This document shows, one piece after another, positions 1-64,000 of a stretch of 64,000 nt of DNA. Source of the DNA: Pseudobacteriovorax antillogorgiicola (lineage in GTDB: Bacteria; Bdellovibrionota_B; Oligoflexia; Oligoflexales; Oligoflexaceae); NCBI RefSeq assembly GCF_900177345.1, contig NZ_FWZT01000007.1, positions 62,001 to 126,000 of the forward strand, read 5' to 3'. The translations under genes and the position numbers were made by a program. Under the pieces are notes generated by a model, which saw only the letters and a list, made by a program, of their open reading frames with translations, was not told where the DNA came from and made no database searches. Numbering within the stretch: position 1 is the first letter of the stretch; the number at the start of each line of letters is the position of its first letter.

Positions 1-845
1 AAGGAGACACGAGGATTCCGGAGCAGATTCATGGTAATCATAAGCTAGAAGTCTTGTGGACATTGATTCCGATCGTACTCCTAATCTTTATCTTTATTCC
101 GACCGTGCAATTGATCCTTTCGCGCTTTGAAGAGCCACCTAAGGATACCTTGAAGATTCAAGCCATTGCTCACCAGTGGTGGTGGGAATTCAAGTATCCC
201 GATCTTGGGATTACAACCGCGAACGAGATGTATGTTCCAGAAGGAAAACACGTCACAATCGAGCTAACATCAGCTGACGTCATCCACAGTTTCTGGATTC
301 CTCGCTGGGGTGGAAAAGTTGATAACCTACCCGGTGAAACCAACTACATCACGTACACAACTCCTGCTGTAGAAGATGCTGAGAATGGCGATTACTATCA
401 AGGCCATTGCGTTGAGCTTTGCGGTCTGTCTCATGCTCGCATGCGCTACCAAGCTGTGGTCCTGCCTCAAGAAAGGTTCGATGCCTGGACTAAAGTTGCT
501 CAGACCCCACCGACAGTCACAACGGCGCTTGAGAAAAAAGGCCAGGAACTGTTCATGTCAAAAACTTGCTTCACTTGTCATGCGATCGAAGGCACAACAG
601 CACAGGGTAGAGTCGGTCCTGACCTTACCAACTTCGGTAGCCGTCGCATGCTAGCTGCGGGAACTTTGCCCAATGACAAGGAAGGCATGTACGAGTGGTT
701 GCGTGATTCTGTTGATAGCAAGCCTCCATATCAAAACGTCAAGCCAGGTAGTTTGATGATTTTTGGTGAGGGCTTCGAGCTCACAGATGAAGATATTGAA
801 GCTCTGACAGCGTATCTGCAGAACTCAACCGCAAAGACTTATTAA
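1..845 (+). CDS. coxB: Cytochrome c oxidase subunit II with fused cytochrome c domain (5' partial)
   Basis: Electron-entry subunit of a caa3-type terminal oxidase in the inner membrane. The frame is open to the left edge: the codons before the TTG at 54 encode IHGNHKLEVLWTLIP, the usual COX2 stretch before the second membrane helix, so the true start lies outside the window. Visible parts are that helix, the CuA site (GHCVELCGLSHARM, C-x3-C-x3-H-x2-M) and a C-terminal class I cytochrome c with CFTCH and a distal Met. The cytochrome c fusion marks the caa3 type, which takes electrons from soluble or membrane cytochrome c. First gene of the ctaCDEF cluster here. Confident in function; the N-terminus is missing. 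Confidence 0.95.
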   Translation, partial: GDTRIPEQIHGNHKLEVLWTLIPIVLLIFIFIPTVQLILSRFEEPPKDTLKIQAIAHQWWWEFKYPDLGITTANEMYVPEGKHVTIELTSADVIHSFWIPRWGGKVDNLPGETNYITYTTPAVEDAENGDYYQGHCVELCGLSHARMRYQAVVLPQERFDAWTKVAQTPPTVTTALEKKGQELFMSKTCFTCHAIEGTTAQGRVGPDLTNFGSRRMLAAGTLPNDKEGMYEWLRDSVDSKPPYQNVKPGSLMIFGEGFELTDEDIEALTAYLQNSTAKTY

Positions 846-890
846 TAAACGTTCGATGACGTATTGCTCTCAGGAGGAATTTTTAGCGAT

Positions 891-2699
891 ATGAGTAGTT
901 CAAGCTCTCCCAAAACAGGACTGTGGAGCTGGATAACCACAGTCGACCATAAACGAATCGGCATCATGTATGCCTTGGCTGCCTTCTTCTTTCTAATTTT
1001 CGGTGGTGTGGAAGCACTGCTCATGAGAACGCAGCTTCTCGTACCGAATAACGATTTTATCACAGCACGTACCTTTAACAGTATGGTGACGATGCATGGT
1101 ACGACCATGATCTTCTTGTTCGTCATGCCTCTAAGTGCCGCCTTTTTTAACTATCTCACACCGATCATGATCGGTGCTCGCGACGTTGCTTTCCCTCGCT
1201 TGAACGCCCTAAGTTTTTGGATCTTCCTCTTTGGTGGATTCCTTCTGAACTTTGGCTTCCTTGTGGACCAAGCGCCTCGCGGCGGATGGTTTGGCTACGC
1301 AAACCTTACCTCTCTTCAGTACACCCCAGACAAGTCTGCCGACTTTTGGGCCATGGGCTTGCAGGTGGTTGGTTTAGCGTCCCTGATCGCGTCCGTTAAC
1401 TTCTTTGTAACCATCCTTAACATGCGCTGTAAGGGCATGACCCTTCTCAAAATGCCGATGTTCATTTGGACGACTTTGGTGACTCAGGTACTTTTGATGC
1501 TTTCACTGCCAGTGATTACCGTCGCCCTTCTCATGGTGACTTTCGATCGACAGTTTGGTACTGGTTTCTTCAATCCAGCAGATGGTGGTCAGGTTATCTT
1601 GTGGCAGCATCTCTTCTGGGTTTTCGGTCACCCTGAAGTTTACATCCTAATCCTGCCAGCCATGGGTATCGTATCAGAGATCCTGGCAACGTTTTCGAAG
1701 AAGCCCCTATTCGGCTACTCCGTTATGGTTTATTCCAGCTGTGCTATTGGTTTCCTAGGCTTTGCTGTTTGGGCTCATCACATGTTCACCACAGGTATGG
1801 GGCCTTGGGCGACGACATTCTTCACCGCGGCAACCATGCTTATCGCGGTGCCTACCGGGGTTAAGATTTTTAACTGGATCTCAACGGTTTGGGGTGGTCG
1901 CATCAGCTTCACAACAGCCAACCTCTTCGGCCTCAGCTTTGTAGCTATGTTCACCCTGGGTGGTCTGTCTGGAATCATGCACTCTTCTGCGCCTATTGAC
2001 TCTCAGCATCAAGACACTTACTTCGTGGTCGCTCACTTTCACTATGTTCTTTACGGCGGTGCCGTGATGGCTCTCTTCGGTGGTATTTACTACTGGTTCC
2101 CCAAAGTCACGGGTCGATACATGAACGAAGGTATCGGTAAGATTCAGTTCTGGCTTTACATGATCGGCTTCAATATGACGTTCTTCCCGATGCACTTTCT
2201 TGGTGTTCAAGGGATGCCTCGTCGAAACTATACCTATGCTGCTGACCAAGGCTGGGATCTTTGGAACTTCATCGTGTCCATGGGTGCTTATCTCACCGCA
2301 GTGGGTGCTATCTTGTTCGTGATTAATATCATTTGGTCTCTTCGTAAGGGCGCGAAAGCTCCTGGGGATTGCTGGGATGGTCGAACGCTGGAGTGGACGA
2401 TTCCTTCACCACCACACGAGTATAACTTCGGTATCGAGCCGACGGTTCAACGTCTGGATGACTACTGGTTCCGCAAGTACTCAGATGATGGCAAGAAGAA
2501 AACTCTTCCAGCAGAGCCAAGCTACGATCCGAAGGCGATTCACCTACCGAATCCCTCATTTTGGCCCATTGTTTTGGCAGCAGGTATCACCACAGGAGCT
2601 GCAGGCTTCTTTGTAAGTGGAATCGGTCTGGCGATTAGTTTATTTGGTCTCGCAGTCATTGTCGTAAGTACTTACGGCTGGATCTACGAAGAAGCGTAA
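891..2699 (+). CDS. ctaD: Cytochrome c oxidase subunit I
   Basis: Catalytic heme-copper subunit that reduces O2 to water and pumps protons. About 602 residues with twelve or more hydrophobic helices. Visible motifs are TMHGTTM (heme a ligand region), WQHLFWVFGHPEVYIL (CuB His and the cross-linked Tyr), WAHHMF (two CuB His) and HFHYVL (heme ligands). The start at ATG 891 follows a strong AGGAGG at 872-877; an in-frame TTG at 864 has no such site and would lie before the SD. The C-terminal extension resembles other caa3 subunit I proteins. It sits 45 nt after coxB and 12 nt before ctaE in one operon. Confidence 0.96.
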   Translation: MSSSSSPKTGLWSWITTVDHKRIGIMYALAAFFFLIFGGVEALLMRTQLLVPNNDFITARTFNSMVTMHGTTMIFLFVMPLSAAFFNYLTPIMIGARDVAFPRLNALSFWIFLFGGFLLNFGFLVDQAPRGGWFGYANLTSLQYTPDKSADFWAMGLQVVGLASLIASVNFFVTILNMRCKGMTLLKMPMFIWTTLVTQVLLMLSLPVITVALLMVTFDRQFGTGFFNPADGGQVILWQHLFWVFGHPEVYILILPAMGIVSEILATFSKKPLFGYSVMVYSSCAIGFLGFAVWAHHMFTTGMGPWATTFFTAATMLIAVPTGVKIFNWISTVWGGRISFTTANLFGLSFVAMFTLGGLSGIMHSSAPIDSQHQDTYFVVAHFHYVLYGGAVMALFGGIYYWFPKVTGRYMNEGIGKIQFWLYMIGFNMTFFPMHFLGVQGMPRRNYTYAADQGWDLWNFIVSMGAYLTAVGAILFVINIIWSLRKGAKAPGDCWDGRTLEWTIPSPPHEYNFGIEPTVQRLDDYWFRKYSDDGKKKTLPAEPSYDPKAIHLPNPSFWPIVLAAGITTGAAGFFVSGIGLAISLFGLAVIVVSTYGWIYEEA

Positions 2700-2711
2700 A
2701 AGGAGGGATTC

Positions 2712-3293
2712 GTGAGCGCGCATATAGAAACCAATACAGGTGTCGACAATCGTAAGTTTGCGATGTGGACATTGATTGCTTCCGAATGCTTCCTATTCGG
2801 AACATTGATTGTTAATTACTTTATCAACCGTGAGCGAGGGCTTGCCGGCCCCACGGGCCCAGAGATCTTTGATATCAACCTAACAACTTTGAGTACCTTC
2901 GATCTTTTGATGAGTTCGGTGGCTATGGTTCTAGCTCTTCATCACTGCCGGGCTAGGAACTTAAAGTGGATGCAGTTTTGGTTATTTATCGTTGCTTTGG
3001 GTGGCGCAATTTTCTTGGGCTTCCAGTACTACGAGTTTGATCATTTTGTCAATGCTGGCCTGAAGCTTGATACGAGTGTTTTTGGTTCGGCCTTTTACAT
3101 GTTGACTGGCTGTCATGGATTGCACGTGGCTGTGGGAGTCCTGTGGATAACCTCTATCTTGATCACCTCTCTGAAGCGTGGCGAGTCGTGGTTTGATAGC
3201 GATACCATCGAGGTGGCAGGCCTTTACTGGCACTTTGTCGATGTCGTCTGGATCATCATTTTTACAGTCGTCTACCTATTTGTGTACGTATAA
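2712..3293 (+). CDS. ctaE: Cytochrome c oxidase subunit III
   Basis: Membrane subunit that stabilises the oxidase and its proton-uptake path. 193 residues with about five hydrophobic helices, the short form found in caa3 and bo3 oxidases. The family signatures are WTLIASECFLFG near the N-terminus, GCHGLHVAVG in the middle and YWHFVDVVWI near the end. GTG start at 2712 with AGGAGGG directly upstream. Part of the cta operon, 12 nt after ctaD and 12 nt before the subunit IV gene. No anomaly seen. Confidence 0.95.
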   Translation: MSAHIETNTGVDNRKFAMWTLIASECFLFGTLIVNYFINRERGLAGPTGPEIFDINLTTLSTFDLLMSSVAMVLALHHCRARNLKWMQFWLFIVALGGAIFLGFQYYEFDHFVNAGLKLDTSVFGSAFYMLTGCHGLHVAVGVLWITSILITSLKRGESWFDSDTIEVAGLYWHFVDVVWIIIFTVVYLFVYV

Positions 3294-3305
3294 GAGGGTT
3301 GATTA

Positions 3306-3599
3306 ATGTCAGAATCTCATGAAGCCCATGGCGGCACCAAACTGTACTGGATTTTTTGTGTTATCCTCTGTGTCATCACCTTTCTTGAATGGCTGATATT
3401 CGAGCAAAGAGAGGCCTGGGGAGTTTCGAAAGTTGTGCTTGTCACATCGCTTTCGGCCTTCTCTCTGATTAAGTTCGTGATGGTAGTTGGTTGGTACATG
3501 CATCTTAAGGACGACCCTAAGATGATTAAAAACACCTTCGTACTGTCTTTGCTTTTGATCATAGGAATTGCAGCTGGCCTTCTGGCTTTGATGCTATAA
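3306..3599 (+). CDS. ctaF: Cytochrome c oxidase subunit IV (CtaF/CyoD type)
   Basis: Small accessory subunit of the heme-copper oxidase. 97 residues with three predicted membrane segments: a first helix around 12-30 (YWIFCVILCVITFLEWLIF), a second containing FVMVVGWYMHLKDD, and a third at the C-terminus. The VVGWYMHLKDD segment is typical of the prokaryotic subunit IV family. ATG start with GAGGG upstream. It closes the coxB-ctaD-ctaE-ctaF series; a strong hairpin follows at 3668-3700 before ctaG. Confidence 0.85.
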   Translation: MSESHEAHGGTKLYWIFCVILCVITFLEWLIFEQREAWGVSKVVLVTSLSAFSLIKFVMVVGWYMHLKDDPKMIKNTFVLSLLLIIGIAAGLLALML

Positions 3600-3667
3600 A
3601 AGCTTCCTTGAATTTGTAAGCAAATTGGCATATGTTCAGCTCCGCATTGAGTAGCTGCATACCCGCA

Positions 3668-3700
3668 GGGCAAGAGGGCTCAGAGTGAGCCTCCTTGCCC
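3668..3700 (+). terminator. Hairpin between ctaF and ctaG
   Basis: An almost perfect inverted repeat, GGGCAAG-a-GG...CC-TCCTTGCCC around a short loop, lies 68 nt after the ctaF stop. It lacks a U-tract, so it may be a Rho-type or partial terminator or a mRNA-processing hairpin that sets ctaG expression below the oxidase subunits. Confidence 0.45.
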
Positions 3701-3731
3701 TTCCGATTATCGGGTTTGAAAAGGAGTGACT

Positions 3732-4616
3732 ATGCCCAAGCTTTATGCTCACGAAGTCTACGATCGTCTACCAAATGAGATCTTTGAAGTTAAGTGGGAC
3801 TGGGACCCAGCCCTGATTTTCTTCCTTCTCCTCATGATATTTTATATCCGAGCTTTGCCGAAGTTTAAGCGGCAGGTAGTTGCTAAATGGCAAGTGGGGC
3901 TATTTTTTACAGGGGTTATCATTAATATCTTGGCTTTGATGCCACCCATTGACCCCCTAGCAGACCAGTTATTTTGGGTGCATATGGTTCAGCATCTGAT
4001 GATCACTCATGTTGGTGTGCCATTTATGCTCTTCGGTGTGCCGTTCTTCATCGTGATGCGAGGAGTGCCACTTTGGTTTCGGAGGTATGTCTACTTTCCT
4101 CTCCTACGCAGTCGGATCACCTGGCTGTTTGAGCGCACGATAGCAAGGCCTCTGCCGTCTCTTATTCTATTCGAAGTGAATTACTGGTTCTGGCATGTTC
4201 CTAGATTTTACAACCTAGCCTTGCTGAACGATTACTTCCACCTTTTAGAACACGCCTGCTTTGCAATTACATCAATGCTGTTATGGCGTAATTTAATCGA
4301 TCCACACCCCATGAAGTCTCCCATTCCGCTTCCAGCTCGGCTGCTCTATTTGGGCTTTATCATGGCAGCTAATATCATTTTGAGCGCGATTCTCACCTTT
4401 GCTGACGAGGTGCTATACGCCTATGAAGGCATTCCCCTCCCTACTTGGTGGGAGCGTTGGGGCCACCTTCAAGATCAGAGAGTGGGTGGACTTATCATGT
4501 GGATACCTGGTGGGTTTATCATGCTGATTGCGATGACAGTCGTATTTTTCGTATGGGCTCATCGAGAGAAGCAAAAAGAGGAAGCAGGCTACTCAGCCCA
4601 GCTCGCGGAAGCATAA
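3732..4616 (+). CDS. ctaG: Caa3-type cytochrome c oxidase assembly factor CtaG
   Basis: Integral membrane protein of the Caa3_CtaG family, needed for CuB insertion or assembly of caa3 oxidases. About 294 residues with six or seven hydrophobic helices. Conserved His-containing segments include FWVHMVQHLMITHVGVP, FEVNYWFWHVPRFYN, HLLEHACF and LIDPHPMK, as in the family. I chose ATG 3732 because AAAAGGAG ends 6-7 nt upstream; an in-frame GTG at 3726 overlaps that site. It lies 132 nt behind ctaF, on the same strand, consistent with dedicated oxidase assembly. This is the Gram-positive-style CtaG, not the Cox11-type protein that shares the name. Confidence 0.9.
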   Translation: MPKLYAHEVYDRLPNEIFEVKWDWDPALIFFLLLMIFYIRALPKFKRQVVAKWQVGLFFTGVIINILALMPPIDPLADQLFWVHMVQHLMITHVGVPFMLFGVPFFIVMRGVPLWFRRYVYFPLLRSRITWLFERTIARPLPSLILFEVNYWFWHVPRFYNLALLNDYFHLLEHACFAITSMLLWRNLIDPHPMKSPIPLPARLLYLGFIMAANIILSAILTFADEVLYAYEGIPLPTWWERWGHLQDQRVGGLIMWIPGGFIMLIAMTVVFFVWAHREKQKEEAGYSAQLAEA

Positions 4617-4635
4617 AAAACTTTATGGTTTTTTG

Positions 4636-4664
4636 TTGACAAGTTCTTGGGGTCTCTTTATATT
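4636..4664 (+). promoter_or_regulatory. Promoter of tRNA-Asp copy 1
   Basis: A perfect -35 TTGACA (4636-4641) and -10 TATATT (4659-4664) are separated by exactly 17 nt, ending 14 nt before the tRNA. The same -10 and spacing precede the two other tRNA-Asp copies. Confidence 0.85.
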
Positions 4665-4678
4665 CCATCCTCACCAGC

Positions 4679-4755
<77 letters not shown>

Positions 4756-4757
4756 CT

Positions 4758-4794
4758 AAAACCACCGAAAGGTTCATTCCTTCGGTGGTTTTTG
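4758..4794. terminator. Bidirectional intrinsic terminator
   Basis: ACCACCGAA pairs with TTCGGTGGT around a short A/G/T loop, with an A-run on one side and TTTTT on the other. It can end the tRNA-Asp transcript on the plus strand and the kinase transcript arriving on the minus strand. Confidence 0.85.
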
Positions 4795-4853
4795 TATTTG
4801 AGCCACCCTTGTCCTTTGAAGCTCCACTGGCATGACTGAAATCGGGAAGCGTC

Positions 4854-7613
4854 CTAAGCAACCTGGCTAGACTGAAACTCAATGTGAGAAAAATAGCGAT
4901 CAGGAAGAGCGATCATGAAACGGACTAAGATCCGGCCATGGTTTTCTTCTGAGCACGCTTGAATTGTGAACTGTCCACCAACATGCTCAATATACATCTT
5001 CACCACATCCAACCCCACACCTCGGCCTGCGATATTGTCAACTTGCTGGCGGGTTGAAAAGCCCGTTTCCAGCAGCAAGCTAAGGAGGCTTTCAGGGTTC
5101 TCATCAGTTAATTCATAGTTTAAGGCTTTTGCCTTGCTCCTGATGGCATCTAGAGCAACACCCTGGCCGTCGTCCTGAAAGTAGGTGACCACCTCGCTTC
5201 CCACTGCCTCTTGAGCTATGTGGATTTCTCCTCGCTCTTTCTTACCTGCTGTGATGCGCTCCTGGCCTGTTTCAAGGCCGTGAGCCAGGGAGTTCCGAAC
5301 TAAATGGGTGATCGTCCTTTCAAACACATCAGCTATTTTGGGTTCTAAGCCATAGATAACATTATCGAAGAGTAGCTTGGGAATGGGTTTCTCTAATTGA
5401 TCGCTCATGGATTTAATAGCATCGAGCTGGTTGTAGCAAATATCTTCCAAAGTTTGAAAACAGTGTCTTTTCAGAGCACCTAGATCCTTTGATAGCTTCT
5501 GATTGATTTGAACATCTGTAAACGAGTCGAGAAATCTGAGTATGAGTTCTTTGGATATCATCATCAACGAGGGGTCTACAATTCGACCGAGCTTCTGATT
5601 GTTTAGCTCAATATATTCACGAAGACACTCTTTAACACCATCTTGATCGGCAGTTAACTCTTCTCTATCGATCAAATAGTCGGCTTGCCTTGCAGCTACT
5701 AAATGGCTTTCGGCCTTGTGTATCTGGTCGCTGAGCGAGTGGAGGCCTAGACCCCGAGACATACCTTTTAATGTGTGATAGCTCACGAATAGGAACCTTA
5801 GATCATCTTCATTCCATGACTTTCCAAGAAGCTTGGCATCCACTTCCGCAAGCATTTCGTTGCTGAGTTTTTGGAAGCTAGCAAATCGTTCGGCGTTAAC
5901 ATCGATGAGTTGGGCGATGAGTTGAATCTCACGCGACTTTCTTGCAAACTCTGCTTCCATCTTGAGCTTGTCAGTCATATCTCGCACAGTAACAAGGACC
6001 TTGGATTGCGCATGACCATCGCTTAAGTGAGCCCAGTCTAGGTCGTATTCCAAAGGTTCTTGATGAGCAGCACTTTGCCATAGGACATGCCTTGGCAGAA
6101 GATGTTCATTCAATAAAAAAGCAATCTCGTCTTCCTGTACCATGCTCAAAAGTGCTGCTTTTGTTTGGTCGATATCATTTTCAGACAGCTTGGTGGAGCG
6201 TTGTAGGATCGCGATGATGTCGTGATTGCCAAGGTCTTGCTGTTCGAATAGTTCCTCTAGGTGTTTTGAGTAGGAAGGGTCGATTCGGGTTCGCTCTGAA
6301 ATTGTGAAAATTCCTTGATGGATGTGGGTAAGTATATCGCGCACATCGCGGCTGCGTTCCTCCACCTTGATTTCAAGGCCCTTGTTGAGGTCTTGAAGGC
6401 GATAATTAAGCTTAGAAATCTCGTCAGCTGCAACAGCTCGGAAATAGTTGTATCGAGCGCCCAAAGCCACTGAGAAGACGACAATTTCGATGCAGCCTCC
6501 TATAAACTGGCCCCAGACGTTAAACTCAGTATAGTTAATAAGCCCGAGATAGGCAGCAACCAGATCTCCTGACCCAAACAGATAGGAAACCCAGGCAACG
6601 ATATAGAGTTTCGCCGGACGGTAGCCCTCATGAAGCCTTAGGGCAGCAAGTGTCAGGAAGGTTGAGATGGCAATGGTAGGGATGATCAGAGCACCGATTG
6701 CGGCATACCATTCGGAAATAAACACGGCATTGATCATATTGAGGGGGCAGAGAATCAGAATAAGGAGAAATATGGGCTTGAAAAGCCGATAACGGGAGCT
6801 CTCCATACTAAGGAATTGCCAGGAGTAGGAGCATGCGAAAAAGCAAACCGTTGACACCGAAAACGGCATGATATGGTTGCTATAAGTTTTGATACCGAAT
6901 AGGTGATAGCCAATCTCCTGACCAATGTTGAACGTCGACAGGTAAAATACCAGGCTGGCAACTACAAACACAACATACTTAAAATAGAGGCTCGACTTCG
7001 AACTGACTGCAAGAAATAGGTTATAGAAAATCATGATGATGTGGATGCCTGAAAGGGTTCCAATCGCAAGATACTCCCACCTCATGTTGGCGCGAAAGTC
7101 CTGCTCATGCCATGCTCTGAGAGAGACGATGTTGATAGTAACACCCTGAGAGCGATACACAAGATGGCTGGTGCCGTGAGGCACTAAGATCTTGGTATTG
7201 TTGCTTCGAACAAGTTCGTATCGCCGATCGAAGGGGCGTTGATCACCACCCTGATAGATAGTCTGAATTTCGCCATCGTGGACAAGGTATAGATCAAATT
7301 CGTCAATCACACCAAAGTTATTCTCAAGGACAATAGACATGGCCGTGGAAGAGTTTTCGATCGGAATGATGCCCCAATGCTCATGGGGGCTGAAACCGTA
7401 ATTGGGTCTCTCGTGACTGTGTTTAGTAAAACGATCCGGGCTTGCTTGATAGCGTGTCCAAACATCTTGGGCTTTGAGCCCCGGGCCCTCGTGATTGAGC
7501 AGGTAGCTATATTTTCCAAGAAACTCGAATCGCTCCATGACGCTAGGGTCAAAGCTTCTCCCGTACCCAAGGGTACTAAGACTTAGTAGAAAGATGAGGA
7601 GCAATTGAATCAT
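4854..7613 (-). CDS. 7TM-DISM sensor with CheA-like Hpt and kinase ATPase domains
   Basis: 919-residue membrane sensor. In order: signal peptide (about 1-18), an extracytoplasmic beta domain of the 7TMR-DISM type (about 40-165), seven membrane helices (about 178-381), a helical linker, a PAS-like region (about 430-540), an Hpt domain with FVSYHTLKGMSRG (His near 612) and a C-terminal HATPase (about 758-905) with N-box HLVRNSLAHG, DDGQG and GRGVGLD. The Hpt and ATPase boxes resemble CheA P1 and P4, not a classical HisKA kinase. No response regulator is adjacent, so the phosphate acceptor is unknown. ATG start with AGGAG 7 nt upstream. Family clear, ligand unknown. Confidence 0.85.
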   Translation of the reverse strand: MIQLLLIFLLSLSTLGYGRSFDPSVMERFEFLGKYSYLLNHEGPGLKAQDVWTRYQASPDRFTKHSHERPNYGFSPHEHWGIIPIENSSTAMSIVLENNFGVIDEFDLYLVHDGEIQTIYQGGDQRPFDRRYELVRSNNTKILVPHGTSHLVYRSQGVTINIVSLRAWHEQDFRANMRWEYLAIGTLSGIHIIMIFYNLFLAVSSKSSLYFKYVVFVVASLVFYLSTFNIGQEIGYHLFGIKTYSNHIMPFSVSTVCFFACSYSWQFLSMESSRYRLFKPIFLLILILCPLNMINAVFISEWYAAIGALIIPTIAISTFLTLAALRLHEGYRPAKLYIVAWVSYLFGSGDLVAAYLGLINYTEFNVWGQFIGGCIEIVVFSVALGARYNYFRAVAADEISKLNYRLQDLNKGLEIKVEERSRDVRDILTHIHQGIFTISERTRIDPSYSKHLEELFEQQDLGNHDIIAILQRSTKLSENDIDQTKAALLSMVQEDEIAFLLNEHLLPRHVLWQSAAHQEPLEYDLDWAHLSDGHAQSKVLVTVRDMTDKLKMEAEFARKSREIQLIAQLIDVNAERFASFQKLSNEMLAEVDAKLLGKSWNEDDLRFLFVSYHTLKGMSRGLGLHSLSDQIHKAESHLVAARQADYLIDREELTADQDGVKECLREYIELNNQKLGRIVDPSLMMISKELILRFLDSFTDVQINQKLSKDLGALKRHCFQTLEDICYNQLDAIKSMSDQLEKPIPKLLFDNVIYGLEPKIADVFERTITHLVRNSLAHGLETGQERITAGKKERGEIHIAQEAVGSEVVTYFQDDGQGVALDAIRSKAKALNYELTDENPESLLSLLLETGFSTRQQVDNIAGRGVGLDVVKMYIEHVGGQFTIQACSEENHGRILVRFMIALPDRYFSHIEFQSSQVA

Positions 7614-7726
7614 GACTCTCCTGGCACTAGGATTCAGGAATCGTTTTCGACTTATTGCTCAAACAAGCACAAGGAAAACTTTTCCCACGCCTATCACCGT
7701 AAAAAGCCAGGAAAGCTAAAACACTA

Positions 7727-8287
7727 TCAGAGCTTGACGGAAAACTCTGTACCCTTGCCTGTAGTGCTAGACTGCGCTTTTTCGCTGAGCACTTGGACTT
7801 TGATTTTCTTTAAGGCCGGGAAGTTCTTACCGAGCTTGACTGTAAGATTGATATTGCTCACTGGGCCTTGGCACTCAGCTTTGAATGAGCCTAAAAACTC
7901 TGCATGGTCACCGTGTTTGTGCTGATGCTTTTTTTCTTCGTGATCGTGATCGTGATGATCTTTGGCTTTACCGTCGACGGCTGCATAGTCCTTGTTAAAG
8001 GCCTTAAGCGAAGTTGCTTTGATCTTGCAGTTTGAAGTTTTGGGAAAGACAAACAAGCTCTCTGGCTTACGCATCAAGTTCATCTTTTGCATGATGAGGT
8101 CTTTGCTTTTTTTAGCTTTGTCTTGGGATTCAAAACCGAAAATATCTTGGCCAGGTGCTTCTAACTCCAAATATATAGTTTTGCCATCAACAGCGATACT
8201 TAGCTTGCCCTCGCCGTGGGTGTGAACGCTGCCACCACTGGCAAGGGAGGAGAGGGTAAGACTAGTAAATAAAATCATTGGCTTCAT
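7727..8287 (-). CDS. DUF2796 (ZrgA-like) periplasmic zinc-binding protein
   Basis: 186-residue exported protein with signal peptide MKPMILFTSLTLSSLASGG. The mature part begins HTHGEGKLSIAVDG and has the LELEAPGQDIFGFE signature of DUF2796. A central His/Asp cluster (DHHDHDHEEKKHQHKHGDH) is the expected Zn-binding loop. ZrgA-like proteins assist zinc uptake in the periplasm and usually lie beside a zinc ABC transporter; none is visible here. GAGGT precedes the ATG by 8 nt. It lies alone on the minus strand between tRNA-Asp copies 1 and 2. Function inferred from the family. Confidence 0.82.
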   Translation of the reverse strand: MKPMILFTSLTLSSLASGGSVHTHGEGKLSIAVDGKTIYLELEAPGQDIFGFESQDKAKKSKDLIMQKMNLMRKPESLFVFPKTSNCKIKATSLKAFNKDYAAVDGKAKDHHDHDHEEKKHQHKHGDHAEFLGSFKAECQGPVSNINLTVKLGKNFPALKKIKVQVLSEKAQSSTTGKGTEFSVKL

Positions 8288-8375
8288 TTTTGTGACCTCG
8301 GAACTATTGGCGGACTGCGTGAATTCTAGCTGTCTTGGCTCGATTCTAAAAGTGCATTTTTACCCAAAAAAATGC

Positions 8376-8404
8376 TGGACATTAGCCATGAGCCTCATTA
8401 TATT
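8376..8404 (+). promoter_or_regulatory. Promoter of tRNA-Asp copy 2
   Basis: TGGACA (8376-8381) and TATATT (8399-8404) with a 17-nt spacer. Same -10 as copy 1, one mismatch in the -35. Confidence 0.75.
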
Positions 8405-8424
8405 CCTGGCTCTACACTCTTTGC

Positions 8425-8501
<77 letters not shown>

Positions 8502-8592
8502 CTTTTCCTGTTCAAGCTTTCTCCCACACATATTCTAAATGACTTATCATAGCGTAAACTAAGAAATATTTTTGATATTCTGTCATTTTCTG

Positions 8593-8621
8593 TAGACATC
8601 TGAGTTGAGGCTATCTATATT
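8593..8621 (+). promoter_or_regulatory. Promoter of tRNA-Asp copy 3
   Basis: TAGACA (8593-8598) and TATATT (8616-8621) with a 17-nt spacer, matching the arrangement at the other two copies. Confidence 0.75.
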
Positions 8622-8636
8622 CAAGCTCGCTCAAGC

Positions 8637-8713
<77 letters not shown>

Positions 8714-8946
8714 CTCTTCCTTCAAAGCATAATTTTCCACTCCCAACGCTGAATATCCTCCTCTCTATAGATATGGAGATATGAACCCCTCAGATCTAAG
8801 AAAATTTAGAACCCAAATTAATTACTTTTTTAGATGCTTACTATTTTGTAATTAAACCCGCCTCTTATAGAAAAATGAAAAAAACTACAGATTCTCCAGT
8901 AAAACTCCGAAAAAAGATGTAGAAACCGCCCCATGGAGACTTAAAC

Positions 8947-10185
8947 GTGATTAGCCAACGAAAGCGCTTTAAAGCCGGTGAATTGGTCTTTCGGGAAGGA
9001 CAGTCTGGTGACTGTGCTTACATCATCGAAAGTGGCCGGATAGAAATCTTTATTGGAGACGACGATAACCCTGTAACCTTGACTCATTTAGGGGAAGGGG
9101 AGATCTTCGGGGAAATGTCTGTGATCGATGGATCACCGCGATCCGCATCTGCAAGAGCCATAGAACCCTGCGAACTGGTTCTTGTGTCTTCCGAAGCGAT
9201 ATCAGAGCGTATCGATTCTGCTGACCCCATCGTGCGGCTCCTTATATCTATGCTTTTAACGCGGATGAGGCAAGCCAACCAAAGTGCGACTGGCGGTCCG
9301 AAGATTGTTCAGCCCGAGCCAGCTGGCATTCTCACTGACGAGGGTGGAGAAGGTCAGACCCAAAAAGTCCTAGAAAAAATGCGCATTGAGTCAGAGCTAA
9401 AGCAAGCCCTTGTTTCTAATGAATTTATGCTTCACTTCCAACCGATCATGGATCTTCAAAAAGGCCGCATTTCCGGCTTTGAAGCGCTGATCCGGTGGAA
9501 TAGTCCCACCCGTGGCCTCGTGCGCCCAGATATTTTTATGGGTATCGCAGAAGAAACGTCTCTTATCGTACCCATTGGCAAGTGGGTGATTGAAAAGTCA
9601 GCGGAAGCTCTTAAAGTGCTGAATCATCGTTACCGGCAATCTCATCCGGAGGATGAGGATCTATTTATGAGCATCAACATCTCTGGTCGCCAGTTTCATG
9701 ATGACGAGTTCTTCTCTCATTTAGAGGGAGCCATCGCTCAGGCTGGGGTCAAAACCTCGCAAATCAAACTTGAAGTGACCGAGAGAATTTTTATGGAAGG
9801 ACCCAGCGCATTGCAGGCGATCAATCGCTGTCGCGATATGGGATTTCATGTTGCACTTGATGACTTTGGTACTGGCTATTCTAGCTTAAGCTACTTAGCT
9901 CAATTCCAGGTAGATAGCCTAAAGGTGGATCAGTCGTTTATCCGAAGTATGCTCCAAGACGAAAAAACTTTCGTGATCACCAATGCTATCATCGCTATGG
10001 CCAATGGCTTAGGGATCCCCGTGATTGCAGAGGGTATCGAAATCGAAAAAGAGCATCGGGTTTTAGTGGGTATGGAGTGTCGATTTGCCCAAGGTTATCT
10101 ATTTAGCCGACCGATTCCCCTGGGCGATGCCCTCAACTACGTTAGTATCAGCAACGACTTCGCTGAAACTGTCAACGCATCCTAG
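8947..10185 (+). CDS. Cyclic-nucleotide-binding domain fused to EAL phosphodiesterase
   Basis: 412-residue cytosolic protein. Residues about 5-120 form a cNMP/Crp-type beta-roll with phosphate-binding cassette GEMSVIDGSPRSASA, which keeps the Glu and Arg. Residues about 150-400 are an EAL domain with EALIRW, SINISGRQF, LEVTERI, LDDFGTGYSSL, DSLKVDQSFI, IAEGIE and QGYLFSRP, so every usual metal and catalytic residue appears present. It is predicted to hydrolyse c-di-GMP under cyclic-nucleotide control. GTG start with GGAG 7 nt upstream. Its likely opponents in the window are the GGDEF protein at 24475 and the PilZ receptor at 48097. Ligand (cAMP or other) cannot be told. Confidence 0.9.
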   Translation: MISQRKRFKAGELVFREGQSGDCAYIIESGRIEIFIGDDDNPVTLTHLGEGEIFGEMSVIDGSPRSASARAIEPCELVLVSSEAISERIDSADPIVRLLISMLLTRMRQANQSATGGPKIVQPEPAGILTDEGGEGQTQKVLEKMRIESELKQALVSNEFMLHFQPIMDLQKGRISGFEALIRWNSPTRGLVRPDIFMGIAEETSLIVPIGKWVIEKSAEALKVLNHRYRQSHPEDEDLFMSINISGRQFHDDEFFSHLEGAIAQAGVKTSQIKLEVTERIFMEGPSALQAINRCRDMGFHVALDDFGTGYSSLSYLAQFQVDSLKVDQSFIRSMLQDEKTFVITNAIIAMANGLGIPVIAEGIEIEKEHRVLVGMECRFAQGYLFSRPIPLGDALNYVSISNDFAETVNAS

Positions 10186-10187
10186 TT

Positions 10188-10206
10188 AGCCAGCCCAGCG
10201 CTGGCT
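10188..10206 (+). terminator. Hairpin after the EAL gene
   Basis: AGCCAGC and GCTGGCT flank a 5-nt loop right after the stop codon. There is no T-run, so this is only a possible terminator. Confidence 0.35.
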
Positions 10207-10278
10207 TAGCCCTACAACTTTCCTACCGTTACTGTTACATTTGACTTTCGACAATCGAAGCAGGGAGTCCAAGGGTCT

Positions 10279-11577
10279 ATGGCGCAGACACGCATTGCGG
10301 TAGTGGGAAGTGGAATTGCAGGCCTAACAGCAGGCTGGCTAATGTCAAAAAAACATCACGTGACTCTTTTGGAAAAAGGTCCCTCCTTAGGCATGGCGCA
10401 GCATGGAGTTGATGCAGGCACAGCGCAAGGGGACAAGGTCGTTGATGTTCCTCTCCGGGTATTCAATAAAAGTTACTATCCAAACTTATTTTTACTATGC
10501 CAAAACTTGAATATTGATCTTCGCATGGTGGATCATGGAGGAGCATTTGGTTACTTAAATGGCGACCTATACTTCCGCTACGAGAATATAGCCATAGGTG
10601 GCAAGAACTATAGCTATGTCTTGCCAAAGATGAAGCAGTTGCCTTGGCTTCTTAAGGTTGGCTGGGAAATCCTAAGACTCCGTCGCGATATGAAGGAGTT
10701 TCTGGAGCGAGACGACTGTGACGAGGTTCGTCTGGCCAAGTTTTTTGAGGACTTTAAGTACTCCCGAGCGTTTCAATATGAGTTCTTTTTTCCGATTCTT
10801 TCTTCCGTGTGCACCTGCTCCTATAGTGCGTTGATGGAATACCCGGCGGGTATTCTCATTCACGGAATGCAAACCTTGATGGAAACAACGCCCACTCAAA
10901 GGTTCATTGGCGGCACACGGGCGCTTCAGGCAAACTTAGCAAAAAGCATTCAAAATGTACGCTACGATAGCCATGTGGTGCGTATTGAGCCATCTCCTAA
11001 AGGAGCGGTGGTTCACTATCGCGATGGGGTTCAAGAGGAGTACGATCATGTGATCCTTGCGACTCAGGCCAACCAAGCGCGCGAGGTTTTAGATGTGTCT
11101 TATGAAGAAGAGCGAAGCCTACTGGAACGGATTATCTATCAAACCAGTGATATGATTGTGCATCGGGATGAGCGCTTGATGCCCGGTCCTGCTCGCAAAT
11201 GGTCGCCTGTTTACTACGGAATCAGCAGCCAGTATGATTGGCCGATGGCCACCATTTGGATCAATAAAGTTGAACCTGGTTTCGAAGAGGGGGAGCCACT
11301 ATTTCAAACCTGGAATCCGCTGATTCCCCCCGATGAGGATAAGGTTTTAGGGCGCACCACATTTGAGCGGCCAGTAGTGAGCCTAGATTCCCTCAAAGCT
11401 GTCAACCGTCTAGCGAATCTACAAAAAGATAGCCTAGATAAACGTCATATCTGGTTTTGTGGTTCCTATGGAACTCCTGCGATTCCATTACTGGAGTCTG
11501 GACTGGTATCTGCGGTGCAACTTGGCGAGCACTTTGGCGTCGCCAAGCCCTCCTGGTTTGTCGAGCCTAGTCGCTAG
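10279..11577 (+). CDS. FAD-dependent amine-oxidase-family oxidoreductase
   Basis: 432 residues. The N-terminal Rossmann motif VVGSGIAGLTAGWLMS followed by VTLLEKG binds the FAD. GDKVVDVPLRVFN and the C-terminal WFCGSYGTP...PLLESGL segment match the predicted NAD/FAD-binding proteins of the flavin amine oxidase superfamily (COG2907-like). These often sit beside cyclopropane-fatty-acid synthase genes, but none is present, so the substrate is open. ATG start with a GGGAG-type SD. It lies alone between the EAL gene and the convergent GNAT gene, 5 nt from the latter's stop. Confidence 0.8.
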   Translation: MAQTRIAVVGSGIAGLTAGWLMSKKHHVTLLEKGPSLGMAQHGVDAGTAQGDKVVDVPLRVFNKSYYPNLFLLCQNLNIDLRMVDHGGAFGYLNGDLYFRYENIAIGGKNYSYVLPKMKQLPWLLKVGWEILRLRRDMKEFLERDDCDEVRLAKFFEDFKYSRAFQYEFFFPILSSVCTCSYSALMEYPAGILIHGMQTLMETTPTQRFIGGTRALQANLAKSIQNVRYDSHVVRIEPSPKGAVVHYRDGVQEEYDHVILATQANQAREVLDVSYEEERSLLERIIYQTSDMIVHRDERLMPGPARKWSPVYYGISSQYDWPMATIWINKVEPGFEEGEPLFQTWNPLIPPDEDKVLGRTTFERPVVSLDSLKAVNRLANLQKDSLDKRHIWFCGSYGTPAIPLLESGLVSAVQLGEHFGVAKPSWFVEPSR

Positions 11578-11582
11578 CAGAC

Positions 11583-12446
11583 TCAGACATGATCGATCGC
11601 TTCGAGCTGCCACTTATGGTGGTGATATTGCTCGCCATCCAAGCTACAGATCATTGGGATTTCAGCCTGTGGGGATGCAAGGTTGAGCGATGAAGGCTCT
11701 GGCAACGGCCCGCTCCACCAATAGTCTACCTGGGGTTGATCAAGGTGTGCTGCAAGGTGCTCCAGAGCTAGTTTTAAAGCTTGGGGGTTGAGACTAAGCT
11801 GGTGCCAGCGCAGGACCCATGTTCGGCCCTCATAGAAGCCAGTCATGAAGCTTGCGAGTATCGATGAACCATCGGTTACCACATAATGCTCTAGCCCCTG
11901 ATGGCGCTTCTGGAGCCATTGCCAGTGGCTGTTGGTGTGAAGAATATGGGCCTGCTCAACCCCCTTGGTCTCCCTAGGAAACTCATCGATGGGTCGGGAT
12001 TGGATTAAAAGCCTATCATGGGAGGTGGCCGCTTCTTGGCCATGAAACATAGGCACTTGATGATAGCCAAGTTTTTCATAGTAAGCTGGTGAAATATCGC
12101 TAAAAAGCAGGCTTACTGTGGCGCCTTGTTCCTGGGCCCGCAGATGCACCTGCTCGATCAGCTTGAATGCAAGGCCTTGCTTTCTTTGGCTTTTTACGGT
12201 GAACACAGCACCAATTGCGATGCCATTGATGACCCGTCCCCCAGCTTGAAACGACATGGGGTAAGCCCCTAGGCTGGCCGCGATTCGATCTTTGATTTTA
12301 ACTACATACCATGTAGCATATTGGTGCTGTGGGGAGGCTAGGCGTCGGGAAACATGAGTGTTGAGGTCCTCATGGTGGGGCCAGGCTTCGTGGACTGTGG
12401 CGAATACGCTTGCTAACTCGCTCTGATTTGCTGCTCTGATCTCCAT
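11583..12446 (-). CDS. GNAT-family N-acetyltransferase
   Basis: 287 residues. The first 150 form a GNAT fold: GIAIGAVFTVKSQRKQGLAFKLIEQ carries the acetyl-CoA loop (R/Q-x-x-G-x-A type), followed by the beta-5 region TVSLLFSDISPAYYEKLGY. The C-terminal half is a second, diverged domain resembling two-domain GNAT proteins (Eis-like), without a clear motif. AGGG precedes the ATG. It converges with the oxidoreductase gene. Substrate unknown; family assignment is solid. Confidence 0.78.
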   Translation of the reverse strand: MEIRAANQSELASVFATVHEAWPHHEDLNTHVSRRLASPQHQYATWYVVKIKDRIAASLGAYPMSFQAGGRVINGIAIGAVFTVKSQRKQGLAFKLIEQVHLRAQEQGATVSLLFSDISPAYYEKLGYHQVPMFHGQEAATSHDRLLIQSRPIDEFPRETKGVEQAHILHTNSHWQWLQKRHQGLEHYVVTDGSSILASFMTGFYEGRTWVLRWHQLSLNPQALKLALEHLAAHLDQPQVDYWWSGPLPEPSSLNLASPQAEIPMICSLDGEQYHHHKWQLEAIDHV

Positions 12447-12596
12447 TTTGCTACCCTTGTTCTCAAATTTACTTTATGATCACCGCTCAGCGTGGTATTT
12501 TATGCCGAATTGGCGCCTTTTGGCTGTAATTTTACCCAAAATGTGACGATAATACCTTCGGGGTTCCAAACGAGGTTTAAACTAAAAAGAGGCTCT

Positions 12597-13208
12597 ATGC
12601 AAAGTCCATCACCTTTAGAAGTCAGTCTGTTCTCTGAAGCGCTTGTCCCGACTGTATATGGCGAGTTCCTCGTTTCTGTGTACAAGGATAATCAGTCAGA
12701 AGATGAAACGGTCCTGATCAGTCACAATCTTAGTGATGCGGTTGCTCCGTTCATTCGTGTTCACTCGGAGTGCTTTACAGGTGAAGTGCTGGGCTCGCTC
12801 AAGTGTGATTGTCGTGATCAATTAGCGTTGTCTCTGAAGGAAATTCAAAAGCGGGGCTCTGGAGCAGTTATCTATCTTCGCCAAGAAGGGCGTGGTATTG
12901 GACTGGGTAATAAAATTAAGGCCTATGATTTGCAAAATAAAGGTGCTGATACCATCGAAGCCAACCACATGTTGGGTTTTGGAACCGACCTAAGAACCTT
13001 CGATCGCGCTGCTCTAATTCTAAAAGATCGCTCCATTGATAAGATTGTTCTTAATACCAATAATCCAGAAAAGCTGGAGTCGCTAAAAAATTTCGGGATA
13101 GAGATTACCGAGCGAGTTCCTTCTTTGTCCGCAGTTAATGAGCACAATAAAGACTATCTTGAAACCAAGATGAAGCTGCTTGGACACCACCTTGACCCTC
13201 TTTTCTAG
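12597..13208 (+). CDS. ribA: GTP cyclohydrolase II
   Basis: First enzyme of riboflavin synthesis: GTP to 2,5-diamino-6-ribosylamino-pyrimidinone phosphate, formate and pyrophosphate. About 203 residues. Zn ligands are in SECFTGEVLGSLKCDCRDQ, GTP/catalytic residues in YLRQEGRGIGL, GTDLRTFDRAA and NTNNPEKL. It is the stand-alone RibA, not fused to RibB. I place the start at ATG 12597 behind AAAGAGG; the frame is open further up to 12492, but those residues do not match the family. No FMN riboswitch is recognisable in the leader. It faces the predicted sRNA terminator downstream. Confidence 0.93.
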   Translation: MQSPSPLEVSLFSEALVPTVYGEFLVSVYKDNQSEDETVLISHNLSDAVAPFIRVHSECFTGEVLGSLKCDCRDQLALSLKEIQKRGSGAVIYLRQEGRGIGLGNKIKAYDLQNKGADTIEANHMLGFGTDLRTFDRAALILKDRSIDKIVLNTNNPEKLESLKNFGIEITERVPSLSAVNEHNKDYLETKMKLLGHHLDPLF

Positions 13209-13235
13209 ACTTACTGCCTTTGGTTGAGCCCAATC

Positions 13236-13266
13236 AAAAAAAAAGCCCAGCCTAGAGGCTGAGCTT
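13236..13266 (-). terminator. Intrinsic terminator of the predicted minus-strand sRNA
   Basis: Read on the minus strand, AAGC-CAGCCT-type arms form a stable hairpin (AAGCTCAGCC...GGCTGGGCTT) followed by nine T. On the plus strand there is no T-run, so it serves minus-strand transcription and not ribA. Confidence 0.8.
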
Positions 13267-13408
13267 CCTACTGAAGAAGACTACACATTTAGACCCATTT
13301 CTTTTTTGGGAAGGGATGCTGCTAGATAAGGGCACTGGGACTTGCCCTGTCGGGGAGGACATTATCTAGCTTGCTGCTCGCCAAACAGCTCATCCCTTCC
13401 GCGGAGTT
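13236..13408 (-). ncRNA. Predicted Fur-controlled small RNA
   Basis: A minus-strand unit of about 173 nt with promoter, structured body and terminator but no ORF. The body folds as P1 (GGAAGGGATG at 13391-13400 with 13309-13318, 10 bp), a small GCUG/CAGC hairpin, and P2 (CUAGAUAA with UUAUCUAG, 8 bp). P2 encloses two hairpins without linker bases: UGUC-CUCCCC-GACA and GGGCA-AGUCCCAG-UGCCC. This makes a perfect three-way junction. The loops display CUCCCC and UCCC, which could pair with Shine-Dalgarno sequences. An operator resembling two overlapping Fur sites covers the promoter. I do not recognise a known RNA family. Structure and terminator are seen; iron control and targets are inferred. 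Confidence 0.65.
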
Positions 13409-13415
13409 AAGAAAG

Positions 13416-13444
13416 GTGATAACGATATTGAATATCGTTATCAA
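13416..13444 (-). promoter_or_regulatory. Minus-strand promoter overlapped by a Fur-box-like palindrome
   Basis: On the minus strand, -35 TTGATA (13444-13439), a 17-nt spacer and -10 TATCAC (13421-13416). The spacer is filled by a 27-bp palindrome at 13417-13443 whose 12-nt arms (TGATAACGATAT) surround TGA. Each 19-mer half matches the Fur consensus GATAATGATAATCATTATC at 15 of 19 positions by my count. The two halves are offset by 6 bp, the spacing known for two overlapping Fur dimers. Confidence 0.65.
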
Positions 13445-13521
13445 TATGAATAAACAAAATGCTCGTCCTTGGCAAGACTATATTTCATTTTTTCTGATTT
13501 CTATGTTTTACATTTTTTGAA

Positions 13522-13540
13522 GGCCTTGGGGGCCAAGGTC
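13522..13540 (-). terminator. Hairpin after the Wza-like gene
   Basis: GGCCTTGG and CCAAGGTC form an 8-bp stem with a GGG loop just past the minus-strand stop at 13545. No T-run follows on the minus strand, so it is a weak terminator candidate that would separate this gene from the sRNA promoter. Confidence 0.4.
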
Positions 13541-13544
13541 TGGC

Positions 13545-14153
13545 TCAGTTGACAAAAATTAGGTCGCCTCGTTCCAGAAATAGGTTATCCAATCCGCGTT
13601 CGCCGCTCACAAGAGCCTGGTAATTCACCACGTAGCGAGATTTGCTGCCATGAGACGTCTTGCGAATTAGGATCACCAGAGCGCCTTTGCTTGTAACTCC
13701 CCCCGCTTTAGCAAGGCCCTCCAGCAGGGAAGTTCGTTTGTTGTACGAATAGGTTCCTGGTTTTCGAACCTGTCCAGAGAAAATGACTCGGTAGCTCGAT
13801 AAGTGACTGGCCGAAACCGTAACTTTGGGATAACGAACGTAGGGGCGTAGTTTGGTTTGGATGGCGGCCTTAAGGAGAGAAGGGGTGCGATCCTTAGCAT
13901 AGACAGGGCCAACCCGCGGTAGCTGGATATAGCCACTTTTATGGATCAGGAATGTCCCAGAGAAGCGCGGTTCCCTGTGGACATAAACCTCCACCACATC
14001 ACCGGGGGCGTAGACATATTGCCCATTGCCACCTGAAAATGTGCTTCCTTTTGGCGCATGAGTGATATCCTGCCAGGTATTTTCGGTTTCTGGAGTGCCA
14101 GCACACCCCATGCAGAGCATCAACGGGACCACGATAAATTTCCACCGAGACAT
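13545..14153 (-). CDS. Polysaccharide export outer-membrane lipoprotein (Wza/KpsD family)
   Basis: 202 residues. Lipobox LMLCMGC near residue 17 predicts a lipoprotein. The body holds the Poly_export domain (YVYAPGDVVEVYVHREP...SGYIQLPRVGPV) and an SLBB-like domain (VIFSGQVRKPGTYSY...LLEGLAKAGGV). It is shorter than E. coli Wza (about 380) and keeps one SLBB domain, as in the small GfcE/EpsA-type members. No glycosyltransferase or capsule genes flank it, so its secretion partner must be elsewhere. ATG start with GGAGA upstream. Confidence 0.85.
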   Translation of the reverse strand: MSRWKFIVVPLMLCMGCAGTPETENTWQDITHAPKGSTFSGGNGQYVYAPGDVVEVYVHREPRFSGTFLIHKSGYIQLPRVGPVYAKDRTPSLLKAAIQTKLRPYVRYPKVTVSASHLSSYRVIFSGQVRKPGTYSYNKRTSLLEGLAKAGGVTSKGALVILIRKTSHGSKSRYVVNYQALVSGERGLDNLFLERGDLIFVN

Positions 14154-14384
14154 CCATAATCTCCTAAATAAAACTCATCCCTCGTGGTTTCGGATGCTCT
14201 ACAATCAATTTTAGAAATTTTCTGAATCTTGAGAATAAGTCTCCATCATTTCGGGGGAATATTTAGTAAGTGGTTAGGTTAGGGGAAGATACGAGATAAT
14301 ATTTCTAATCCTTCTAAGGGGGGAAGGTGAGTTTGTTGGAATCATTGGTTTGCATACTTTTACGAGTTGAAGGGATATAAAACT

Positions 14385-15422
14385 TTGAAAGTTCTGATTT
14401 ATTATGGGCTCCTATTTTTTTTATCCACAGCTTATACCCAGGCTAAGCCAGCGCTAAAGCAACCGTCATCGGTGTCCATTATGTCGTTCAATGTGGAGAA
14501 CCTGTTTGACACCAAACATGATGAAGGCAAAAACGACTGGGACTACCTTCCTAGGGTTCTGAAGACTACTGCGGAGCATCGCAAGCGATGCGAATCAAAG
14601 CGTGGTTGGTCTAAAAACTTTTGCCTCAACGTAAGCTGGGATGAGTCTGGACTTCGCAAGAAAATGAGGCAACTAGCTCAAGTGGTTCTCAGCGTGGAAT
14701 CTGGCAAGGGACCCGACCTCTTGATTTTGCAGGAGGTAGAAAACCTTGCTGTCCTGAAGCGCTGGAATCAAGACTACCTCAAGGCTGCTGGTTATCAGTC
14801 AGTTGTCTTGCTTGAAGGTCCAGATTTACGTGGAATCGATGTTGCGATGCTCAGCCGCTTGCCGCTCAAAGGAGAGGCAAAAGCTCACCCCGTAAAGTTT
14901 GTGAAAGCCAATCTAAATCGACCAACCAGGCCCATCCTTGAGGCACGATTTCAGCTTCCTGATGGGACCACACTTGCGGCGTTTGGGGTTCACTTTCCAT
15001 CGCCCTTTAACCCCTTTTTAGCCCGTCAGGAGGCATTTCAGATTCTTGAACGCATCAGCAACCAAGTCATTGCGGATGTGGAAACAGCCATCGCCGCTGG
15101 GGATTTCAATGTCAATGCTGGGGAAGATTCTAGGTTTTATCGCCAGCTTGCTCACCCGAGCTTTACAGTATCACATCTCTTTGGTTGTATGACGTGTCTG
15201 GGAACGAAGTACTACAAACCAAAAGATACTTGGTCGTTCTTCGATGCGATACTCTTGCATAAAAAGTCGCAATGGCAAATTCGGCCTGGCTCAGTGGAGG
15301 TGATTCAGCATCCGAGCCATGTCCAGAAGTCTGGTTCGCCGTTTCGATACCGCTATGAGGACGGTCTGGGAGTATCCGATCATTTTCCCATCATGCTACA
15401 TTTGGAAAGGCATAAAAAATGA
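14385..15422 (+). CDS. Secreted endonuclease/exonuclease/phosphatase-family protein
   Basis: About 345 residues with a signal peptide (KVLIYYGLLFFLSTAYTQA). The EEP fold is shown by IMSFNVENLFDTKHD, LLILQEVEN (catalytic Glu), RGIDVAMLSR, AAGDFNVNAGED and GVSDHFPIML (Asp-His pair). This group includes extracellular DNases and phosphodiesterases. TTG 14385 follows AAGGG by about 10 nt and gives a clean signal peptide; TTG 14367 is the alternative. Its stop overlaps the ogt start (ATGA), so the two are co-translated. Substrate unknown. Confidence 0.85.
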   Translation: MKVLIYYGLLFFLSTAYTQAKPALKQPSSVSIMSFNVENLFDTKHDEGKNDWDYLPRVLKTTAEHRKRCESKRGWSKNFCLNVSWDESGLRKKMRQLAQVVLSVESGKGPDLLILQEVENLAVLKRWNQDYLKAAGYQSVVLLEGPDLRGIDVAMLSRLPLKGEAKAHPVKFVKANLNRPTRPILEARFQLPDGTTLAAFGVHFPSPFNPFLARQEAFQILERISNQVIADVETAIAAGDFNVNAGEDSRFYRQLAHPSFTVSHLFGCMTCLGTKYYKPKDTWSFFDAILLHKKSQWQIRPGSVEVIQHPSHVQKSGSPFRYRYEDGLGVSDHFPIMLHLERHKK

Positions 15423-15949
15423 ATTACAAAATAATCGCGACAAGCCGGGGTGATATGGCAGTAGCGTTCGACGAAGAAGCTGTTGTGGGGCTTGTGCTGC
15501 CATTTGCAGAAACATCAAGCTTGAAGCAGTGGGTTCTCGATCATTGGCCTAACTACCAAGAACGCGAAGCTCTACCCGAAACCCTGAAGCAGCTAGAGGA
15601 CCTCTTGCACCGCTATTTTGATGGTGAAGAGGTCGAGTTTGTGGGCATTCCTGTCAAGACTCCTGGTAAGACTGAGTTTCAACAGTCCATTTACCACGCC
15701 CTGAGGCAGCTCAAGCGAGGTGAAACCGTAAGCTACGGAGAGCTTGGTGAGAGAGTCGGGCGGTCAGGGGTTGCAAGGGCTGTCGGTTCTTGCATGGCTA
15801 ACAACCCGATTCCTCTGCTGATCCCCTGCCATCGTGTGCTCCCAAGTTCTGGAAAACTGGGAGCTTTCTCCGCCGAAGGGGGACCGGCTATGAAAATTTG
15901 GATGCTCCGGCTAGAAGGAGCAGATGCAGCCGGGCGTCTAACGGTTTGA
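15419..15949 (+). CDS. ogt: Methylated-DNA--protein-cysteine methyltransferase
   Basis: Repairs O6-alkylguanine by stoichiometric transfer of the alkyl group to its own cysteine. 176 residues, normal for Ogt/MGMT. The active site is PIPLLIPCHRVL with Cys, and the DNA-binding helix is YGELGERVGRSGVARAVG. The ATG lies inside the stop of the upstream EEP gene (4-nt overlap), indicating translational coupling. The Ada-type activator domain is absent. Confidence 0.93.
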   Translation: MNYKIIATSRGDMAVAFDEEAVVGLVLPFAETSSLKQWVLDHWPNYQEREALPETLKQLEDLLHRYFDGEEVEFVGIPVKTPGKTEFQQSIYHALRQLKRGETVSYGELGERVGRSGVARAVGSCMANNPIPLLIPCHRVLPSSGKLGAFSAEGGPAMKIWMLRLEGADAAGRLTV

Positions 15950-15957
15950 GTTTGATA

Positions 15958-16746
15958 CTAGGATTTTATACCGATGACATAAGCCACGTATGACTCGCAC
16001 TGCTCACCGTCTTCGGTGAGCGTGTAGTTGCCGTCGCCATCACCATCTTCATCGGTACCTTCCCAGTAGATCACTGATTTGCTGAAGCCAGCTTCCTGTA
16101 GCAAATCTTTTAGTTCGGCTATACTCCACAGCCGCCAGTCATAAGAAAAAACCTTCTTACGCTTCTTTTCACCCTTACGTTTAAAATGGATATAAAACTG
16201 AGCATGATTGCTTAGAGGGTGGTAGGTATCCTGATCCCAGAAATAAGAGAAATCATCATATTCCGTTTCATGTTCGTTCGGCTCCATACAAGCAGGGCCA
16301 CCAAAACAATCGAGAATGAGCAGGCCATCATCGTGAAGGCGATGATAGCAAGATTTGAAGTAGTCTAGAAGCAGTGGCCGCTCCTTAAAGCCAAAGTAGG
16401 AAAAATTGAGAGCCGCTATGATGTCCCCTTTTGGAAGGTCCTTTTCCATCACGTTGGCTTCTAGAATCTTGATACGATTTTTTTGTTCTTCAGACAGCTC
16501 TGTAAGGTAATGGTCGCGGCCATAAGCTACAGGCTCAGGATCGAGGTCGATACCAATGGCGTCTTTGTCATCATCGAGCTTCACCCATTCGCAGCAGAGC
16601 GCAAAAGCAGCACAAAAATCTTCAACGAGGGTCTTTGCCTCCCGTCCCTCCCTCAGCTCGCGGTAAACACGGGCCATGAACTCTGAATCTGCGTCTGGAG
16701 ATTGCACTGCTTTTTGGTAGTATTCGTATTTATCAAAATCCTTCAA
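15958..16746 (-). CDS. Class I SAM-dependent methyltransferase
   Basis: 262 residues. A Rossmann-type core is seen: a motif I region is weak, but AIGIDLDPEPVAYG (acidic end of beta-2), ILEANVMEKDLPKGDIIAALNFSYFGF and LHDDGLLILDCFGG match the Methyltransf_25 type. The TTG start is supported by GGAGG 7 nt upstream. It is the last gene of the gluQ-thiL-SprT-like operon, 20 nt after its neighbour. Substrate unknown. Confidence 0.75.
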   Translation of the reverse strand: MKDFDKYEYYQKAVQSPDADSEFMARVYRELREGREAKTLVEDFCAAFALCCEWVKLDDDKDAIGIDLDPEPVAYGRDHYLTELSEEQKNRIKILEANVMEKDLPKGDIIAALNFSYFGFKERPLLLDYFKSCYHRLHDDGLLILDCFGGPACMEPNEHETEYDDFSYFWDQDTYHPLSNHAQFYIHFKRKGEKKRKKVFSYDWRLWSIAELKDLLQEAGFSKSVIYWEGTDEDGDGDGNYTLTEDGEQCESYVAYVIGIKS

Positions 16747-16766
16747 TTAAGGACCTCCATTGGGTT

Positions 16767-17927
16767 TTAAGTATGACCGGGTTTGAGTCGTTTCAAAGCA
16801 CCTTCGTGTTGCCGGATACCGGGTCGTAATTTCATGAGTCTACCTTGTTTTTTGCCGTCTTGAAACGCATCATTGTCTCTCAATTGGCATTGGTAGGATC
16901 GACGATGAACTCTAGGATGTCTGTCAGCAACGAACTGATCTAGCTCTTGACGGTTGCGTGTGATCAGAGCTTGAGCTTCACTCAGATCTTTTGAAGTGGC
17001 AGCCTTAGATTGTTCTTCGAGTTGCTCGTGAAAGCCTGTAAGCAAGCCGATATAGAAGCTCTTACGATTGCTTTTTCGCCCCGCATTGGCTTTGTGAGCT
17101 TGCCACAGAAGAGGCAGCTGATGCCAAAGATAGTGGTATACGTAGTCGGCGATTTGAAGATGTTTCGTGCTGCCCATAAGCTCTAGAGATTTATAGCTGA
17201 TCTGATCCTTAGCGTCGTAGAGGCTGTTGAATACAATATCAACCGAGAAAAAGCTACTCAAGATCGAAGCGATGAGGGTCTGATGCTGGGGAACGACCTT
17301 CAACTTATGGCAGATTGTGATGTAGTCATAGGATGTTTCGGCTCTGTTTTTCAATCGCTCCCACTGGTATCGCTGATTCAGGCGTTGGACCTCTTTCATC
17401 GCGAGGCAGGCCTCATGCTCGTTGTCCGAGCGACCGAGAGCTAAAAGCTTTTCGACTCGCTTTAATACTGCTGCATCTTCAGGGCTGAGCTTTTCTGGGT
17501 TTCGGGAGATCGCTTGCTGGATATCCCCTGTGGCGCTCCGTGCCCAGGAAGCAACAGCAAAACGGTCACAGGCTTGATGGAATTCTGGCCCATGTCCTGA
17601 ATGTGGGGAGTCGAGAGCCTCGTGGACCCATTGATGAGCCATCTCATGCTTTAAGACCTCTACCACCGTATCCCAAGGGTAATTTACAATCAGATCTCGA
17701 TTCAGACTCAAACGGCGTATTATCGGCTCCCATCGCCCCCAATAGCGACAGCCCTCAACGATGGCAATGCTTGGCTTTTTGAGATCAGCTCGGTACTGAA
17801 AACAAATATTCTCATATTCCCGATAGAGTTGTTCAGTCCAGTTTCGCATCTGAAAACGTCGCAACTTAGCAAACAATGGATCGTGGAAAGCTTGCTCTTT
17901 TCCTGAGTTTATATCTTTAGAATCCAT
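16767..17927 (-). CDS. SprT-like metal-binding domain with DUF2786 domain
   Basis: About 386 residues. Residues 20-150 resemble the SprT zincin fold with VLKHEMAHQWVHE (HExxH) and a later GHGPEF (third ligand region). After this comes a DUF2786-type segment (VLKRVEKLLALGRSDNEHEACLAMKEVQRLNQRY) and a helical C-terminus rich in basic residues. This combination is known in uncharacterised bacterial proteins. I prefer ATG 17927; TTG 17933 is possible. It overlaps the thiL stop by 11 nt. Predicted metalloprotease; DNA-protein crosslink repair as in SprT/SPRTN is only a speculation. Confidence 0.75.
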   Translation of the reverse strand: MDSKDINSGKEQAFHDPLFAKLRRFQMRNWTEQLYREYENICFQYRADLKKPSIAIVEGCRYWGRWEPIIRRLSLNRDLIVNYPWDTVVEVLKHEMAHQWVHEALDSPHSGHGPEFHQACDRFAVASWARSATGDIQQAISRNPEKLSPEDAAVLKRVEKLLALGRSDNEHEACLAMKEVQRLNQRYQWERLKNRAETSYDYITICHKLKVVPQHQTLIASILSSFFSVDIVFNSLYDAKDQISYKSLELMGSTKHLQIADYVYHYLWHQLPLLWQAHKANAGRKSNRKSFYIGLLTGFHEQLEEQSKAATSKDLSEAQALITRNRQELDQFVADRHPRVHRRSYQCQLRDNDAFQDGKKQGRLMKLRPGIRQHEGALKRLKPGHT

Positions 17928-18813
17928 GTTCAAAACCCGTGCTGATTATGGCTGTGCCGTCGTTCCACTGCAAGGCATTTGGCCCTTGTTTGACGATGGT
18001 ACCCACATGATAGATCGGCTGACTTAGCTTAGCTCTCTTAAGCGTCTCGACCCCTTTGGGGTTTAGGGAAAAGCAAAGCTCAAAGTCTTCACCATCGGTC
18101 AAAGCTTTCTCAAGCCGAGTATCCAAGTGAGTTATGTTGCTGCGAAAGGGAATGGCCTCTGGGTTTAGTTGGGCTGAGACAGCACTTTCGCTACAAATAT
18201 GGCGAAGGTCGGTAGCTAAGCCATCGGACAGATCGATCATGCTTGTGATAGGGGTGAGGTCTAGCAATTCTTTGGCTAAAAAGGTTCGTGGTTCAAAATT
18301 GAGGTGGTGGTCGTCAATGCTGCCACCAAGAGGACCGGTAACAAAAATGGAATCACCAGGCTTTGCCCCTGAACGCCGCACAGGACCGCGGTGATGGGGA
18401 CGGCCCGTGAGCGTGATCGAAACCACCAGTGGGCCTGACCAGCTATTGCTGTCCCCACCAGCTATGGCAATATGAAACTTATCAGCCAGAGTCACGATAC
18501 CGGACATGAGGCCTTCAACCAACGGTTGGCTTTCCTTCCTTTGAGGGATGACCAGAGATACAAAGGCGGCTTCAGGTACGCCGCCCATTGCAGCAATGTC
18601 ACTGATGCTCACTGCCAAGGACTTCCGTCCGATTAATGCCGGAGGAGTATCCCCACAAATAAAGTGGCGACCATCCATCAGAGTATCGGTGGTTACCAAC
18701 TGGGCTTGGGGGTGGCTTTGCAGTACAGCGCAGTCATCTCCAATTCCAAGCATCACGTTAGGATGGGGCTTCACTTGGCTTCTGATAGATTCTATTAGTT
18801 TCAATTCGGTCAT
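17917..18813 (-). CDS. thiL: Thiamine-monophosphate kinase
   Basis: ATP-dependent phosphorylation of thiamine phosphate to thiamine diphosphate, the last step of cofactor synthesis. 298 residues. Family motifs: GIGDDCAVL, VTTDTLMDGRHF, GRKSLAVSISDIAAMGG, IAGGDSNSW and ISMIDLSDGLATDL-type region (SMIDLSDGLATD). Its ATG overlaps the gluQ stop (ATGA), and its own end overlaps the SprT-like start, so the operon is translationally coupled. Confidence 0.93.
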   Translation of the reverse strand: MTELKLIESIRSQVKPHPNVMLGIGDDCAVLQSHPQAQLVTTDTLMDGRHFICGDTPPALIGRKSLAVSISDIAAMGGVPEAAFVSLVIPQRKESQPLVEGLMSGIVTLADKFHIAIAGGDSNSWSGPLVVSITLTGRPHHRGPVRRSGAKPGDSIFVTGPLGGSIDDHHLNFEPRTFLAKELLDLTPITSMIDLSDGLATDLRHICSESAVSAQLNPEAIPFRSNITHLDTRLEKALTDGEDFELCFSLNPKGVETLKRAKLSQPIYHVGTIVKQGPNALQWNDGTAIISTGFEHGF

Positions 18814-19718
18814 GAGAAAAAGTCTCCTAGATCACAAGCGCTCACAGGCTGCACTTTAGGAATCATACCAGCTGCGAAGCAAGCCTGGCCAATGACGTCT
18901 TCTGGAGACCAGCCCTGATCCCGCAACTCGCCTATGCTAGATGCTTGATCCCGCTTGGAAAGCTTTTTACCGTTATCGTCATAAACCAAAGGGTGGTGGA
19001 GATAGTGCACCCGCCTGTTGCTACCGATCATGTCAGCAATCATGATTTGTCGTGCGGTGGTGTGGGTGAGGTCTTGGCCACGGATGATCAAGTTGACTCC
19101 ATCATGGCAATCGTCAACGACAACCGCAAATTGATAGGACCAGTAGTCATGACGATCTCGGATCATGACATCGCCGCACTGTTCCTGGGGGCACTGGGTT
19201 TGTGGGCCCAAGCATAGGTCATCAAAGCTAATTCCGTAGTTGGGAATCTTCAGCCGCAGGCTACCTGGCTCAGACCAGGCGATGGCTGCATCGCGGCAAG
19301 TATTAGGGTAACGCAGTTCATCTCGATCCTCACCTTGGGCATCTTGAATCTGACGTCGGCTGCAAACACAGCGATAAATCGATGGTCTTAGGCGTTCCGC
19401 TGTTTCAGCAAATAAAGAAAAGCTATCGCGGCTCTGAAGCTTGATCTCTTGGGGTGATGTTACAGGCAAATCGAGAAATCCAAGCCAAGAGAGGTCATCT
19501 GCTATGGCCTTGATATAATCGGGACGGGCACGGCCTTGGTCGTGGTCTTCGATACGGACGAGGACCTTGGCACGTATTGCGCTCGCTACCCCCCACACGT
19601 AGGCAGCAGACAGGACGTGGCCTAGGTGCAAGTAGCCTGTCGGGCTCGGTGCAAAGCGGGTGACTTGTGAACCCTTGAGGGCATGAATACGGCGCCTTAT
19701 GGTGTCTAATTGGCTCAT
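18810..19718 (-). CDS. gluQ: Glutamyl-Q tRNA(Asp) synthetase
   Basis: Attaches glutamate to the queuosine at position 34 of tRNA-Asp(GUC). About 302 residues: the catalytic half of a glutamyl-tRNA synthetase without anticodon-binding domain. Motifs: RFAPSPTGYLHLGH (HIGH), LVRIEDHDQGRARP, zinc-binding Cys in CVCSRRQIQ...YPNTC and KKLSKRD (KMSKS). ATG 19718 is chosen because the upstream 16 residues do not fit the family and GGAAG lies 7 nt ahead. First gene of the operon with thiL. Three tRNA-Asp genes, its substrate, are within 15 kb. Confidence 0.93.
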   Translation of the reverse strand: MSQLDTIRRRIHALKGSQVTRFAPSPTGYLHLGHVLSAAYVWGVASAIRAKVLVRIEDHDQGRARPDYIKAIADDLSWLGFLDLPVTSPQEIKLQSRDSFSLFAETAERLRPSIYRCVCSRRQIQDAQGEDRDELRYPNTCRDAAIAWSEPGSLRLKIPNYGISFDDLCLGPQTQCPQEQCGDVMIRDRHDYWSYQFAVVVDDCHDGVNLIIRGQDLTHTTARQIMIADMIGSNRRVHYLHHPLVYDDNGKKLSKRDQASSIGELRDQGWSPEDVIGQACFAAGMIPKVQPVSACDLGDFFS

Positions 19719-19820
19719 TTTTTTTCTTCCACTCCTTAGAAACCTCGTTCTAACACAGCAGCTCACTGTTGATATATCCTAAAAAAAGTGGAAAGTAAGA
19801 GCAGGCATAAGGGAGGAAGT

Positions 19821-20618
19821 GTGTCTGATCAAAAACGGCAGGTATTGGTGATTGACTCTGGAGTTGGTGGACTGACCGTAGCCAAAGAAATTATGGCTCT
19901 AATACCCAATGCAAGCATCGCTTATTTTGCTGACCATGGGTACTTTCCTTACGGCGATAAAGATGAGGCTTGGCTTGTGAATCGGCTTGTTGATCTGCTA
20001 CGGAAGGGGATCACACGATTTAATCCTGATGTCCTTGTTATTGCCTGCAACACCGCTTCAACGACGGTCTTACCTCATTTAAGGCAACGATTTTCGCGGC
20101 CTATTGTAGGGGTTGTACCCGCGATCAAGCCTGCTAGCCAGCACTCACAGAAAAAGCAGATTGGCTTACTGGCGACGACTGGCACTGTGAGTCGTTCTTA
20201 CACGGATCGTCTGATTGCTGACTTTGCCTCAGACTGTCAGGTGATTGCGGTCGGCTCTCAGGAATTGGTGCATATGGCTGAATCTAAGATTCAAGGGCAA
20301 GCGGTAGATCACGAAAAGCTGCGAGAGATCTGCCGGGACTTTTTGAATGATCATGGAGAGCCTCGGGTTGATGTGGTGGTTCTGGGCTGCACCCATTTCC
20401 CAGTGCTTCGAATTGATTTCGAGCAGGCTGTGTCTGATGAAATTCGTTGGATTGATTCAGGTGAGGCTATTGCACAAAGAGTTAAGTCACTGATGCCTAA
20501 CGAGCTGGCAGCCGCTTCAGGCTCTCATATATTCCTCACTAGCGACGATCGCTATCTCTCATCTGGATTAACATCATATCTACGAAACATGGGCTTCAGC
20601 GATATGGGGTTGGGCTGA
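19821..20618 (+). CDS. murI: Glutamate racemase
   Basis: Makes D-glutamate for peptidoglycan. About 265 residues. Motifs: VIDSGVGGLTVAKEI, YFADHGYFPYGDK, VIACNTAST and VVLGCTHFPVL, which hold both catalytic cysteines. GTG 19821 is preceded by AGGGAGGA; a GTG at 19788 in frame is less likely. It is divergent from gluQ and converges with the PBP-associated gene, overlapping its 3' end by 23 bp. This places three cell-wall genes together. Confidence 0.94.
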   Translation: MSDQKRQVLVIDSGVGGLTVAKEIMALIPNASIAYFADHGYFPYGDKDEAWLVNRLVDLLRKGITRFNPDVLVIACNTASTTVLPHLRQRFSRPIVGVVPAIKPASQHSQKKQIGLLATTGTVSRSYTDRLIADFASDCQVIAVGSQELVHMAESKIQGQAVDHEKLREICRDFLNDHGEPRVDVVVLGCTHFPVLRIDFEQAVSDEIRWIDSGEAIAQRVKSLMPNELAAASGSHIFLTSDDRYLSSGLTSYLRNMGFSDMGLG

Positions 20619-22170
20619 GTAAAGCGTGCTCAGCGGCTCTCTGAAACATGGGGTACAGACCACTTTCTGATAAAGAAAATAGGAATGTAGGCCAATTGCT
20701 TACTTGCTTTTGATCAAATACTCTTTGGGATTGAAAGAACGGATCTTTTTTCCTAGTGCGAAGCTCCCCTAGGATTTTTCTTATGTCGCGGCGATCTTCT
20801 GGTAGTGCCGTTCTCACTCGTTCGGCGATGTCAATACTGTGCCGACCGATAAGCCAGAGATCGAGTGCCATGGTTTGCTCTGGGGTGGTGAAATAGGGTG
20901 ATTCCTGGGTGGTGACTTTCAAGCGGTAGGGAAGGCGAAGATAGCTACCAATGTAGTCCACAAAAATTGAACCTGCAAGAAAGGGCTCGGGCGGATTGAA
21001 TAACTCAGGCGCTCGCCACTGTTGAGTTCCCAGCAAGGGTATCTTGGGTACTTTGAGGTACTTTAGGATGTTGATAAAATGACGAACCGTTTTAAAGTTG
21101 TCGACTATGATAATCGTGTCCACAGTCTGCTCTGGGGGCAACATGATGCCTTCGGGGTTGAAAGGAATCCCTGCCTCCTCGGCTTCTAACTTTTTCTTCT
21201 CTATAAGTTCTGCAAGTTCTTCATGTCTCTCCGGATCATCTATTTTGAAGAGTTCACGAATTCCTAGGGCAAGGGAACTATAGTCCTTAGGGTTGTAATG
21301 AGCTATCTTGACGATATTTTTCTTATCACGATTGAGGCGATCCTGAAGGTGAAACACAAATTCCTTCTGACGATGCTCCGGGTGAAAGATAGCCACCTTC
21401 TGAAAGGCTCGATTATGGATATATGTGGCTAAGGATATGGCCATCTGCTGTTGGTCAGGCGAAATATAGAAGGCAAAGGGGCTCAGTTTCTGTCGAAAAG
21501 CGGGGCTATGCAAAATCAAAGTTGGTATCTGGAGCTTTTCACTCCAAAGATTGAGCATCTTTGCCTCGTACTTTGTGACTCCTCCAATGAGAATGGATAC
21601 CCGATCAACAAAAACGAGTTTGGCCAGCTGCTGGTGAAAAGCCTTGGCATGGCTTCGAGAGTCGCCCAGCACACCATACCTCTCAAATAATTTAACGTCC
21701 TTATAATAGGTTTTGATGGCCTCCGCAAAATGAACCCCAAGGTCGCGGTCTTTGCCTTGAAGTGGGGCAAGGACTCCTATTTTCCCAGTATGATGACTCA
21801 GGGTGCCGTGGACGGCTCGTTGTACCGAGCGTTTGCGGCAGTCTGAAGCCTGACGATCTTTGAGTTTTAGAAAAGCTGTTTTTGCCTTTGGTTGCCAACC
21901 CTTTGGCAAAAATTTGTAGAGTTTTTGATAGTAGCTGATAGATTCACTAAATTGATGCTGGCATCGACGTAGTTTGTTCTGACTAATCTGGCCTTTGGTG
22001 CCGGGCATGGCTAGATCGACCACAGGGTCATCCACAAAGCTGCTGTTGCTGCCAAGGGAGCTAGCTTGCCAGCCTAAAGATGTAGCTAATATGTAGACTT
22101 TCCACAGCCGAGCATCTAAGCAGAGCCTGAAAATTAGTTGAAGAAAGGAAAAGTGGCCAAAGAGCTTCAT
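20596..22170 (-). CDS. Periplasmic-binding-fold protein, putative PBP1A activator (LpoA/LppC-like)
   Basis: 524 residues with an N-terminal hydrophobic stretch (KVYILATSLGW) but no lipobox. Residues about 125-440 look like a type 1 periplasmic-binding fold: KIGVLAPLQGKDRDLGVHFAEAIKTYY, VSILIGGVTKYEAKML, AFYISPDQQQM, VAIFHPEHRQKEF and DTIIIVDNFKTV. The region before it is helical and Cys/basic-rich. Sequence and order resemble LpoA-type penicillin-binding protein activators. The gene starts 6 nt after the PBP1A stop, which supports that role. It could instead be an orphan branched-chain-amino-acid-type binding protein. Fold likely, function inferred from context. Confidence 0.6.
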   Translation of the reverse strand: MKLFGHFSFLQLIFRLCLDARLWKVYILATSLGWQASSLGSNSSFVDDPVVDLAMPGTKGQISQNKLRRCQHQFSESISYYQKLYKFLPKGWQPKAKTAFLKLKDRQASDCRKRSVQRAVHGTLSHHTGKIGVLAPLQGKDRDLGVHFAEAIKTYYKDVKLFERYGVLGDSRSHAKAFHQQLAKLVFVDRVSILIGGVTKYEAKMLNLWSEKLQIPTLILHSPAFRQKLSPFAFYISPDQQQMAISLATYIHNRAFQKVAIFHPEHRQKEFVFHLQDRLNRDKKNIVKIAHYNPKDYSSLALGIRELFKIDDPERHEELAELIEKKKLEAEEAGIPFNPEGIMLPPEQTVDTIIIVDNFKTVRHFINILKYLKVPKIPLLGTQQWRAPELFNPPEPFLAGSIFVDYIGSYLRLPYRLKVTTQESPYFTTPEQTMALDLWLIGRHSIDIAERVRTALPEDRRDIRKILGELRTRKKDPFFQSQRVFDQKQVSNWPTFLFSLSESGLYPMFQRAAEHALLSPTPYR

Positions 22171-22176
22171 GGAATT

Positions 22177-24270
22177 CTACCTATCAAATAAGCTTCGATA
22201 CGAGCCCGAGCGGCTGATAACTTTAAGGTTCGAGTTTTGAGCTTCAGGTTCCTGCCCCTCAAGAAAGTGCATCGTGATCCCCGACTCATCGCGGTAACCG
22301 AACTTCGGGTGAACCTTGGCCTCGATAACTCCTTCGGGCACGATAAACGATGGCAACTGTTCCTCATCTCGATCCACCATCACCTTTTGTATGAATGAAC
22401 TCCAGATTGGCAACGCTAAAGTCGTTGCAGAAATCGTATGTTCGAAGCCTTGGTGTTTTTCGACACCAGCCCAAACGATTGCCACCAGCTCTGGAGTAAA
22501 GCCACAGAACCAATTGTCCTTGGATTGGTCTGATGTGCCTGTCTTCCCAACTGCATAGGCAGCATGACGCCTAAAGTTATAGGCCGTTCCGTATTTAAAG
22601 ACAGATCGGAGGCCTTCTACCATGAGGTAAGAAACGGGTACACTCAAGGCACGGTCAAGGCGCGTTGCCGGTGGTGGGGACTCATAGAGAACCTTACCAT
22701 TGCGATCTGTAATTTTAGTGATGGCAATGGTCTCGACCCTTTGCCCTTGATTGGCAATGGTGCCGTAGACTTGAGACATGTCTAACATGGTGACTTCGGA
22801 GCCACCGAGAATAGTGCCGATCTCTTTCTTAAGAGGGGTCTTAATACCCATCCGTTTGCCATGATCTAATATCTTATCGAGACCGATCTTTTGAGCAATC
22901 TCTACTGTAGGGGTGTTGATTGATTTATAGAAGGCGCGAAGTAGGGTCGTTTCGGTTAAAAAGCTTTGGGTTGAGTAGTTTTTGGGGCGATAGTCTTTGA
23001 CAGCAATCGGCGATACATAGAGCATGTCCGACCACTTAAACCCCTCTTCGAGAGCCAAAGAATAGACTACCGGCTTAATACTTGATCCTGGTGAGCGCTT
23101 CGCGTGGACGGTTCGATTAAATTGTGTCTTTCTATAATCGCGACCCCCAACCATAGCCAATATATGGCCAGTCTTGGGATCGGTAACTAGTAATGCTGCT
23201 TCGATGGAAGGTGGTTTTTGATCAAGATCACCAAGCAAATACGCGCGGGACTCTTCTAAGAATCGCTTACTGCCCGTGATTGTATCCCGAGCCTTTTTTT
23301 GGAGGTCTCGATCCAGTGTGGTGTGAATTCGAAGGCCTTTGTTTTTTACGTTCTGACCCAATAGCCTCGCCGTTTCCTCACGAACATAGTCGATGAAGTA
23401 GGGGGCTACCTGAGTATTGATAGGGTTGTATGAAGTGTAGCTGAGCTTGCGTTTTAAAAGCTCCTTCGCTTGAGGAACGGTGAGGTAGCCCGAGCGAGCC
23501 ATGGCTATGATGACTTTTCGCTGTCTCGCCTTGGCTTTCTTAGGGCTTCGATGTGGGTTGTAGGCGCTGGGTGATTGGAAAAGACCTGCGATCAATGCTA
23601 GCTCATGAGCTTCAAGTTCTTGCAAAGGCCGACCAAAGTATCGCTTGGCAGCGGCACCCACACCATATGAACCATGACCTAGGAAGAGTGCGTTGAGATA
23701 GATTTCTAGAATTCTGTCCTTGCTAAGCTTTTGCTCCAGGAGCATAGAAAGGGCAATTTCCTTGATCTTTCGGGCAAACGTCTTTTCTCGGGTTAGCAAG
23801 AAGTTGCGAACCAGTTGTTGCGTGATTGTTGATGCCCCTTGGCTGATCGATTTGGTGCGAATGATGCTGACCATAGCCCGAAACATAGCTTTGACATCGA
23901 TTCCCTGGTGCTTATAAAAATTTCGATCCTCGATAGCTAAGACGGCTTCTATGAGCGGTTCTGGAATATCCTCTAGCTTGGTATAAACATAGTAGGCACT
24001 AAAAAATTCACCTATCTTTCGATCATCTTTATCGAAGACAACAGAGTTGTCCATGGGCTTATATTCAGTGATCGCGGTAAGGTCTTTTTCGCTAAGATCG
24101 AATACACCTAGATTCGAGAGCCAGATTCCAATGCCTGCACACGCTACACTCAAAAAGCCAAAGGTTAGGAGAACGCTAATTTTGAACGCAAACCATCCCG
24201 GGCGCCAACTATGGTTGCGAACCATGCGCTCAATCTTGGTATCCGATAGATCCTGTAGTTTCTTACTCAT
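22177..24270 (-). CDS. mrcA: Bifunctional penicillin-binding protein 1A
   Basis: Class A PBP that polymerises and cross-links peptidoglycan. 697 residues. One membrane helix (about 25-50). GT51 motifs: EDRNFYKHQGID (catalytic Glu near 113), GASTITQQLVRN, KIKEIALSMLLEQ and YLNALFLGHGSYGVGAAAKRYFG. Transpeptidase motifs: SPGSSIKP (nucleophile near 395), SINTPTVEIA and KTGTSDQSKDNWF. Shorter than E. coli PBP1a (850), lacking much of the ODD/linker region. The SD is weak. It forms a two-gene operon with the putative activator behind it. Confidence 0.94.
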   Translation of the reverse strand: MSKKLQDLSDTKIERMVRNHSWRPGWFAFKISVLLTFGFLSVACAGIGIWLSNLGVFDLSEKDLTAITEYKPMDNSVVFDKDDRKIGEFFSAYYVYTKLEDIPEPLIEAVLAIEDRNFYKHQGIDVKAMFRAMVSIIRTKSISQGASTITQQLVRNFLLTREKTFARKIKEIALSMLLEQKLSKDRILEIYLNALFLGHGSYGVGAAAKRYFGRPLQELEAHELALIAGLFQSPSAYNPHRSPKKAKARQRKVIIAMARSGYLTVPQAKELLKRKLSYTSYNPINTQVAPYFIDYVREETARLLGQNVKNKGLRIHTTLDRDLQKKARDTITGSKRFLEESRAYLLGDLDQKPPSIEAALLVTDPKTGHILAMVGGRDYRKTQFNRTVHAKRSPGSSIKPVVYSLALEEGFKWSDMLYVSPIAVKDYRPKNYSTQSFLTETTLLRAFYKSINTPTVEIAQKIGLDKILDHGKRMGIKTPLKKEIGTILGGSEVTMLDMSQVYGTIANQGQRVETIAITKITDRNGKVLYESPPPATRLDRALSVPVSYLMVEGLRSVFKYGTAYNFRRHAAYAVGKTGTSDQSKDNWFCGFTPELVAIVWAGVEKHQGFEHTISATTLALPIWSSFIQKVMVDRDEEQLPSFIVPEGVIEAKVHPKFGYRDESGITMHFLEGQEPEAQNSNLKVISRSGSYRSLFDR

Positions 24271-24474
24271 GAGTCACAATTTGAAAGTTAGTATTTCGAA
24301 CTCTCTGTGATAAATTCGACATTTCCACGTGAATTCAGTAGTTTCTTTGAATTTATCAATCATTCCAGTCTGTAAAAAAAGCCTGTAGTTTTGCAATTAA
24401 GTTTTAACTTTGTCTACCGATGGCCCCTTTGAAGTGTATGCTTCAGAAAGGGATGTCTGCCTCGGGGTACGGAC

Positions 24475-25554
24475 TTGCTAAAGCTAGATAAAAAATCGAT
24501 GCGAATGCTCATCGTCGAGAAGGCGGAAGAGGTCTTTAGCCTAAAGAACTACTTTACCTCTCCATCCCATCATACACCAGATTCCACCCTGGGTATAACT
24601 TACGAGTTTAGGTCTGCTGCAAATTTGGAAGAAGCTCTGAACATTTATAACGGTTTCTATCCAGATATAATCCTCGTCAAGCTCGGTTCAAAACTAGATG
24701 AATTAATATCCTTTTGCACAGAAATTCGAGAGCTTGATGGAACGAGGCACACAGGTATTGTGCTGCTACAAGGTGCAAGCACAGTTGATCCAAATTTGGC
24801 GGTTCGGTGTTTAGAGTCTGGAGCTGATGAATACATCGATCGGAAGGCAAGCCCGCGAGAGGTATGCGCTAGAGTTCATGCAGTATTTCGGTTTAAGATT
24901 GCTAATGATGAGCTGCGCTCTGCCAATCATAGACTTCTTATCCAATCTCTGACCGACGAACTAACAGGCCTTCACAATATGAGGTCTTTCGGTAAAGAAT
25001 ACGACAAGATTTTCGAGCGAGCTTTGTCGCAAGGCTCAGGTTTTAGCATCATGATGCTCGATTTAGATAAGTTCAAGATGGTAAACGATACCAATAACCA
25101 CCTTGTGGGAAGCTACGTAATCGGAGAAGTTGGGAAAATGATTGCAGAGAGTTGCAGTCATTATCCAGGAGTGATTCCCGCTCGATATGGTGGCGATGAA
25201 TACATTATTGTGATGCCTTCCGACAATCCCCAAGCGACCATGGAACTGGCAGAAAACATCCGGGAGAAAGTAGAAGAGGCGCCCTTTGTCTATGATGGCT
25301 GTGTCGTTAACATGACGGCGAGTATCGGTTTCGCCTGGATCCCTTCAGGCTACAAGGGGGACACTGAGACCCCGATCAAGGCTGCGGATATGATGCTCTA
25401 TCGAAGCAAGGAGCAAGGGCGCAACCAGGTTCGGGGTATGATGCTACGGAATGCGGTTGATTTTGATCATATTGGTCGGCTTCATCTTGTTAATGGGGAT
25501 ACCAGCCGTGATCACAACCACGTCGCCAGACTCAGCAACATTAAGTTCTTTTAA
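24475..25554 (+). CDS. Diguanylate cyclase with degenerate receiver domain
   Basis: 359 residues. The N-terminal 130 resemble a response-regulator receiver, but the usual acidic pocket reads MLIVEKAEE and the phospho-acceptor strand reads DIILVKLGS, with Lys where Asp is expected. A GGDEF domain follows: LTDELTGLHNMRSF, MMLDLDKFKMVND, RYGGDEYIIV and SKEQGRNQV. GGDEY is a tolerated active-site variant; no RxxD inhibitory site precedes it. Predicted to make c-di-GMP without phosphorylation control. The last 37 or so codons run antisense through the end of pyk. Start TTG 24475 is tentative; ATG 24499 is possible. Confidence 0.85.
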   Translation: MLKLDKKSMRMLIVEKAEEVFSLKNYFTSPSHHTPDSTLGITYEFRSAANLEEALNIYNGFYPDIILVKLGSKLDELISFCTEIRELDGTRHTGIVLLQGASTVDPNLAVRCLESGADEYIDRKASPREVCARVHAVFRFKIANDELRSANHRLLIQSLTDELTGLHNMRSFGKEYDKIFERALSQGSGFSIMMLDLDKFKMVNDTNNHLVGSYVIGEVGKMIAESCSHYPGVIPARYGGDEYIIVMPSDNPQATMELAENIREKVEEAPFVYDGCVVNMTASIGFAWIPSGYKGDTETPIKAADMMLYRSKEQGRNQVRGMMLRNAVDFDHIGRLHLVNGDTSRDHNHVARLSNIKFF

Positions 25555-26916
25555 TACCCGAGGCAGCTCTTGCAGAAGAGAGTCGGTGTTGTAGAACGAC
25601 GGATTGGGAATCCCTTGAATCCCCCAAACCATCTCTAAACGCTGTGAAACGTCCTTTCGAGGGCTGATTGCAATGATCGGTGTTTTCGGTCGCCACTTGG
25701 AAATAGAGCGTGCGATAGAGCCTGTAAGTGTCAGACATACGATGGCTTTGGCATTTAGAGCATCAGCAGCTTCGCAAGCTGAAAGAGCGATGGATTCATT
25801 AACTTCCCAATCCTTGCGTGATGGTCTTTCTTGAAGGCTAAATCGTGATGGCCTCTTGAAAGTCCAAGCCTCGACCTCTTTAATGATGTCAGACATCCGC
25901 TTTACTGCCTGAACAGGGTAACGGCCACTGGCGACTTCTCCAGATAACATAAGGCAGTCAGCACCGTCGAGAACACCGTTGGCCACATCAGCAACTTCTG
26001 CAAGGCTGGCGCGGGGGTTTTTGATCATGGACTCTAACATTTGAGTGGCTATGATTACCGGCTTGCCGTGCTTTGTAGCAGCTCGAATGATGGTCCTTTG
26101 CAGGTTCGGAACACGCTCGACATTGGCTTCTACACCAAGATCGCCGCGAGCCACCATCAGCCCATCAGCTTCCTGGGCTATTTCATCGATGGTATCGATC
26201 GCTGGCAGCTTTTCGATTTTCGCAACTACGGGAACATCCGAACCGAGGGCTCGGATCATGGACTTGATCTGGCGGATGTCAGCCGGGTCTTGAACGAAGG
26301 AGAGAGCTACATAGTCAACATTATTTGCAATGCCAAACAAGAGGTCTTTGCTGTCCTTATCTGTCATAGCCGGAAGCGAGAGTTTGGAATCAGGAAAGTT
26401 AACCCCTTTTCGGTTCTTGAGCGTACCGCCTTCTTGGACTGTGACATGCACTGTATCATGTTTAACATCAGTCACTTCTAAGATCAGAAGACCATCATCC
26501 ATCATGACCCGTTGACCTTTAGAGACGTCATGAGTCAAGCCCCGGTAGTCAATGGGTATCACCTTCGCTTCTTTTTGTTCGACACCATAGCGCAGGGAGT
26601 AAGTCTCTCCTTTGACAATCTGCATCTGATCGCCCATGAGCTTGCCAACACGGATCTTGGGGCCTTGAAGGTCTTGGAGAATCGCAACTGGCTTGCCTGT
26701 TTCTTGGGCGATCTGGCGGATAGAATGGATATTCTTCAAATGTGTAGCGTGATCACCGTGGGAAAAATTTAGCCGGGCAATATTGAGCCCAGCTTCTACC
26801 AGCTTCTTTTGAGTTTCATAGTCAGATGATGAGGGACCTAGGGTGCCAATGATCTTGGTATGGCGAACGAGGTTGGGTTCGTAGGTGCCTTCGGAAGTAC
26901 TGGTAGTATTTGACAT
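25444..26916 (-). CDS. pyk: Pyruvate kinase
   Basis: Glycolytic phosphoenolpyruvate to pyruvate with ATP formation. About 490 residues. Motifs: TKIIGTLGPSS, RLNFSHGDH, DLQGPKIRVG, DYVALSFVQDPADI, VVAKIEKLPAID, MVARGDLGVE and IATQMLESMI; the allosteric-type C-domain ends VVITAGIPI...NMIKINRIP. ATG 26916 is preceded by AAGGAT; upstream in-frame codons do not match the family. Its 3' end overlaps the convergent GGDEF gene by 111 bp. It diverges from the large kinase gene, sharing a 211-bp promoter region. Confidence 0.95.
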   Translation of the reverse strand: MSNTTSTSEGTYEPNLVRHTKIIGTLGPSSSDYETQKKLVEAGLNIARLNFSHGDHATHLKNIHSIRQIAQETGKPVAILQDLQGPKIRVGKLMGDQMQIVKGETYSLRYGVEQKEAKVIPIDYRGLTHDVSKGQRVMMDDGLLILEVTDVKHDTVHVTVQEGGTLKNRKGVNFPDSKLSLPAMTDKDSKDLLFGIANNVDYVALSFVQDPADIRQIKSMIRALGSDVPVVAKIEKLPAIDTIDEIAQEADGLMVARGDLGVEANVERVPNLQRTIIRAATKHGKPVIIATQMLESMIKNPRASLAEVADVANGVLDGADCLMLSGEVASGRYPVQAVKRMSDIIKEVEAWTFKRPSRFSLQERPSRKDWEVNESIALSACEAADALNAKAIVCLTLTGSIARSISKWRPKTPIIAISPRKDVSQRLEMVWGIQGIPNPSFYNTDSLLQELPRVLKELNVAESGDVVVITAGIPINKMKPTNMIKINRIP

Positions 26917-27127
26917 ATGATATCCTTGCATACAATTCTCATTCCAGAGCAGACGCTCCGCATCTGTTTTATCAGCAACACCATTTAAGTAAAGAGATAT
27001 TAGCTCGGTGAAGCTCAAGTTGCTACCAATCCCACCGATCAATACATCAGGACGATAAAATTACACACAATCGAATTTTGGTCGCATGGTAAAATATGCA
27101 GATTAGTCGCGTATTTCAGGGGTCTTA

Positions 27128-30100
27128 GTGGCAAGGAATAGCAAGCTTATTGGAGCTATCATAGCCGACCGCTACTGTATCACCAATGAAATTGGTGCCG
27201 GTGGTATGGGGCGGGTGTACTCTGCTATTCCCTTTGATGATCCTTCGCAAAATGTGGCAATCAAAGTTATCGTTCGGGATCGCAAGCTAAACTACGAAGA
27301 CTTACTCCGATTTCAAAAGGAAGCCGCTTTGATGAGCCGGCTCCACCATCCCAATATTATTTCCTTCCATGAGTTGGGTCTTATCGAACCCGGCGCGTCC
27401 AAAGCCCTATCTGGGGGCTACTACATCGTTATGGAAATCGCTCAAGGGCAGGACCTAAAGAAAACTTTGCAACAAGGAAGGCAGGACCTAGAGTTCTTTT
27501 TCCAAGTGGGTTTGCAGGTTAGCTCTGCACTGGAGTACACCCATAGCAAAAACATCATTCACCGGGATATAAAGCCCCAGAATATCATCGTCGGAGGCTC
27601 GTTAAAGGAAGACGATCAAAACAGTGATCTGATGGTCAAAGTACTGGATTTTGGTGTTGCAAAGCTCGCTGAAATCAACCAGTTTGAAGGGGCCCGCGAT
27701 ATTGCAGGCACCCCAATGTACATGGCTCCTGAGACTTCAGAATATCTGGATGCCCCTGTGGACCACCGTTCTGATCTGTACGCCTTGGGCTGTGTCGTGT
27801 ATGAGATCCTTGCTGGTCGACCGCCGTTTGCTGCGGGTTCGAAGGATAAACTGGCCCGCGAACATGCATATACGAAGCCAGAGCCAATCTCGACGCTCCG
27901 TCCTGAGGTTCCTGACTACATCAACGATATCGTCCTCAAGCTTCTTGCCAAACATCCCAACGACCGCTACCAAACGGCCTTCGGTCTCCACGTTGACTTA
28001 CAGAAAGCCCGGCGCTGTTTCCACCAAGGCCTTGCATTCTTCGATGTTTCCACCGCCCTAGCGCGATATGATGGTCTAAGAATCATGACTGGTAGCCTTG
28101 ATTTGATTGGTCGAGAGAAAGAGTTCCAACTGCTAGTGGATAACTATACCGCGATTTCTAAAGGCCGTGGGCGCAGCCGCTTGTCGGTTGTCCATGGCGA
28201 AGCCGGTAGTGGTAAGAGTCGCCTGCTCAATGAGATGCGCTCTTACCTCGCAAAACATAAGATTCGCTATGTGTCTACATCGTTCTCTCGCCATGAAAAT
28301 AACCTACCATTCAATGCCCTTGCCAATGGTTTGAACGAATATTTGATTAAGGTTTTGAAGAGTCAGCAGCTGGAAGCCGAAGAGATCAGAAGCAAGGTTA
28401 AGGCGTTGTTGGGCAATACCGCGGATTTGGTTGCTAAGGTTGTACCTGGATTGAAGCCCTATATCTACGACCACATTGAGGACGTGGAGTTGGGCGCCCA
28501 CGATGAGCTAGATCGAGACTTCGACTTCCCTGCTTTTGCCAAAGCGTTTTCAGATTTCACTCGCTGTCTCACTTCTGACAATCAACCCATCGTATTTATA
28601 TTCGATGATATGCATTGGGCAGATCAAAAAAGCATTGAGCTTGTGGATCGTTTCTTTAGTCACAATAACTCACAACGATTTTATTTAATTGTCAGCTATA
28701 GTGAAGGCGCTTCCCACGACCAGGAGCATTTTCACCGCTTTGTTCAAAAGTTTGAAAAGCTACGCCGTCGCTACAGCGAGGTGCATGTGGGAGCTTTGGA
28801 GCCTGAAGCCGTAGGGGAGCTGACACGAATCATGCTCAACACTGAGCAGCAATTGGAGTCCGACCTTGTCGGGTATCTGACGGGAAAAACCAAAGGTAAT
28901 CCACTCTATCTCGTTGAGCTGGTTCGCTCATTGGTAGCGAAAGATTTTATTAGTCTTGACGAAACCTCAGGGGTATGGAGCTATGACACCAAGGCTATCA
29001 AAAATACCAAGGTTCTTCTCGATTCTATCGATCTGACTTTGAATCGTGTCCTAGAGTACGACTCCGTTGATCAGTCGGTTCTAGAAGTCGCGTCGGTCGT
29101 GGGAACATCATTCCACTTTGAAATGCTTATGACGGATGCCTCCCTGCAAGCCATTACGGTGATGAGAGCTTTGCAGAGAGCGATGTCCGACTACCTTATT
29201 GTTCGAAGCAATGATATTGACGATCTGAAACACCTTGGCAAATCATTTGCTTTCTCCCACCATCGCATCCGCGAGTCCATTAAAGACGCGATTCCACTAG
29301 AGCGTCGGCAGGAGCTACATAAGCAGATCGCCCTGAAACTGCAAAGCTTGCTACCTGAACCCTTAACGCAAACGGTGTTTACCCTTGCTCACCACTTTAA
29401 TCAGGCTCTAGGTGAAAATCCGGGAGCGAAAGCGGAAGCTCAGCAAGATATTGTCATGCTGGCTTTCAAGTACAATGTGATGGCCGGCGAGAAGGCTTAT
29501 GAGATCCGCGCCTTAGTTTCAGCTGAGCGTTATTTCCGAAATGCCTACAAGTTGTTCCATCTTCTGGACAGCAATAAGACAGCCAATATGAAAAAACATG
29601 TACTCAATAAGTTGGGTGACGTCCTTGGGACTGAGAAGCAGTACTCCCAAGCGATAAAATTCTATGGCGAACTACTCCACTTCAATCCAACACGGAGCGA
29701 ATTCTCCGCTGTAACCTATAAGATGATCTATTTCGGGATGCTGAATGGGGTCGTTTCAGAGTCTCTAACGCAACTCGACTTCGTTTTAAAGCGACTCAAA
29801 ATGCCCCTCGCAAGGCCTCACTGGAGCCAGATCATACGCCTCTATTTGCAAGCACTTATAGTTGCAGTTTTCGGAGAAAAAAGCTCGATTCTTCGAAAGT
29901 TGAATATCTTAGCGAAGTCGCTAAACAAGCGCCGCGACCTCGCCAAAGAAGGGTTTCATCCTGTAAAGCTTTATCATCTTGGTCAGGCGATCGCCCTAAC
30001 CCAAAATCGAAAGTTGGCCTTGGCCTATCACTGGCGGGCCCTTCGACTATGTCTTCGCGGCAAGGCGAGTCCGGACGCAGTCCTGCGGACATTCGGCGAT

Positions 30101-32545
30101 TTAGGTATTATTCTAGGCTACTTTGGCTTCAAGAAAGCTGCCTACTATGTGGTGGATGAAGCGATCGCCCTTTCAAAGAAGGAAGGTCTGGAGAGAACGT
30201 ATGGTTATCTCCTCTCTATGAGAACTTTGACACTCGACCATTTTCAAGGCAAGTTTGAAGACTACGAAGCTAATATCACCGAAGCTATGCGCCATGTCAG
30301 CTACGAGAACAGTCAGCAACTGATAGTACAAGGCATTCTTTTTAGAATGTACCAGCACATGACCAAGGGCCGCCATGAAGAGGTTGCCCATCTGGTGAAG
30401 CAGCTGCCCCTCCACCTTAGGACGAGGCACTGGTTGAGCCCCCGAGGGGTGTGTATCTATTTATTCAGTTTGCTTTTGAAGGATGCCCGGGAACAGATTG
30501 TCTTGCATAAAGGTTACCTAAAACGCCGGGAAGAGGTCGGTGCGCGCCGTCAGGGCTTATTCCTATTTATGGCGGAAACGATCATTTTCTTCTCAATGGG
30601 TGAGATCGAAAAAGCTTACACCTCATATCTGAAGTCGCTCAAGACCTATACCAGTTTCACTCATGGGTTTATGTTTCCTTATGAAGAAGACTTTACCATG
30701 ATTTTCTTATTGTTTTTTCCGAGCATTTTCACCCATGAGTATCAAAACTTTGATTGGGATATGAGGGAGCTGAAGGACGAATTTCGCTACATTGATCGAC
30801 GGGCATCGCAGCGGGAGTTCCAAAGCCGACCAGCACCCTGCTTGGTGCAAGCGCGGCTAGAAGAGCTGCTCGTGGGCAAGGCAACAAAAGTAAAATACGA
30901 TCGCGCCCTTAAAGCATCGCGGGTATCTCAGGATGTGCTCGTTGAGCTCATCACTCAGTACTGGTTCGGGCGGCACTTGCTTAAAGACCAGCAGATGAGC
31001 CGAAAAGAGTATATCTATAAGATGCATATGAATGCTCGAAACTTAGGTCTATCCATGCTTGAGAATATGGCAGCATCGGTTCTAGAAGAGTATAAATTCC
31101 CTGTGCCAGGGTCTGAAAGAGTTTCCAATAGTGAAGATGACCGTGTTCAAAATCAGCTGTCGCGGCTTGGCAAGGAAGCCATCGCGTTGACCCATGGTGC
31201 TCTATCCAAAGATTTGCCGTCGGTGGATGCCCTTAATAAGTCTCTACGAGCCTTACGCAGGAATTATTCATTTAAGTTTGTTCATTTGATCTTAGAACCT
31301 CACTTGCAGCAGGAGAATCCCTCACCGTTCTCAAGCGATAAGCGTAGCACTCGCGTCAATCGGCTGATTACTGATTATGCGGGCTCCTACATGGCGGTAA
31401 GGTCGACGCTTTTTATTCCTGAAGGCGATGCTCCTTGGAATCGAGATGATCATGAGTTGTCTGCAAGTACCGTGTTTCAGGGACGGGATGGGGGATCGTC
31501 GATCAGCCTTGGCAATGTAGAAGCTCCGTCGGAAGATATGGAAGATACGATGGTCTTGGAAGGTACCGTTGATATTGCGGGCGGCAGCAACCAAGAAGAC
31601 AAGGCTAAGAGTCGCGATGGCAAGTCTCCTAGCTTGAACACTCTGGTACCTGTTAAATATGCCAATCAAAACTTGGGTATCGTCTTGCTCGAAAAAACGG
31701 AATTGGATCGAGGGGACTCGACCCAGAGCCGTCAAGATCTTGACTATTTTGGGGCCTACCTTGGGCTTTGGCTACGCTACGATACCATCATGGGAAAATC
31801 AGAGTTTAACCCTAACTACTATTACCGATCTGGCCATAGCTACATAGAAAATTGTCCATGGCTCGACATGTGGCCAGAGGGCAGCTTAAGGGGCAGCCGG
31901 GAGTCGACCTGGTACTTGGGTTTAGCCTTGTCGACAAAGGAGTATCTCCTCGTCTACTGCCGTTTGAATGGCATCGAAGAGATCCGAGAAGATATCAGCC
32001 AGAGGGTTTGGTATCACTTGCTGGCGATGCGGAGCTTATTTGTTGCTAAAGACAAAAAGGTCGTTTCGTGGGAAGACCTCCATGAAGAGATAGCCAAAGT
32101 ACTCTATTCAACCGATCGGGTGCGGCGGCTGGAAGCCATTTCCATTGCCTTCAGTATTATGAACCGCGACACCCACGACATTATTAGCGGTCATTTTGGG
32201 CCGTCGAGGCCTCTAGTGTTAGGGCGTGTCAATGAAGTCGTGCCTCAGGACCGCGTGGTCCTCAATATGATGAATGGTAGGAGTCTTCGATTTTGGAGGG
32301 TCGAAACTACCCTTGAAATGGGAGCCATCTACATTTTGACTCATGATTCGAGCAAGCTTGACGAAATCCAGATGCAGGCTTTGGAAAAGGTAAACTTTTT
32401 TGGCAGTTCTTTAGAAAAAAAGAGACAAACCTTTTTACTATATTTAAAACAGGTACTTGTCGCAGGGCACGTTCCGCGATACTTTGTTGCTGCCACAAGG
32501 CACAGTGGACAAACAAATTTAGAGCAATTAGACAAGGCTGAGTAG
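27128..32545 (+). CDS. Giant Ser/Thr kinase - AAA ATPase - TPR - GAF - SpoIIE-like pseudophosphatase
   Basis: 1805-residue cytosolic regulator. Kinase (about 14-280): GAGGMGRVY, VAIKVI, HRDIKPQNII, DFGVAKL and GTPMYMAPE, all intact. AAA_16-type NTPase (about 325-600): GEAGSGKSRLL (Walker A) and IVFIFDDMHWAD (Walker B). A long helical TPR-like region (about 720-1400) follows. A GAF-like segment (about 1430-1570) contains LVPVKYANQNLGIVLLEK. The C-terminus (about 1590-1745) follows the PP2C/SpoIIE strand order but lacks the metal-binding Asp residues (GHFGPSRP, THDSS). GTG start behind CAGGGG. Related to the STKc-AAA sensor kinases; signal and targets unknown. Confidence 0.85.
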   Translation: MARNSKLIGAIIADRYCITNEIGAGGMGRVYSAIPFDDPSQNVAIKVIVRDRKLNYEDLLRFQKEAALMSRLHHPNIISFHELGLIEPGASKALSGGYYIVMEIAQGQDLKKTLQQGRQDLEFFFQVGLQVSSALEYTHSKNIIHRDIKPQNIIVGGSLKEDDQNSDLMVKVLDFGVAKLAEINQFEGARDIAGTPMYMAPETSEYLDAPVDHRSDLYALGCVVYEILAGRPPFAAGSKDKLAREHAYTKPEPISTLRPEVPDYINDIVLKLLAKHPNDRYQTAFGLHVDLQKARRCFHQGLAFFDVSTALARYDGLRIMTGSLDLIGREKEFQLLVDNYTAISKGRGRSRLSVVHGEAGSGKSRLLNEMRSYLAKHKIRYVSTSFSRHENNLPFNALANGLNEYLIKVLKSQQLEAEEIRSKVKALLGNTADLVAKVVPGLKPYIYDHIEDVELGAHDELDRDFDFPAFAKAFSDFTRCLTSDNQPIVFIFDDMHWADQKSIELVDRFFSHNNSQRFYLIVSYSEGASHDQEHFHRFVQKFEKLRRRYSEVHVGALEPEAVGELTRIMLNTEQQLESDLVGYLTGKTKGNPLYLVELVRSLVAKDFISLDETSGVWSYDTKAIKNTKVLLDSIDLTLNRVLEYDSVDQSVLEVASVVGTSFHFEMLMTDASLQAITVMRALQRAMSDYLIVRSNDIDDLKHLGKSFAFSHHRIRESIKDAIPLERRQELHKQIALKLQSLLPEPLTQTVFTLAHHFNQALGENPGAKAEAQQDIVMLAFKYNVMAGEKAYEIRALVSAERYFRNAYKLFHLLDSNKTANMKKHVLNKLGDVLGTEKQYSQAIKFYGELLHFNPTRSEFSAVTYKMIYFGMLNGVVSESLTQLDFVLKRLKMPLARPHWSQIIRLYLQALIVAVFGEKSSILRKLNILAKSLNKRRDLAKEGFHPVKLYHLGQAIALTQNRKLALAYHWRALRLCLRGKASPDAVLRTFGDLGIILGYFGFKKAAYYVVDEAIALSKKEGLERTYGYLLSMRTLTLDHFQGKFEDYEANITEAMRHVSYENSQQLIVQGILFRMYQHMTKGRHEEVAHLVKQLPLHLRTRHWLSPRGVCIYLFSLLLKDAREQIVLHKGYLKRREEVGARRQGLFLFMAETIIFFSMGEIEKAYTSYLKSLKTYTSFTHGFMFPYEEDFTMIFLLFFPSIFTHEYQNFDWDMRELKDEFRYIDRRASQREFQSRPAPCLVQARLEELLVGKATKVKYDRALKASRVSQDVLVELITQYWFGRHLLKDQQMSRKEYIYKMHMNARNLGLSMLENMAASVLEEYKFPVPGSERVSNSEDDRVQNQLSRLGKEAIALTHGALSKDLPSVDALNKSLRALRRNYSFKFVHLILEPHLQQENPSPFSSDKRSTRVNRLITDYAGSYMAVRSTLFIPEGDAPWNRDDHELSASTVFQGRDGGSSISLGNVEAPSEDMEDTMVLEGTVDIAGGSNQEDKAKSRDGKSPSLNTLVPVKYANQNLGIVLLEKTELDRGDSTQSRQDLDYFGAYLGLWLRYDTIMGKSEFNPNYYYRSGHSYIENCPWLDMWPEGSLRGSRESTWYLGLALSTKEYLLVYCRLNGIEEIREDISQRVWYHLLAMRSLFVAKDKKVVSWEDLHEEIAKVLYSTDRVRRLEAISIAFSIMNRDTHDIISGHFGPSRPLVLGRVNEVVPQDRVVLNMMNGRSLRFWRVETTLEMGAIYILTHDSSKLDEIQMQALEKVNFFGSSLEKKRQTFLLYLKQVLVAGHVPRYFVAATRHSGQTNLEQLDKAE

Positions 32546-32585
32546 GGGTCTATACCCGCTGGCCGAATGAAACTAAAATGTACTA

Positions 32586-32707
32586 AGAGGCTGTCTGAAA
32601 AGCCTACTATCAAGGCTTAATGAAGATGAAAAAACCTAAGATCATTTATCAAACTTAGGCTTTTTATCGAGACATATCGCAGGGGTTGGACTTTTCAGAC
32701 AGCCTCT
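32586..32707. repeat. MITE-like element with perfect 17-bp terminal inverted repeats
   Basis: AGAGGCTGTCTGAAAAG at 32586-32602 is exactly repeated in inverse at 32691-32707. Between them lies an inner hairpin (CCTAAG...CTTAGG followed by CTTTTT) that could act as a terminator for the kinase gene. A diverged relative lies at 39559-39681. There is no ORF, and no clear target duplication. The ends resemble those of IS families with GAGGCTGTC-type termini, so a non-autonomous derivative is plausible. Confidence 0.75.
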
Positions 32708-32751
32708 GAAGCATTGAACATAGTTTTGTTTCTTGATTAAGGAGTATTTAA

Positions 32752-32946
32752 ATGGGTTTACCTGGCGCGACAGAAATGCTGATTATTGCAGGTGTGATTG
32801 TACTTCTGTTCGGAGCTTCCAAGTTGCCCAAACTTGGTGGTGCTGTAGGCGAAAGTATTAAGAACTTCAAAAAGGGAATCAAAGAAGATACTCCGAAGCT
32901 ATCTGAGGACAATAAAGAAGACAAAGACGACGAGGCTAAAAGCTAA
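32752..32946 (+). CDS. tatA: Sec-independent translocase protein TatA
   Basis: Pore-forming subunit of the twin-arginine export system. 64 residues: one membrane helix (about 6-22), the hinge FGASKLPKLG, an amphipathic helix (GGAVGESIKNFKKGIKE) and an acidic tail. The FGxxKLPxLG signature is decisive. AAGGAG lies 9 nt before the ATG. No tatB or tatC is visible. The region just upstream is the MITE-like element, so the promoter may sit within or immediately beyond it. Confidence 0.93.
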   Translation: MGLPGATEMLIIAGVIVLLFGASKLPKLGGAVGESIKNFKKGIKEDTPKLSEDNKEDKDDEAKS

Positions 32947-33201
32947 TTTCACTCCCTAACGTCGTCGTCTCGGCTCGTCGTCCCGGAAGCCTGTTCAGCT
33001 GAATCAAGCTCCGTGACGCCCCTTTCCAGCCAATGAGTCGTGGTTGTAGTGACATTCGTCCTCTATCGCCTTAAATTATTGCGAGAAATGCCTGGGTTAA
33101 CATCCTAGAGAGCTTGACAAAGTAGGCCAGCTCGTGAGTAGCATTGGGTGTAGTTTTGTTTTGGGAGCGGTTTAGCCGCGACTCTGATTGCGGAGGTTGA
33201 G

Positions 33202-34134
33202 TTGACCCTGCTGAATAGTCTGCTTGAAAAGAAGTTAGTTCTTGTTACCGGTAAGGGAGGAATAGGCAAATCGCTCACGGCTGCGTCTATCGCTCAGTAC
33301 GCCGCGTCTCAAGGCAAAAAAGTTTGTCTGGTCGAGTCCAATGCCCAAGAGCAGCTTGCGCCTTTATTTGGTCAAGAGCGAGTCGGGCATAAACTGCAAG
33401 AGCTTAGTCCGAACTTGTTTGCCATAAATCTGAATCCACAAGACAATTTCCGTGACTTTGTAGTTCTGCACCTTGGCTTTGCTAAGCTTTTTGAAAAAGT
33501 TTTTACCAAGCCCCTTGTGAAGAGCTTCATTAACATGCTGCCTGGCATCTCGGAGCTGACGCTTCTGGGGCGACTCTACTACTTTAGTCAACTGGATGAC
33601 AAACATAACTTTGACATGGTTGTCCTTGATGGCTTTGCATCGGGGCACTTCATGAGTTTACTCAAGACTCCAGATGCAGTTTTAGATTCAGGAATGGTAG
33701 GGCCGGTGATCAAAGAAACGAAAATGGTCAAAGACTTCATTTTCGATGAACGTTACGTTTCAGTTGTATTAGTGACGATGCCCGAAAATTTGATCGTTAG
33801 CGAAGCGATAGACTTTTCAGAGCGCTTTAAGACTGAGATTCCTGTGCCCCACAGCCATGTGATCGTCAATCGTTGCTTGCTGCTTGATGAGTCGGAAGAG
33901 CAAGCGCTAAAATCTGCTAGCTCTATGGAGCTTGCTGTTCGGTATATGAAAGCCCGCTTAGAATCTGAATCTTCGAGCCTGCAACGTCTGAAGCAGGGGT
34001 TGCATAATATCTACCAGGGGCTGCAAAAAGAGCCACAGCTTCTTTTGCTTCCTGATTTGGGCGCTGTTGATGAGCCACTCTCTGGGCAATTTGCAAGGTC
34101 TTGGTTCGATCAAGCTGAAGGGGTTTCGTTTTGA
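33202..34134 (+). CDS. ArsA/GET3-family P-loop ATPase, first of a pair
   Basis: 310 residues. The deviant Walker A GKGGIGKSLTAASIA is of the ArsA/MinD type (GKGGxGK). MVVLDGFASGHFMSLLKTPDAV resembles the switch II region with the family's D-x-x-x-x-G-H. The TTG start at 33202 has GGAGG 7 nt upstream. It overlaps the following ArsA paralogue by 4 nt (TTGA), so the two are co-translated and probably form a heterodimer. No arsenic genes are near; a role in targeting membrane proteins, as for GET3, is only one possibility. Confidence 0.82.
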   Translation: MTLLNSLLEKKLVLVTGKGGIGKSLTAASIAQYAASQGKKVCLVESNAQEQLAPLFGQERVGHKLQELSPNLFAINLNPQDNFRDFVVLHLGFAKLFEKVFTKPLVKSFINMLPGISELTLLGRLYYFSQLDDKHNFDMVVLDGFASGHFMSLLKTPDAVLDSGMVGPVIKETKMVKDFIFDERYVSVVLVTMPENLIVSEAIDFSERFKTEIPVPHSHVIVNRCLLLDESEEQALKSASSMELAVRYMKARLESESSSLQRLKQGLHNIYQGLQKEPQLLLLPDLGAVDEPLSGQFARSWFDQAEGVSF

Positions 34135-35252
34135 ATATAAGTGACATTTCAGGGCCAGTGCTGGATCTGGTAAAAAATAATCGAGTCATTGTCACCTTGG
34201 GGTCTGGAGGCGTCGGCAAGACGACAACCTCGGTTGCCCTGGCCGTTTTAGGAGCGATGCTTGGTAAGAAGGTCGGGCTTTTGAGTATCGATCCTGCTAA
34301 ACGCCTTGCCGATGCTATGGGAATTAAACTTGGCAGTAGCTTAAGCAAGGTGGAGTTTGCTGCTGATAGCGGGGTCACGGGCAGCGTCTATGGCGCTATG
34401 CTGGATCAAAAGGCTGTCTTCGATGAGATGGTTGAAAAGTGGGCACCATCACAAAAAGTTAAAGATAAGATCTACGCAAACAGTATCTATAAAGAAGTAT
34501 CTGCAAACTTGGGCGGACCCTTGGAGTATATGGCTCTTGCCAAGTTACAAAGTATGTCTGAGGATAAGAGCTTTGATTTGATTGTGCTGGATACTCCACC
34601 GGACACCCATGCGTTGGATTTTTTACAGCGGCCGGATGCCCTTTCAGGCTTTACCGATGGGGGTGTCATGACTTGGCTCATCAAGCCTTTCTACATGGCA
34701 CAAAAATTGGGGGCGGGCAAGCTCTTGAAAGCGAGTGGTCGCTTGATGTCTGGAATTTCGAATGTCACTGGGGTGAAGATGCTGCAGTTGCTATCGGAAT
34801 TTCTAGTTCTTATGGAAGATGTCATCAAAGGCTTTGCCGTTGCAGGCAATCAAGTTTCCGAGCTATTGAAAAGCAGCGATACAAGTTTTATCTTAGTTGC
34901 TGCACCAAACAACGCTGCTGTGCGCTCTGCAGAATGTCTGCTCGATGAGCTAGGTCGCAACCAATTTCCGTTGGGTGGCTTATTCGTCAATCGCTGCTTA
35001 GCAAGTGATCTGGAACAAAGCCTGGCTCACTTTGAACACGATCCAAAGGCTGGAAATACCCCTGGGGTAAACTTACTGCTAAAGAAAAGGGATCACGGCA
35101 AGGATCTGCTTGCGAAGCTAAAGAGCCATATGGAACGAACCTTCGGTGATCGGACCCCCATGATTAAAGTTGAAGAGCATAAACAGTTTATTCACTCTCT
35201 TGAATCTCTCTTAAGTTTTTCTCATGCTGTCGCGGGTGCTGCAAAGATCTAG
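34131..35252 (+). CDS. ArsA/GET3-family P-loop ATPase, second of a pair
   Basis: 373 residues. Walker A GSGGVGKTTTSVALA, then LLSIDPAKRLADAMG (switch I region with Asp) and LIVLDTPPDTHALDFLQRP (switch II, D-T-x-P-x-T-H), all matching ArsA-type anion-transporting ATPases. The sequence is closer to the canonical family than its partner. TTG start overlapping the upstream stop. It is followed after 113 nt by mlaE on the same strand; whether the pair serves the Mla system is unknown. Confidence 0.85.
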   Translation: MNISDISGPVLDLVKNNRVIVTLGSGGVGKTTTSVALAVLGAMLGKKVGLLSIDPAKRLADAMGIKLGSSLSKVEFAADSGVTGSVYGAMLDQKAVFDEMVEKWAPSQKVKDKIYANSIYKEVSANLGGPLEYMALAKLQSMSEDKSFDLIVLDTPPDTHALDFLQRPDALSGFTDGGVMTWLIKPFYMAQKLGAGKLLKASGRLMSGISNVTGVKMLQLLSEFLVLMEDVIKGFAVAGNQVSELLKSSDTSFILVAAPNNAAVRSAECLLDELGRNQFPLGGLFVNRCLASDLEQSLAHFEHDPKAGNTPGVNLLLKKRDHGKDLLAKLKSHMERTFGDRTPMIKVEEHKQFIHSLESLLSFSHAVAGAAKI

Positions 35253-35365
35253 AATCCACGGGAAGCGCTTGTCTGAAAAGCCTGAGCGTTCCTAAAGACC
35301 TAGGCAGTCCCCGTGATGCGGTGTATGATGGCGAATGAATTTGGCCTGGCGTGAAAGGAGCTTTC

Positions 35366-36172
35366 TTGAGTCAGACACAAGCAGAGCAAAATATTGTCGA
35401 ACAGGGTATCTCATCATTTGGCCAAAAAATTCTCTCAGGCCTTGCATCTATTGGCGAAGTTACTATTTTTATTAAAGAATCTGTGGTGCAAGTGGTTCGC
35501 CCGCCGTTTCGATTTCGCCTTGTGCTCCAACAGATGGAGTTCATAGGTAATCAATCTCTCACAATTGTTCTGATATGCGGGTTTTTCATCGGCGCTGCGG
35601 TGAGTCTTCAGGTGGGAACGATCTTTGTCATTTTTGGTGCAGAAGGCATGTTAGGTGCAGCCAACGGCAAAGCTCTGTCGCGGGAGTTAAGCCCCTTGAT
35701 CACTGGCTTCTTGCTAGCGGGTCGTGCGGGGGCGTCCATGACAGCAGAAATCGCATCAATGAAGGTCAATGAGCAGATCGACGCCATGGAGTCGATGGCT
35801 GTGGACCCAATCAATTATCTTGTGGCACCTCGGCTGATAGCGAGTGTCATCATGTTGCCCCTGCTGGTTTCCATCTTCAACCTCGTAGGGCAGATGGCAT
35901 CAGTGGTGATTGGGATTTTTGTTTTCAATATCGATCAAGGGGCCTTTTTCGAAAAGATGGTGAATATCGTCAGCCCTAGTGATATTTGGAGTGGGCTTCA
36001 AAAGGCTATTATTTTCGGTGGCATTATCGCATTGTTCGCTTGCCGCTTTGGTTTAACGGCTAAGGGTGGAGCTAAAGGTGTGGGGCAGGCAACAACGAAT
36101 TCAGTTGTTACAATCTTACTTGTCCTTCTGCTTGTAGACTTCATCACAACCTATATACAGATAGTGCTTTAG
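35366..36172 (+). CDS. mlaE: MlaE-type ABC transporter permease
   Basis: Inner-membrane permease of a phospholipid transport system (MlaFEDB-like). About 268 residues with five or so helices. MlaE family motifs: VLICGFFIGAAVSLQVGTIF, ELSPLITGFLLAGRAGASMTAEI and MKVNEQIDAMESMAVDPINYLVAPR. TTG 35366 is the best start because AAAGGAG ends 5 nt upstream; a GTG at 35351 lies before that SD. It is followed 3 nt later by the ATPase gene. Clear assignment. Confidence 0.93.
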   Translation: MSQTQAEQNIVEQGISSFGQKILSGLASIGEVTIFIKESVVQVVRPPFRFRLVLQQMEFIGNQSLTIVLICGFFIGAAVSLQVGTIFVIFGAEGMLGAANGKALSRELSPLITGFLLAGRAGASMTAEIASMKVNEQIDAMESMAVDPINYLVAPRLIASVIMLPLLVSIFNLVGQMASVVIGIFVFNIDQGAFFEKMVNIVSPSDIWSGLQKAIIFGGIIALFACRFGLTAKGGAKGVGQATTNSVVTILLVLLLVDFITTYIQIVL

Positions 36173-36175
36173 AGT

Positions 36176-36925
36176 ATGATTAGGTTTGAACACGTAACAA
36201 AGCAATTTGGTTCCTTTAAAGTTCTTGATGATCTTGATGTCGAGATTCCTAAAGGCAAGATCACTGTCATCATTGGCAAGTCCGGTGAAGGAAAGTCGGT
36301 GACGATCAAGCACATCATGGGTCTTCTAAAGCCCACCAAAGGCCGGGTTTTTGTGGATGGCGAGGATATTACTGACTTTGAGATCGAGGACCTGAAGAGG
36401 ATTCGTCGCAAGATTGGAATGTTATTTCAGCACGCAGCGTTGTTCGATAGTCTTTCTGTCTTTGAAAACGTGGCATTTCCAGTTTTAGAGCATGAAAACG
36501 TTCCATTTGATGAACTCAAAGATCGGGTCGGAGAGGTCTTGGACATGGTCGGCCTCCCTGGAATCGAAAAAAAATTTCCTGGTGAACTGTCTACCGGAGA
36601 AAAAAAGAGGGTTGGCCTCGCCAGGGCATTAATTCACAAGCCTAAAATCATTCTTTATGACGAGCCGACGACGGGAATGGACCCCTTGGTTTCAGAGATG
36701 ATTGACGAGCTGATTGTCGCTGTGAATCAAAATAACCCAGAACTGACATCGGTGGTGATTTCTCACGACTTGAAAGCTGCCTTGGATATTTCAGAAAATG
36801 TTGTCATGCTTTATAAAGGTAAGGTTCAGTTGGCTGCTAGCCCCGAAGAATTTCGCAATACAAGTGATCCTGTGATCCGTCAGTTCTTTTCGGGCAAGGT
36901 CGATGGTCCCATGGAGTTTATGTGA
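36176..36925 (+). CDS. mlaF: MlaF-type ABC transporter ATP-binding protein
   Basis: 249-residue ATPase that powers lipid transfer through MlaE. Walker A GKSGEGKSVTIKHI, Q-loop MLFQHAALFDSL, signature ELSTGEKKRVGLARAL, Walker B IILYDEPTTGMDPL and H-loop VVISHDL. The E-G-K variant of Walker A and STGE signature are usual in this family. The start is 3 nt after the mlaE stop. A 124-nt gap separates it from mlaD. Confidence 0.93.
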   Translation: MIRFEHVTKQFGSFKVLDDLDVEIPKGKITVIIGKSGEGKSVTIKHIMGLLKPTKGRVFVDGEDITDFEIEDLKRIRRKIGMLFQHAALFDSLSVFENVAFPVLEHENVPFDELKDRVGEVLDMVGLPGIEKKFPGELSTGEKKRVGLARALIHKPKIILYDEPTTGMDPLVSEMIDELIVAVNQNNPELTSVVISHDLKAALDISENVVMLYKGKVQLAASPEEFRNTSDPVIRQFFSGKVDGPMEFM

Positions 36926-37049
36926 CAATAGGCCATTATTTATCAAAATCTAAAACCCAAACTTCCTTCCAAACCATTATCAACGTTAAGCTTTTTGAGC
37001 GTTGGGTCGATGAAAGAGTCACGGAAGGGACAAAGGAGCCGCCACTGTA

Positions 37050-38489
37050 ATGGGTGATCGTTCGTTAGAATATAAAGTTGGATTTTTCTCACTGCTCGGT
37101 ATTGCTGCGACGGTACTTGCGGTATTTGTCTTGCGGCCAGATATGTTCAGCCGGCAAGACATGAACACGTACTATACCATACTTAAGGATGCTACCGGCA
37201 TTCTGGAAAAAACCCATGTAAAAACAAACGGAGTGACCATCGGTAAAGTTGCTTATATTCGCTTGGATGAGAACGCGACCCGGGTGGGAATGGAAATCAA
37301 TGAAGACGTCTTTATTCCTGAAGGCTCGAAAGTCATAGTTCGGACGGTTGGTTTTTTGGGTGACAAATTCATCGAAATTAAGAGACCGAGCAATGTCACC
37401 AACCCTGTTCCTGACCAAAGCTTTATCCCTCAGGCTACCGATGCATCGGACCTGGGTGAGGTGATCGCCTTGATTGGCTCCATTGCCAAGGATATTAAGA
37501 AGGTCACCTCAAATCTGGCAGCAGTCCTAGGAGATCGAGAAGGGGAAGAAAGCATTGCTCGAATTGTTGAAAACATTGAGCGATTTACCGAAGATGCCCG
37601 CGGAATATTAGAAGATAATCGAGATGATGTCCGAGACTTAGTGGCCAACATTCGGGAGTTTTCGGAGTCTGCAAACGATGTTCTGGATCAAAAAAACAGA
37701 GATCGGATCGAGCGTATTCTGGCTAACTTTGATGACTCGATGGTTGAGGTGCGGGGTGCTACCAAGAACATCAACCTCATCGCTCAAAAGGTGGAGAAGG
37801 GTGAAGGCACCCTGGGGCGATTGATCAACGATGACGATACTTTGACCGAGGTTGAGGGGGCGATCAAGGATATCCGCAAGGTTCTTGCACCTGTAACGAA
37901 GCTCGAAGTTGCCGTTGATACCAATACCTATATTCGTCGTGATAACACGGCGCAGACATACTTCAACTTGAAGTTTAGAACCCGGCCTGATGCATACTAC
38001 CTTATTGGTTTTACAGACTTTTCTGAAAGAACACGGGACACTACCGTAGAAACTCTCGATGGCGACTCAACGGACGGGGTTGTTCGTAGCAAGGAGACTA
38101 TTGTCGAAGACAGTGAGCTTCGTTTTAATCTACAAATCGCCAAGCGGTGGGGCAATTTAGGAGCTCGCCTTGGTCTTTTTGATTCAACTGGAGGTGTGGC
38201 AGGGGATCTGTACTTCTTCCGCGATCGCCTGCGGGTTTCCTTGGAAGTATATGATTTCGCAGATAAAGATAGTGAAGTTAGGGAGCTTGCCCATGTCAAA
38301 GCCTACGCTAACATCCTATTTTTCGACCATATTTATGCCATGATGGGTATCGACGATCCCACTCGCATAGATCCTGAAACAGGGAGCGTCAACAAGGAGC
38401 TAAACTACTTCTTTGGTGCTGGCTTGACCTTCAATGACCAGGATTTGAAGTCACTGTTCGGAATGGCTGCCATTGCAACAGGGGGCTAA
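37050..38489 (+). CDS. mlaD: MlaD/MCE-domain protein with C-terminal beta-rich extension
   Basis: 479 residues, far longer than E. coli MlaD (183). An N-terminal membrane helix (about 9-29) is followed by one MCE domain (about 40-120: GILEKTHVKTNGVTIGKVAYI, GFLGDKFIEIK). Then comes a helical region (about 145-290) of amphipathic repeats with Asp/Glu/Arg, and a C-terminal part (about 300-479) rich in alternating aromatic strands (YFNLKFRTRPDAYYLIGF, NYFFGAGLTF) reminiscent of a small beta-barrel. It should bind lipid between the membranes. AAGGAG lies upstream of the ATG. The tail's role is unknown. Confidence 0.85.
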   Translation: MGDRSLEYKVGFFSLLGIAATVLAVFVLRPDMFSRQDMNTYYTILKDATGILEKTHVKTNGVTIGKVAYIRLDENATRVGMEINEDVFIPEGSKVIVRTVGFLGDKFIEIKRPSNVTNPVPDQSFIPQATDASDLGEVIALIGSIAKDIKKVTSNLAAVLGDREGEESIARIVENIERFTEDARGILEDNRDDVRDLVANIREFSESANDVLDQKNRDRIERILANFDDSMVEVRGATKNINLIAQKVEKGEGTLGRLINDDDTLTEVEGAIKDIRKVLAPVTKLEVAVDTNTYIRRDNTAQTYFNLKFRTRPDAYYLIGFTDFSERTRDTTVETLDGDSTDGVVRSKETIVEDSELRFNLQIAKRWGNLGARLGLFDSTGGVAGDLYFFRDRLRVSLEVYDFADKDSEVRELAHVKAYANILFFDHIYAMMGIDDPTRIDPETGSVNKELNYFFGAGLTFNDQDLKSLFGMAAIATGG

Positions 38490-38518
38490 GCAGGGGTAAT
38501 TACGAGGCTTAAAAAGAT

Positions 38519-38550
38519 TATTTGACATAGTTGTAAAAATATGTCAAATA
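38519..38550 (+). promoter_or_regulatory. Perfect inverted repeat upstream of the 38584 gene
   Basis: TATTTGACATA and TATGTCAAATA (11 bp each) are separated by 10 nt, 34 bp before the start codon. TTGACA inside the left arm is a consensus -35. A repressor bound here would block the promoter. The two arms could also form a mRNA hairpin. Confidence 0.55.
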
Positions 38551-38583
38551 GGCATAAGGAAAACTGATTTGCTGGAGATCCTT

Positions 38584-39384
38584 ATGTTGTCGCAGAATCT
38601 AAACAAAACCCTTCTTTTTTTATCCCTAACCCAGGCAAGTTTGAGTTTAGCTACCGAAGCTCCCCGCGCTGATGGTCAGGCGATAAATATTGCCGAAACT
38701 GATATCTGGGTTACCGCGCCCGTGGGCTGGGAGGTATTAGAAAATAAGTTTGGTAAGGCCCTTGTGATTCAAGAGCCTAAACCTGAAAAACCTGTCTATG
38801 ATAAATTTACCTATCAAAGAAACATAACTGTGGCGGTGTCTCATCAAGGAACACCTATCGATGATACGACGGTCGAGGAGCTTCGCACTAAGATCTTAGA
38901 AAGCTTCGGTCGTTACGGCAAAGATTTTACTTTAGCTGAAAATCATGAAGCCTTCGATTTCAAAGGGCAAGGTGATGGAATTCTGATCTACAGCTTTCTT
39001 AAGATCAATAAAGTTCAGCTCACACAGGCCCACGTTTTTGTATCGGGGGCAGATAAATCTCTCTTGATGACCTATACCGATTTAAGTGATCGCTTTCACG
39101 CTGACCAGGAAACATTTGCGAAGGTTTGGGCGACTCTTACAACCGCTCATATCGAAGGAGAAGCACCACAACGCTTTGAGGAGTTCTTAATCCCAGGTGT
39201 TGCAGTGTCATCCGGTTTGTTCCTTCTAATCTTGATCTCTGTTATTCGTAGTATAAGAGGGCGTTTGGCCTATCGTGACGACGAGGACTATCTTTCTGAT
39301 GAAGGAGAGTATGCAGAATATCAGGATGATACTGACGATGATGAACCCTCTGAAACCTCAGGCTTAGCTCTCACTTCCTGGTAA
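38584..39384 (+). CDS. Predicted exported single-pass membrane protein of unknown function
   Basis: About 266 residues with a signal peptide (to about TEAPRA), a mixed alpha/beta domain (about 25-205; ITVAVSHQGTPIDD, DKSLLMTYTDLSDRF) and a membrane helix near 208-225 followed by a very acidic cytoplasmic tail (DDEDYLSDEGEYAEYQDD). The outer domain weakly recalls DcrB/PsbP-like folds. ATG 38584 follows GGAG by 6 nt. An 11-bp inverted repeat just upstream suggests dedicated regulation. I do not recognise a family. Confidence 0.65.
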   Translation: MLSQNLNKTLLFLSLTQASLSLATEAPRADGQAINIAETDIWVTAPVGWEVLENKFGKALVIQEPKPEKPVYDKFTYQRNITVAVSHQGTPIDDTTVEELRTKILESFGRYGKDFTLAENHEAFDFKGQGDGILIYSFLKINKVQLTQAHVFVSGADKSLLMTYTDLSDRFHADQETFAKVWATLTTAHIEGEAPQRFEEFLIPGVAVSSGLFLLILISVIRSIRGRLAYRDDEDYLSDEGEYAEYQDDTDDDEPSETSGLALTSW

Positions 39385-39806
39385 TTCATCGAATTTCTAC
39401 CCTGGTTCGCAGCCAGGGTGTCACGCCTCTTCAAATCCTCTATCCTCCTCGTCTGTAAGCCTCTAGGATATCTATTCGTTCGTTTTTTTATTGTCTTTCT
39501 CATGATAGTCTAAGGCAAGCCTTAGTAATTCTAATATGGGGAAATAGACGCGAGCCTATTAGCCTGTGTCAAAAGTCTAGGATCAAGGCTTGACGAAGAT
39601 AAAAATCCGGAGTTTAGTCAGCTAAATGAAGGCTTTTTGTCGAGACATAACATAGTGGTTGGACTTTGCAGACTGGTTCTAAACTTTATCTTCCAAGTGT
39701 CGACAAAGATAAGAGCCCTCGCTACACAGCGTCAAAGAAGTAACACTGTGAGATCTTCATAAAATGACTGATAATAGAGTAAGTGCCTTAGACATCGGAG
39801 GAACAT
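39385..39806. other. 422-bp intergenic region before prc
   Basis: It holds, in order, a 7-bp hairpin (ACCCTGG/CCAGGGT at 39399-39419), a short palindrome CTAAGGC-aa-GCCTTAG (39510-39525), the diverged repeat copy at 39559-39681, and the prc leader with GGAGG before the ATG. No ORF or clear sigma-70 promoter is supported. Confidence 0.5.
39559..39681. repeat. Diverged second copy of the MITE-like element
   Basis: About 120 bp colinear with the element at 32586. Shared blocks include ATCAAGGCTT near the left, GGCTTTTTnTCGAGACATA in the middle and GGTTGGACTTT near the right end. The inverted ends are imperfect here. The inner hairpin is rebuilt with different bases (TTTAG...CTAAA), so the fold is kept while the sequence changes. 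Confidence 0.65.
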
Positions 39807-41900
39807 ATGACTAAACTTAAGGCTGTCCATTGGCGTACCCTTCTGCTTGCAGGGCTCTTCAGTTTTTCCCTGTTTCAGCCTGGGAAGGCCTTATCCTTAT
39901 CCTGCTCTGAAGTCAGGCAGCTGACCCTTCTTTACTTCAAGATGCACTTCTCATACAGTAACTTCGACGACGAGATTAGCTCAAGGACTCTTGAGAATTT
40001 CGTAAAAGCTTGGGATCCTTGGAAACTGTATTTCTACAAAAGCGACGTCGAGGAAATTCGCAGTAAGTATTCTAAGAAGCTGGATGATATGATCTATGGC
40101 GATCTCGACTGCAGCGCTGTAGATTTCATTATGAATCGCTACTCAAAGCGACTCAAAGAACGCCACAAGCACGTGAGCGCCCTTCTTAAGAAAAAGTACG
40201 ACTTTACAGTTGATGAGTACATGATGGTCGATCGCGATAAGCTAGATTTTGGCAGCTCGACTGAAGAAGTCAACGAACGCTGGCGCAAGCGCGTGAAGTT
40301 CCAGCTCCTAAACTTAAAAACCAGCGTCGGCGACGTTGAGAAGGCCAAGGAAAAGTTAGAGAAACGCTATGAGTTGGCTCTTAAACGCCATAATGAGCTA
40401 ACAAAAGATCGAGTGCTTGGAATCTTTCTCAATTCTTTTTCTGCTTCTCTCGACCCTCACTCCAGTTATATGCCTGCCGAAGAACTTGAGGATTTTAGAA
40501 TTCGGACCCGTCTTTCTCTTGAGGGTATCGGTGCGAGTCTTCGATCTGAAGATGGCTTTACCATAGTTGTGAGCCTAGTCAAAGGTGGTGCTGCCAAGAA
40601 AGGTGGCCTGCTGCGGGTGAACGATAAAATTATCGCGGTTGCCCAAGGGGACGGTGAGCCGGTCGACGTGATCGATATGGATCTTCAAGAAGTGGTTAAA
40701 AAAATTCGCGGCGCCCGAGGCACTATTGTGAAGCTGACGGTGATTCGGGAAACGTCGAAGAAGTCACAAAAGCTAGTGATTCCCATTGTCCGAGAGCGGA
40801 TTCAATTGGTGGAGCAACAGGCCTCTTCAGAGGTGATCGAAGTTGTTTCATCTAATGCGAACGGTCGAGCTGGCAAGAAGCTGAAGATCGGCGTGTTGAC
40901 CCTCCCATCATTTTACATCGATTTTGAAGGGCGCCAAAAAAGGTTGAGTAACTACCGTTCGTCAGCGAACGATGCGAAGCGAGAAATCCGAAAACTCCAA
41001 GAGCAAAAGATCGATGCACTTGTGGTCGACCTTCGAAATAATGGGGGAGGATCATTGGAAGAATCGATCAACATGGCTGGGATTTTCTTCGATGAAGGCC
41101 CTGTTGTGCAAATCAAGACAGGTGACGGCGAAGTTGAAACCTACTACGATCGTGATGGTCGGACCTATTACGACGGCCCACTTCTAGTCATGATCAATCG
41201 CCACTCCGCAAGCGCTTCAGAGATTTTCGCGGGAGCGATTCAAGATTATGATCGTGGCTTGATCGTCGGCGATCACCACACATTTGGAAAAGGTACCGTT
41301 CAGAACTTGAACGACTTAGCTCCTAAGCTCGGTGCTATCAAGGTGACCGTTAATCAGTTTTATCGAGCATCTGGTGCCAGTACTCAGCTTGAAGGCGTTG
41401 TGGCTGATATCAACTTGCCCAGTCTTGTCGATGAGCTTGAAATTGGTGAAAAGTTCTACGACTACGCCTTGCCCTACGAGAAAATTAAAACTGCAAAGTA
41501 TAAAGAGTTTAAGCTTGTGGATCGCTACCTACCAGAGATCAAGAAGCGTAGTGAGATGAGGGTTGAAAAAGATCCAAAGTTTAAGGAAGTGCGAGATGAG
41601 ATTGAAAAATTCACCAAGAATAAAGAAGAACGCTCCCGTGTAAGCTTAAAAGAGAAGAAGGATGATGAGGAGAAAGAGGACGAAAAATTAGCGGAAGAGG
41701 AAAATACTGATGAAGAGTACTCTTTGCAAGATGATATCTACATGCAAGAAACTTTAAAGATAGCTTCAGACTATATCAGTCTTCTCAAAGGCAAAAAGCC
41801 AGTGGGAAGTCCTTCAATTCCGGTTCTTGTGGAAAAGGCGAAGCCTGCCAAGGCATCGAAAGCTGTGTCTGAAAACTCTAAGAAAGAAGAGAAGAAGTAA
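39807..41900 (+). CDS. prc: Carboxy-terminal processing protease (Prc/Tsp family)
   Basis: Periplasmic S41 serine protease that trims or degrades proteins from the C-terminus and controls peptidoglycan enzymes. 697 residues. Signal peptide to about residue 30; N-terminal helical Prc domain; PDZ domain (about 225-320, RLSLEGIGASL...GGAAKKGGLLRVNDKI); protease with VVDLRNNGGGSLEESI, NRHSASASEIFAGA (catalytic Ser) and FGKGTVQ (catalytic Lys). The C-terminal 80 residues are a charged Lys/Glu-rich tail. Size and order match E. coli Tsp (682). ATG start behind GGAGG. Confidence 0.94.
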   Translation: MTKLKAVHWRTLLLAGLFSFSLFQPGKALSLSCSEVRQLTLLYFKMHFSYSNFDDEISSRTLENFVKAWDPWKLYFYKSDVEEIRSKYSKKLDDMIYGDLDCSAVDFIMNRYSKRLKERHKHVSALLKKKYDFTVDEYMMVDRDKLDFGSSTEEVNERWRKRVKFQLLNLKTSVGDVEKAKEKLEKRYELALKRHNELTKDRVLGIFLNSFSASLDPHSSYMPAEELEDFRIRTRLSLEGIGASLRSEDGFTIVVSLVKGGAAKKGGLLRVNDKIIAVAQGDGEPVDVIDMDLQEVVKKIRGARGTIVKLTVIRETSKKSQKLVIPIVRERIQLVEQQASSEVIEVVSSNANGRAGKKLKIGVLTLPSFYIDFEGRQKRLSNYRSSANDAKREIRKLQEQKIDALVVDLRNNGGGSLEESINMAGIFFDEGPVVQIKTGDGEVETYYDRDGRTYYDGPLLVMINRHSASASEIFAGAIQDYDRGLIVGDHHTFGKGTVQNLNDLAPKLGAIKVTVNQFYRASGASTQLEGVVADINLPSLVDELEIGEKFYDYALPYEKIKTAKYKEFKLVDRYLPEIKKRSEMRVEKDPKFKEVRDEIEKFTKNKEERSRVSLKEKKDDEEKEDEKLAEEENTDEEYSLQDDIYMQETLKIASDYISLLKGKKPVGSPSIPVLVEKAKPAKASKAVSENSKKEEKK

Positions 41901-41925
41901 GAAGTATTTTTGGGGACCGTGTTAA

Positions 41926-41972
41926 GCCAAGCTTTCCTACATTCAGCTTAGCTTGGAATACGCAAGCTTGGC
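41926..41972. terminator. Inverted repeat between convergent prc and ABC exporter genes
   Basis: GCCAAGCTT (41926-41934) and AAGCTTGGC (41964-41972) are perfect 9-bp arms, with a third related copy in the loop. The site lies just after prc and just before the 41987 stop on the other strand, so a bidirectional terminator is likely, though no T-run is present. Confidence 0.45.
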
Positions 41973-41986
41973 AACACCTCTCCCGT

Positions 41987-43750
41987 CTACCCCTCCAGGG
42001 CTTGATACAGTTGAAAGTACTGGCCCCCAGATTCCATCAGGCTTTCATGGTTACCCTTCTCCTGAATCTTACCTTGCCGTAATAGGATGATTTGATCGCA
42101 GCTTCTAATTGTCGACAATCGGTGGGCGATTACTATTACGGTGCGATCGTGAAGGATGCGATCAATTGCTGACTGAATCAACCTCTCAGATGCAGGGTCC
42201 ACTGACGAAGTCGCCTCGTCTAAAATAATCAGCTTGGGGTCTTTGGCTAGGGCTCGGGCAAAGACAATCAATTGACGTTGACCTTGTGATAGGTTTACCC
42301 CTTCTTCGCTAATCTTGTAGTCGTAGTCATTCTCCAGTTGCTCGATAATGGGGTGAAGCCCGACCAATTTAGAAGCGTTTATGGCATCCTCTCGGCTGAT
42401 GTTGGGGTGGCCTAGGGTGATGTTAAACAAGATGCTACCATCGAAAAGGACAATGTCCTGGGGCACCATAGCAATTTTTTTGCGAAGTTCATGGCCATCT
42501 AAGTCTCTTAAGTCCTGCCCGTCTAGGTGTATGCTGCCATCGAAGTCACCATATAGCTTGCTGAGTAATTTGATAATTGTTGACTTTCCAGAGCCGGTTC
42601 GTCCAACCAACGCCAAAGATTCTCCAGCTTTCAGTTCGAATGAAACAGCATCAAGTATGGGCTTGGAGCTTTCCAAATCATAGCGAAAGGAAACGTTTTT
42701 AGCTTGGATCGACCCTTCAATTTCTTTGGGTAGCTCGTCGCCTTCGACAAAGTCATTCGTGTCGATAATCTTAAAGATCCTATCCAAAGAAGTGAAAGCT
42801 CCTTGCAGCATCGCTATCTTGTTACCCAGTTGCTTTAGTGGTTCGAACAGCGTTTGAATATATTGGACAAAGGCAACCATAACCCCGACGGAAAGCCCGG
42901 AATCCTGACCATAGATCTGAGAGACTGCAAACCAAAGTATGATGCCGATAGTGATAGATGAAATGCCATCAAGAACTGCGAACAAGGATGCGTCGATCAC
43001 AACTGACTTCATTTGAGCGTTGCGATAAGCAATGACCAAACCATCGAACTTTTTCTGAGCATGTTTTTCAGCCGCAAGTAGTTTGATTGTGGTACTTCCA
43101 TAGAGGCATTCTTGGGTAAAGCCGTTGAGTGCTGCGATTTTGCTTCTCGCGGATAACATTGTTCGCTTAAGGAGTCGCGATGCTTGGGTGACTACCACAA
43201 TGACTACCGGCATAATCAACAGGGCACATAGAGCTAGCTGCCAGTTAAGGATGAATAAGCCGATCAATGCGCCGAGTAGAACCGCAGCATCTACGATGGA
43301 GTTTAAGACGCCCTGGTTCAGAGATTCACTCAGGTTATCAAAGTCACTGGTCGCCCTTGTGACAAGAGCACCAGATAGGTTTCGATCGTGAAAGCTGGCC
43401 GAAAGCCTCATGATGTGACGAACAAGGTAAGATCGCATGTTACGGATCATACGGTGAACCGCGAGAGCGGTATACATGGTTTGGCCGGCTCGGGTAAAGT
43501 ACTCGAAGACGATCAGCCCGAGTCCAAGGCCAGCCCCTAACCAGATATTACTTTCGTTTTTTGCGACGATGCCATTGTCGATCGTCCATTTTATCAGCAA
43601 GGGCATCGTCGATTGAGCAGCCGAGATCAAAGGAATCAGGCAGGCGGCAATGATAAGATAGCGTTTGTTTTCCCTTAAAAATGGCCAGAGTCGTTTAAGA
43701 CCTTTGATATCATTGATAAGCTTTTGAAAGCTATTAGTTTTAGGATTCAT
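41987..43750 (-). CDS. ABC exporter, half-transporter with consensus ATPase
   Basis: 587 residues: six membrane helices (about 25-320), then the nucleotide-binding domain with GRTGSGKSTIIKLL, signature LSQGQRQLIVFARAL, Walker B LIILDEATSSVD and H-loop IAHRLS. The catalytic Glu is present. The start overlaps the end of its partner by 11 nt, and the two form a heterodimeric exporter of the MdlAB/LmrCD/TM287-288 type. ATG preceded by GAGGAT. Substrate unknown. Confidence 0.88.
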   Translation of the reverse strand: MNPKTNSFQKLINDIKGLKRLWPFLRENKRYLIIAACLIPLISAAQSTMPLLIKWTIDNGIVAKNESNIWLGAGLGLGLIVFEYFTRAGQTMYTALAVHRMIRNMRSYLVRHIMRLSASFHDRNLSGALVTRATSDFDNLSESLNQGVLNSIVDAAVLLGALIGLFILNWQLALCALLIMPVVIVVVTQASRLLKRTMLSARSKIAALNGFTQECLYGSTTIKLLAAEKHAQKKFDGLVIAYRNAQMKSVVIDASLFAVLDGISSITIGIILWFAVSQIYGQDSGLSVGVMVAFVQYIQTLFEPLKQLGNKIAMLQGAFTSLDRIFKIIDTNDFVEGDELPKEIEGSIQAKNVSFRYDLESSKPILDAVSFELKAGESLALVGRTGSGKSTIIKLLSKLYGDFDGSIHLDGQDLRDLDGHELRKKIAMVPQDIVLFDGSILFNITLGHPNISREDAINASKLVGLHPIIEQLENDYDYKISEEGVNLSQGQRQLIVFARALAKDPKLIILDEATSSVDPASERLIQSAIDRILHDRTVIVIAHRLSTIRSCDQIILLRQGKIQEKGNHESLMESGGQYFQLYQALEG

Positions 43751-45461
43751 GGGTATCCTCTTTTATGTGGGGATGCTTTGCGGCCAAGAAATCAAAGTCT
43801 CCTTGATCTATGATACGGCCACGATCAAGAAGTAAAACCCGATCACAGGAACGCAGGACACTGGTGCGATGAGAGGATATAATCATCGATTGTTTTTGGC
43901 GATCCAGATAGCTGATGAGTTGTGCCTCTGTATGGTTGTCAACTGCGGAGAGGACATCGTCCAGTAGCAGCAATGGAGGGTTTCTAAGGAAAAGCCTTGC
44001 CAATGCTAATCGCTGTTTTTGACCACCTGAAAGCCGCACGCCTTTCTCTCCAATCTGTGTCTCCCAAGCCCGGTCAAATTCAGTGATGTCTTCATAAATT
44101 TGGGCAGCTTGAGCGGCCCTTTGGAGTTCGTTCTGATCAGGAGCCTTTGCAATGCCAAACTTCAAGTTCTCTGAGATGGATGCTGAAAATAGTTGGGCAC
44201 TTTGCAGGGCATAGGCGATATCCTGGCGCAGGTCTCGGGGTGATATGCCAACGACGTCGCGCCCCTTCCAAAAAATCGTTCCAGGGGGTGGGTCGTAGAT
44301 TCTCGTGATCAAATTGAAGAGTGTGGACTTCCCTGATCCCACGGAGCCGCAAATCCCAATTTTCTCGCCATCTCGAACCTCTAGGTTGATATCTTCTAGA
44401 ACAGCTCGCTCATTGCCCTCTTGTCTTGGGTAGCGGTAGCTTAAATCCTGAATTCTCAACAAAATGCTTTCATCGTGGGTTGATTGAGCTTCGCCAGCTG
44501 ATTCTGAAGGTTCTTCATCAATAGGAGATAATCTTTCGATGGCTGTTTTCGATCTTTGATAAATAGATAGAACGATGCCAAGAGAGGTCAAAGGAAATGC
44601 CAAGTAGGCAAGATAAATGTTGAAGGCCAAAAGGTCGCCAACTGTGATTTCACCTTGAAAAACCTGCAAGCCACCATAGGCGATGACCATCATCTGAGAT
44701 ACCCCTGTCAGACTGGTGAGCAGGGGGAAGAATAGTGTTCGAAATGTCACCACGTTCATGTTTGTGGCGTAAACTTTTTCATTTTCTTCATCGACTCGAT
44801 CTTGGAACGTTTGCTCAGCACCATTGCTTTGAATCACATGTACGTTGGTGAAAGCTTCGGTCACGCGATTGGTAAGGGAGCCGATAGCCTCTTGGTTTTC
44901 CCGTGAATAACGAGCCAACCGGGGCATGATAAATTGAGTGATGACCAGCATGAGCGCGATAGGAATCAAACACATCAAGGTGAGCTGGATATGGGCACCT
45001 AGCATCTTGAAAATGGTGAATACCGAGAGGAATGCTAGATTCAGGATTTGCAACACTGCAAATGCGAAAAAAACTCGAACCTGACTAAGGTCATTGGAAA
45101 GACGCGAGATGAGATCGCCCATCCCAAAACGCTCAAGGAAGAGTTGTGGTAAGGTCATGGCCTTGCCAAATAAGGCCGACTTAGATGTCGCTTCAAGCTT
45201 TCGTCCTGGCCAGAAAATTAATATTCGAGACAGGCTTCGAGCGAGAATCTGAAGTCCCCCCAGAAGTACAATAGCAACAGCAAACTGAATCAATTGATCT
45301 TGCGAACTACTGACATCATTGAGTCCGTTAACGATGCGTTTAGCAAGTTGGGGAATCTCAAGTGTAATCAGATTTGTTGCGGCTAAAAAAATTGTGCCTA
45401 CTAAATACCACGGCCACAGATTCAATGCAAATCTTCGCGCAAAACTGGATAGGGTTAGCAA
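43740..45461 (-). CDS. ABC exporter, half-transporter with degenerate ATPase site
   Basis: About 573 residues with six membrane helices and a C-terminal ATPase: GSVGSGKSTLFNLI, LSGGQKQRLALARL and LLLLDDVLSAVD. The residue after the Walker B Asp is Asp where a catalytic Glu is usual, as in the degenerate half of heterodimeric exporters. TTG 45461 (AAGGAG 7 nt upstream) overlaps the stop of the ATP-binding gene by 7 nt. Upstream residues encoded before the TTG belong to that gene's region and do not resemble the family. Confidence 0.88.
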   Translation of the reverse strand: MLTLSSFARRFALNLWPWYLVGTIFLAATNLITLEIPQLAKRIVNGLNDVSSSQDQLIQFAVAIVLLGGLQILARSLSRILIFWPGRKLEATSKSALFGKAMTLPQLFLERFGMGDLISRLSNDLSQVRVFFAFAVLQILNLAFLSVFTIFKMLGAHIQLTLMCLIPIALMLVITQFIMPRLARYSRENQEAIGSLTNRVTEAFTNVHVIQSNGAEQTFQDRVDEENEKVYATNMNVVTFRTLFFPLLTSLTGVSQMMVIAYGGLQVFQGEITVGDLLAFNIYLAYLAFPLTSLGIVLSIYQRSKTAIERLSPIDEEPSESAGEAQSTHDESILLRIQDLSYRYPRQEGNERAVLEDINLEVRDGEKIGICGSVGSGKSTLFNLITRIYDPPPGTIFWKGRDVVGISPRDLRQDIAYALQSAQLFSASISENLKFGIAKAPDQNELQRAAQAAQIYEDITEFDRAWETQIGEKGVRLSGGQKQRLALARLFLRNPPLLLLDDVLSAVDNHTEAQLISYLDRQKQSMIISSHRTSVLRSCDRVLLLDRGRIIDQGDFDFLAAKHPHIKEDTHES

Positions 45462-46183
45462 GATGGTGCTCCTTGCTCGAAAAACAGGTCTTCGATCATT
45501 TGAATTTTCTGCAAGTAGTCTTGCTGCTTCCATCCATCCAGAGGCGTGAGTTGGCCTTGTCTTAGGACTACTAGATCGTCACAAAGTCTTGCAGTATATG
45601 GTGCAATATGGGTGCAAAGAAAGGTTGCTTTGCCTTGCTCTTTACGTTGCTGAATCAAGTTCTGAAGGGCTCGAATGTGATACAGATCTAAGCCTGAAAA
45701 TGGTTCGTCGAGTATCAAGAGGTCTGGCTCATGGAGCGTTGCCAGCCCAAGGGCGACTCTCTTCTTCATTCCATGAGAACAGGCGGCTAGAGGCTTGTGA
45801 GAGAATGAAAGGCAGTCCCAGTATTCCAGTGTTTGATGGCAGAGGGCTTCCGGGTTTTCTAGGCCATACAGGCTGATGCTGTAAGATAGAATTTCTTTTC
45901 CAGAAACCCACTTTGGTAGTTCGAGATTTTGCGGTAGGTAACCAACGTGGCGTTTTAGCTCAAATTTATCTGGAGCCATCTTCTGATTATTAAGTTGTAT
46001 GTCCCCTTCGTCGGACTTTATGTTGCCTGTGATGAGCTGGAAAAGTGTGGTCTTCCCAGCACCATTCTCGCCCATAATACCTATACACTGGCCTTTATTG
46101 AGATGGAATTGGATGGGACCAAGGGTAAATTTGCTACTAGGGTAAGTGAGTTTAACATGATCCAGTTGGAGTAGACTTGTCAT
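45455..46183 (-). CDS. ABC transporter ATP-binding protein
   Basis: 242 residues, stand-alone ATPase: GENGAGKTTLFQLI, Q-loop YLPQNLELP, the signature reads ACSHGMKKRVALGLA, Walker B LLILDEPFSGLD, H-loop FLCTHI. The signature CSHGM departs from LSGGQ but is of the CcmA/YtrB type. It starts 11 nt after the membrane gene upstream, its likely partner, and overlaps the exporter gene behind it. Export substrate unknown. Confidence 0.87.
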   Translation of the reverse strand: MTSLLQLDHVKLTYPSSKFTLGPIQFHLNKGQCIGIMGENGAGKTTLFQLITGNIKSDEGDIQLNNQKMAPDKFELKRHVGYLPQNLELPKWVSGKEILSYSISLYGLENPEALCHQTLEYWDCLSFSHKPLAACSHGMKKRVALGLATLHEPDLLILDEPFSGLDLYHIRALQNLIQQRKEQGKATFLCTHIAPYTARLCDDLVVLRQGQLTPLDGWKQQDYLQKIQMIEDLFFEQGAPSC

Positions 46184-46194
46184 CGAGAGCCCTC

Positions 46195-47319
46195 TTACGA
46201 TTGGTAAAATCCATTTCTTTGATACTGGTTGCTGTAGTAAATAGCGATGGGTACCAGCAATAAGCTAAGCCAATGAGCGAATACCGCAGTGCCTAGAAAT
46301 AGGCTTACGATGAAGCTGGTAATAAATTGAATTCCAGGGCGTTTCGGGTCTACCTGGAACATAAGCGAGGTGAAGAGGAGCGGGGGAATGCAGCCTACAG
46401 CGAGTAGTTTCCATGTTTCAAGGACTAGAATGCCGTTTGCTGTCCAAAGAGACCAAGCAACGGTATTTAAGAGTCCGACTGTGATTCCAAATAATGCTCC
46501 GATTATAAAGTAGGCTCTGGTATAGTCCTCGTGAGATATTCCACAATGTCGCTCTAGCCAAGGGTGTTCCATATCGTCCTGAAGCTGAAAAATCATCGCT
46601 CCGCAAGCGAGGTAGCCAGACATAAGGGTGCTAAGAACTGCTAGTGAAAACGGTGCACTTTTCCAGGACACGTAGGCAGTTAAAGCGAGAAACAGCGCGC
46701 TTGCCCCAAGAGCAATGCGTGTCACACGGTTGCGAAAAAAAATTTGGTGGAGTCGCCAAGAGATGAGGCTTCTCATTCTTGAATCTGCAGAAAATCGGAT
46801 GGAGCGGTACGTTTTCTCGTGGGCTCTCGGTGACGGCAGTGCAAACCCAAGGAGGCTGATAAAGCTTGTCGAGACCAAGCAGATCGCTAATTCTATAGGC
46901 GATGGCCTATAAATGTAGCGAAGCACGATTACCGTAACCAATGATAAGAGTGAAGCTTGGACAAACAGGGTCTTGATGATAATGTAAGCCCGGATGGTTT
47001 GAGGGTTCTCACCTAATCGACGGGTCGTCTTTTCCAAACTCTCTTCGTGATGAGCCCAAGATCTGAATGTTTTCATCATATATAACGAGGCAATGCAAAA
47101 AAGGAAGTATGAGAAGGCCGCGGCAAACCCAGCCTGGCTAGCGGGAGCGGTGGCTGCAAGCTTTACATTGATAAAGTCTTGAAATATATAGAGGAATAGC
47201 AATATGAGAACCAGAGAACAGACACCAATGACGATCTCACGAATCAGATCGTAGCGAATCTTATTCATAAGGGATCGGATAAAGATGACAGATAGTGTCA
47301 CACTTCGATGCAAGTTCAT
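46195..47319 (-). CDS. ABC-2-like membrane protein
   Basis: 374 residues with about ten hydrophobic helices (for example IVIGVCSLVLILLFLYIFQDF near the start, and FITSFIVSLFLGTAVFAHWLSLLLVPIAIYY at the end). No motif beyond the membrane pattern is clear. It begins the four-gene minus operon and directly precedes the stand-alone ATPase, so it is most likely that ATPase's permease. ATG start with AAGGAG 6 nt upstream. Confidence 0.7.
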   Translation of the reverse strand: MNLHRSVTLSVIFIRSLMNKIRYDLIREIVIGVCSLVLILLFLYIFQDFINVKLAATAPASQAGFAAAFSYFLFCIASLYMMKTFRSWAHHEESLEKTTRRLGENPQTIRAYIIIKTLFVQASLLSLVTVIVLRYIYRPSPIELAICLVSTSFISLLGFALPSPRAHEKTYRSIRFSADSRMRSLISWRLHQIFFRNRVTRIALGASALFLALTAYVSWKSAPFSLAVLSTLMSGYLACGAMIFQLQDDMEHPWLERHCGISHEDYTRAYFIIGALFGITVGLLNTVAWSLWTANGILVLETWKLLAVGCIPPLLFTSLMFQVDPKRPGIQFITSFIVSLFLGTAVFAHWLSLLLVPIAIYYSNQYQRNGFYQS

Positions 47320-47430
47320 AAGAACTCCTTAACCAGGTCAGCTTTCTGCTCTGAACAAATCGCGTCTTGCCGAGTGAGCAACTCAAAGATGGCGCTTGCT
47401 CATCCTAGCTGAATTCTTGGATAGATAAAA

Positions 47431-47538
47431 TAGGGGAATGGAGCCCTGCTGCTGGAGGCTCTGGTAAAGATGGCCGAATGGCCCAAAAGTGGGGGACAAG
47501 GTGGGTATCTGACCCACCATTCCGGGAATGTTCCCCTA
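47431..47538 (-). ncRNA. Predicted multibranched RNA at the 3' end of the histone-like gene
   Basis: An outer stem TAGGGGAA/TTCCCCTA (47431-47438 with 47531-47538) encloses three hairpins: GGTGGGT/ACCCACC (47500-47518), GGCC-ATTC-GGCC (about 47472-47483) and GAGCC/GGCTC (47441-47461). On the minus strand the 3' flank is TATTTTATC. The 5' base of the stem overlaps the stop codon. It may be a complex terminator, a stabilising 3' UTR or a separate RNA. No known family recognised. Confidence 0.4.
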
Positions 47539-47949
47539 GGCAGAGGCGCTAGCCTTACGTCGCGTGGTCTTTCTTTTAGTCGTAGCACGCTTAGCAGCTT
47601 TTTTCTTTGCTACTTTTTTGCGAGTCGTTTTCTTCTTTGCGACTTTTTTCTTAGTAGCCTTCTTCTTTGCAACTTTTTTCTTAGTTGTTTTTTTCTTAGC
47701 TACCTTCTTTTTCGCGACTTTTTTCTTAGTAGCTTTCTTTCTTGCAACTTTCTTCTTAGTTGCTTTTTTCTTGGCTACCTTCTTTTTCGCAGTCGACTTG
47801 CGAGTGGCTTTTTTCTTGGCGGTGGTTTTTTTCGCCGCCTTCTTACGAGTGGCTTTTTTCTTAGCAGTGGTTTTCTTCGCGACTTTTTTCTTTGTCGTCT
47901 TCTTTTTTGCGGCAGCTCTCTTAGCTGTTTTCTTCTTAGTTGCTTTCAA
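47536..47949 (-). CDS. Lysine/alanine-rich histone H1-like protein
   Basis: 137 residues made almost wholly of KKxA/KKKT-type repeats ([15 protein letters not shown] and variants), pI extremely high, no folded domain. It resembles bacterial histone H1-like and chlamydial Hc2-type proteins that bind and compact DNA. TTG 47949 with AGGAG 8 nt upstream. A related Lys-rich tail occurs on the HU-like protein at 51828. The reverse strand is also open because of the repeats, but shows no SD. Function inferred from composition. Confidence 0.8.
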
Positions 47950-48096
47950 GGTTGTCTCCTAACGTTTTCGATCTCTTACTAGTTGCGCAGCAGCGTAATA
48001 CTAGTGTTACCCAAAAAAATTTTTTTATTCAATCTTTTCCATGAAATTTTTTTTTAAAATGAGCAACTTGTTCAATCGAAAGGTAGGAATTGAGGG

Positions 48097-48423
48097 TTAC
48101 TTTAAGCAACCCGCGGACTCAAAAATTGTTTCTAAATTACTTCCATCGCGGACTCGTAACCCATATCGGTAAAGGTTGTTCTTACCGAAGTCTCGTTTTC
48201 CCCAAGAAACTTCTAGCTCGATGTGTTGGTTGTGAGTCTTGAGAAATAGAATGTGACCCAAATCCAAAATTAGATCGGTAACAATCCCTAGGCCCTCCGG
48301 TGAGATGTCTACGGGTCGGGCGTTGACCTTATCTCCCTGTTGGTTCAATAAAGACCCTGGGAGCAAACCTGTGAGTGCTCGTCTCTGCTTTCGCCTTTTT
48401 TCAAGAACAAGGGGACTCCCCAT
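48097..48423 (-). CDS. PilZ-domain protein (c-di-GMP receptor)
   Basis: About 108 residues, a single PilZ domain. The ligand motifs are KRRKQRRALTG near the N-terminus (RxxxR) and ARPVDISPEGLGI (D/NxSxxG). The remaining beta strands end with LRVRDGSNLETIF. ATG 48423 follows GGAGG by 6 nt; codons before it are unlikely to be translated. A possible effector for the cyclase at 24475 and the phosphodiesterase at 8947. Stands alone behind the histone-like gene's promoter region. Confidence 0.82.
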   Translation of the reverse strand: MGSPLVLEKRRKQRRALTGLLPGSLLNQQGDKVNARPVDISPEGLGIVTDLILDLGHILFLKTHNQHIELEVSWGKRDFGKNNLYRYGLRVRDGSNLETIFESAGCLK

Positions 48424-48679
48424 CATTGGCCTCCAAAACCAAAATCTGAGTGTGATTCTTGGTTGAGGCAATCGGAATTCCTTTCAAAACGTTGAGTAAT
48501 ACTGATTTACTCATTGTTTTCAACACTCTAGCGTGTCCTTGGAAATATATGTCAGGGCTTGGCGGGACAAATTTCAAAGTGTGATTAGTCTGCTTGGTAA
48601 TAGTTGGGGTAGAATTTAAGTAAGAATTCTGTTTCGCAATCGAGTCACCAATGATGGTAGAAGCTAGGAGGGAGGCACC

Positions 48680-49588
48680 ATGATCGCGATATTTCCCGAG
48701 ATCGCATCAGCAGCTGGCGACAAGCAAATCGAGACAGCGAGCTATTTGGTGCGCAAGTACTTTGGATTGAAACAAGCGTTTAGCCCGACTTTGGATGTTA
48801 CTGGTCTATGCCGAGCGATTGGCATTCCAGTCGATACTTCCAGTTTTAGTGATTTTGGCGCTCTCGCTGTGAAGGACGAGAAGGGGAGGTTTTCCGCAAA
48901 GATCGTCATCAAGAGTTTGGCTAATCCTCTGGAGCAAAACTTTCTGATCGCCCACCTTCTGGGGCATTTCTTTCTTCATGTGCAACCTTATTTAGTTCGC
49001 GGTGAATGGCAGAACACTGGCTTCAAGGAAATCTATAATCCTGCACTGAGGTTTCAACAATCCAACTACGATGGCATATTAGAGCCTATGAGATCGATGG
49101 AAATCGAAGCGGATCACTTTGCATCGGCAATGCTGTTGCCAAAAGCCATGCTTAAGAAGGCTCTCCAAAAACTCAAGACCATCGATGCCATGGCCCAATT
49201 TTTTAATATGAATGGGGCGTTGATCGAAAGGCGACTGGAGTCTTCCGGACTTGTTAGCGAAACCGCGCCTCGTGACTTTAGAAATGCTGAACGGTCCATT
49301 CGTGATCAGCAGAGCAGTAAGTCAATGAACTCCCTTGAAATAGCTGCTCCGGATCCTGTGAACGCTTCTCAGAAATCACCCCAAAGTCGCTCCTCAGAGG
49401 GGAATTCTGCGGAGCGAGTTAGCCGAACAATGGCCGTGCATGGATATAAAAGGGGTGGCAAAAAAGAAGGAAAGTCACCGAAAGCAATTAGTCAAGGAGA
49501 GGGCGACGCGAGTCCTATTGAGGAAAGTTTGAAAATGTTTCGAAAGCTTGCACATCGGCTGGACTCAACTGTTAAATCGGACGACTAG
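48680..49588 (+). CDS. ImmA/IrrE-like protein with altered catalytic motif
   Basis: 302 residues. Residues about 20-200 match the IrrE/ImmA (DUF955) peptidase fold: LIAHLLGHFFLHV, then EIEADHFASAMLLP. The zinc-site motif reads H92-L-L-G-H96, so both His and the downstream Glu are kept but the catalytic Glu of HExxH is Leu. The C-terminal 100 residues are polar and Ser/Lys-rich. ATG with GGAGG upstream. Predicted to bind metal without peptidase action, perhaps as a regulator. No phage repressor partner is visible. Confidence 0.75.
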   Translation: MIAIFPEIASAAGDKQIETASYLVRKYFGLKQAFSPTLDVTGLCRAIGIPVDTSSFSDFGALAVKDEKGRFSAKIVIKSLANPLEQNFLIAHLLGHFFLHVQPYLVRGEWQNTGFKEIYNPALRFQQSNYDGILEPMRSMEIEADHFASAMLLPKAMLKKALQKLKTIDAMAQFFNMNGALIERRLESSGLVSETAPRDFRNAERSIRDQQSSKSMNSLEIAAPDPVNASQKSPQSRSSEGNSAERVSRTMAVHGYKRGGKKEGKSPKAISQGEGDASPIEESLKMFRKLAHRLDSTVKSDD

Positions 49589-49668
49589 AACTCGACATTC
49601 CTTTTGCAAATTCCTCTCAAAATAGCTAGAAATGACCCGGCAATACGCATATTGAATGTCAAACTGGT

Positions 49669-51645
49669 ATGACCGGGGGCACCGTGGCAAACGACAACGG
49701 CATCGTTTGGATGCCAAGCGAATCGCGACAAGCAAGCTCGCAGATGGCAAGCTTTAAAGATTATGTGAATGAGGCAGAAGGTATAAACCTTAAGACCTAC
49801 TGGGACTTGCATCGATGGTCTATTGATGAGTCTGAAGCCTTCTGGCAGCATCTGAGTAATTTTTCCAGAGTCACGTGGCAAAGCCCTTACAAGCGGGCCC
49901 TGACTCCAGCACCTGATGGCAATATGTTAGGGGTTAAGTGGTTTGATGGAGGGATGTTAAACTTTGCTGAAAATCTCTTGTCAGGTATGACCTCTAATAC
50001 CAAGTTAATTTCCGTCGCTGAGGGTACTGAAGATCGGATCTGCTCGAAGGCGGATCTTATAGAAAAGGTGAGAATCTGTGCAGCCCACCTTCGTGAGCAA
50101 GGTGTCGGTATCGGCGATCGAGTGGCTGGTGTTCTTCCGAATAGTGACATTGCGATCGTTGGAATGCTAGCGACAGCATCTATTGGAGCGATATGGTCCT
50201 CCTGCTCTCCCGACTTTGGGGTTCAAGGAATTGTCGACCGCTTTGCGCAGATTGAGCCAAAGGTTCTTTTTGTTACCGCCTCATATAAATACGGTGGGAA
50301 GCTGGTAAATTGTGTGGCAAACGTCGAAGCGTCTCTTGAACAGCTTCCAACAGTGAAGTCAGTTCTGATTGATCCGGGACCTGAAGGATCTGTCTTACAG
50401 AAAGCAAGTAAGGCATGGTTATCCTTCGACGATTTGATGGCTCAGGATTATAAGGACGAGCTAATATTTGAACCCATGCCATTTGATGCTCCTCTTTATA
50501 TTATGTTTTCATCAGGGACCACTGGTGTTCCGAAGTGTATTGTCCACAGTATTGGGGGAACCCTAATCCAGCACAAGAAGGAATTGAGTCTTCATTCCAA
50601 TCTCAGAGAGGGATCAACCCTTCTTTACTTTACGACCTGTGGCTGGATGATGTGGAACTGGATGGCATCGGCTCTTTCCGTGGGTAGCAACCTTGTCCTA
50701 TTCGATGGTAGCCCTGCATATCCAGAGGTGTCTCGATTGTGGGAAGTTCTTGCAAAGTACCGCGTGGACACCTTTGGAACGAGTCCTAAGTTTCTTGCAG
50801 CCACTGAAAAATCGAGTTTTGTTCCGCACGATAAGTTAGACCTATCCAGCCTGACCTGTCTGCTCTCCACAGGTGCCCCATTGCTTCCTGAGCAATTCGA
50901 TTGGATTTTAAGCGCCGTTGGAGATGTTCATATAGCTTCTATCAGCGGTGGCACCGATATTATTTCCTGTTTTATGTTAGGCTGTCCCCTACTCCCCGTT
51001 TATCGCGGTGAAATCCAAGTTCCTGGGCTTGGAATGGCTGTTGAATGTTGGGTTGATGGTAAGTCTACTACTGGTCAGAAAGGGGAGCTTGTTTGCACGA
51101 AACCCTTTCCATCGATGCCGGTAGGCTTTTGGAACGATCCTGACCAAGTGAAGTATCGTGATGCTTACTTTGAGTTCTACCCTGATCAGGAAGTATGGCG
51201 TCATGGTGATTACATTGCTGTGAGTGATCATGGGGGGATTACGGTGTTCGGGCGATCAGATGCCACGCTTAATCCTGGAGGCGTTCGAATAGGAACTGCT
51301 GAAATCTATCGGGTTGTTGAAAACCTTCCGTTTGTAGAGGATTCCATTGCAGTTGGTCGTCAGTGTGACGGCGACGTGGAAATCATCTTATTTGTGAAGG
51401 CTAAACTCGACCAACTGGGTGAGGAAGAGATTCAGAATATCCGGCAGCTGGTAAGATCGAAACTTACCCCAAGACATGTACCACGACACGTATTTGCGGT
51501 TCGAGAGATTCCCTATACGAGAAGTGGAAAAAAGCTAGAAATAGCAGTCACGCGGGTCATACATGGCGAAGATGTTCCCAATCAAGGTGCTATTGCGAAT
51601 CCTTCGTCCCTCTTAGAATACAAGCAAATCGCCAATAGTCTTTGA
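49669..51645 (+). CDS. Acetoacetyl-CoA synthetase
   Basis: ATP-dependent activation of acetoacetate to its CoA ester (AMP-forming). 658 residues, normal for AACS (about 650). Motifs: YIMFSSGTTGVPKCIVH (P-loop-like A3), TTCGWMMWNWM, ISGGTDIISCF, WRHGDYI (A7) and YTRSGKKLE (A10 Lys). The N-terminal part (NLKTYWDLHRWSIDESEAFW) is typical of AACS. It lets the cell use acetoacetate or recycle acetoacetyl-CoA. ATG 49669 has a weak SD; GTG 49684 is an alternative. Followed by a good terminator. Confidence 0.92.
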   Translation: MTGGTVANDNGIVWMPSESRQASSQMASFKDYVNEAEGINLKTYWDLHRWSIDESEAFWQHLSNFSRVTWQSPYKRALTPAPDGNMLGVKWFDGGMLNFAENLLSGMTSNTKLISVAEGTEDRICSKADLIEKVRICAAHLREQGVGIGDRVAGVLPNSDIAIVGMLATASIGAIWSSCSPDFGVQGIVDRFAQIEPKVLFVTASYKYGGKLVNCVANVEASLEQLPTVKSVLIDPGPEGSVLQKASKAWLSFDDLMAQDYKDELIFEPMPFDAPLYIMFSSGTTGVPKCIVHSIGGTLIQHKKELSLHSNLREGSTLLYFTTCGWMMWNWMASALSVGSNLVLFDGSPAYPEVSRLWEVLAKYRVDTFGTSPKFLAATEKSSFVPHDKLDLSSLTCLLSTGAPLLPEQFDWILSAVGDVHIASISGGTDIISCFMLGCPLLPVYRGEIQVPGLGMAVECWVDGKSTTGQKGELVCTKPFPSMPVGFWNDPDQVKYRDAYFEFYPDQEVWRHGDYIAVSDHGGITVFGRSDATLNPGGVRIGTAEIYRVVENLPFVEDSIAVGRQCDGDVEIILFVKAKLDQLGEEEIQNIRQLVRSKLTPRHVPRHVFAVREIPYTRSGKKLEIAVTRVIHGEDVPNQGAIANPSSLLEYKQIANSL

Positions 51646-51708
51646 GATCAAAATCTCCCCTCCTGGTGAGGCAGGATTTCATCGGTATATTGATTCTTTT
51701 TCGAAACT

Positions 51709-51738
51709 TGAGGTTCAGTTCATGGACCTCATTTTTTT
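51709..51738 (+). terminator. Intrinsic terminator after acetoacetyl-CoA synthetase
   Basis: TGAGGTTC pairs with GGACCTCA (one G-U) around a short loop and is followed by seven T. It separates the synthetase from the HU-like gene. Confidence 0.8.
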
Positions 51739-51827
51739 GTCCTCCTATCTTGATTTTTAGACTTAGCATAACGTAATTTATAGGATATAAAGCTTGAAGT
51801 TTTCATCTATGAAGGAGGTCTAAAATC

Positions 51828-52340
51828 ATGGCCAAGAAGAAAGCAACGAAAAAAAAAGTTAGTAAGAAGACGGCAAAGAAAAAAGTAGCGAAGAAAAAAG
51901 TCGCCAAAAAGAAAGCAACAAAGAAAAAAGTGGCTAAGAAGACAAGTACGAAGAAAAAAGTTGCGAAGAAAGCAACAACCCGTAAAACAACAGCTCGCGC
52001 AGCTGCTACCACCGCGGTTGGCAAAGCCTTTGATAAGGTTTCTAAGGCTAGAACCAAGAGTCAGATTTTGACAGCCATTTCTGACAAGACAGGGCTTTCA
52101 AAAAAGGACGTAGGGGGTGTTTTCGAGACCTTGGGAGATTTGATCGGTTTCGATCTTAACAAAGGTCCAGGCTCATTTACCGTACCTGGTCTCATGAAGG
52201 TAGTTGTTGTTAGGAAGCCAGCGACAAAGGCTCGCAAAGGTATCAACCCTTTCACTGGACAGGAAATGATGTTTAAGGCTAAGCCTGCTCGTAATGTTGT
52301 GAAAGTTCGGCCTCTGAAGGGCTTGAAAGAAAAAGTCTAA
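51828..52340 (+). CDS. HU-family DNA-binding protein with histone-like Lys-rich N-terminus
   Basis: 170 residues. The first 60 or so are KKxA repeats like those of the 47536 protein; then a HU/IHF-type domain follows: SKARTKSQILTAISDKTGLSKKDVGGVFETL, and the beta arm GSFTVPGLMKVVVVRKPATKARKGINPFTGQE. It probably bends and compacts DNA. SD AAGGAGGT is perfect, suggesting strong expression. Its stop overlaps that of the convergent folK by 4 nt. Such KKA-HU fusions occur in several bacterial groups. Confidence 0.88.
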   Translation: MAKKKATKKKVSKKTAKKKVAKKKVAKKKATKKKVAKKTSTKKKVAKKATTRKTTARAAATTAVGKAFDKVSKARTKSQILTAISDKTGLSKKDVGGVFETLGDLIGFDLNKGPGSFTVPGLMKVVVVRKPATKARKGINPFTGQEMMFKAKPARNVVKVRPLKGLKEKV

Positions 52341-52870
52341 GCCTTCCCACGCTGCGACAGACGCGTCTTCGCGTTTTTCGCAGAACTCTCCTTTTTGAGT
52401 AAGTTATCCTTGGGACATGAATCAGCCAAGCTCTTAAGATTTGTATTTTGGTAAGTCCAGTCACCAGCAATTTCCGCACAGGGAACCAGCACGAAGTCTC
52501 GCTCAGCCATGTAGGGATGGGGTACATTCAGGTGTTCTGTTGCGGACACTACTGCTTGGTTCTTTTCATCCAAGATCAAGATAATATCAAGATCTAAGGT
52601 TCTATTATCCCACCTCTTAAGGCGAACACGTCCAGCCTTGGCCTCGATGGCTAGCAGAACTTCCATCATGAGCGCAGGCTCAAGGGTGCTGTCGAGAATT
52701 AGAGCGCCATTCAGAAAAGCTTGATTGGCTGGGCCAACCGGTTTGGTGTGATAGATCGAAGACAGGGAAATGAGTTGCCCATGTTCTTGCAAGTTCTGTA
52801 GTCCGCTCTCAATATGAGTTAGCCGAGGCTCGATGTTGGAGCCGAAGGCTATCAAATAGCGGTACAGCAC
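52337..52870 (-). CDS. folK: 2-amino-4-hydroxy-6-hydroxymethyldihydropteridine pyrophosphokinase
   Basis: Folate synthesis: transfers pyrophosphate from ATP to hydroxymethyl-dihydropterin. About 177 residues. Motifs: LIAFGSNIEPR, SSIYHTKPVGPANQ, FLNGALIL, GRVRLKRWDNRTLDLDI and VPHPYMAERDFVL. GTG 52870 is preferred: AGGAG ends 7 nt upstream and the protein then begins like other FolK (LYRYLIAFGSN). ATG 52888 is another option. The C-terminus is a little longer than usual and Lys-rich. Confidence 0.93.
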   Translation of the reverse strand: MLYRYLIAFGSNIEPRLTHIESGLQNLQEHGQLISLSSIYHTKPVGPANQAFLNGALILDSTLEPALMMEVLLAIEAKAGRVRLKRWDNRTLDLDIILILDEKNQAVVSATEHLNVPHPYMAERDFVLVPCAEIAGDWTYQNTNLKSLADSCPKDNLLKKESSAKNAKTRLSQRGKA

Positions 52871-52982
52871 AAAGCATCTCCTGATCATTCGTTGTTCTCC
52901 GTCCCAGATTGGAATACACTTCCCTTCGGCTGGAATCAATGAGAAAGACTCTGGCACCTGTTTGAAACATGAAGGATGAGGA

Positions 52983-53834
52983 ATGCAAGAACTCAAGAGT
53001 ATTTATGAAATCACCAAGAATTTTGATGGGTTTCTTTTTGATGCCTATGGCGTTTTGGTTGATGAGCAAGGGCTGCTAGAAGGGGCCACAGAGCTGCTTT
53101 CCCACCTTGAGAGCATCGGCAAACCGTTTTGGATGCTCACCAATGGTAGCTCCAAAACGGTCGCTGACACAGTCAAAAGATACAGGAACATGGGCTTACC
53201 CTTCTCTGTGGATAATGTTATCACCTCGGGAGCTTTGCTCTCTGATTGCTTGGATCAGCTGACAGAGCCTGGGCAGGCTATCGGTGTTCTGGGTACCGAA
53301 GGCTCTCATCAGCTAGTGCGTGATGCAGGCCGATGTCCGGTAGCTATTACGGAGTCAAAGGATTTTGATATTTTGGTGATAGCGAATCAGACCGACTACG
53401 ACTTTGTTCCGGCTTTGGATGCCGCTCTCAGTTTAGCCATTGATCGCATCGATCGTGGTTTGAACTTTACGGTTGTTTTAACCAATCCTGACCTTTTCTA
53501 CCCTAAGGGAGAAAATCGATTTGGAATCACAGCAGGCAGCGTCTCCTTGATTTTGGAAGAGTGCCTAAAGCTTCGCTATGGCTCACTGCCTCCAAATCGT
53601 ATTATAAAGCTTGGTAAACCATTTCCCCCTATGTTTCGAGAAGCAGAACGCCGTGCTGGTAGCAAGCGGCTAGTGATGGTTGGTGATCAGATCTATACAG
53701 ATATTAAGGGGGCGAATGACTATGGCTTTCAATCGGTTCTGGTAGCTACAGGCTTAACTGGTCGGGAGATGCTAGACAGCCTAGACGATTCTTTAAAACC
53801 AAGCTACTTCGTTAATCATCTGAAAGAGTCTTAA
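52983..53834 (+). CDS. HAD-superfamily phosphatase, NagD-like
   Basis: 283 residues. Type IIA HAD hydrolase: FLFDAYGVLVDE (nucleophile Asp and second Asp replaced by Tyr-context DAYG, see below), LTNGSSKT (motif II), GKPFPPMF (motif III Lys) and MVGDQIYTDIKGA (motif IV). The first motif reads DAYGVL, where NagD usually has DxDGVL; the second Asp is Tyr, so the catalytic acid is altered. Predicted to act on small phosphates, such as nucleotides or PLP, with reduced certainty. It starts 1 nt before the pdxA gene ends its spacing, in one operon with pdxA and the UvrA-like gene. Confidence 0.75.
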   Translation: MQELKSIYEITKNFDGFLFDAYGVLVDEQGLLEGATELLSHLESIGKPFWMLTNGSSKTVADTVKRYRNMGLPFSVDNVITSGALLSDCLDQLTEPGQAIGVLGTEGSHQLVRDAGRCPVAITESKDFDILVIANQTDYDFVPALDAALSLAIDRIDRGLNFTVVLTNPDLFYPKGENRFGITAGSVSLILEECLKLRYGSLPPNRIIKLGKPFPPMFREAERRAGSKRLVMVGDQIYTDIKGANDYGFQSVLVATGLTGREMLDSLDDSLKPSYFVNHLKES

Positions 53835-53835
53835 G

Positions 53836-54825
53836 ATGTTGCTCGTTACATTGGGAGATCCCTACAGCATCAATATAGAAGCCCTTGGCGAGCTTTTGCC
53901 GCGGATACCAGATAAGGTGCCTGTGGTTCTTGTGGGCAGCTTTTCCCAATGGGAATATCAGTGCCAGCAGTTTCAAATATCACTTGCGGTAAAAATGATC
54001 CAATCTTGGAGTGATCTGACCGATAAGGGCATCCATTTCCTCAATGTGGGACCAGAACTGCCCCGAGTCAACCCTAGAGAATTAACGGACCAGCAGCGTG
54101 GAGGCGTAGCTGTTGCTGCCCTAGAAAGCTTGCGATCCTTTCCTAAGATGCAAAATACTGCTGTACTGACCTGCCCCATCGATAAGTATGCCTGCCAACA
54201 AGCTGGCTTCCGGTTCCCAGGGCAAACTGAATTTTTCGAAGATCTTGCTGGTGAAAGGGGTGTCATGATCCTCGCAGGACCCAGTCTAAGAGTAGCTTTA
54301 GTCACCAATCACCTTGCGCTTCGTGACGTAGCTCCTCATATCAATGAGTCTTTGATTGTCAAGAAGTTTGAGCTTTTTTCAAAGACCTTATCGAGAATTT
54401 TTAAAATCAAGTCTCCTCGGATTGCCGTTGTGGGGTTGAATCCACATTGTGGCGATCAAGGTATGTTTGGTGATGAAGACTACCGCGTCATCGCACCTGC
54501 CGTGTCGCGTCTGGAAAGTCATTCCGAGTACGAGCCTACGGGGCCAATACCCGCGGATACGGCTTTCTTTCATGGCTATCAGGGGCGTTTTGATGGAATT
54601 CTTGCGATGTATCATGATCAAGGCCTTGGGCCTTTGAAAACAGTGCATTTCTTTGATGCTGTGAATATCACAGGAGGCCTTGATTTTCTGAGAGTTTCTC
54701 CAGATCATGGTCCTGCAGCTGACAAATTTGGCCAGGGAACTGCGAATTGGGAAAGTTTTAGCGCAGCCTTGACCCATTGCCTTAGGTATCTTGGTTATGA
54801 GCCCAGTACACATAGAAGAGATTAA
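53836..54825 (+). CDS. pdxA: 4-hydroxythreonine-4-phosphate dehydrogenase
   Basis: NAD-dependent step of pyridoxal phosphate synthesis. 329 residues. Motifs: VTLGDPYSIN (family GDPxGI), VVGLNPHCGDQGMFG, GPIPADTAFF, MYHDQGLGPLK and DHGPAADKFG; these contain the metal His and substrate residues. Sequence is more divergent than E. coli PdxA, especially in the first 100 residues, and the usual GDPAGIGPE reads GDPYSINIE. It lies 1 nt behind the phosphatase and overlaps the UvrA-like start by 29 nt. Confidence 0.88.
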   Translation: MLLVTLGDPYSINIEALGELLPRIPDKVPVVLVGSFSQWEYQCQQFQISLAVKMIQSWSDLTDKGIHFLNVGPELPRVNPRELTDQQRGGVAVAALESLRSFPKMQNTAVLTCPIDKYACQQAGFRFPGQTEFFEDLAGERGVMILAGPSLRVALVTNHLALRDVAPHINESLIVKKFELFSKTLSRIFKIKSPRIAVVGLNPHCGDQGMFGDEDYRVIAPAVSRLESHSEYEPTGPIPADTAFFHGYQGRFDGILAMYHDQGLGPLKTVHFFDAVNITGGLDFLRVSPDHGPAADKFGQGTANWESFSAALTHCLRYLGYEPSTHRRD

Positions 54826-57259
54826 GATCACGCGAGCCAGTGAGCATAATCTTAAGAAACTTAACTTAAGCATTGCTCGTGGGCAGATTACGGTGATCAC
54901 TGGAGTCAGTGGTTCGGGAAAAAGTAGTCTGGCTTTCGACACTATTCTAGCGGAGTCCAATCGGCGTTTTTTTTATACCCTATCTCATTATACAAGGCAG
55001 TTTCTAGATTTAGGGTCTCGCCCTGCTATTGGCAGTATTAGTGGCTTGTCTCCGGCGATTGCCTTGGCTCAAAACGAGACTCAACCTTCGGTAAGAGCGT
55101 CGGTAGGGTCACTAACTGACATTTCTGAATTGTTAGGGGTGCTTTTTGCTCGGTTTGGCGAAGCGCACTGTCCCAAACACGATCAACCAACAAGCGGGAC
55201 AAGCCTGGAACAGATTGCCTCGCAGATCTTGGCACAACATGAGGGCAAGACGATCGGACTTTCCTCACCGTTTGTTGAACAAAAGAAGGGTAGTTTTAAG
55301 AAGCAGTTGCAGCAATTTTCGGCGAAAGGATATACACGGGCTTATATTGATGGCGAACTTGTATCGCTAAGCTCCACTCCTGAATTAGATCGAGAAAGCA
55401 AGCATGACATCAAGGTTATCGTCGACTATATTAAAGTCGCTAGCAGCAAACTCAAACGACTGCACAAATCTCTTGAAACGGTTATTCAAATGGGTGACGG
55501 CGTCGGAGAGTTATTTCTTTCTGATCAGACCGGTGCGGTCAAGTCTGATTTTTCGAAGTTCTCCACGAAAAACGGCTGCCCTAAGTGTGGATTCGCATGG
55601 CCTAAATTGGATTCTAGGTATTTTTCTGCCAACTCTTTAGGACGTTGTCAGGAATGTGATGGTCTCGGGTATCAAGAAACTGAGGATGAATTTGAAACCG
55701 TATCTTGTGCAGTTTGCCGTGGCACGGGACTACGTCGTGACCTAGAATCCATTCGATTCAAGGGAAAATCCCCGCTCGCGTTGCAACGGGAAACCATTCA
55801 TCAACTATATCAATTTTTTGACCAGTGCTTGCAGGAATCAGGCATTGAAAATCCAGCATTTATGCGAATTGCAGAGGAGATTCGTGATCACCTCAATCGT
55901 TTGGATAGGGTTGGCCTTGGTTATCTGCATCTTGCTCGGCGGATTCGGAGCCTTTCTGGTGGAGAAGCCCAGAGGGTGAGGCTAGCAGGAGTTCTGGCTG
56001 AGAATTTGAGAGGTGTTCTCTATGTGTTGGACGAGCCAAGCCAAGGTTTGAGCGATAGCGAACTCAATCAGCTATGGGCTGCTATCGAAAAGCTGAAGAG
56101 CCAAGGCAATACAGTGATTATCGTCGATCACGACGAAACAATTATCCGTCGCGCTGATTGGATTATTGACTTGGGCCCTGAAGGAGGTGCTCGTGGTGGT
56201 CAGATCATGGCTAAGTTTAAACCCAGCAGCGCTAGCGACTTTCAAAATGATTCTCTGACAGCACGCTACCTAGTGCAAACTCAATCTCAAACCACAACAT
56301 TAGAGAAGCCTAGAAAGACCGATGGCTGGCTCCGTGTGATCAAGCCTAGGGTTAACAATCTTCATCTAGATAAGGTCAATTTCCCTTTAGAGTCATTCAC
56401 GGTTGTGAGTGGAGTCAGTGGTGCTGGCAAGAGCAGCTTGGTGATTGAGGCCCTCTATCATAATATCTATCGCTATCTTTCCGATCAGCCATTGCTAGCT
56501 TGCGAGGAGATCCAGGGTCTCGACCAGATTGAAGAAGTGATTTTAGTTGATCGGCGACCAATTGCAAAATCAAGTGTCAGCATGCCAGCGACTTACCTTG
56601 ATGTATTTACCGATCTTCGCAAGTTTTATGGAAAGTTACCAGACGCACAGATCTATGGCTTGCAAATGCGGGACTTCTCCTTGTCCGTTGATGGTGGACG
56701 GTGCCCAGAGTGCAAAGGGCGCGGCGTTCTTTCGCTAAGCATGAAGTTTTTAGCTGATGCACGTGTGACTTGCCCCATTTGTCAGGGGCAACGCTACAAG
56801 CCTGAAGTCTTGCAGGTAGAATATCGTGGCCTCAACTTGTCACAGGTGCTCGACTTAACGATTGACGAAGCCATCGATCACTTTCAAACTTTTTCTCGCA
56901 TTACCAAGAGGCTTAAACCTGCTCAGGAGCTTGGGCTTGGCTATCTGAAGTTGGGCCAACCAAGCAGTAGTTTGTCAGGAGGTGAATCCCAACGTCTCAA
57001 GCTTGTACCAATTCTGTTTAGAAATATGTCTCAGGGCTCAATTTTGATCATGGATGAACCTACCACCGGGTTGCATTTCAAGGACGTTGAACGGCTTCTC
57101 GTTCAGTGTCAAAAACTAACAGAGAAGGGTGTTACCTTGATCGTGATCGAACATAGTGCGGCTGTAAAATCCGCTGCCGACTGGCTTGTGGAGCTGGGCC
57201 CGGGGGCTGCAGCAGAAGGAGGCGGGTTAGTTTTCGAGGGTTATCGGCCATATAACTAA
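54797..57259 (+). CDS. UvrA-family excinuclease ATPase, divergent
   Basis: About 820 residues, shorter than canonical UvrA (about 940). Two ABC ATPase modules: GVSGSGKSSLAFDTI and GVSGAGKSSLVIEA (Walker A), LSGGEAQRVRLAG and LSGGESQRLKLV (signatures), and DEPSQGLS and DEPTTGLH (Walker B). Zn fingers are seen (CPKCGFAW...CQEC; CPECKGRG...CPICQG). A UvrB-binding-type domain is present (about 130-245). The first module's DEPSQGLSD is atypical. It may be the main UvrA or a paralogue. Start ATG 54797 (TTG 54791 possible) overlaps pdxA. Confidence 0.85.
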   Translation: MSPVHIEEIKITRASEHNLKKLNLSIARGQITVITGVSGSGKSSLAFDTILAESNRRFFYTLSHYTRQFLDLGSRPAIGSISGLSPAIALAQNETQPSVRASVGSLTDISELLGVLFARFGEAHCPKHDQPTSGTSLEQIASQILAQHEGKTIGLSSPFVEQKKGSFKKQLQQFSAKGYTRAYIDGELVSLSSTPELDRESKHDIKVIVDYIKVASSKLKRLHKSLETVIQMGDGVGELFLSDQTGAVKSDFSKFSTKNGCPKCGFAWPKLDSRYFSANSLGRCQECDGLGYQETEDEFETVSCAVCRGTGLRRDLESIRFKGKSPLALQRETIHQLYQFFDQCLQESGIENPAFMRIAEEIRDHLNRLDRVGLGYLHLARRIRSLSGGEAQRVRLAGVLAENLRGVLYVLDEPSQGLSDSELNQLWAAIEKLKSQGNTVIIVDHDETIIRRADWIIDLGPEGGARGGQIMAKFKPSSASDFQNDSLTARYLVQTQSQTTTLEKPRKTDGWLRVIKPRVNNLHLDKVNFPLESFTVVSGVSGAGKSSLVIEALYHNIYRYLSDQPLLACEEIQGLDQIEEVILVDRRPIAKSSVSMPATYLDVFTDLRKFYGKLPDAQIYGLQMRDFSLSVDGGRCPECKGRGVLSLSMKFLADARVTCPICQGQRYKPEVLQVEYRGLNLSQVLDLTIDEAIDHFQTFSRITKRLKPAQELGLGYLKLGQPSSSLSGGESQRLKLVPILFRNMSQGSILIMDEPTTGLHFKDVERLLVQCQKLTEKGVTLIVIEHSAAVKSAADWLVELGPGAAAEGGGLVFEGYRPYN

Positions 57260-57309
57260 TTGAAAATACGAGGTCTATCCGTCAAATTTTACCATATGTT
57301 CAAAAGTGC

Positions 57310-57337
57310 TTGCAATGTTGTGCAGTGGTGGCATAAT
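57310..57337 (+). promoter_or_regulatory. Candidate sigma-70 promoter of the lipoprotein gene
   Basis: TTGCAA (57310-57315), 16-nt spacer and CATAAT (57332-57337), about 80 nt before the ATG at 57418. Confidence 0.5.
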
Positions 57338-57417
57338 GACCGCCACGAAACAAATTGACTTAGTAAATATAACTAAGAAGTTATTACTAGCACAAATAGA
57401 ACAATGGAGACCTACGT

Positions 57418-58269
57418 ATGCGTTTCATCCTAATCGCATGGGCTAGCAGTTTACTATTAGCAAGCTGTGGCACCAAGGATAGCAAAGACTCAAACCCACC
57501 CGTAAACCCTAACCAGTGTGGCTATAACTCCGATAACATCTGCTCAGACGACTGGTTCAACAATCGAGATGGCGATCCATTCGACCCTACCGATCCTGGT
57601 AACCAAAACCCATTTCCCCCTATCCCTGGTGAAGATGATGATGACGATCATGATGGTAAATACGGACCAAGCAAATCAACTCTTCGACTCGTTTCTGTAG
57701 AGTCCTTCGCTAATTTAAAGCGTCTAAGTAATGGTAATACGATGAACGATGGCCGTTGCCATGTTCGTGTTGATGTCAACGGTCGTGAAATCCGTGTTCG
57801 AGTCCAGCGAACTGAGATGAAAAACAAGCAAGTTGGCCTTGGTAAGTCTCGTTCATGTCTTGTTAACCTTGGCCTTCGCTATCGTCAAGGTTACAGCTTT
57901 TCAGTATCAAGAATCTATATGGATCTCCTCACTGATCTTGAGCGCAAGGCCAATGGTTTCTTTGCTCTTGATTACCGCGTGCAAAGCCGTGGCTCTGAGC
58001 TAGAATATCGCAAGGAAGTTTATGGTCCTGAGCGAACTCGTCACGATCTAAAGCTCACACCCAAGAAAAACCGTTGGTCGTCTTGCCAAGGACGTGAGAA
58101 TCTTGGTCTTTCAACCTACTTTGAGACCAACTATAAAAACTATCCCCGTGGATCAGCAGAGTGGCAATCAGCTTTGCAAGAGAAAAATTATGGTAACAAT
58201 CGCTTTGGCGACCTATACCTAGAAGAAGGCGAGTATCGTATCAAGCTTAAGTGGCAACGCTGTAGCTAG
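57418..58269 (+). CDS. Predicted lipoprotein of unknown function
   Basis: 283 residues with signal peptide and lipobox LLASC (Cys 19). A flexible Asn/Pro/Asp-rich segment (about 25-85, including GEDDDDDHDGK) precedes a globular part (about 90-283) with many Arg and Lys and a few Cys (SRSCLVNLG, RWSSCQG, KLKWQRCS). The acidic run may bind Ca2+. ATG with GGAG upstream; its own promoter and a strong terminator make it monocistronic. No family recognised. Confidence 0.7.
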   Translation: MRFILIAWASSLLLASCGTKDSKDSNPPVNPNQCGYNSDNICSDDWFNNRDGDPFDPTDPGNQNPFPPIPGEDDDDDHDGKYGPSKSTLRLVSVESFANLKRLSNGNTMNDGRCHVRVDVNGREIRVRVQRTEMKNKQVGLGKSRSCLVNLGLRYRQGYSFSVSRIYMDLLTDLERKANGFFALDYRVQSRGSELEYRKEVYGPERTRHDLKLTPKKNRWSSCQGRENLGLSTYFETNYKNYPRGSAEWQSALQEKNYGNNRFGDLYLEEGEYRIKLKWQRCS

Positions 58270-58273
58270 TCTT

Positions 58274-58295
58274 GGGGAGCGTAAGCTCCCTTTTT
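58274..58295 (+). terminator. Intrinsic terminator of the lipoprotein gene
   Basis: GGGAGC and GCTCCC form a 6-bp stem with a GTAA loop, followed by TTTTT, immediately after the stop codon. Confidence 0.88.
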
Positions 58296-58479
58296 CATTG
58301 TTATTTCTTCCCAATCTAGAGTCCCTCCATACTGTCCATCGTGTAAGAATTCTAGACATCTGCTCCGGTCTTTGGCGCTTTTTTTGGGAATAGCTAAATG
58401 ATTTTGTAGGTTTGGCTTGGCCTAGTCCTTGCTTAACATAGGACGGAATGCTGTTGTTGTGGATGTTGTTGAGGTTGTT

Positions 58480-59079
58480 ATGCAGAAGAAGTTTTTCCAG
58501 AACCTAAGGGCTCTCGCTTATGGCTTGCCCACCTTACTTTATGTTTTCACTACTTGCCTTGCAGTGATTGTTTTGCTTGCGGCGAAACACGATTACGATG
58601 CACGCCAGGTGTTCGAGGGTCGATCTGCAGATATTCTTGTAGTTCCTCCTGAATCAGCACCTGAGCTTAGCCAAGAGAGCGTTGATATTGCTTTGGCTTT
58701 GTTCAATATTCAAATACCAGCGGGTACCAAACACCCGACTTTCGACCCTAATCTCCAAGATCGTGGCCTTACCACCCTTCGTGGATGGGGCAGCAAGCTT
58801 GAAGTAACTGTTGGTCCTGCGGCATTCGAAAGCTGGGGGCTTCTTGGGTCAACTCTTGCTCACGAACTTGAAGTACACTGCCGGCAAAGCTTCACTTTGA
58901 TTCGAGCTTTAGACCTTCTAGGGCTTGACGGAACTTTGATGGCTGAGCGTGAAGCATACTTGCACGAGTTAAATAATGCGGGCCGCTTTCATCTTGGTCA
59001 GATCGAGCGTGAGAATATTCAAGCGACGATGGACTTTTACTATCCTGTTCAAGATGAAGATACTTTGAGCGCACGCTAA
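58480..59079 (+). CDS. Membrane-anchored protein with zincin-like HExxH motif
   Basis: About 199 residues. One N-terminal membrane helix (about 14-34), then an extracytoplasmic domain with STLAHELEVHCRQSF; H128-E129-x2-x-H133 fits a metalloprotease HExxH, and MAEREAYLHEL downstream could give the third ligand (Glu). No known family comes to mind. ATG 58480 follows GAGG by 6 nt; a TTG at 58429 is in frame, but the upstream Val-rich codons look non-coding. Alone on the plus strand, next to a convergent operon. Confidence 0.7.
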   Translation: MQKKFFQNLRALAYGLPTLLYVFTTCLAVIVLLAAKHDYDARQVFEGRSADILVVPPESAPELSQESVDIALALFNIQIPAGTKHPTFDPNLQDRGLTTLRGWGSKLEVTVGPAAFESWGLLGSTLAHELEVHCRQSFTLIRALDLLGLDGTLMAEREAYLHELNNAGRFHLGQIERENIQATMDFYYPVQDEDTLSAR

Positions 59080-59096
59080 GACACTTTGAGAATATT

Positions 59097-59128
59097 GCAT
59101 GGCTAAGCTCTTATGAAGTTAGCCATGC
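59097..59128. terminator. Hairpin between convergent genes
   Basis: GCATGGCTAA and TTAGCCATGC (10 bp each) surround a 12-nt loop. It lies across the end of the minus-strand rhodanese-like gene and 18 nt after the plus-strand gene. No long T-run, but its position suits a bidirectional terminator. Confidence 0.6.
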
Positions 59129-59588
59129 CTCCCTTCAGATACCGCGCTTGCGTCACACCCATCTCTCTAAGGTACAGACTCCCTGTAAACCCGTCGCGAT
59201 CCTCGCTACCCAGTACCAGAACTGGCCCTTTCTTACTATCAGAGACTAAAGACTTCAAAAGGTCAACTGTCATTGGCACTAAGTTTTTTTCAGTATGTGG
59301 GAACTCCTGACGTCGGTTTTCCGTTCGGATATCAACCTTAAGATTTATTTGATCCCTTTGCCATTCATCAAGTGAACAGCTTGAATTTTGTACTAAGGAG
59401 AAAATCGAGCTAAGTCGATTTTCAAACTCAGGCCATGAAATCTGATAGGCTTCGGTAATATCAAAAAGTGTCATGTCATCAGCGAAGGGCTTCAATGAGC
59501 ATGGAACTGCAAAGGCCTGCTCGATGATGTGCTCAAAGTGAGGTATGGAAACTGTAGAAACCAATGTCTCTTTACGAATGGGGAACAT
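59103..59588 (-). CDS. Rhodanese-like domain protein without active-site Cys
   Basis: 161 residues. The C-terminal 80 follow the rhodanese fold: KVDIRTENRRQEFPHT (CH2A-like), PVLVLGSEDRDGFTGSLYLREMG and YLKGGMANF. At the position of the catalytic Cys the sequence reads LGSEDRDG, so no sulfur transfer is expected. The first 80 residues match nothing I know. ATG overlaps the end of the gamma-carbonic-anhydrase-like gene by 17 nt. Last gene of the six-gene minus operon. Confidence 0.65.
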   Translation of the reverse strand: MFPIRKETLVSTVSIPHFEHIIEQAFAVPCSLKPFADDMTLFDITEAYQISWPEFENRLSSIFSLVQNSSCSLDEWQRDQINLKVDIRTENRRQEFPHTEKNLVPMTVDLLKSLVSDSKKGPVLVLGSEDRDGFTGSLYLREMGVTQARYLKGGMANFIRA

Positions 59589-60105
59589 AATGGCTCTTAT
59601 AATCCAGGTAGTAGTCCACTGATGTCTTCAAGAATTTTAGCTCATCGTCGGTCAAGGCTCTGACAGCCTTCCCTGGAGTGCCCTTTATTAGGGATTCAGG
59701 TGGATAACTCTTGCCAGGTGGAACCAGAGTTCCGGCGCCGATCAAACACCGTTCGCCAATCTTTGCGCCATCCATGATGATAGCGCCCATCCCGACCAGG
59801 CAGCCATTTCCGATTTCACAGCCATGGATCACAGCACCATGACCAATAGTTACATCATCACCAATAATCGATGCGTGCTTGCTGTTAGTTACGTGGATCA
59901 CGGTACCATCCTGGACGTTACTTCGCTCACCGATTCGGATATAGTAACAATCACCCCGTGCTACGGTATTAAACCAAAAACTACTATCTCGACCGACTTC
60001 CAGGTCGCCAATGAGTTGCGCACCAGAGGCTGCAAACACCCCTTCGGCAAGCTTCGGTGTTTTACCCTTATAAGGTAGAAGATTAGATCCTGGCATCAGA
60101 TACAT
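59572..60105 (-). CDS. Gamma-carbonic-anhydrase-family hexapeptide-repeat protein
   Basis: About 177 residues of left-handed beta-helix repeats. Metal ligands are in NVQDGTVIHVTN and IGHGAVIHGCEIG, typical of the gamma-CA/PaaY/YrdA group. ATG 60105 follows AGGAG by 6 nt, 2 nt after the nnrD stop; longer upstream codons do not fit. Annotated members include carbonic anhydrases and proteins of uncertain function, so activity cannot be deduced. Co-transcribed with nnrD and the rhodanese-like gene. Confidence 0.87.
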   Translation of the reverse strand: MYLMPGSNLLPYKGKTPKLAEGVFAASGAQLIGDLEVGRDSSFWFNTVARGDCYYIRIGERSNVQDGTVIHVTNSKHASIIGDDVTIGHGAVIHGCEIGNGCLVGMGAIIMDGAKIGERCLIGAGTLVPPGKSYPPESLIKGTPGKAVRALTDDELKFLKTSVDYYLDYKSHYVPHS

Positions 60106-60107
60106 GG

Positions 60108-61754
60108 CTAGCTCCTGAACGAAATATCCCAAGTGCCCAAGTTGCTGCAGATGTCTTCTGGAATAATCTCTTTCCCGGTATCCTGCAGCTTTTGACATGT
60201 GTAGTGCATGTGACATTGGGCTAATGGAGCAATAACCCATGAGGGCAGGCTTGTCAAAGCCAAGGCTGTGCAGATCCCTGCTAGCACGTCACCAGATCCC
60301 GCCTTGCCAAGGGAATTATTGGCCTGGCTATAACAAGGAAAGTGATGAGGCAGCTCCGGACTCACTATTACTGGGCTGGCGGATTTATAGAAAATCGAAA
60401 CGCCCAGGTTGTTGCAGGTTTCTTGGAGTTGTTCAAAATCAGCCAATGTTTTAGGGGCATCTGGTGTAAGACCCATTTTGATCAACTCCCCAGGGTGGGG
60501 TGTGAGCAGAGTTTTTTCGGGAAGCAGCCGAGTTGGTTTGAGTCGTTCCCCAAGTTGATGAAGCGCTCCAGCGTCGAGAACTAAGGACAGACCTTGCCTT
60601 TGCAACCTTGCGAGAGTTTCAAGGTCGCCACTTTGAAACGGGCTCGTCACCATGCCTGGTCCAATCAGCAGGGCTTTCACCCGACGTTGCTCTACAAATT
60701 TTGAAATAGCTGCGATGTCGAGATGGTCACCCTTGAAAAAATTCTGGTGAGTTAGAGCTAGTGGGCTTCGGGCCATGACTGTTTCCACAGGGTGGGGAGT
60801 GGCCAAAGAAACCCAGCCAGCACCAGCCCTAGCTGCACTTACAGCTGCCATCATCGGAGCCCCGAACCCAAGTGAGCTGCCTCCGATCACGAGAACATGG
60901 CCGCGCTCGAACTTATGAGCATCAATTGCTAGCCCCCGCCAAGGGTTGATCCTAGCTAGTGCTTCAGGGGCAAGCTCCCATAGTTGGTGCTTGGTTTTGG
61001 CTAGGCTTTGGTCCACAGCTTCTTTAGAAAAGCCGATGTCGAACACTAGAGTCTCACCACAGTAACGAGCTGCAGGATAAATCCTGTGCGCAGCCTTGGA
61101 GGCGCCGAATGTTACGGTAATATCAGCCGGTAATGGGGGTGCTTCCCCTGACCAGCAATCGCCGTCCATACCTGAGGGCAGGTCGATAGAAATGACAGTT
61201 CCGTTGAGCTGGGATGCTTTTTGAAGGCAAGATTTATAAAGGCCCTCTCGTAGAGAGCCACGAATGCCAATTCCTAAAACCCCGTCCAAGATCAAAGGCT
61301 TTGATGGTAGGGGCAGGCCACTTTGAAAGTCATGGGGAGAGACTCGTCGGATATTAAGCTCGTCGAGGCTTTGACCTTGGGTCGATCGATCTGGAGTTTG
61401 ATCTTTGAAATCGTTCAAAATATCGATTACCAGTACCGAGTACCCCCACAGGTGAAGGTAACGGCTGGCAACCAGAGCGTCACCACCATTGTTGCCGGGG
61501 CCAGCAAGAACTACGATCAGTTGTCCTGGCCGGCATCGAGCCGCGGCGACTACAGCGACCTTACGACCAGCACACTCCATAAGTGAAAGAGAGGGAATTT
61601 TAAATTCAGATATGCTCGCCCGGTCAACGTTTTTAGCGGAGGCGACCGACCAGATAGGCTTGCCGACGTGAGGCAGTTCGATGCTGTCCCTGTTATTTAT
61701 CGACGCTGCCTCCAGCCTTCTCGATGACTTTGATGATTTTTTGTGTGACTTCAC
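60108..61754 (-). CDS. nnrD: Bifunctional NAD(P)H-hydrate repair enzyme (epimerase/dehydratase)
   Basis: Repairs damaged NADH/NADPH hydrates. 548 residues. N-terminal YjeF epimerase half: LMECAGRKVAV, VLAGPGNNGGDALVASR and SIDLPSGMDGD. C-terminal ADP-dependent dehydratase half: GHVLVIGGS, LIGPGMV, LVLDAGALHQL, LLTPHPGEL and GKAGSGDVLAGI. GTG 61754 is tentative (AAGG upstream) and overlaps the 61693 gene by 62 nt; the first 30 residues are poorly conserved. Size matches E. coli NnrD (515). Confidence 0.93.
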   Translation of the reverse strand: MKSHKKSSKSSRRLEAASINNRDSIELPHVGKPIWSVASAKNVDRASISEFKIPSLSLMECAGRKVAVVAAARCRPGQLIVVLAGPGNNGGDALVASRYLHLWGYSVLVIDILNDFKDQTPDRSTQGQSLDELNIRRVSPHDFQSGLPLPSKPLILDGVLGIGIRGSLREGLYKSCLQKASQLNGTVISIDLPSGMDGDCWSGEAPPLPADITVTFGASKAAHRIYPAARYCGETLVFDIGFSKEAVDQSLAKTKHQLWELAPEALARINPWRGLAIDAHKFERGHVLVIGGSSLGFGAPMMAAVSAARAGAGWVSLATPHPVETVMARSPLALTHQNFFKGDHLDIAAISKFVEQRRVKALLIGPGMVTSPFQSGDLETLARLQRQGLSLVLDAGALHQLGERLKPTRLLPEKTLLTPHPGELIKMGLTPDAPKTLADFEQLQETCNNLGVSIFYKSASPVIVSPELPHHFPCYSQANNSLGKAGSGDVLAGICTALALTSLPSWVIAPLAQCHMHYTCQKLQDTGKEIIPEDICSNLGTWDISFRS

Positions 61755-61992
61755 CTTTAAGAGCCTTATGAGCGAGAGCGATCTTCTCCTTGGTTAAGGT
61801 GAAGGTGCTGCCTTCAGATGCGGACTGGCGGCTAAAGTGTAGGGTTGACTTGCCAAGCTTAGATAGAGTGACGGTAAGGTCATCGCCGTTGATCTCAAAG
61901 CTCACAATCTTGCTGAGGGCTCGCTCACCCATAGCATCCTTTAGGTTATCGACGACTGTTTTCGTTTCCGATTCAGGAAAGGTAATTTTCAC
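61693..61992 (-). CDS. Small conserved-looking protein of unknown function
   Basis: 99 residues, no signal peptide or membrane segment. It has a beta-rich first half (MKITFPESETKTVVDNL, FEINGDDLTVTLSKLG) and a C-terminal helix (EVTQKIIKVIEKAGG). GTG start with GGGAG 7 nt upstream. It sits in the minus operon between the 62006 gene and nnrD, overlapping nnrD's start. Codon order and SD support a real gene; no family recognised. Confidence 0.6.
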   Translation of the reverse strand: MKITFPESETKTVVDNLKDAMGERALSKIVSFEINGDDLTVTLSKLGKSTLHFSRQSASEGSTFTLTKEKIALAHKALKGEVTQKIIKVIEKAGGSVDK

Positions 61993-62005
61993 GTTTTAGC
62001 TCCCT

Positions 62006-62488
62006 TCAACGAGGCTTGATTTCGAAAGCGGTGCTGCATAGGTCATGGAGAAGTTGTTTGACAATCATCTCATGGGTCATGACGGACGAGGAATCCATAA
62101 TCCAGGATAGTCCTCCTAGAGCATCCATCCTGGCTTCGAAGACGTGCACCCGTTCTCGGTGCTGCCTGAAACCTAAGGTGGATTCTAATATCGCTTCCAT
62201 CTTTGCGCCAGACCTTTCTAGACGGATCTGTAGATTCTTGATCATTACCACGAAGCCCTTCATATGGTGCTCCTGATCGCAATAGATCGGCAACAGCTTG
62301 AGCCTTTTGGCCTGATCAACGTATTCATTGTAGGTATTCACCGATAAGACCAGATCTTGGTAAATCTCGTTGATCGTGCCAATTACAGCCATTTTATTGT
62401 GGGCTTTGATTTCATGGGGATTGTCTAGTTGCCATCGACCGTTTTGAAAACTTGAATGAGCCAGCGTTTTAATCCAAAAAAGATCCAT
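62006..62488 (-). CDS. Protein of unknown function in the nnrD operon
   Basis: About 160 residues, mostly helical, no membrane segment. Features: MDLFWIKTLAHSS start, a Met/His-rich segment (YCDQEHHMKGFVVMIKNLQIRLERSGAKMEA) and a C-terminus with HEMIVKQLLHDL. ATG 62488 follows AAGGAG by 6 nt. It starts 19 nt after the TPR/beta-barrel gene and ends 13 nt before the 61693 gene. Possibly a small regulatory or scaffold protein; nothing recognised. Confidence 0.6.
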   Translation of the reverse strand: MDLFWIKTLAHSSFQNGRWQLDNPHEIKAHNKMAVIGTINEIYQDLVLSVNTYNEYVDQAKRLKLLPIYCDQEHHMKGFVVMIKNLQIRLERSGAKMEAILESTLGFRQHRERVHVFEARMDALGGLSWIMDSSSVMTHEMIVKQLLHDLCSTAFEIKPR

Positions 62489-62507
62489 CAAAAACTCCTT
62501 ATCCTTC

Positions 62508-64000
62508 CTAGAAGCGATACTGAGCACGAAGTTTGGCGACGATCGCTGTCGTATAGGTGGCAAAGTTTTCGGTGATTGCCACTCTTGTTTCGTTCGAGTC
62601 GGGTTCGATGCTTTGCACTTTGCGGTCGTGGGTCACGACGCTTGCCTCAGCAGAAAGCCAGTCGGTAAAGACTCCTTTTAATACGAGCCCTCCACCGATG
62701 TTGTCCTGCTCAAAGCCAACCACTGGAATCGAGTTCAGGTTGTGAAGGCGGTTACCGCCAAGTTGTTCGTAGTGTCCCCGAGCGCCCATAGCCAACTTGG
62801 GAGTAAAGGAGTACATAACTTGACCGTATAAGCGGCCAAGCCAATCAGGGCCATCAGTGGTTGATTGGCTATAGCTGAATTGGGATAGCATTCCTACACC
62901 CTTGACGCTCACTTTCTCGCTAACCTTGGCTTCAATAGCGAGAAGCTCGTCGGTGCGCTCCATGTATTGTGCCTGGTCAACATTGACGTTCGTGTACCTT
63001 GCCCTTAAAAGCAGGGAGTAGTTTTGATTTTGCTGACCAAGCTGGAGGTATACGGAAGGAAGCGATGCTGATAACGAGCTGTCCCCATCGCTGACAAGGT
63101 GGATATAGCTGGCACCAAACCCTAGCCAGGAGTTGTTCCCGATGTTCCATTCCGGAGCGAGGTCGAGATGGGCTCTTGCGATGGTAGAAGCTTGGGTTCT
63201 GTTAATCAGAAGCGTTTCGATCTCATGGTCGTAGTCTTCAGTGATGGCAAGCGAGGATTCACTGGTACTCCCAGACTGCGCCCTAAGGCCAAGTGAAGTG
63301 TGAAAGTGACTTGGGTTTGGGGTCTCGCTACTACCCAAAGGGATGTCGTAACCTACTTGACCATCGACACCTAGCCATGTCTGGCTCGTGGATACGGATC
63401 GAACCCCAGAGAAGTCTTGCTCCTGAGAGTCGACATCAACGAAGCCACTCACCTGGTTATTAGCAATCAAAAAGCCGGGGCTGACATAAGAGGGGGGCTT
63501 GGGTGTCTTGGGGGAGATTGGGCCCGAAGGCTCAGGGGTGGGGGGCCTAGGGTTAGGGCCTGGGTTAGCTTCGTTCAAGTTCTTTCGTTGTTCGGCGAGC
63601 ATCATGTCTTCAGCCTGCTTCTGGAGGGCTTTCTTGCTACGCATCAGTTTGGACGGGAGAACGACAGCCTGATCAAAAAAGCCAACCGCCTCCGGGTACT
63701 TTTTTAGGCGGAGAGCTGAAACTCCGCCGTAATAGCTAGCAAGATCGAGAAGAGGGTGGCCACTTGGCACCCGCTGAAAGGCTTCCAAGGCTCCCTCGTA
63801 GCGACGTCTTCGATAGAAGGTCTGGCCATATTCGAATGAGGTTTCTGGATCGAGGGTACTCAGATCCAGCTGTTTAAATAGTCTATAGGCTTGGCGGTGT
63901 CGCCCGAGCCGGTAAAGGCTCTTGGCAATGTAGATCCTCGATGGCTCGTGGCTTGGGTAAATCTTTAGAATTCTTGAGTAAACTGAAATCGCATCATCAT
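62508..64000 (-). CDS. TPR protein with C-terminal beta-barrel-like domain (5' partial)
   Basis: The frame stays open to the right edge, so the N-terminus is missing; an apparent start at 63788 is only an internal TTG. The visible protein begins with TPR-like helices (for example SRILKIYPSHEPSRIYIAKSLYRLG and RRRYEGALEAFQRVPSGH). A Pro-rich linker (PGPNPRPPTPEP) follows. The last 330 residues are alternating strands with aromatic ends and terminate in ..LRAQYRF, the C-terminal Phe of outer-membrane barrels. It may be an outer-membrane lipoprotein-modifier-like or surface assembly protein. First gene of the minus operon in view. Confidence 0.75.
   Translation of the reverse strand, partial: DDAISVYSRILKIYPSHEPSRIYIAKSLYRLGRHRQAYRLFKQLDLSTLDPETSFEYGQTFYRRRRYEGALEAFQRVPSGHPLLDLASYYGGVSALRLKKYPEAVGFFDQAVVLPSKLMRSKKALQKQAEDMMLAEQRKNLNEANPGPNPRPPTPEPSGPISPKTPKPPSYVSPGFLIANNQVSGFVDVDSQEQDFSGVRSVSTSQTWLGVDGQVGYDIPLGSSETPNPSHFHTSLGLRAQSGSTSESSLAITEDYDHEIETLLINRTQASTIARAHLDLAPEWNIGNNSWLGFGASYIHLVSDGDSSLSASLPSVYLQLGQQNQNYSLLLRARYTNVNVDQAQYMERTDELLAIEAKVSEKVSVKGVGMLSQFSYSQSTTDGPDWLGRLYGQVMYSFTPKLAMGARGHYEQLGGNRLHNLNSIPVVGFEQDNIGGGLVLKGVFTDWLSAEASVVTHDRKVQSIEPDSNETRVAITENFATYTTAIVAKLRAQYRF

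Follow-up and report, generated by a model that had tools for sequence, protein, structure and literature searches.

Non-catalytic bacterial relatives of the PP2C phosphatases, represented by RssB, and bacterial fusions of PP2C and kinase domains are both already known. SpoIIE has a regulatory domain that shifts two switch helices and thereby controls its PP2C domain; RssB is described as a PP2C relative that acts as an adaptor and is controlled through the same helices (PMC5468089). It has been proposed that RssB uses this SpoIIE-type switch for binding instead of catalysis, and the same source names TAB1 as another pseudo-PP2C (PMC5468089). The pseudophosphatase domain of TAB1 is described as having a PP2C-like structure and no activity, and TAK1-TAB complexes as being needed for TAK1 autophosphorylation (PMC5297835). 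Since TAK1 is bound via the C-terminal TAK1-binding segment of TAB1 and not via its PP2C-like domain, as this source has it, TAB1 provides a loose analogy (PMC5297835). Some PP2C proteins are also stated to carry kinase domains (PMC12088040). Among the matches listed from the open-access literature, there is no description of a live kinase and a pseudo-PP2C in one bacterial chain, and no paper on the protein considered here.

This protein is encoded in a 64,000-nucleotide stretch of Pseudobacteriovorax antillogorgiicola DNA (the window) by one open frame, which comprises a kinase, an AAA_16 ATPase, a helical/TPR-like region, a GAF domain, and a C-terminal domain of predicted PP2C fold. The first-pass annotation, which described a kinase-ATPase-TPR-GAF protein ending in a pseudo-phosphatase, gave the coordinates, strand, and frame correctly, and its order of kinase and ATPase is borne out by Pfam. 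The gene and its domains are as follows.

27128..32545, plus strand: whole gene, 1805 aa, GTG start.
27179..27973, plus strand: PknB-like Ser/Thr kinase domain, aa 18-282 (Pfam Pkinase, 2.3e-44).
28103..28687, plus strand: AAA_16/STAND-like ATPase, aa 326-520 (Pfam, 2.3e-22).
28760..31129, plus strand: conserved TPR-like region, aa 545-1334 (weak TPR matches).
31130..31816, plus strand: GAF domain, aa 1335-1563 (AlphaFold2; VIA-align to GAF chains).
31811..32518, plus strand: putative pseudo-PP2C domain, aa 1562-1797 (AlphaFold2, Foldseek, VIA-align).
31976..32107, plus strand: two helices, aa 1617-1640 and 1648-1660 (DSSP of the model).

The kinase appears to be intact, as had been claimed for its active motifs. 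K46, E65, D147, N152, and D174 are kept in all 30 sequences that have a kinase domain, the window's included, with the Hanks-type VAIK Lys, HRD Asp, DFG Asp, and catalytic Asn present in 30/30; the HRD Arg is replaced by Ser in two of the 30. The best NCBIfam model for this domain is PknB_PASTA_kin, at 237 bits and thus below its cut-off of 450. In the ATPase, the Walker A Lys is present in 31/31 sequences with the region, and the first Walker B Asp is replaced by His in 7/31. The TPR assignment holds in part: matches in the window protein lie below the Pfam cut-offs, whereas TPR_12 is found at E<=0.01 in 7 of the 20 sequences scanned (out of 32, window included), with a best value of 7.3e-07. 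The GAF assignment is likewise weak by sequence, with GAF_3 matching at E<=1 in 4/31 sequences (best 0.0032), and clear in the predicted model, where the GAF part aligns with 3k2n, the best GAF-type chain, at a VIA-align Z of 12.7 over 153 residues and 4.5 A. AlphaFold2 places a low-confidence insert inside this domain at about aa 1447-1497. Giants of the TOMM kinase/cyclase type also have a kinase, then AAA_16, then a long C-terminal part, and TIGR03903 matches the window protein best at aa 324-761, at 195 bits against a cut-off of 705.75. They differ in output, which in the window protein would be a pseudo-PP2C and not a cyclase, a histidine-kinase ATPase, a GGDEF domain, or an intact SpoIIE. 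The HstK type is another kinase-AAA-helical-output giant.

The C-terminal domain is predicted to have the PP2C/PPM fold. By sequence profile the assignment to SpoIIE/PP2C made by the first-pass annotation finds no match: 0/31 sequences match SpoIIE or any other PP2C family in Pfam (E<=1), the 22 PF07228 matches in the gene's own genome do not include it, and a PDB sequence search with the 31-row profile returns nothing at E<=10. The predicted structure supports it. The AlphaFold2 model of aa 1335-1805, built from 31 sequences, reaches a pLDDT of 83.1 and a pTM of 0.81, and that of aa 1562-1797 alone reaches 92.7 and 0.90. For the longer model, Foldseek ranks RsbU of Rv1364c first (7.3e-05) and SpoIIE next (1.1e-04), with RsbX (4.6e-04) below a second Rv1364c chain, and VIA-align matches its aa 1562-1795 to Rv1364c at Z 14.0 (200 residues, 3.8 A). 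For the domain alone, the best Foldseek match is SpoIIE 5mqh (1.3e-05), one of 12 matches at E<=0.001, and VIA-align gives Rv1364c RsbU (3ke6) at Z 13.9 (195 residues, 3.7 A), RssB (3f79) as second best at Z 13.1 (186 residues, 3.7 A), and SpoIIE 5ucg at Z 11.7 (194 residues, 4.2 A). Titles of 46 of the best 50 VIA-align entries name a PP2C/PPM phosphatase, ABI1/HAB1, RsbU, RsbX, or RssB; the remaining four (3zt9, 4jnd, 5mn0, and 4oic) are presumably PP2C entries or complexes as well. The structural likeness is moderate, with Foldseek TM-scores by query length of about 0.42-0.53 for rows of phosphatases and of RssB and rmsd values of 6-10 A; a few rows of Legionella SidD or effectors score lower. 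The TAB1 chain 2irm stands at rank 41 (E 0.023) for the longer model and is not among the best 50 Foldseek or VIA-align rows for the domain alone. Both structure predictions thus give PP2C, and the possibility that the C-terminus folds as something else was not borne out.

Profile-profile alignment was dropped as proof of SpoIIE homology. An hhalign comparison of 30 C-termini (27 kept) with 19 SpoIIE domains of the same genome gives a 64-column local match (score 15.9, E 0.17), and comparison with 30 SpoIIE domains (these 19 and 11 from giants) gives an alignment collinear over 204 columns. Its score of 18.6 does not stand out from those of 40 block-shuffled controls (14.0 +- 2.1, maximum 19.7), and the alignment is kept for register only.

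Among described systems, the predicted domain shares with SpoIIE, RsbU, and RsbX the strand order, two switch-type helices, and an AGH-like motif, and with SpoIIE also a regulatory domain ahead of the PP2C domain. In the models, the GAF domain directly precedes the PP2C-fold domain and the two helices lie where PP2C proteins have their switch helices, with which they are provisionally equated from their order along the chain. The window family differs from these phosphatases in having no acid at the D628 and D795 columns and no PF07228 match. Rv1364c of M. tuberculosis, the best structural match (3ke6), likewise combines a phosphatase fold and a kinase in one chain, but the title of the 3ke6 entry pairs RsbU with RsbW. 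RsbW is a GHKL-type anti-sigma kinase.

The metal site can be compared with that of SpoIIE, whose crystal is described as containing a single Mn coordinated by D628, D746, and D795, and in which a second metal could be held by D610, D628, and G629 (PMC3517971). The residue register used here comes from the collinear hhalign alignment and the strand positions of the model, not from superposed coordinates, and column counts cover 31 sequences, the window's included. The positions concerned are listed below.

31901..31909, plus strand: E1592-S-T1594, counterpart of SpoIIE D610 (M2 site), from alignment and column counts.
31958..31960, plus strand: C1611, aligned with the bridging D628, acidic in 0/31.
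32186..32200, plus strand: SGHFG motif, aa 1687-1691, aligned with NAGHP of SpoIIE-type domains, G1691 in 31/31.
32345..32347, plus strand: D1740, kept counterpart of SpoIIE D746 with a register of +-1, Asp in 26/31.
32474..32482, plus strand: P1783-R1784-Y1785, at the place of the DD motif (D795), acidic in 0, 0, and 1 of 31.

Positions 1609-1611, around the D628 column, are acidic in 0/31, and those just beyond are acidic in 3/31 (1612), 0 (1613), 1 (1614), 0 (1615), and 8/31 (1616). The D795 column corresponds to P1783/R1784, flanked by positions acidic in 2/30 (1781) and 1/30 (1782). The D610 column falls on T1594 (0/31 acidic), and E1592, two residues before it, is Glu in 26/31 and could point to the same face as the D610 position. 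The D746 column corresponds to H1739 or D1740, the latter also being Glu in 1/31. The SpoIIE/PPM ligand set of D610, D628, D746, and D795 is therefore incomplete, with the D746 counterpart alone kept, and the claim that the domain lacks the metal Asp residues stands for three columns and fails for D1740. Other residues are nearly fixed: W1595 (30/31), G1691, R1694 (28/31), P1783 (29/31), and Y1785 (28/31). Residues and predicted model together support a single chain that combines an intact kinase with a domain of phosphatase fold whose metal site is broken.

The domain could instead still be catalytic, as a phosphatase or another hydrolase whose active site has been rebuilt with migrated residues, which would make the protein a bifunctional kinase/phosphatase. 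A single metal might yet be bound by D1740 and E1592, and only one Mn was present in the SpoIIE crystal itself (PMC3517971). However, that Mn is described as coordinated by D628, D746, and D795 (PMC3517971), two of which have no acidic counterpart in any of the 31 sequences, and 5/31 members also lack Asp at 1740. Retained catalysis is considered very unlikely.

The domain is widespread in one order. At E<=0.001 the C-terminal 555 aa of the protein match 32 of 191 genomes, every one of them in the same order, and a search of the gene's own 7.28 Mb genome returns a single match, the gene itself. A profile of 31 C-termini, window included, was searched against 58 genomes of one phylum, and the class-level and phylum-level searches covered these same genomes and are not independent. 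Within the order (apparently Oligoflexales) it matches 33 of 43 genomes, leaving 10 without a match, and 0/15 of the other genomes of the phylum; among the 33, one gene is cut by a contig end (G002) and one match lies within the GAF part only (G015). When 31 homologous genes were aligned with the window gene, the stop-to-stop frames of the homologues measured 1735-2033 aa, save three cut by contig ends (1199, 1465, and 1478 aa).

Selection on the domain was estimated by the Nei-Gojobori method in the three pairs with dS<1, giving dN/dS values of 0.040 (L047/L048), 0.028 (L042/L043), and 0.056 (L036/L037). The same pairs give 0.006-0.021 for the kinase and 0.087-0.234 for the GAF domain. Eight pairs were computed in all, two having dS >2.7 (0.040 and 0.073) and three infinite dS; the window's closest pair (with L031) is among the saturated ones. 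A pseudogene, a decaying tail, and a chance frame are ruled out by the values of 0.028-0.056, and the substitution pattern indicates that a dead-looking domain is kept by purifying selection. Since it is kept in many relatives, the domain probably binds or regulates something and does not remove phosphate.

The domain may also be no more than a cap for structure or dimerisation, the remnant of an active SpoIIE-ended ancestor, kept for stability only. Inactive domains can persist as folds, and other giants of these genomes carry intact SpoIIE ends on a similar chassis. Against this, conservation is gathered in motif-like patches (SGHFG..RP, LRYW, and PRYY), and the dN/dS of the domain, in the three pairs whose dS is <1, is as low as that of the TPR-like region and lower than that of the GAF domain. 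A cap is considered unlikely.

The genome of the organism holds 22 SpoIIE matches, 19 of them nearly full-length domains; across the 43 genomes of the order, the number of SpoIIE matches ranges from 0 to 23. Since 19 such domains are present, substrates of that class probably exist, and the pseudo-PP2C might act as a decoy that binds the substrate (a STAS-type protein) of an active SpoIIE phosphatase and shields its phosphorylated form. Competitive pseudophosphatases have been described, as for STYX (PMC10211241), but no STAS domain was found among the window proteins scanned with Pfam (28 of the 51 ORFs of >=150 aa and one small ORF, at thresholds of 0.1 or 1e-5). Such a decoy is regarded as improbable.

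At least seven frames in the same genome, all of 1688-2016 aa and among them that of the window, have an AAA_16 match of >=85 bits (150 of 177 candidates scored). By eye, the other six giants end in a CheA-like histidine-kinase ATPase (three), a GGDEF domain (one), or SpoIIE (two). These two SpoIIE-ended giants are the reverse of the window protein.

L084:3124-8373, plus strand: giant with intact SpoIIE and a kinase without the HRD Asp.
L085:4646-10114, minus strand: giant with intact SpoIIE and a kinase without the HRD Asp.

Both retain the GGD, GDVTGHG, TDG, and DD motifs, and their kinase matches (4e-13 and 1e-17) are lower-scoring, both over the Pfam cut-off. At least 13 SpoIIE-ended giants (frames >=1500 aa) are present among the matches listed, of which one is cut at a contig end and 12 are readable. 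The HRD Asp is missing in 5/12, all of family f1, to which the window belongs, and all with intact phosphatase motifs on a chassis similar to that of the window protein; it is kept in 7/12, all of family f7, where two proteins near-identical in the stretches compared (L111 and L112) have DFD for DFG. A dead kinase paired strictly with a live phosphatase thus fails as a general rule, although such complementary loss is seen in the window's family. The window kinase is of a different, PknB-like type, and so the protein need not be a direct duplicate of the SpoIIE-ended giants. A division of labour among the giant kinase-ATPase-GAF-PP2C proteins of Oligoflexales, in which the order-wide member with live kinase and dead phosphatase opposes SpoIIE-ended members of the window's family with dead kinase and live phosphatase as an antagonistic pair on a shared chassis, each dead domain docking the substrate of its partner, is a long shot.

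The surroundings of the gene are partly conserved. Of the 31 homologous loci, 25 have pyruvate kinase upstream, on the opposite strand, and 21 have a pair of ArsA/Get3-type ATPases downstream, on the same strand, several loci being too short to show either neighbour. The ATPase pair is missing despite at least 3.7 kb of downstream sequence in six loci (L042, L043, L046, L049, L059, and L060), and in the last of these no pyruvate kinase is found in 4.9 kb upstream. A TatA-like match lies directly 3′ of the kinase gene in 15/31 loci. In the window, the downstream genes are these.

32752-32946, plus strand: small TatA-like gene (PF02416, 8.7e-18), between the kinase gene and the BagA-like gene.
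33202-38489, plus strand: overlapping BagA/BagB-like ArsA/Get3-type ATPase pair, then MlaE, an ABC ATPase, and an MlaD-type protein.

In NCBIfam the pair scores best against BagA (82 bits, below the cut-off of 400) and BagB (235 bits, below the cut-off of 521). MlaE is over its cut-off, the ABC ATPase is nearest MlaF and below cut-off, and the MlaD/MCE protein follows. In M. tuberculosis, bagAB is tied to protection against glycerol and nitric oxide toxicity, as described in PMC10597346. This neighbourhood suggests a link with the envelope or central metabolism. A palindromic repeat of about 128 bases occurs at 32585-32712 and at about 39561-39673, two of eight matches in the genome including itself. 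Elsewhere in the window, three tRNA-Asp(gtc) genes with equal Rfam scores lie close together at 4679, 8425, and 8637, and Rfam at gathering thresholds finds nothing beyond these three tRNAs.

The best reading of the C-terminal domain is that its role for the kinase is analogous to those of RssB and TAB1. RssB is likewise described as having a PP2C fold, a main role other than phosphatase, and regulation via an attached domain (PMC5468089). By predicted model and alignment, the window domain also has a PP2C fold without a complete metal site, and the two differ in what is attached, which in the window protein is a GAF domain, an ATPase, and a kinase. RssB is a receiver-domain adaptor for sigma-S and ClpXP, and the receiver domain is its defining part. 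Pfam Response_reg has no match in the 1805 aa at E<=0.1, and GAF precedes the domain instead. As in TAB1-TAK1, a pseudo-PP2C protein would work with a protein kinase, but there two animal proteins are involved and here one bacterial chain.

From the computed architecture, predicted fold, residue loss, and selection, we infer the inactivity of the domain, its binding role, and its effect on the kinase. It is on the whole probable that the protein is a large signal integrator, in which an inactive, GAF-gated pseudo-PP2C provides the kinase of its own chain with a module for binding or allosteric control. The pseudo-PP2C would not dephosphorylate, and would keep the regulatory layout of PP2C proteins, with a sensory domain right before two switch-type helices. 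Under control of the GAF domain, it may bind a substrate of the kinase, phosphorylated or not, or its own kinase domain, and such binding might direct the N-terminal kinase to its target, switch it on, or hold it back. Assembly or a signal-dependent conformation would be set by the TPR-like region together with ATP binding in the AAA module. Substrate capture or scaffold control, as suggested by the first-pass annotation, may describe this role, and kinase autoregulation fits equally well.

If this is true, a bacterial protein kinase carrying its own pseudo-PP2C, missed by Pfam, exists in most genomes of an order. With it, one could test directly whether the PP2C fold has been put to new use as a regulated binding module, as has been proposed from RssB (PMC5468089), and it would show that pseudophosphatases in giant signalling proteins can go unseen when annotation relies on Pfam profiles only.
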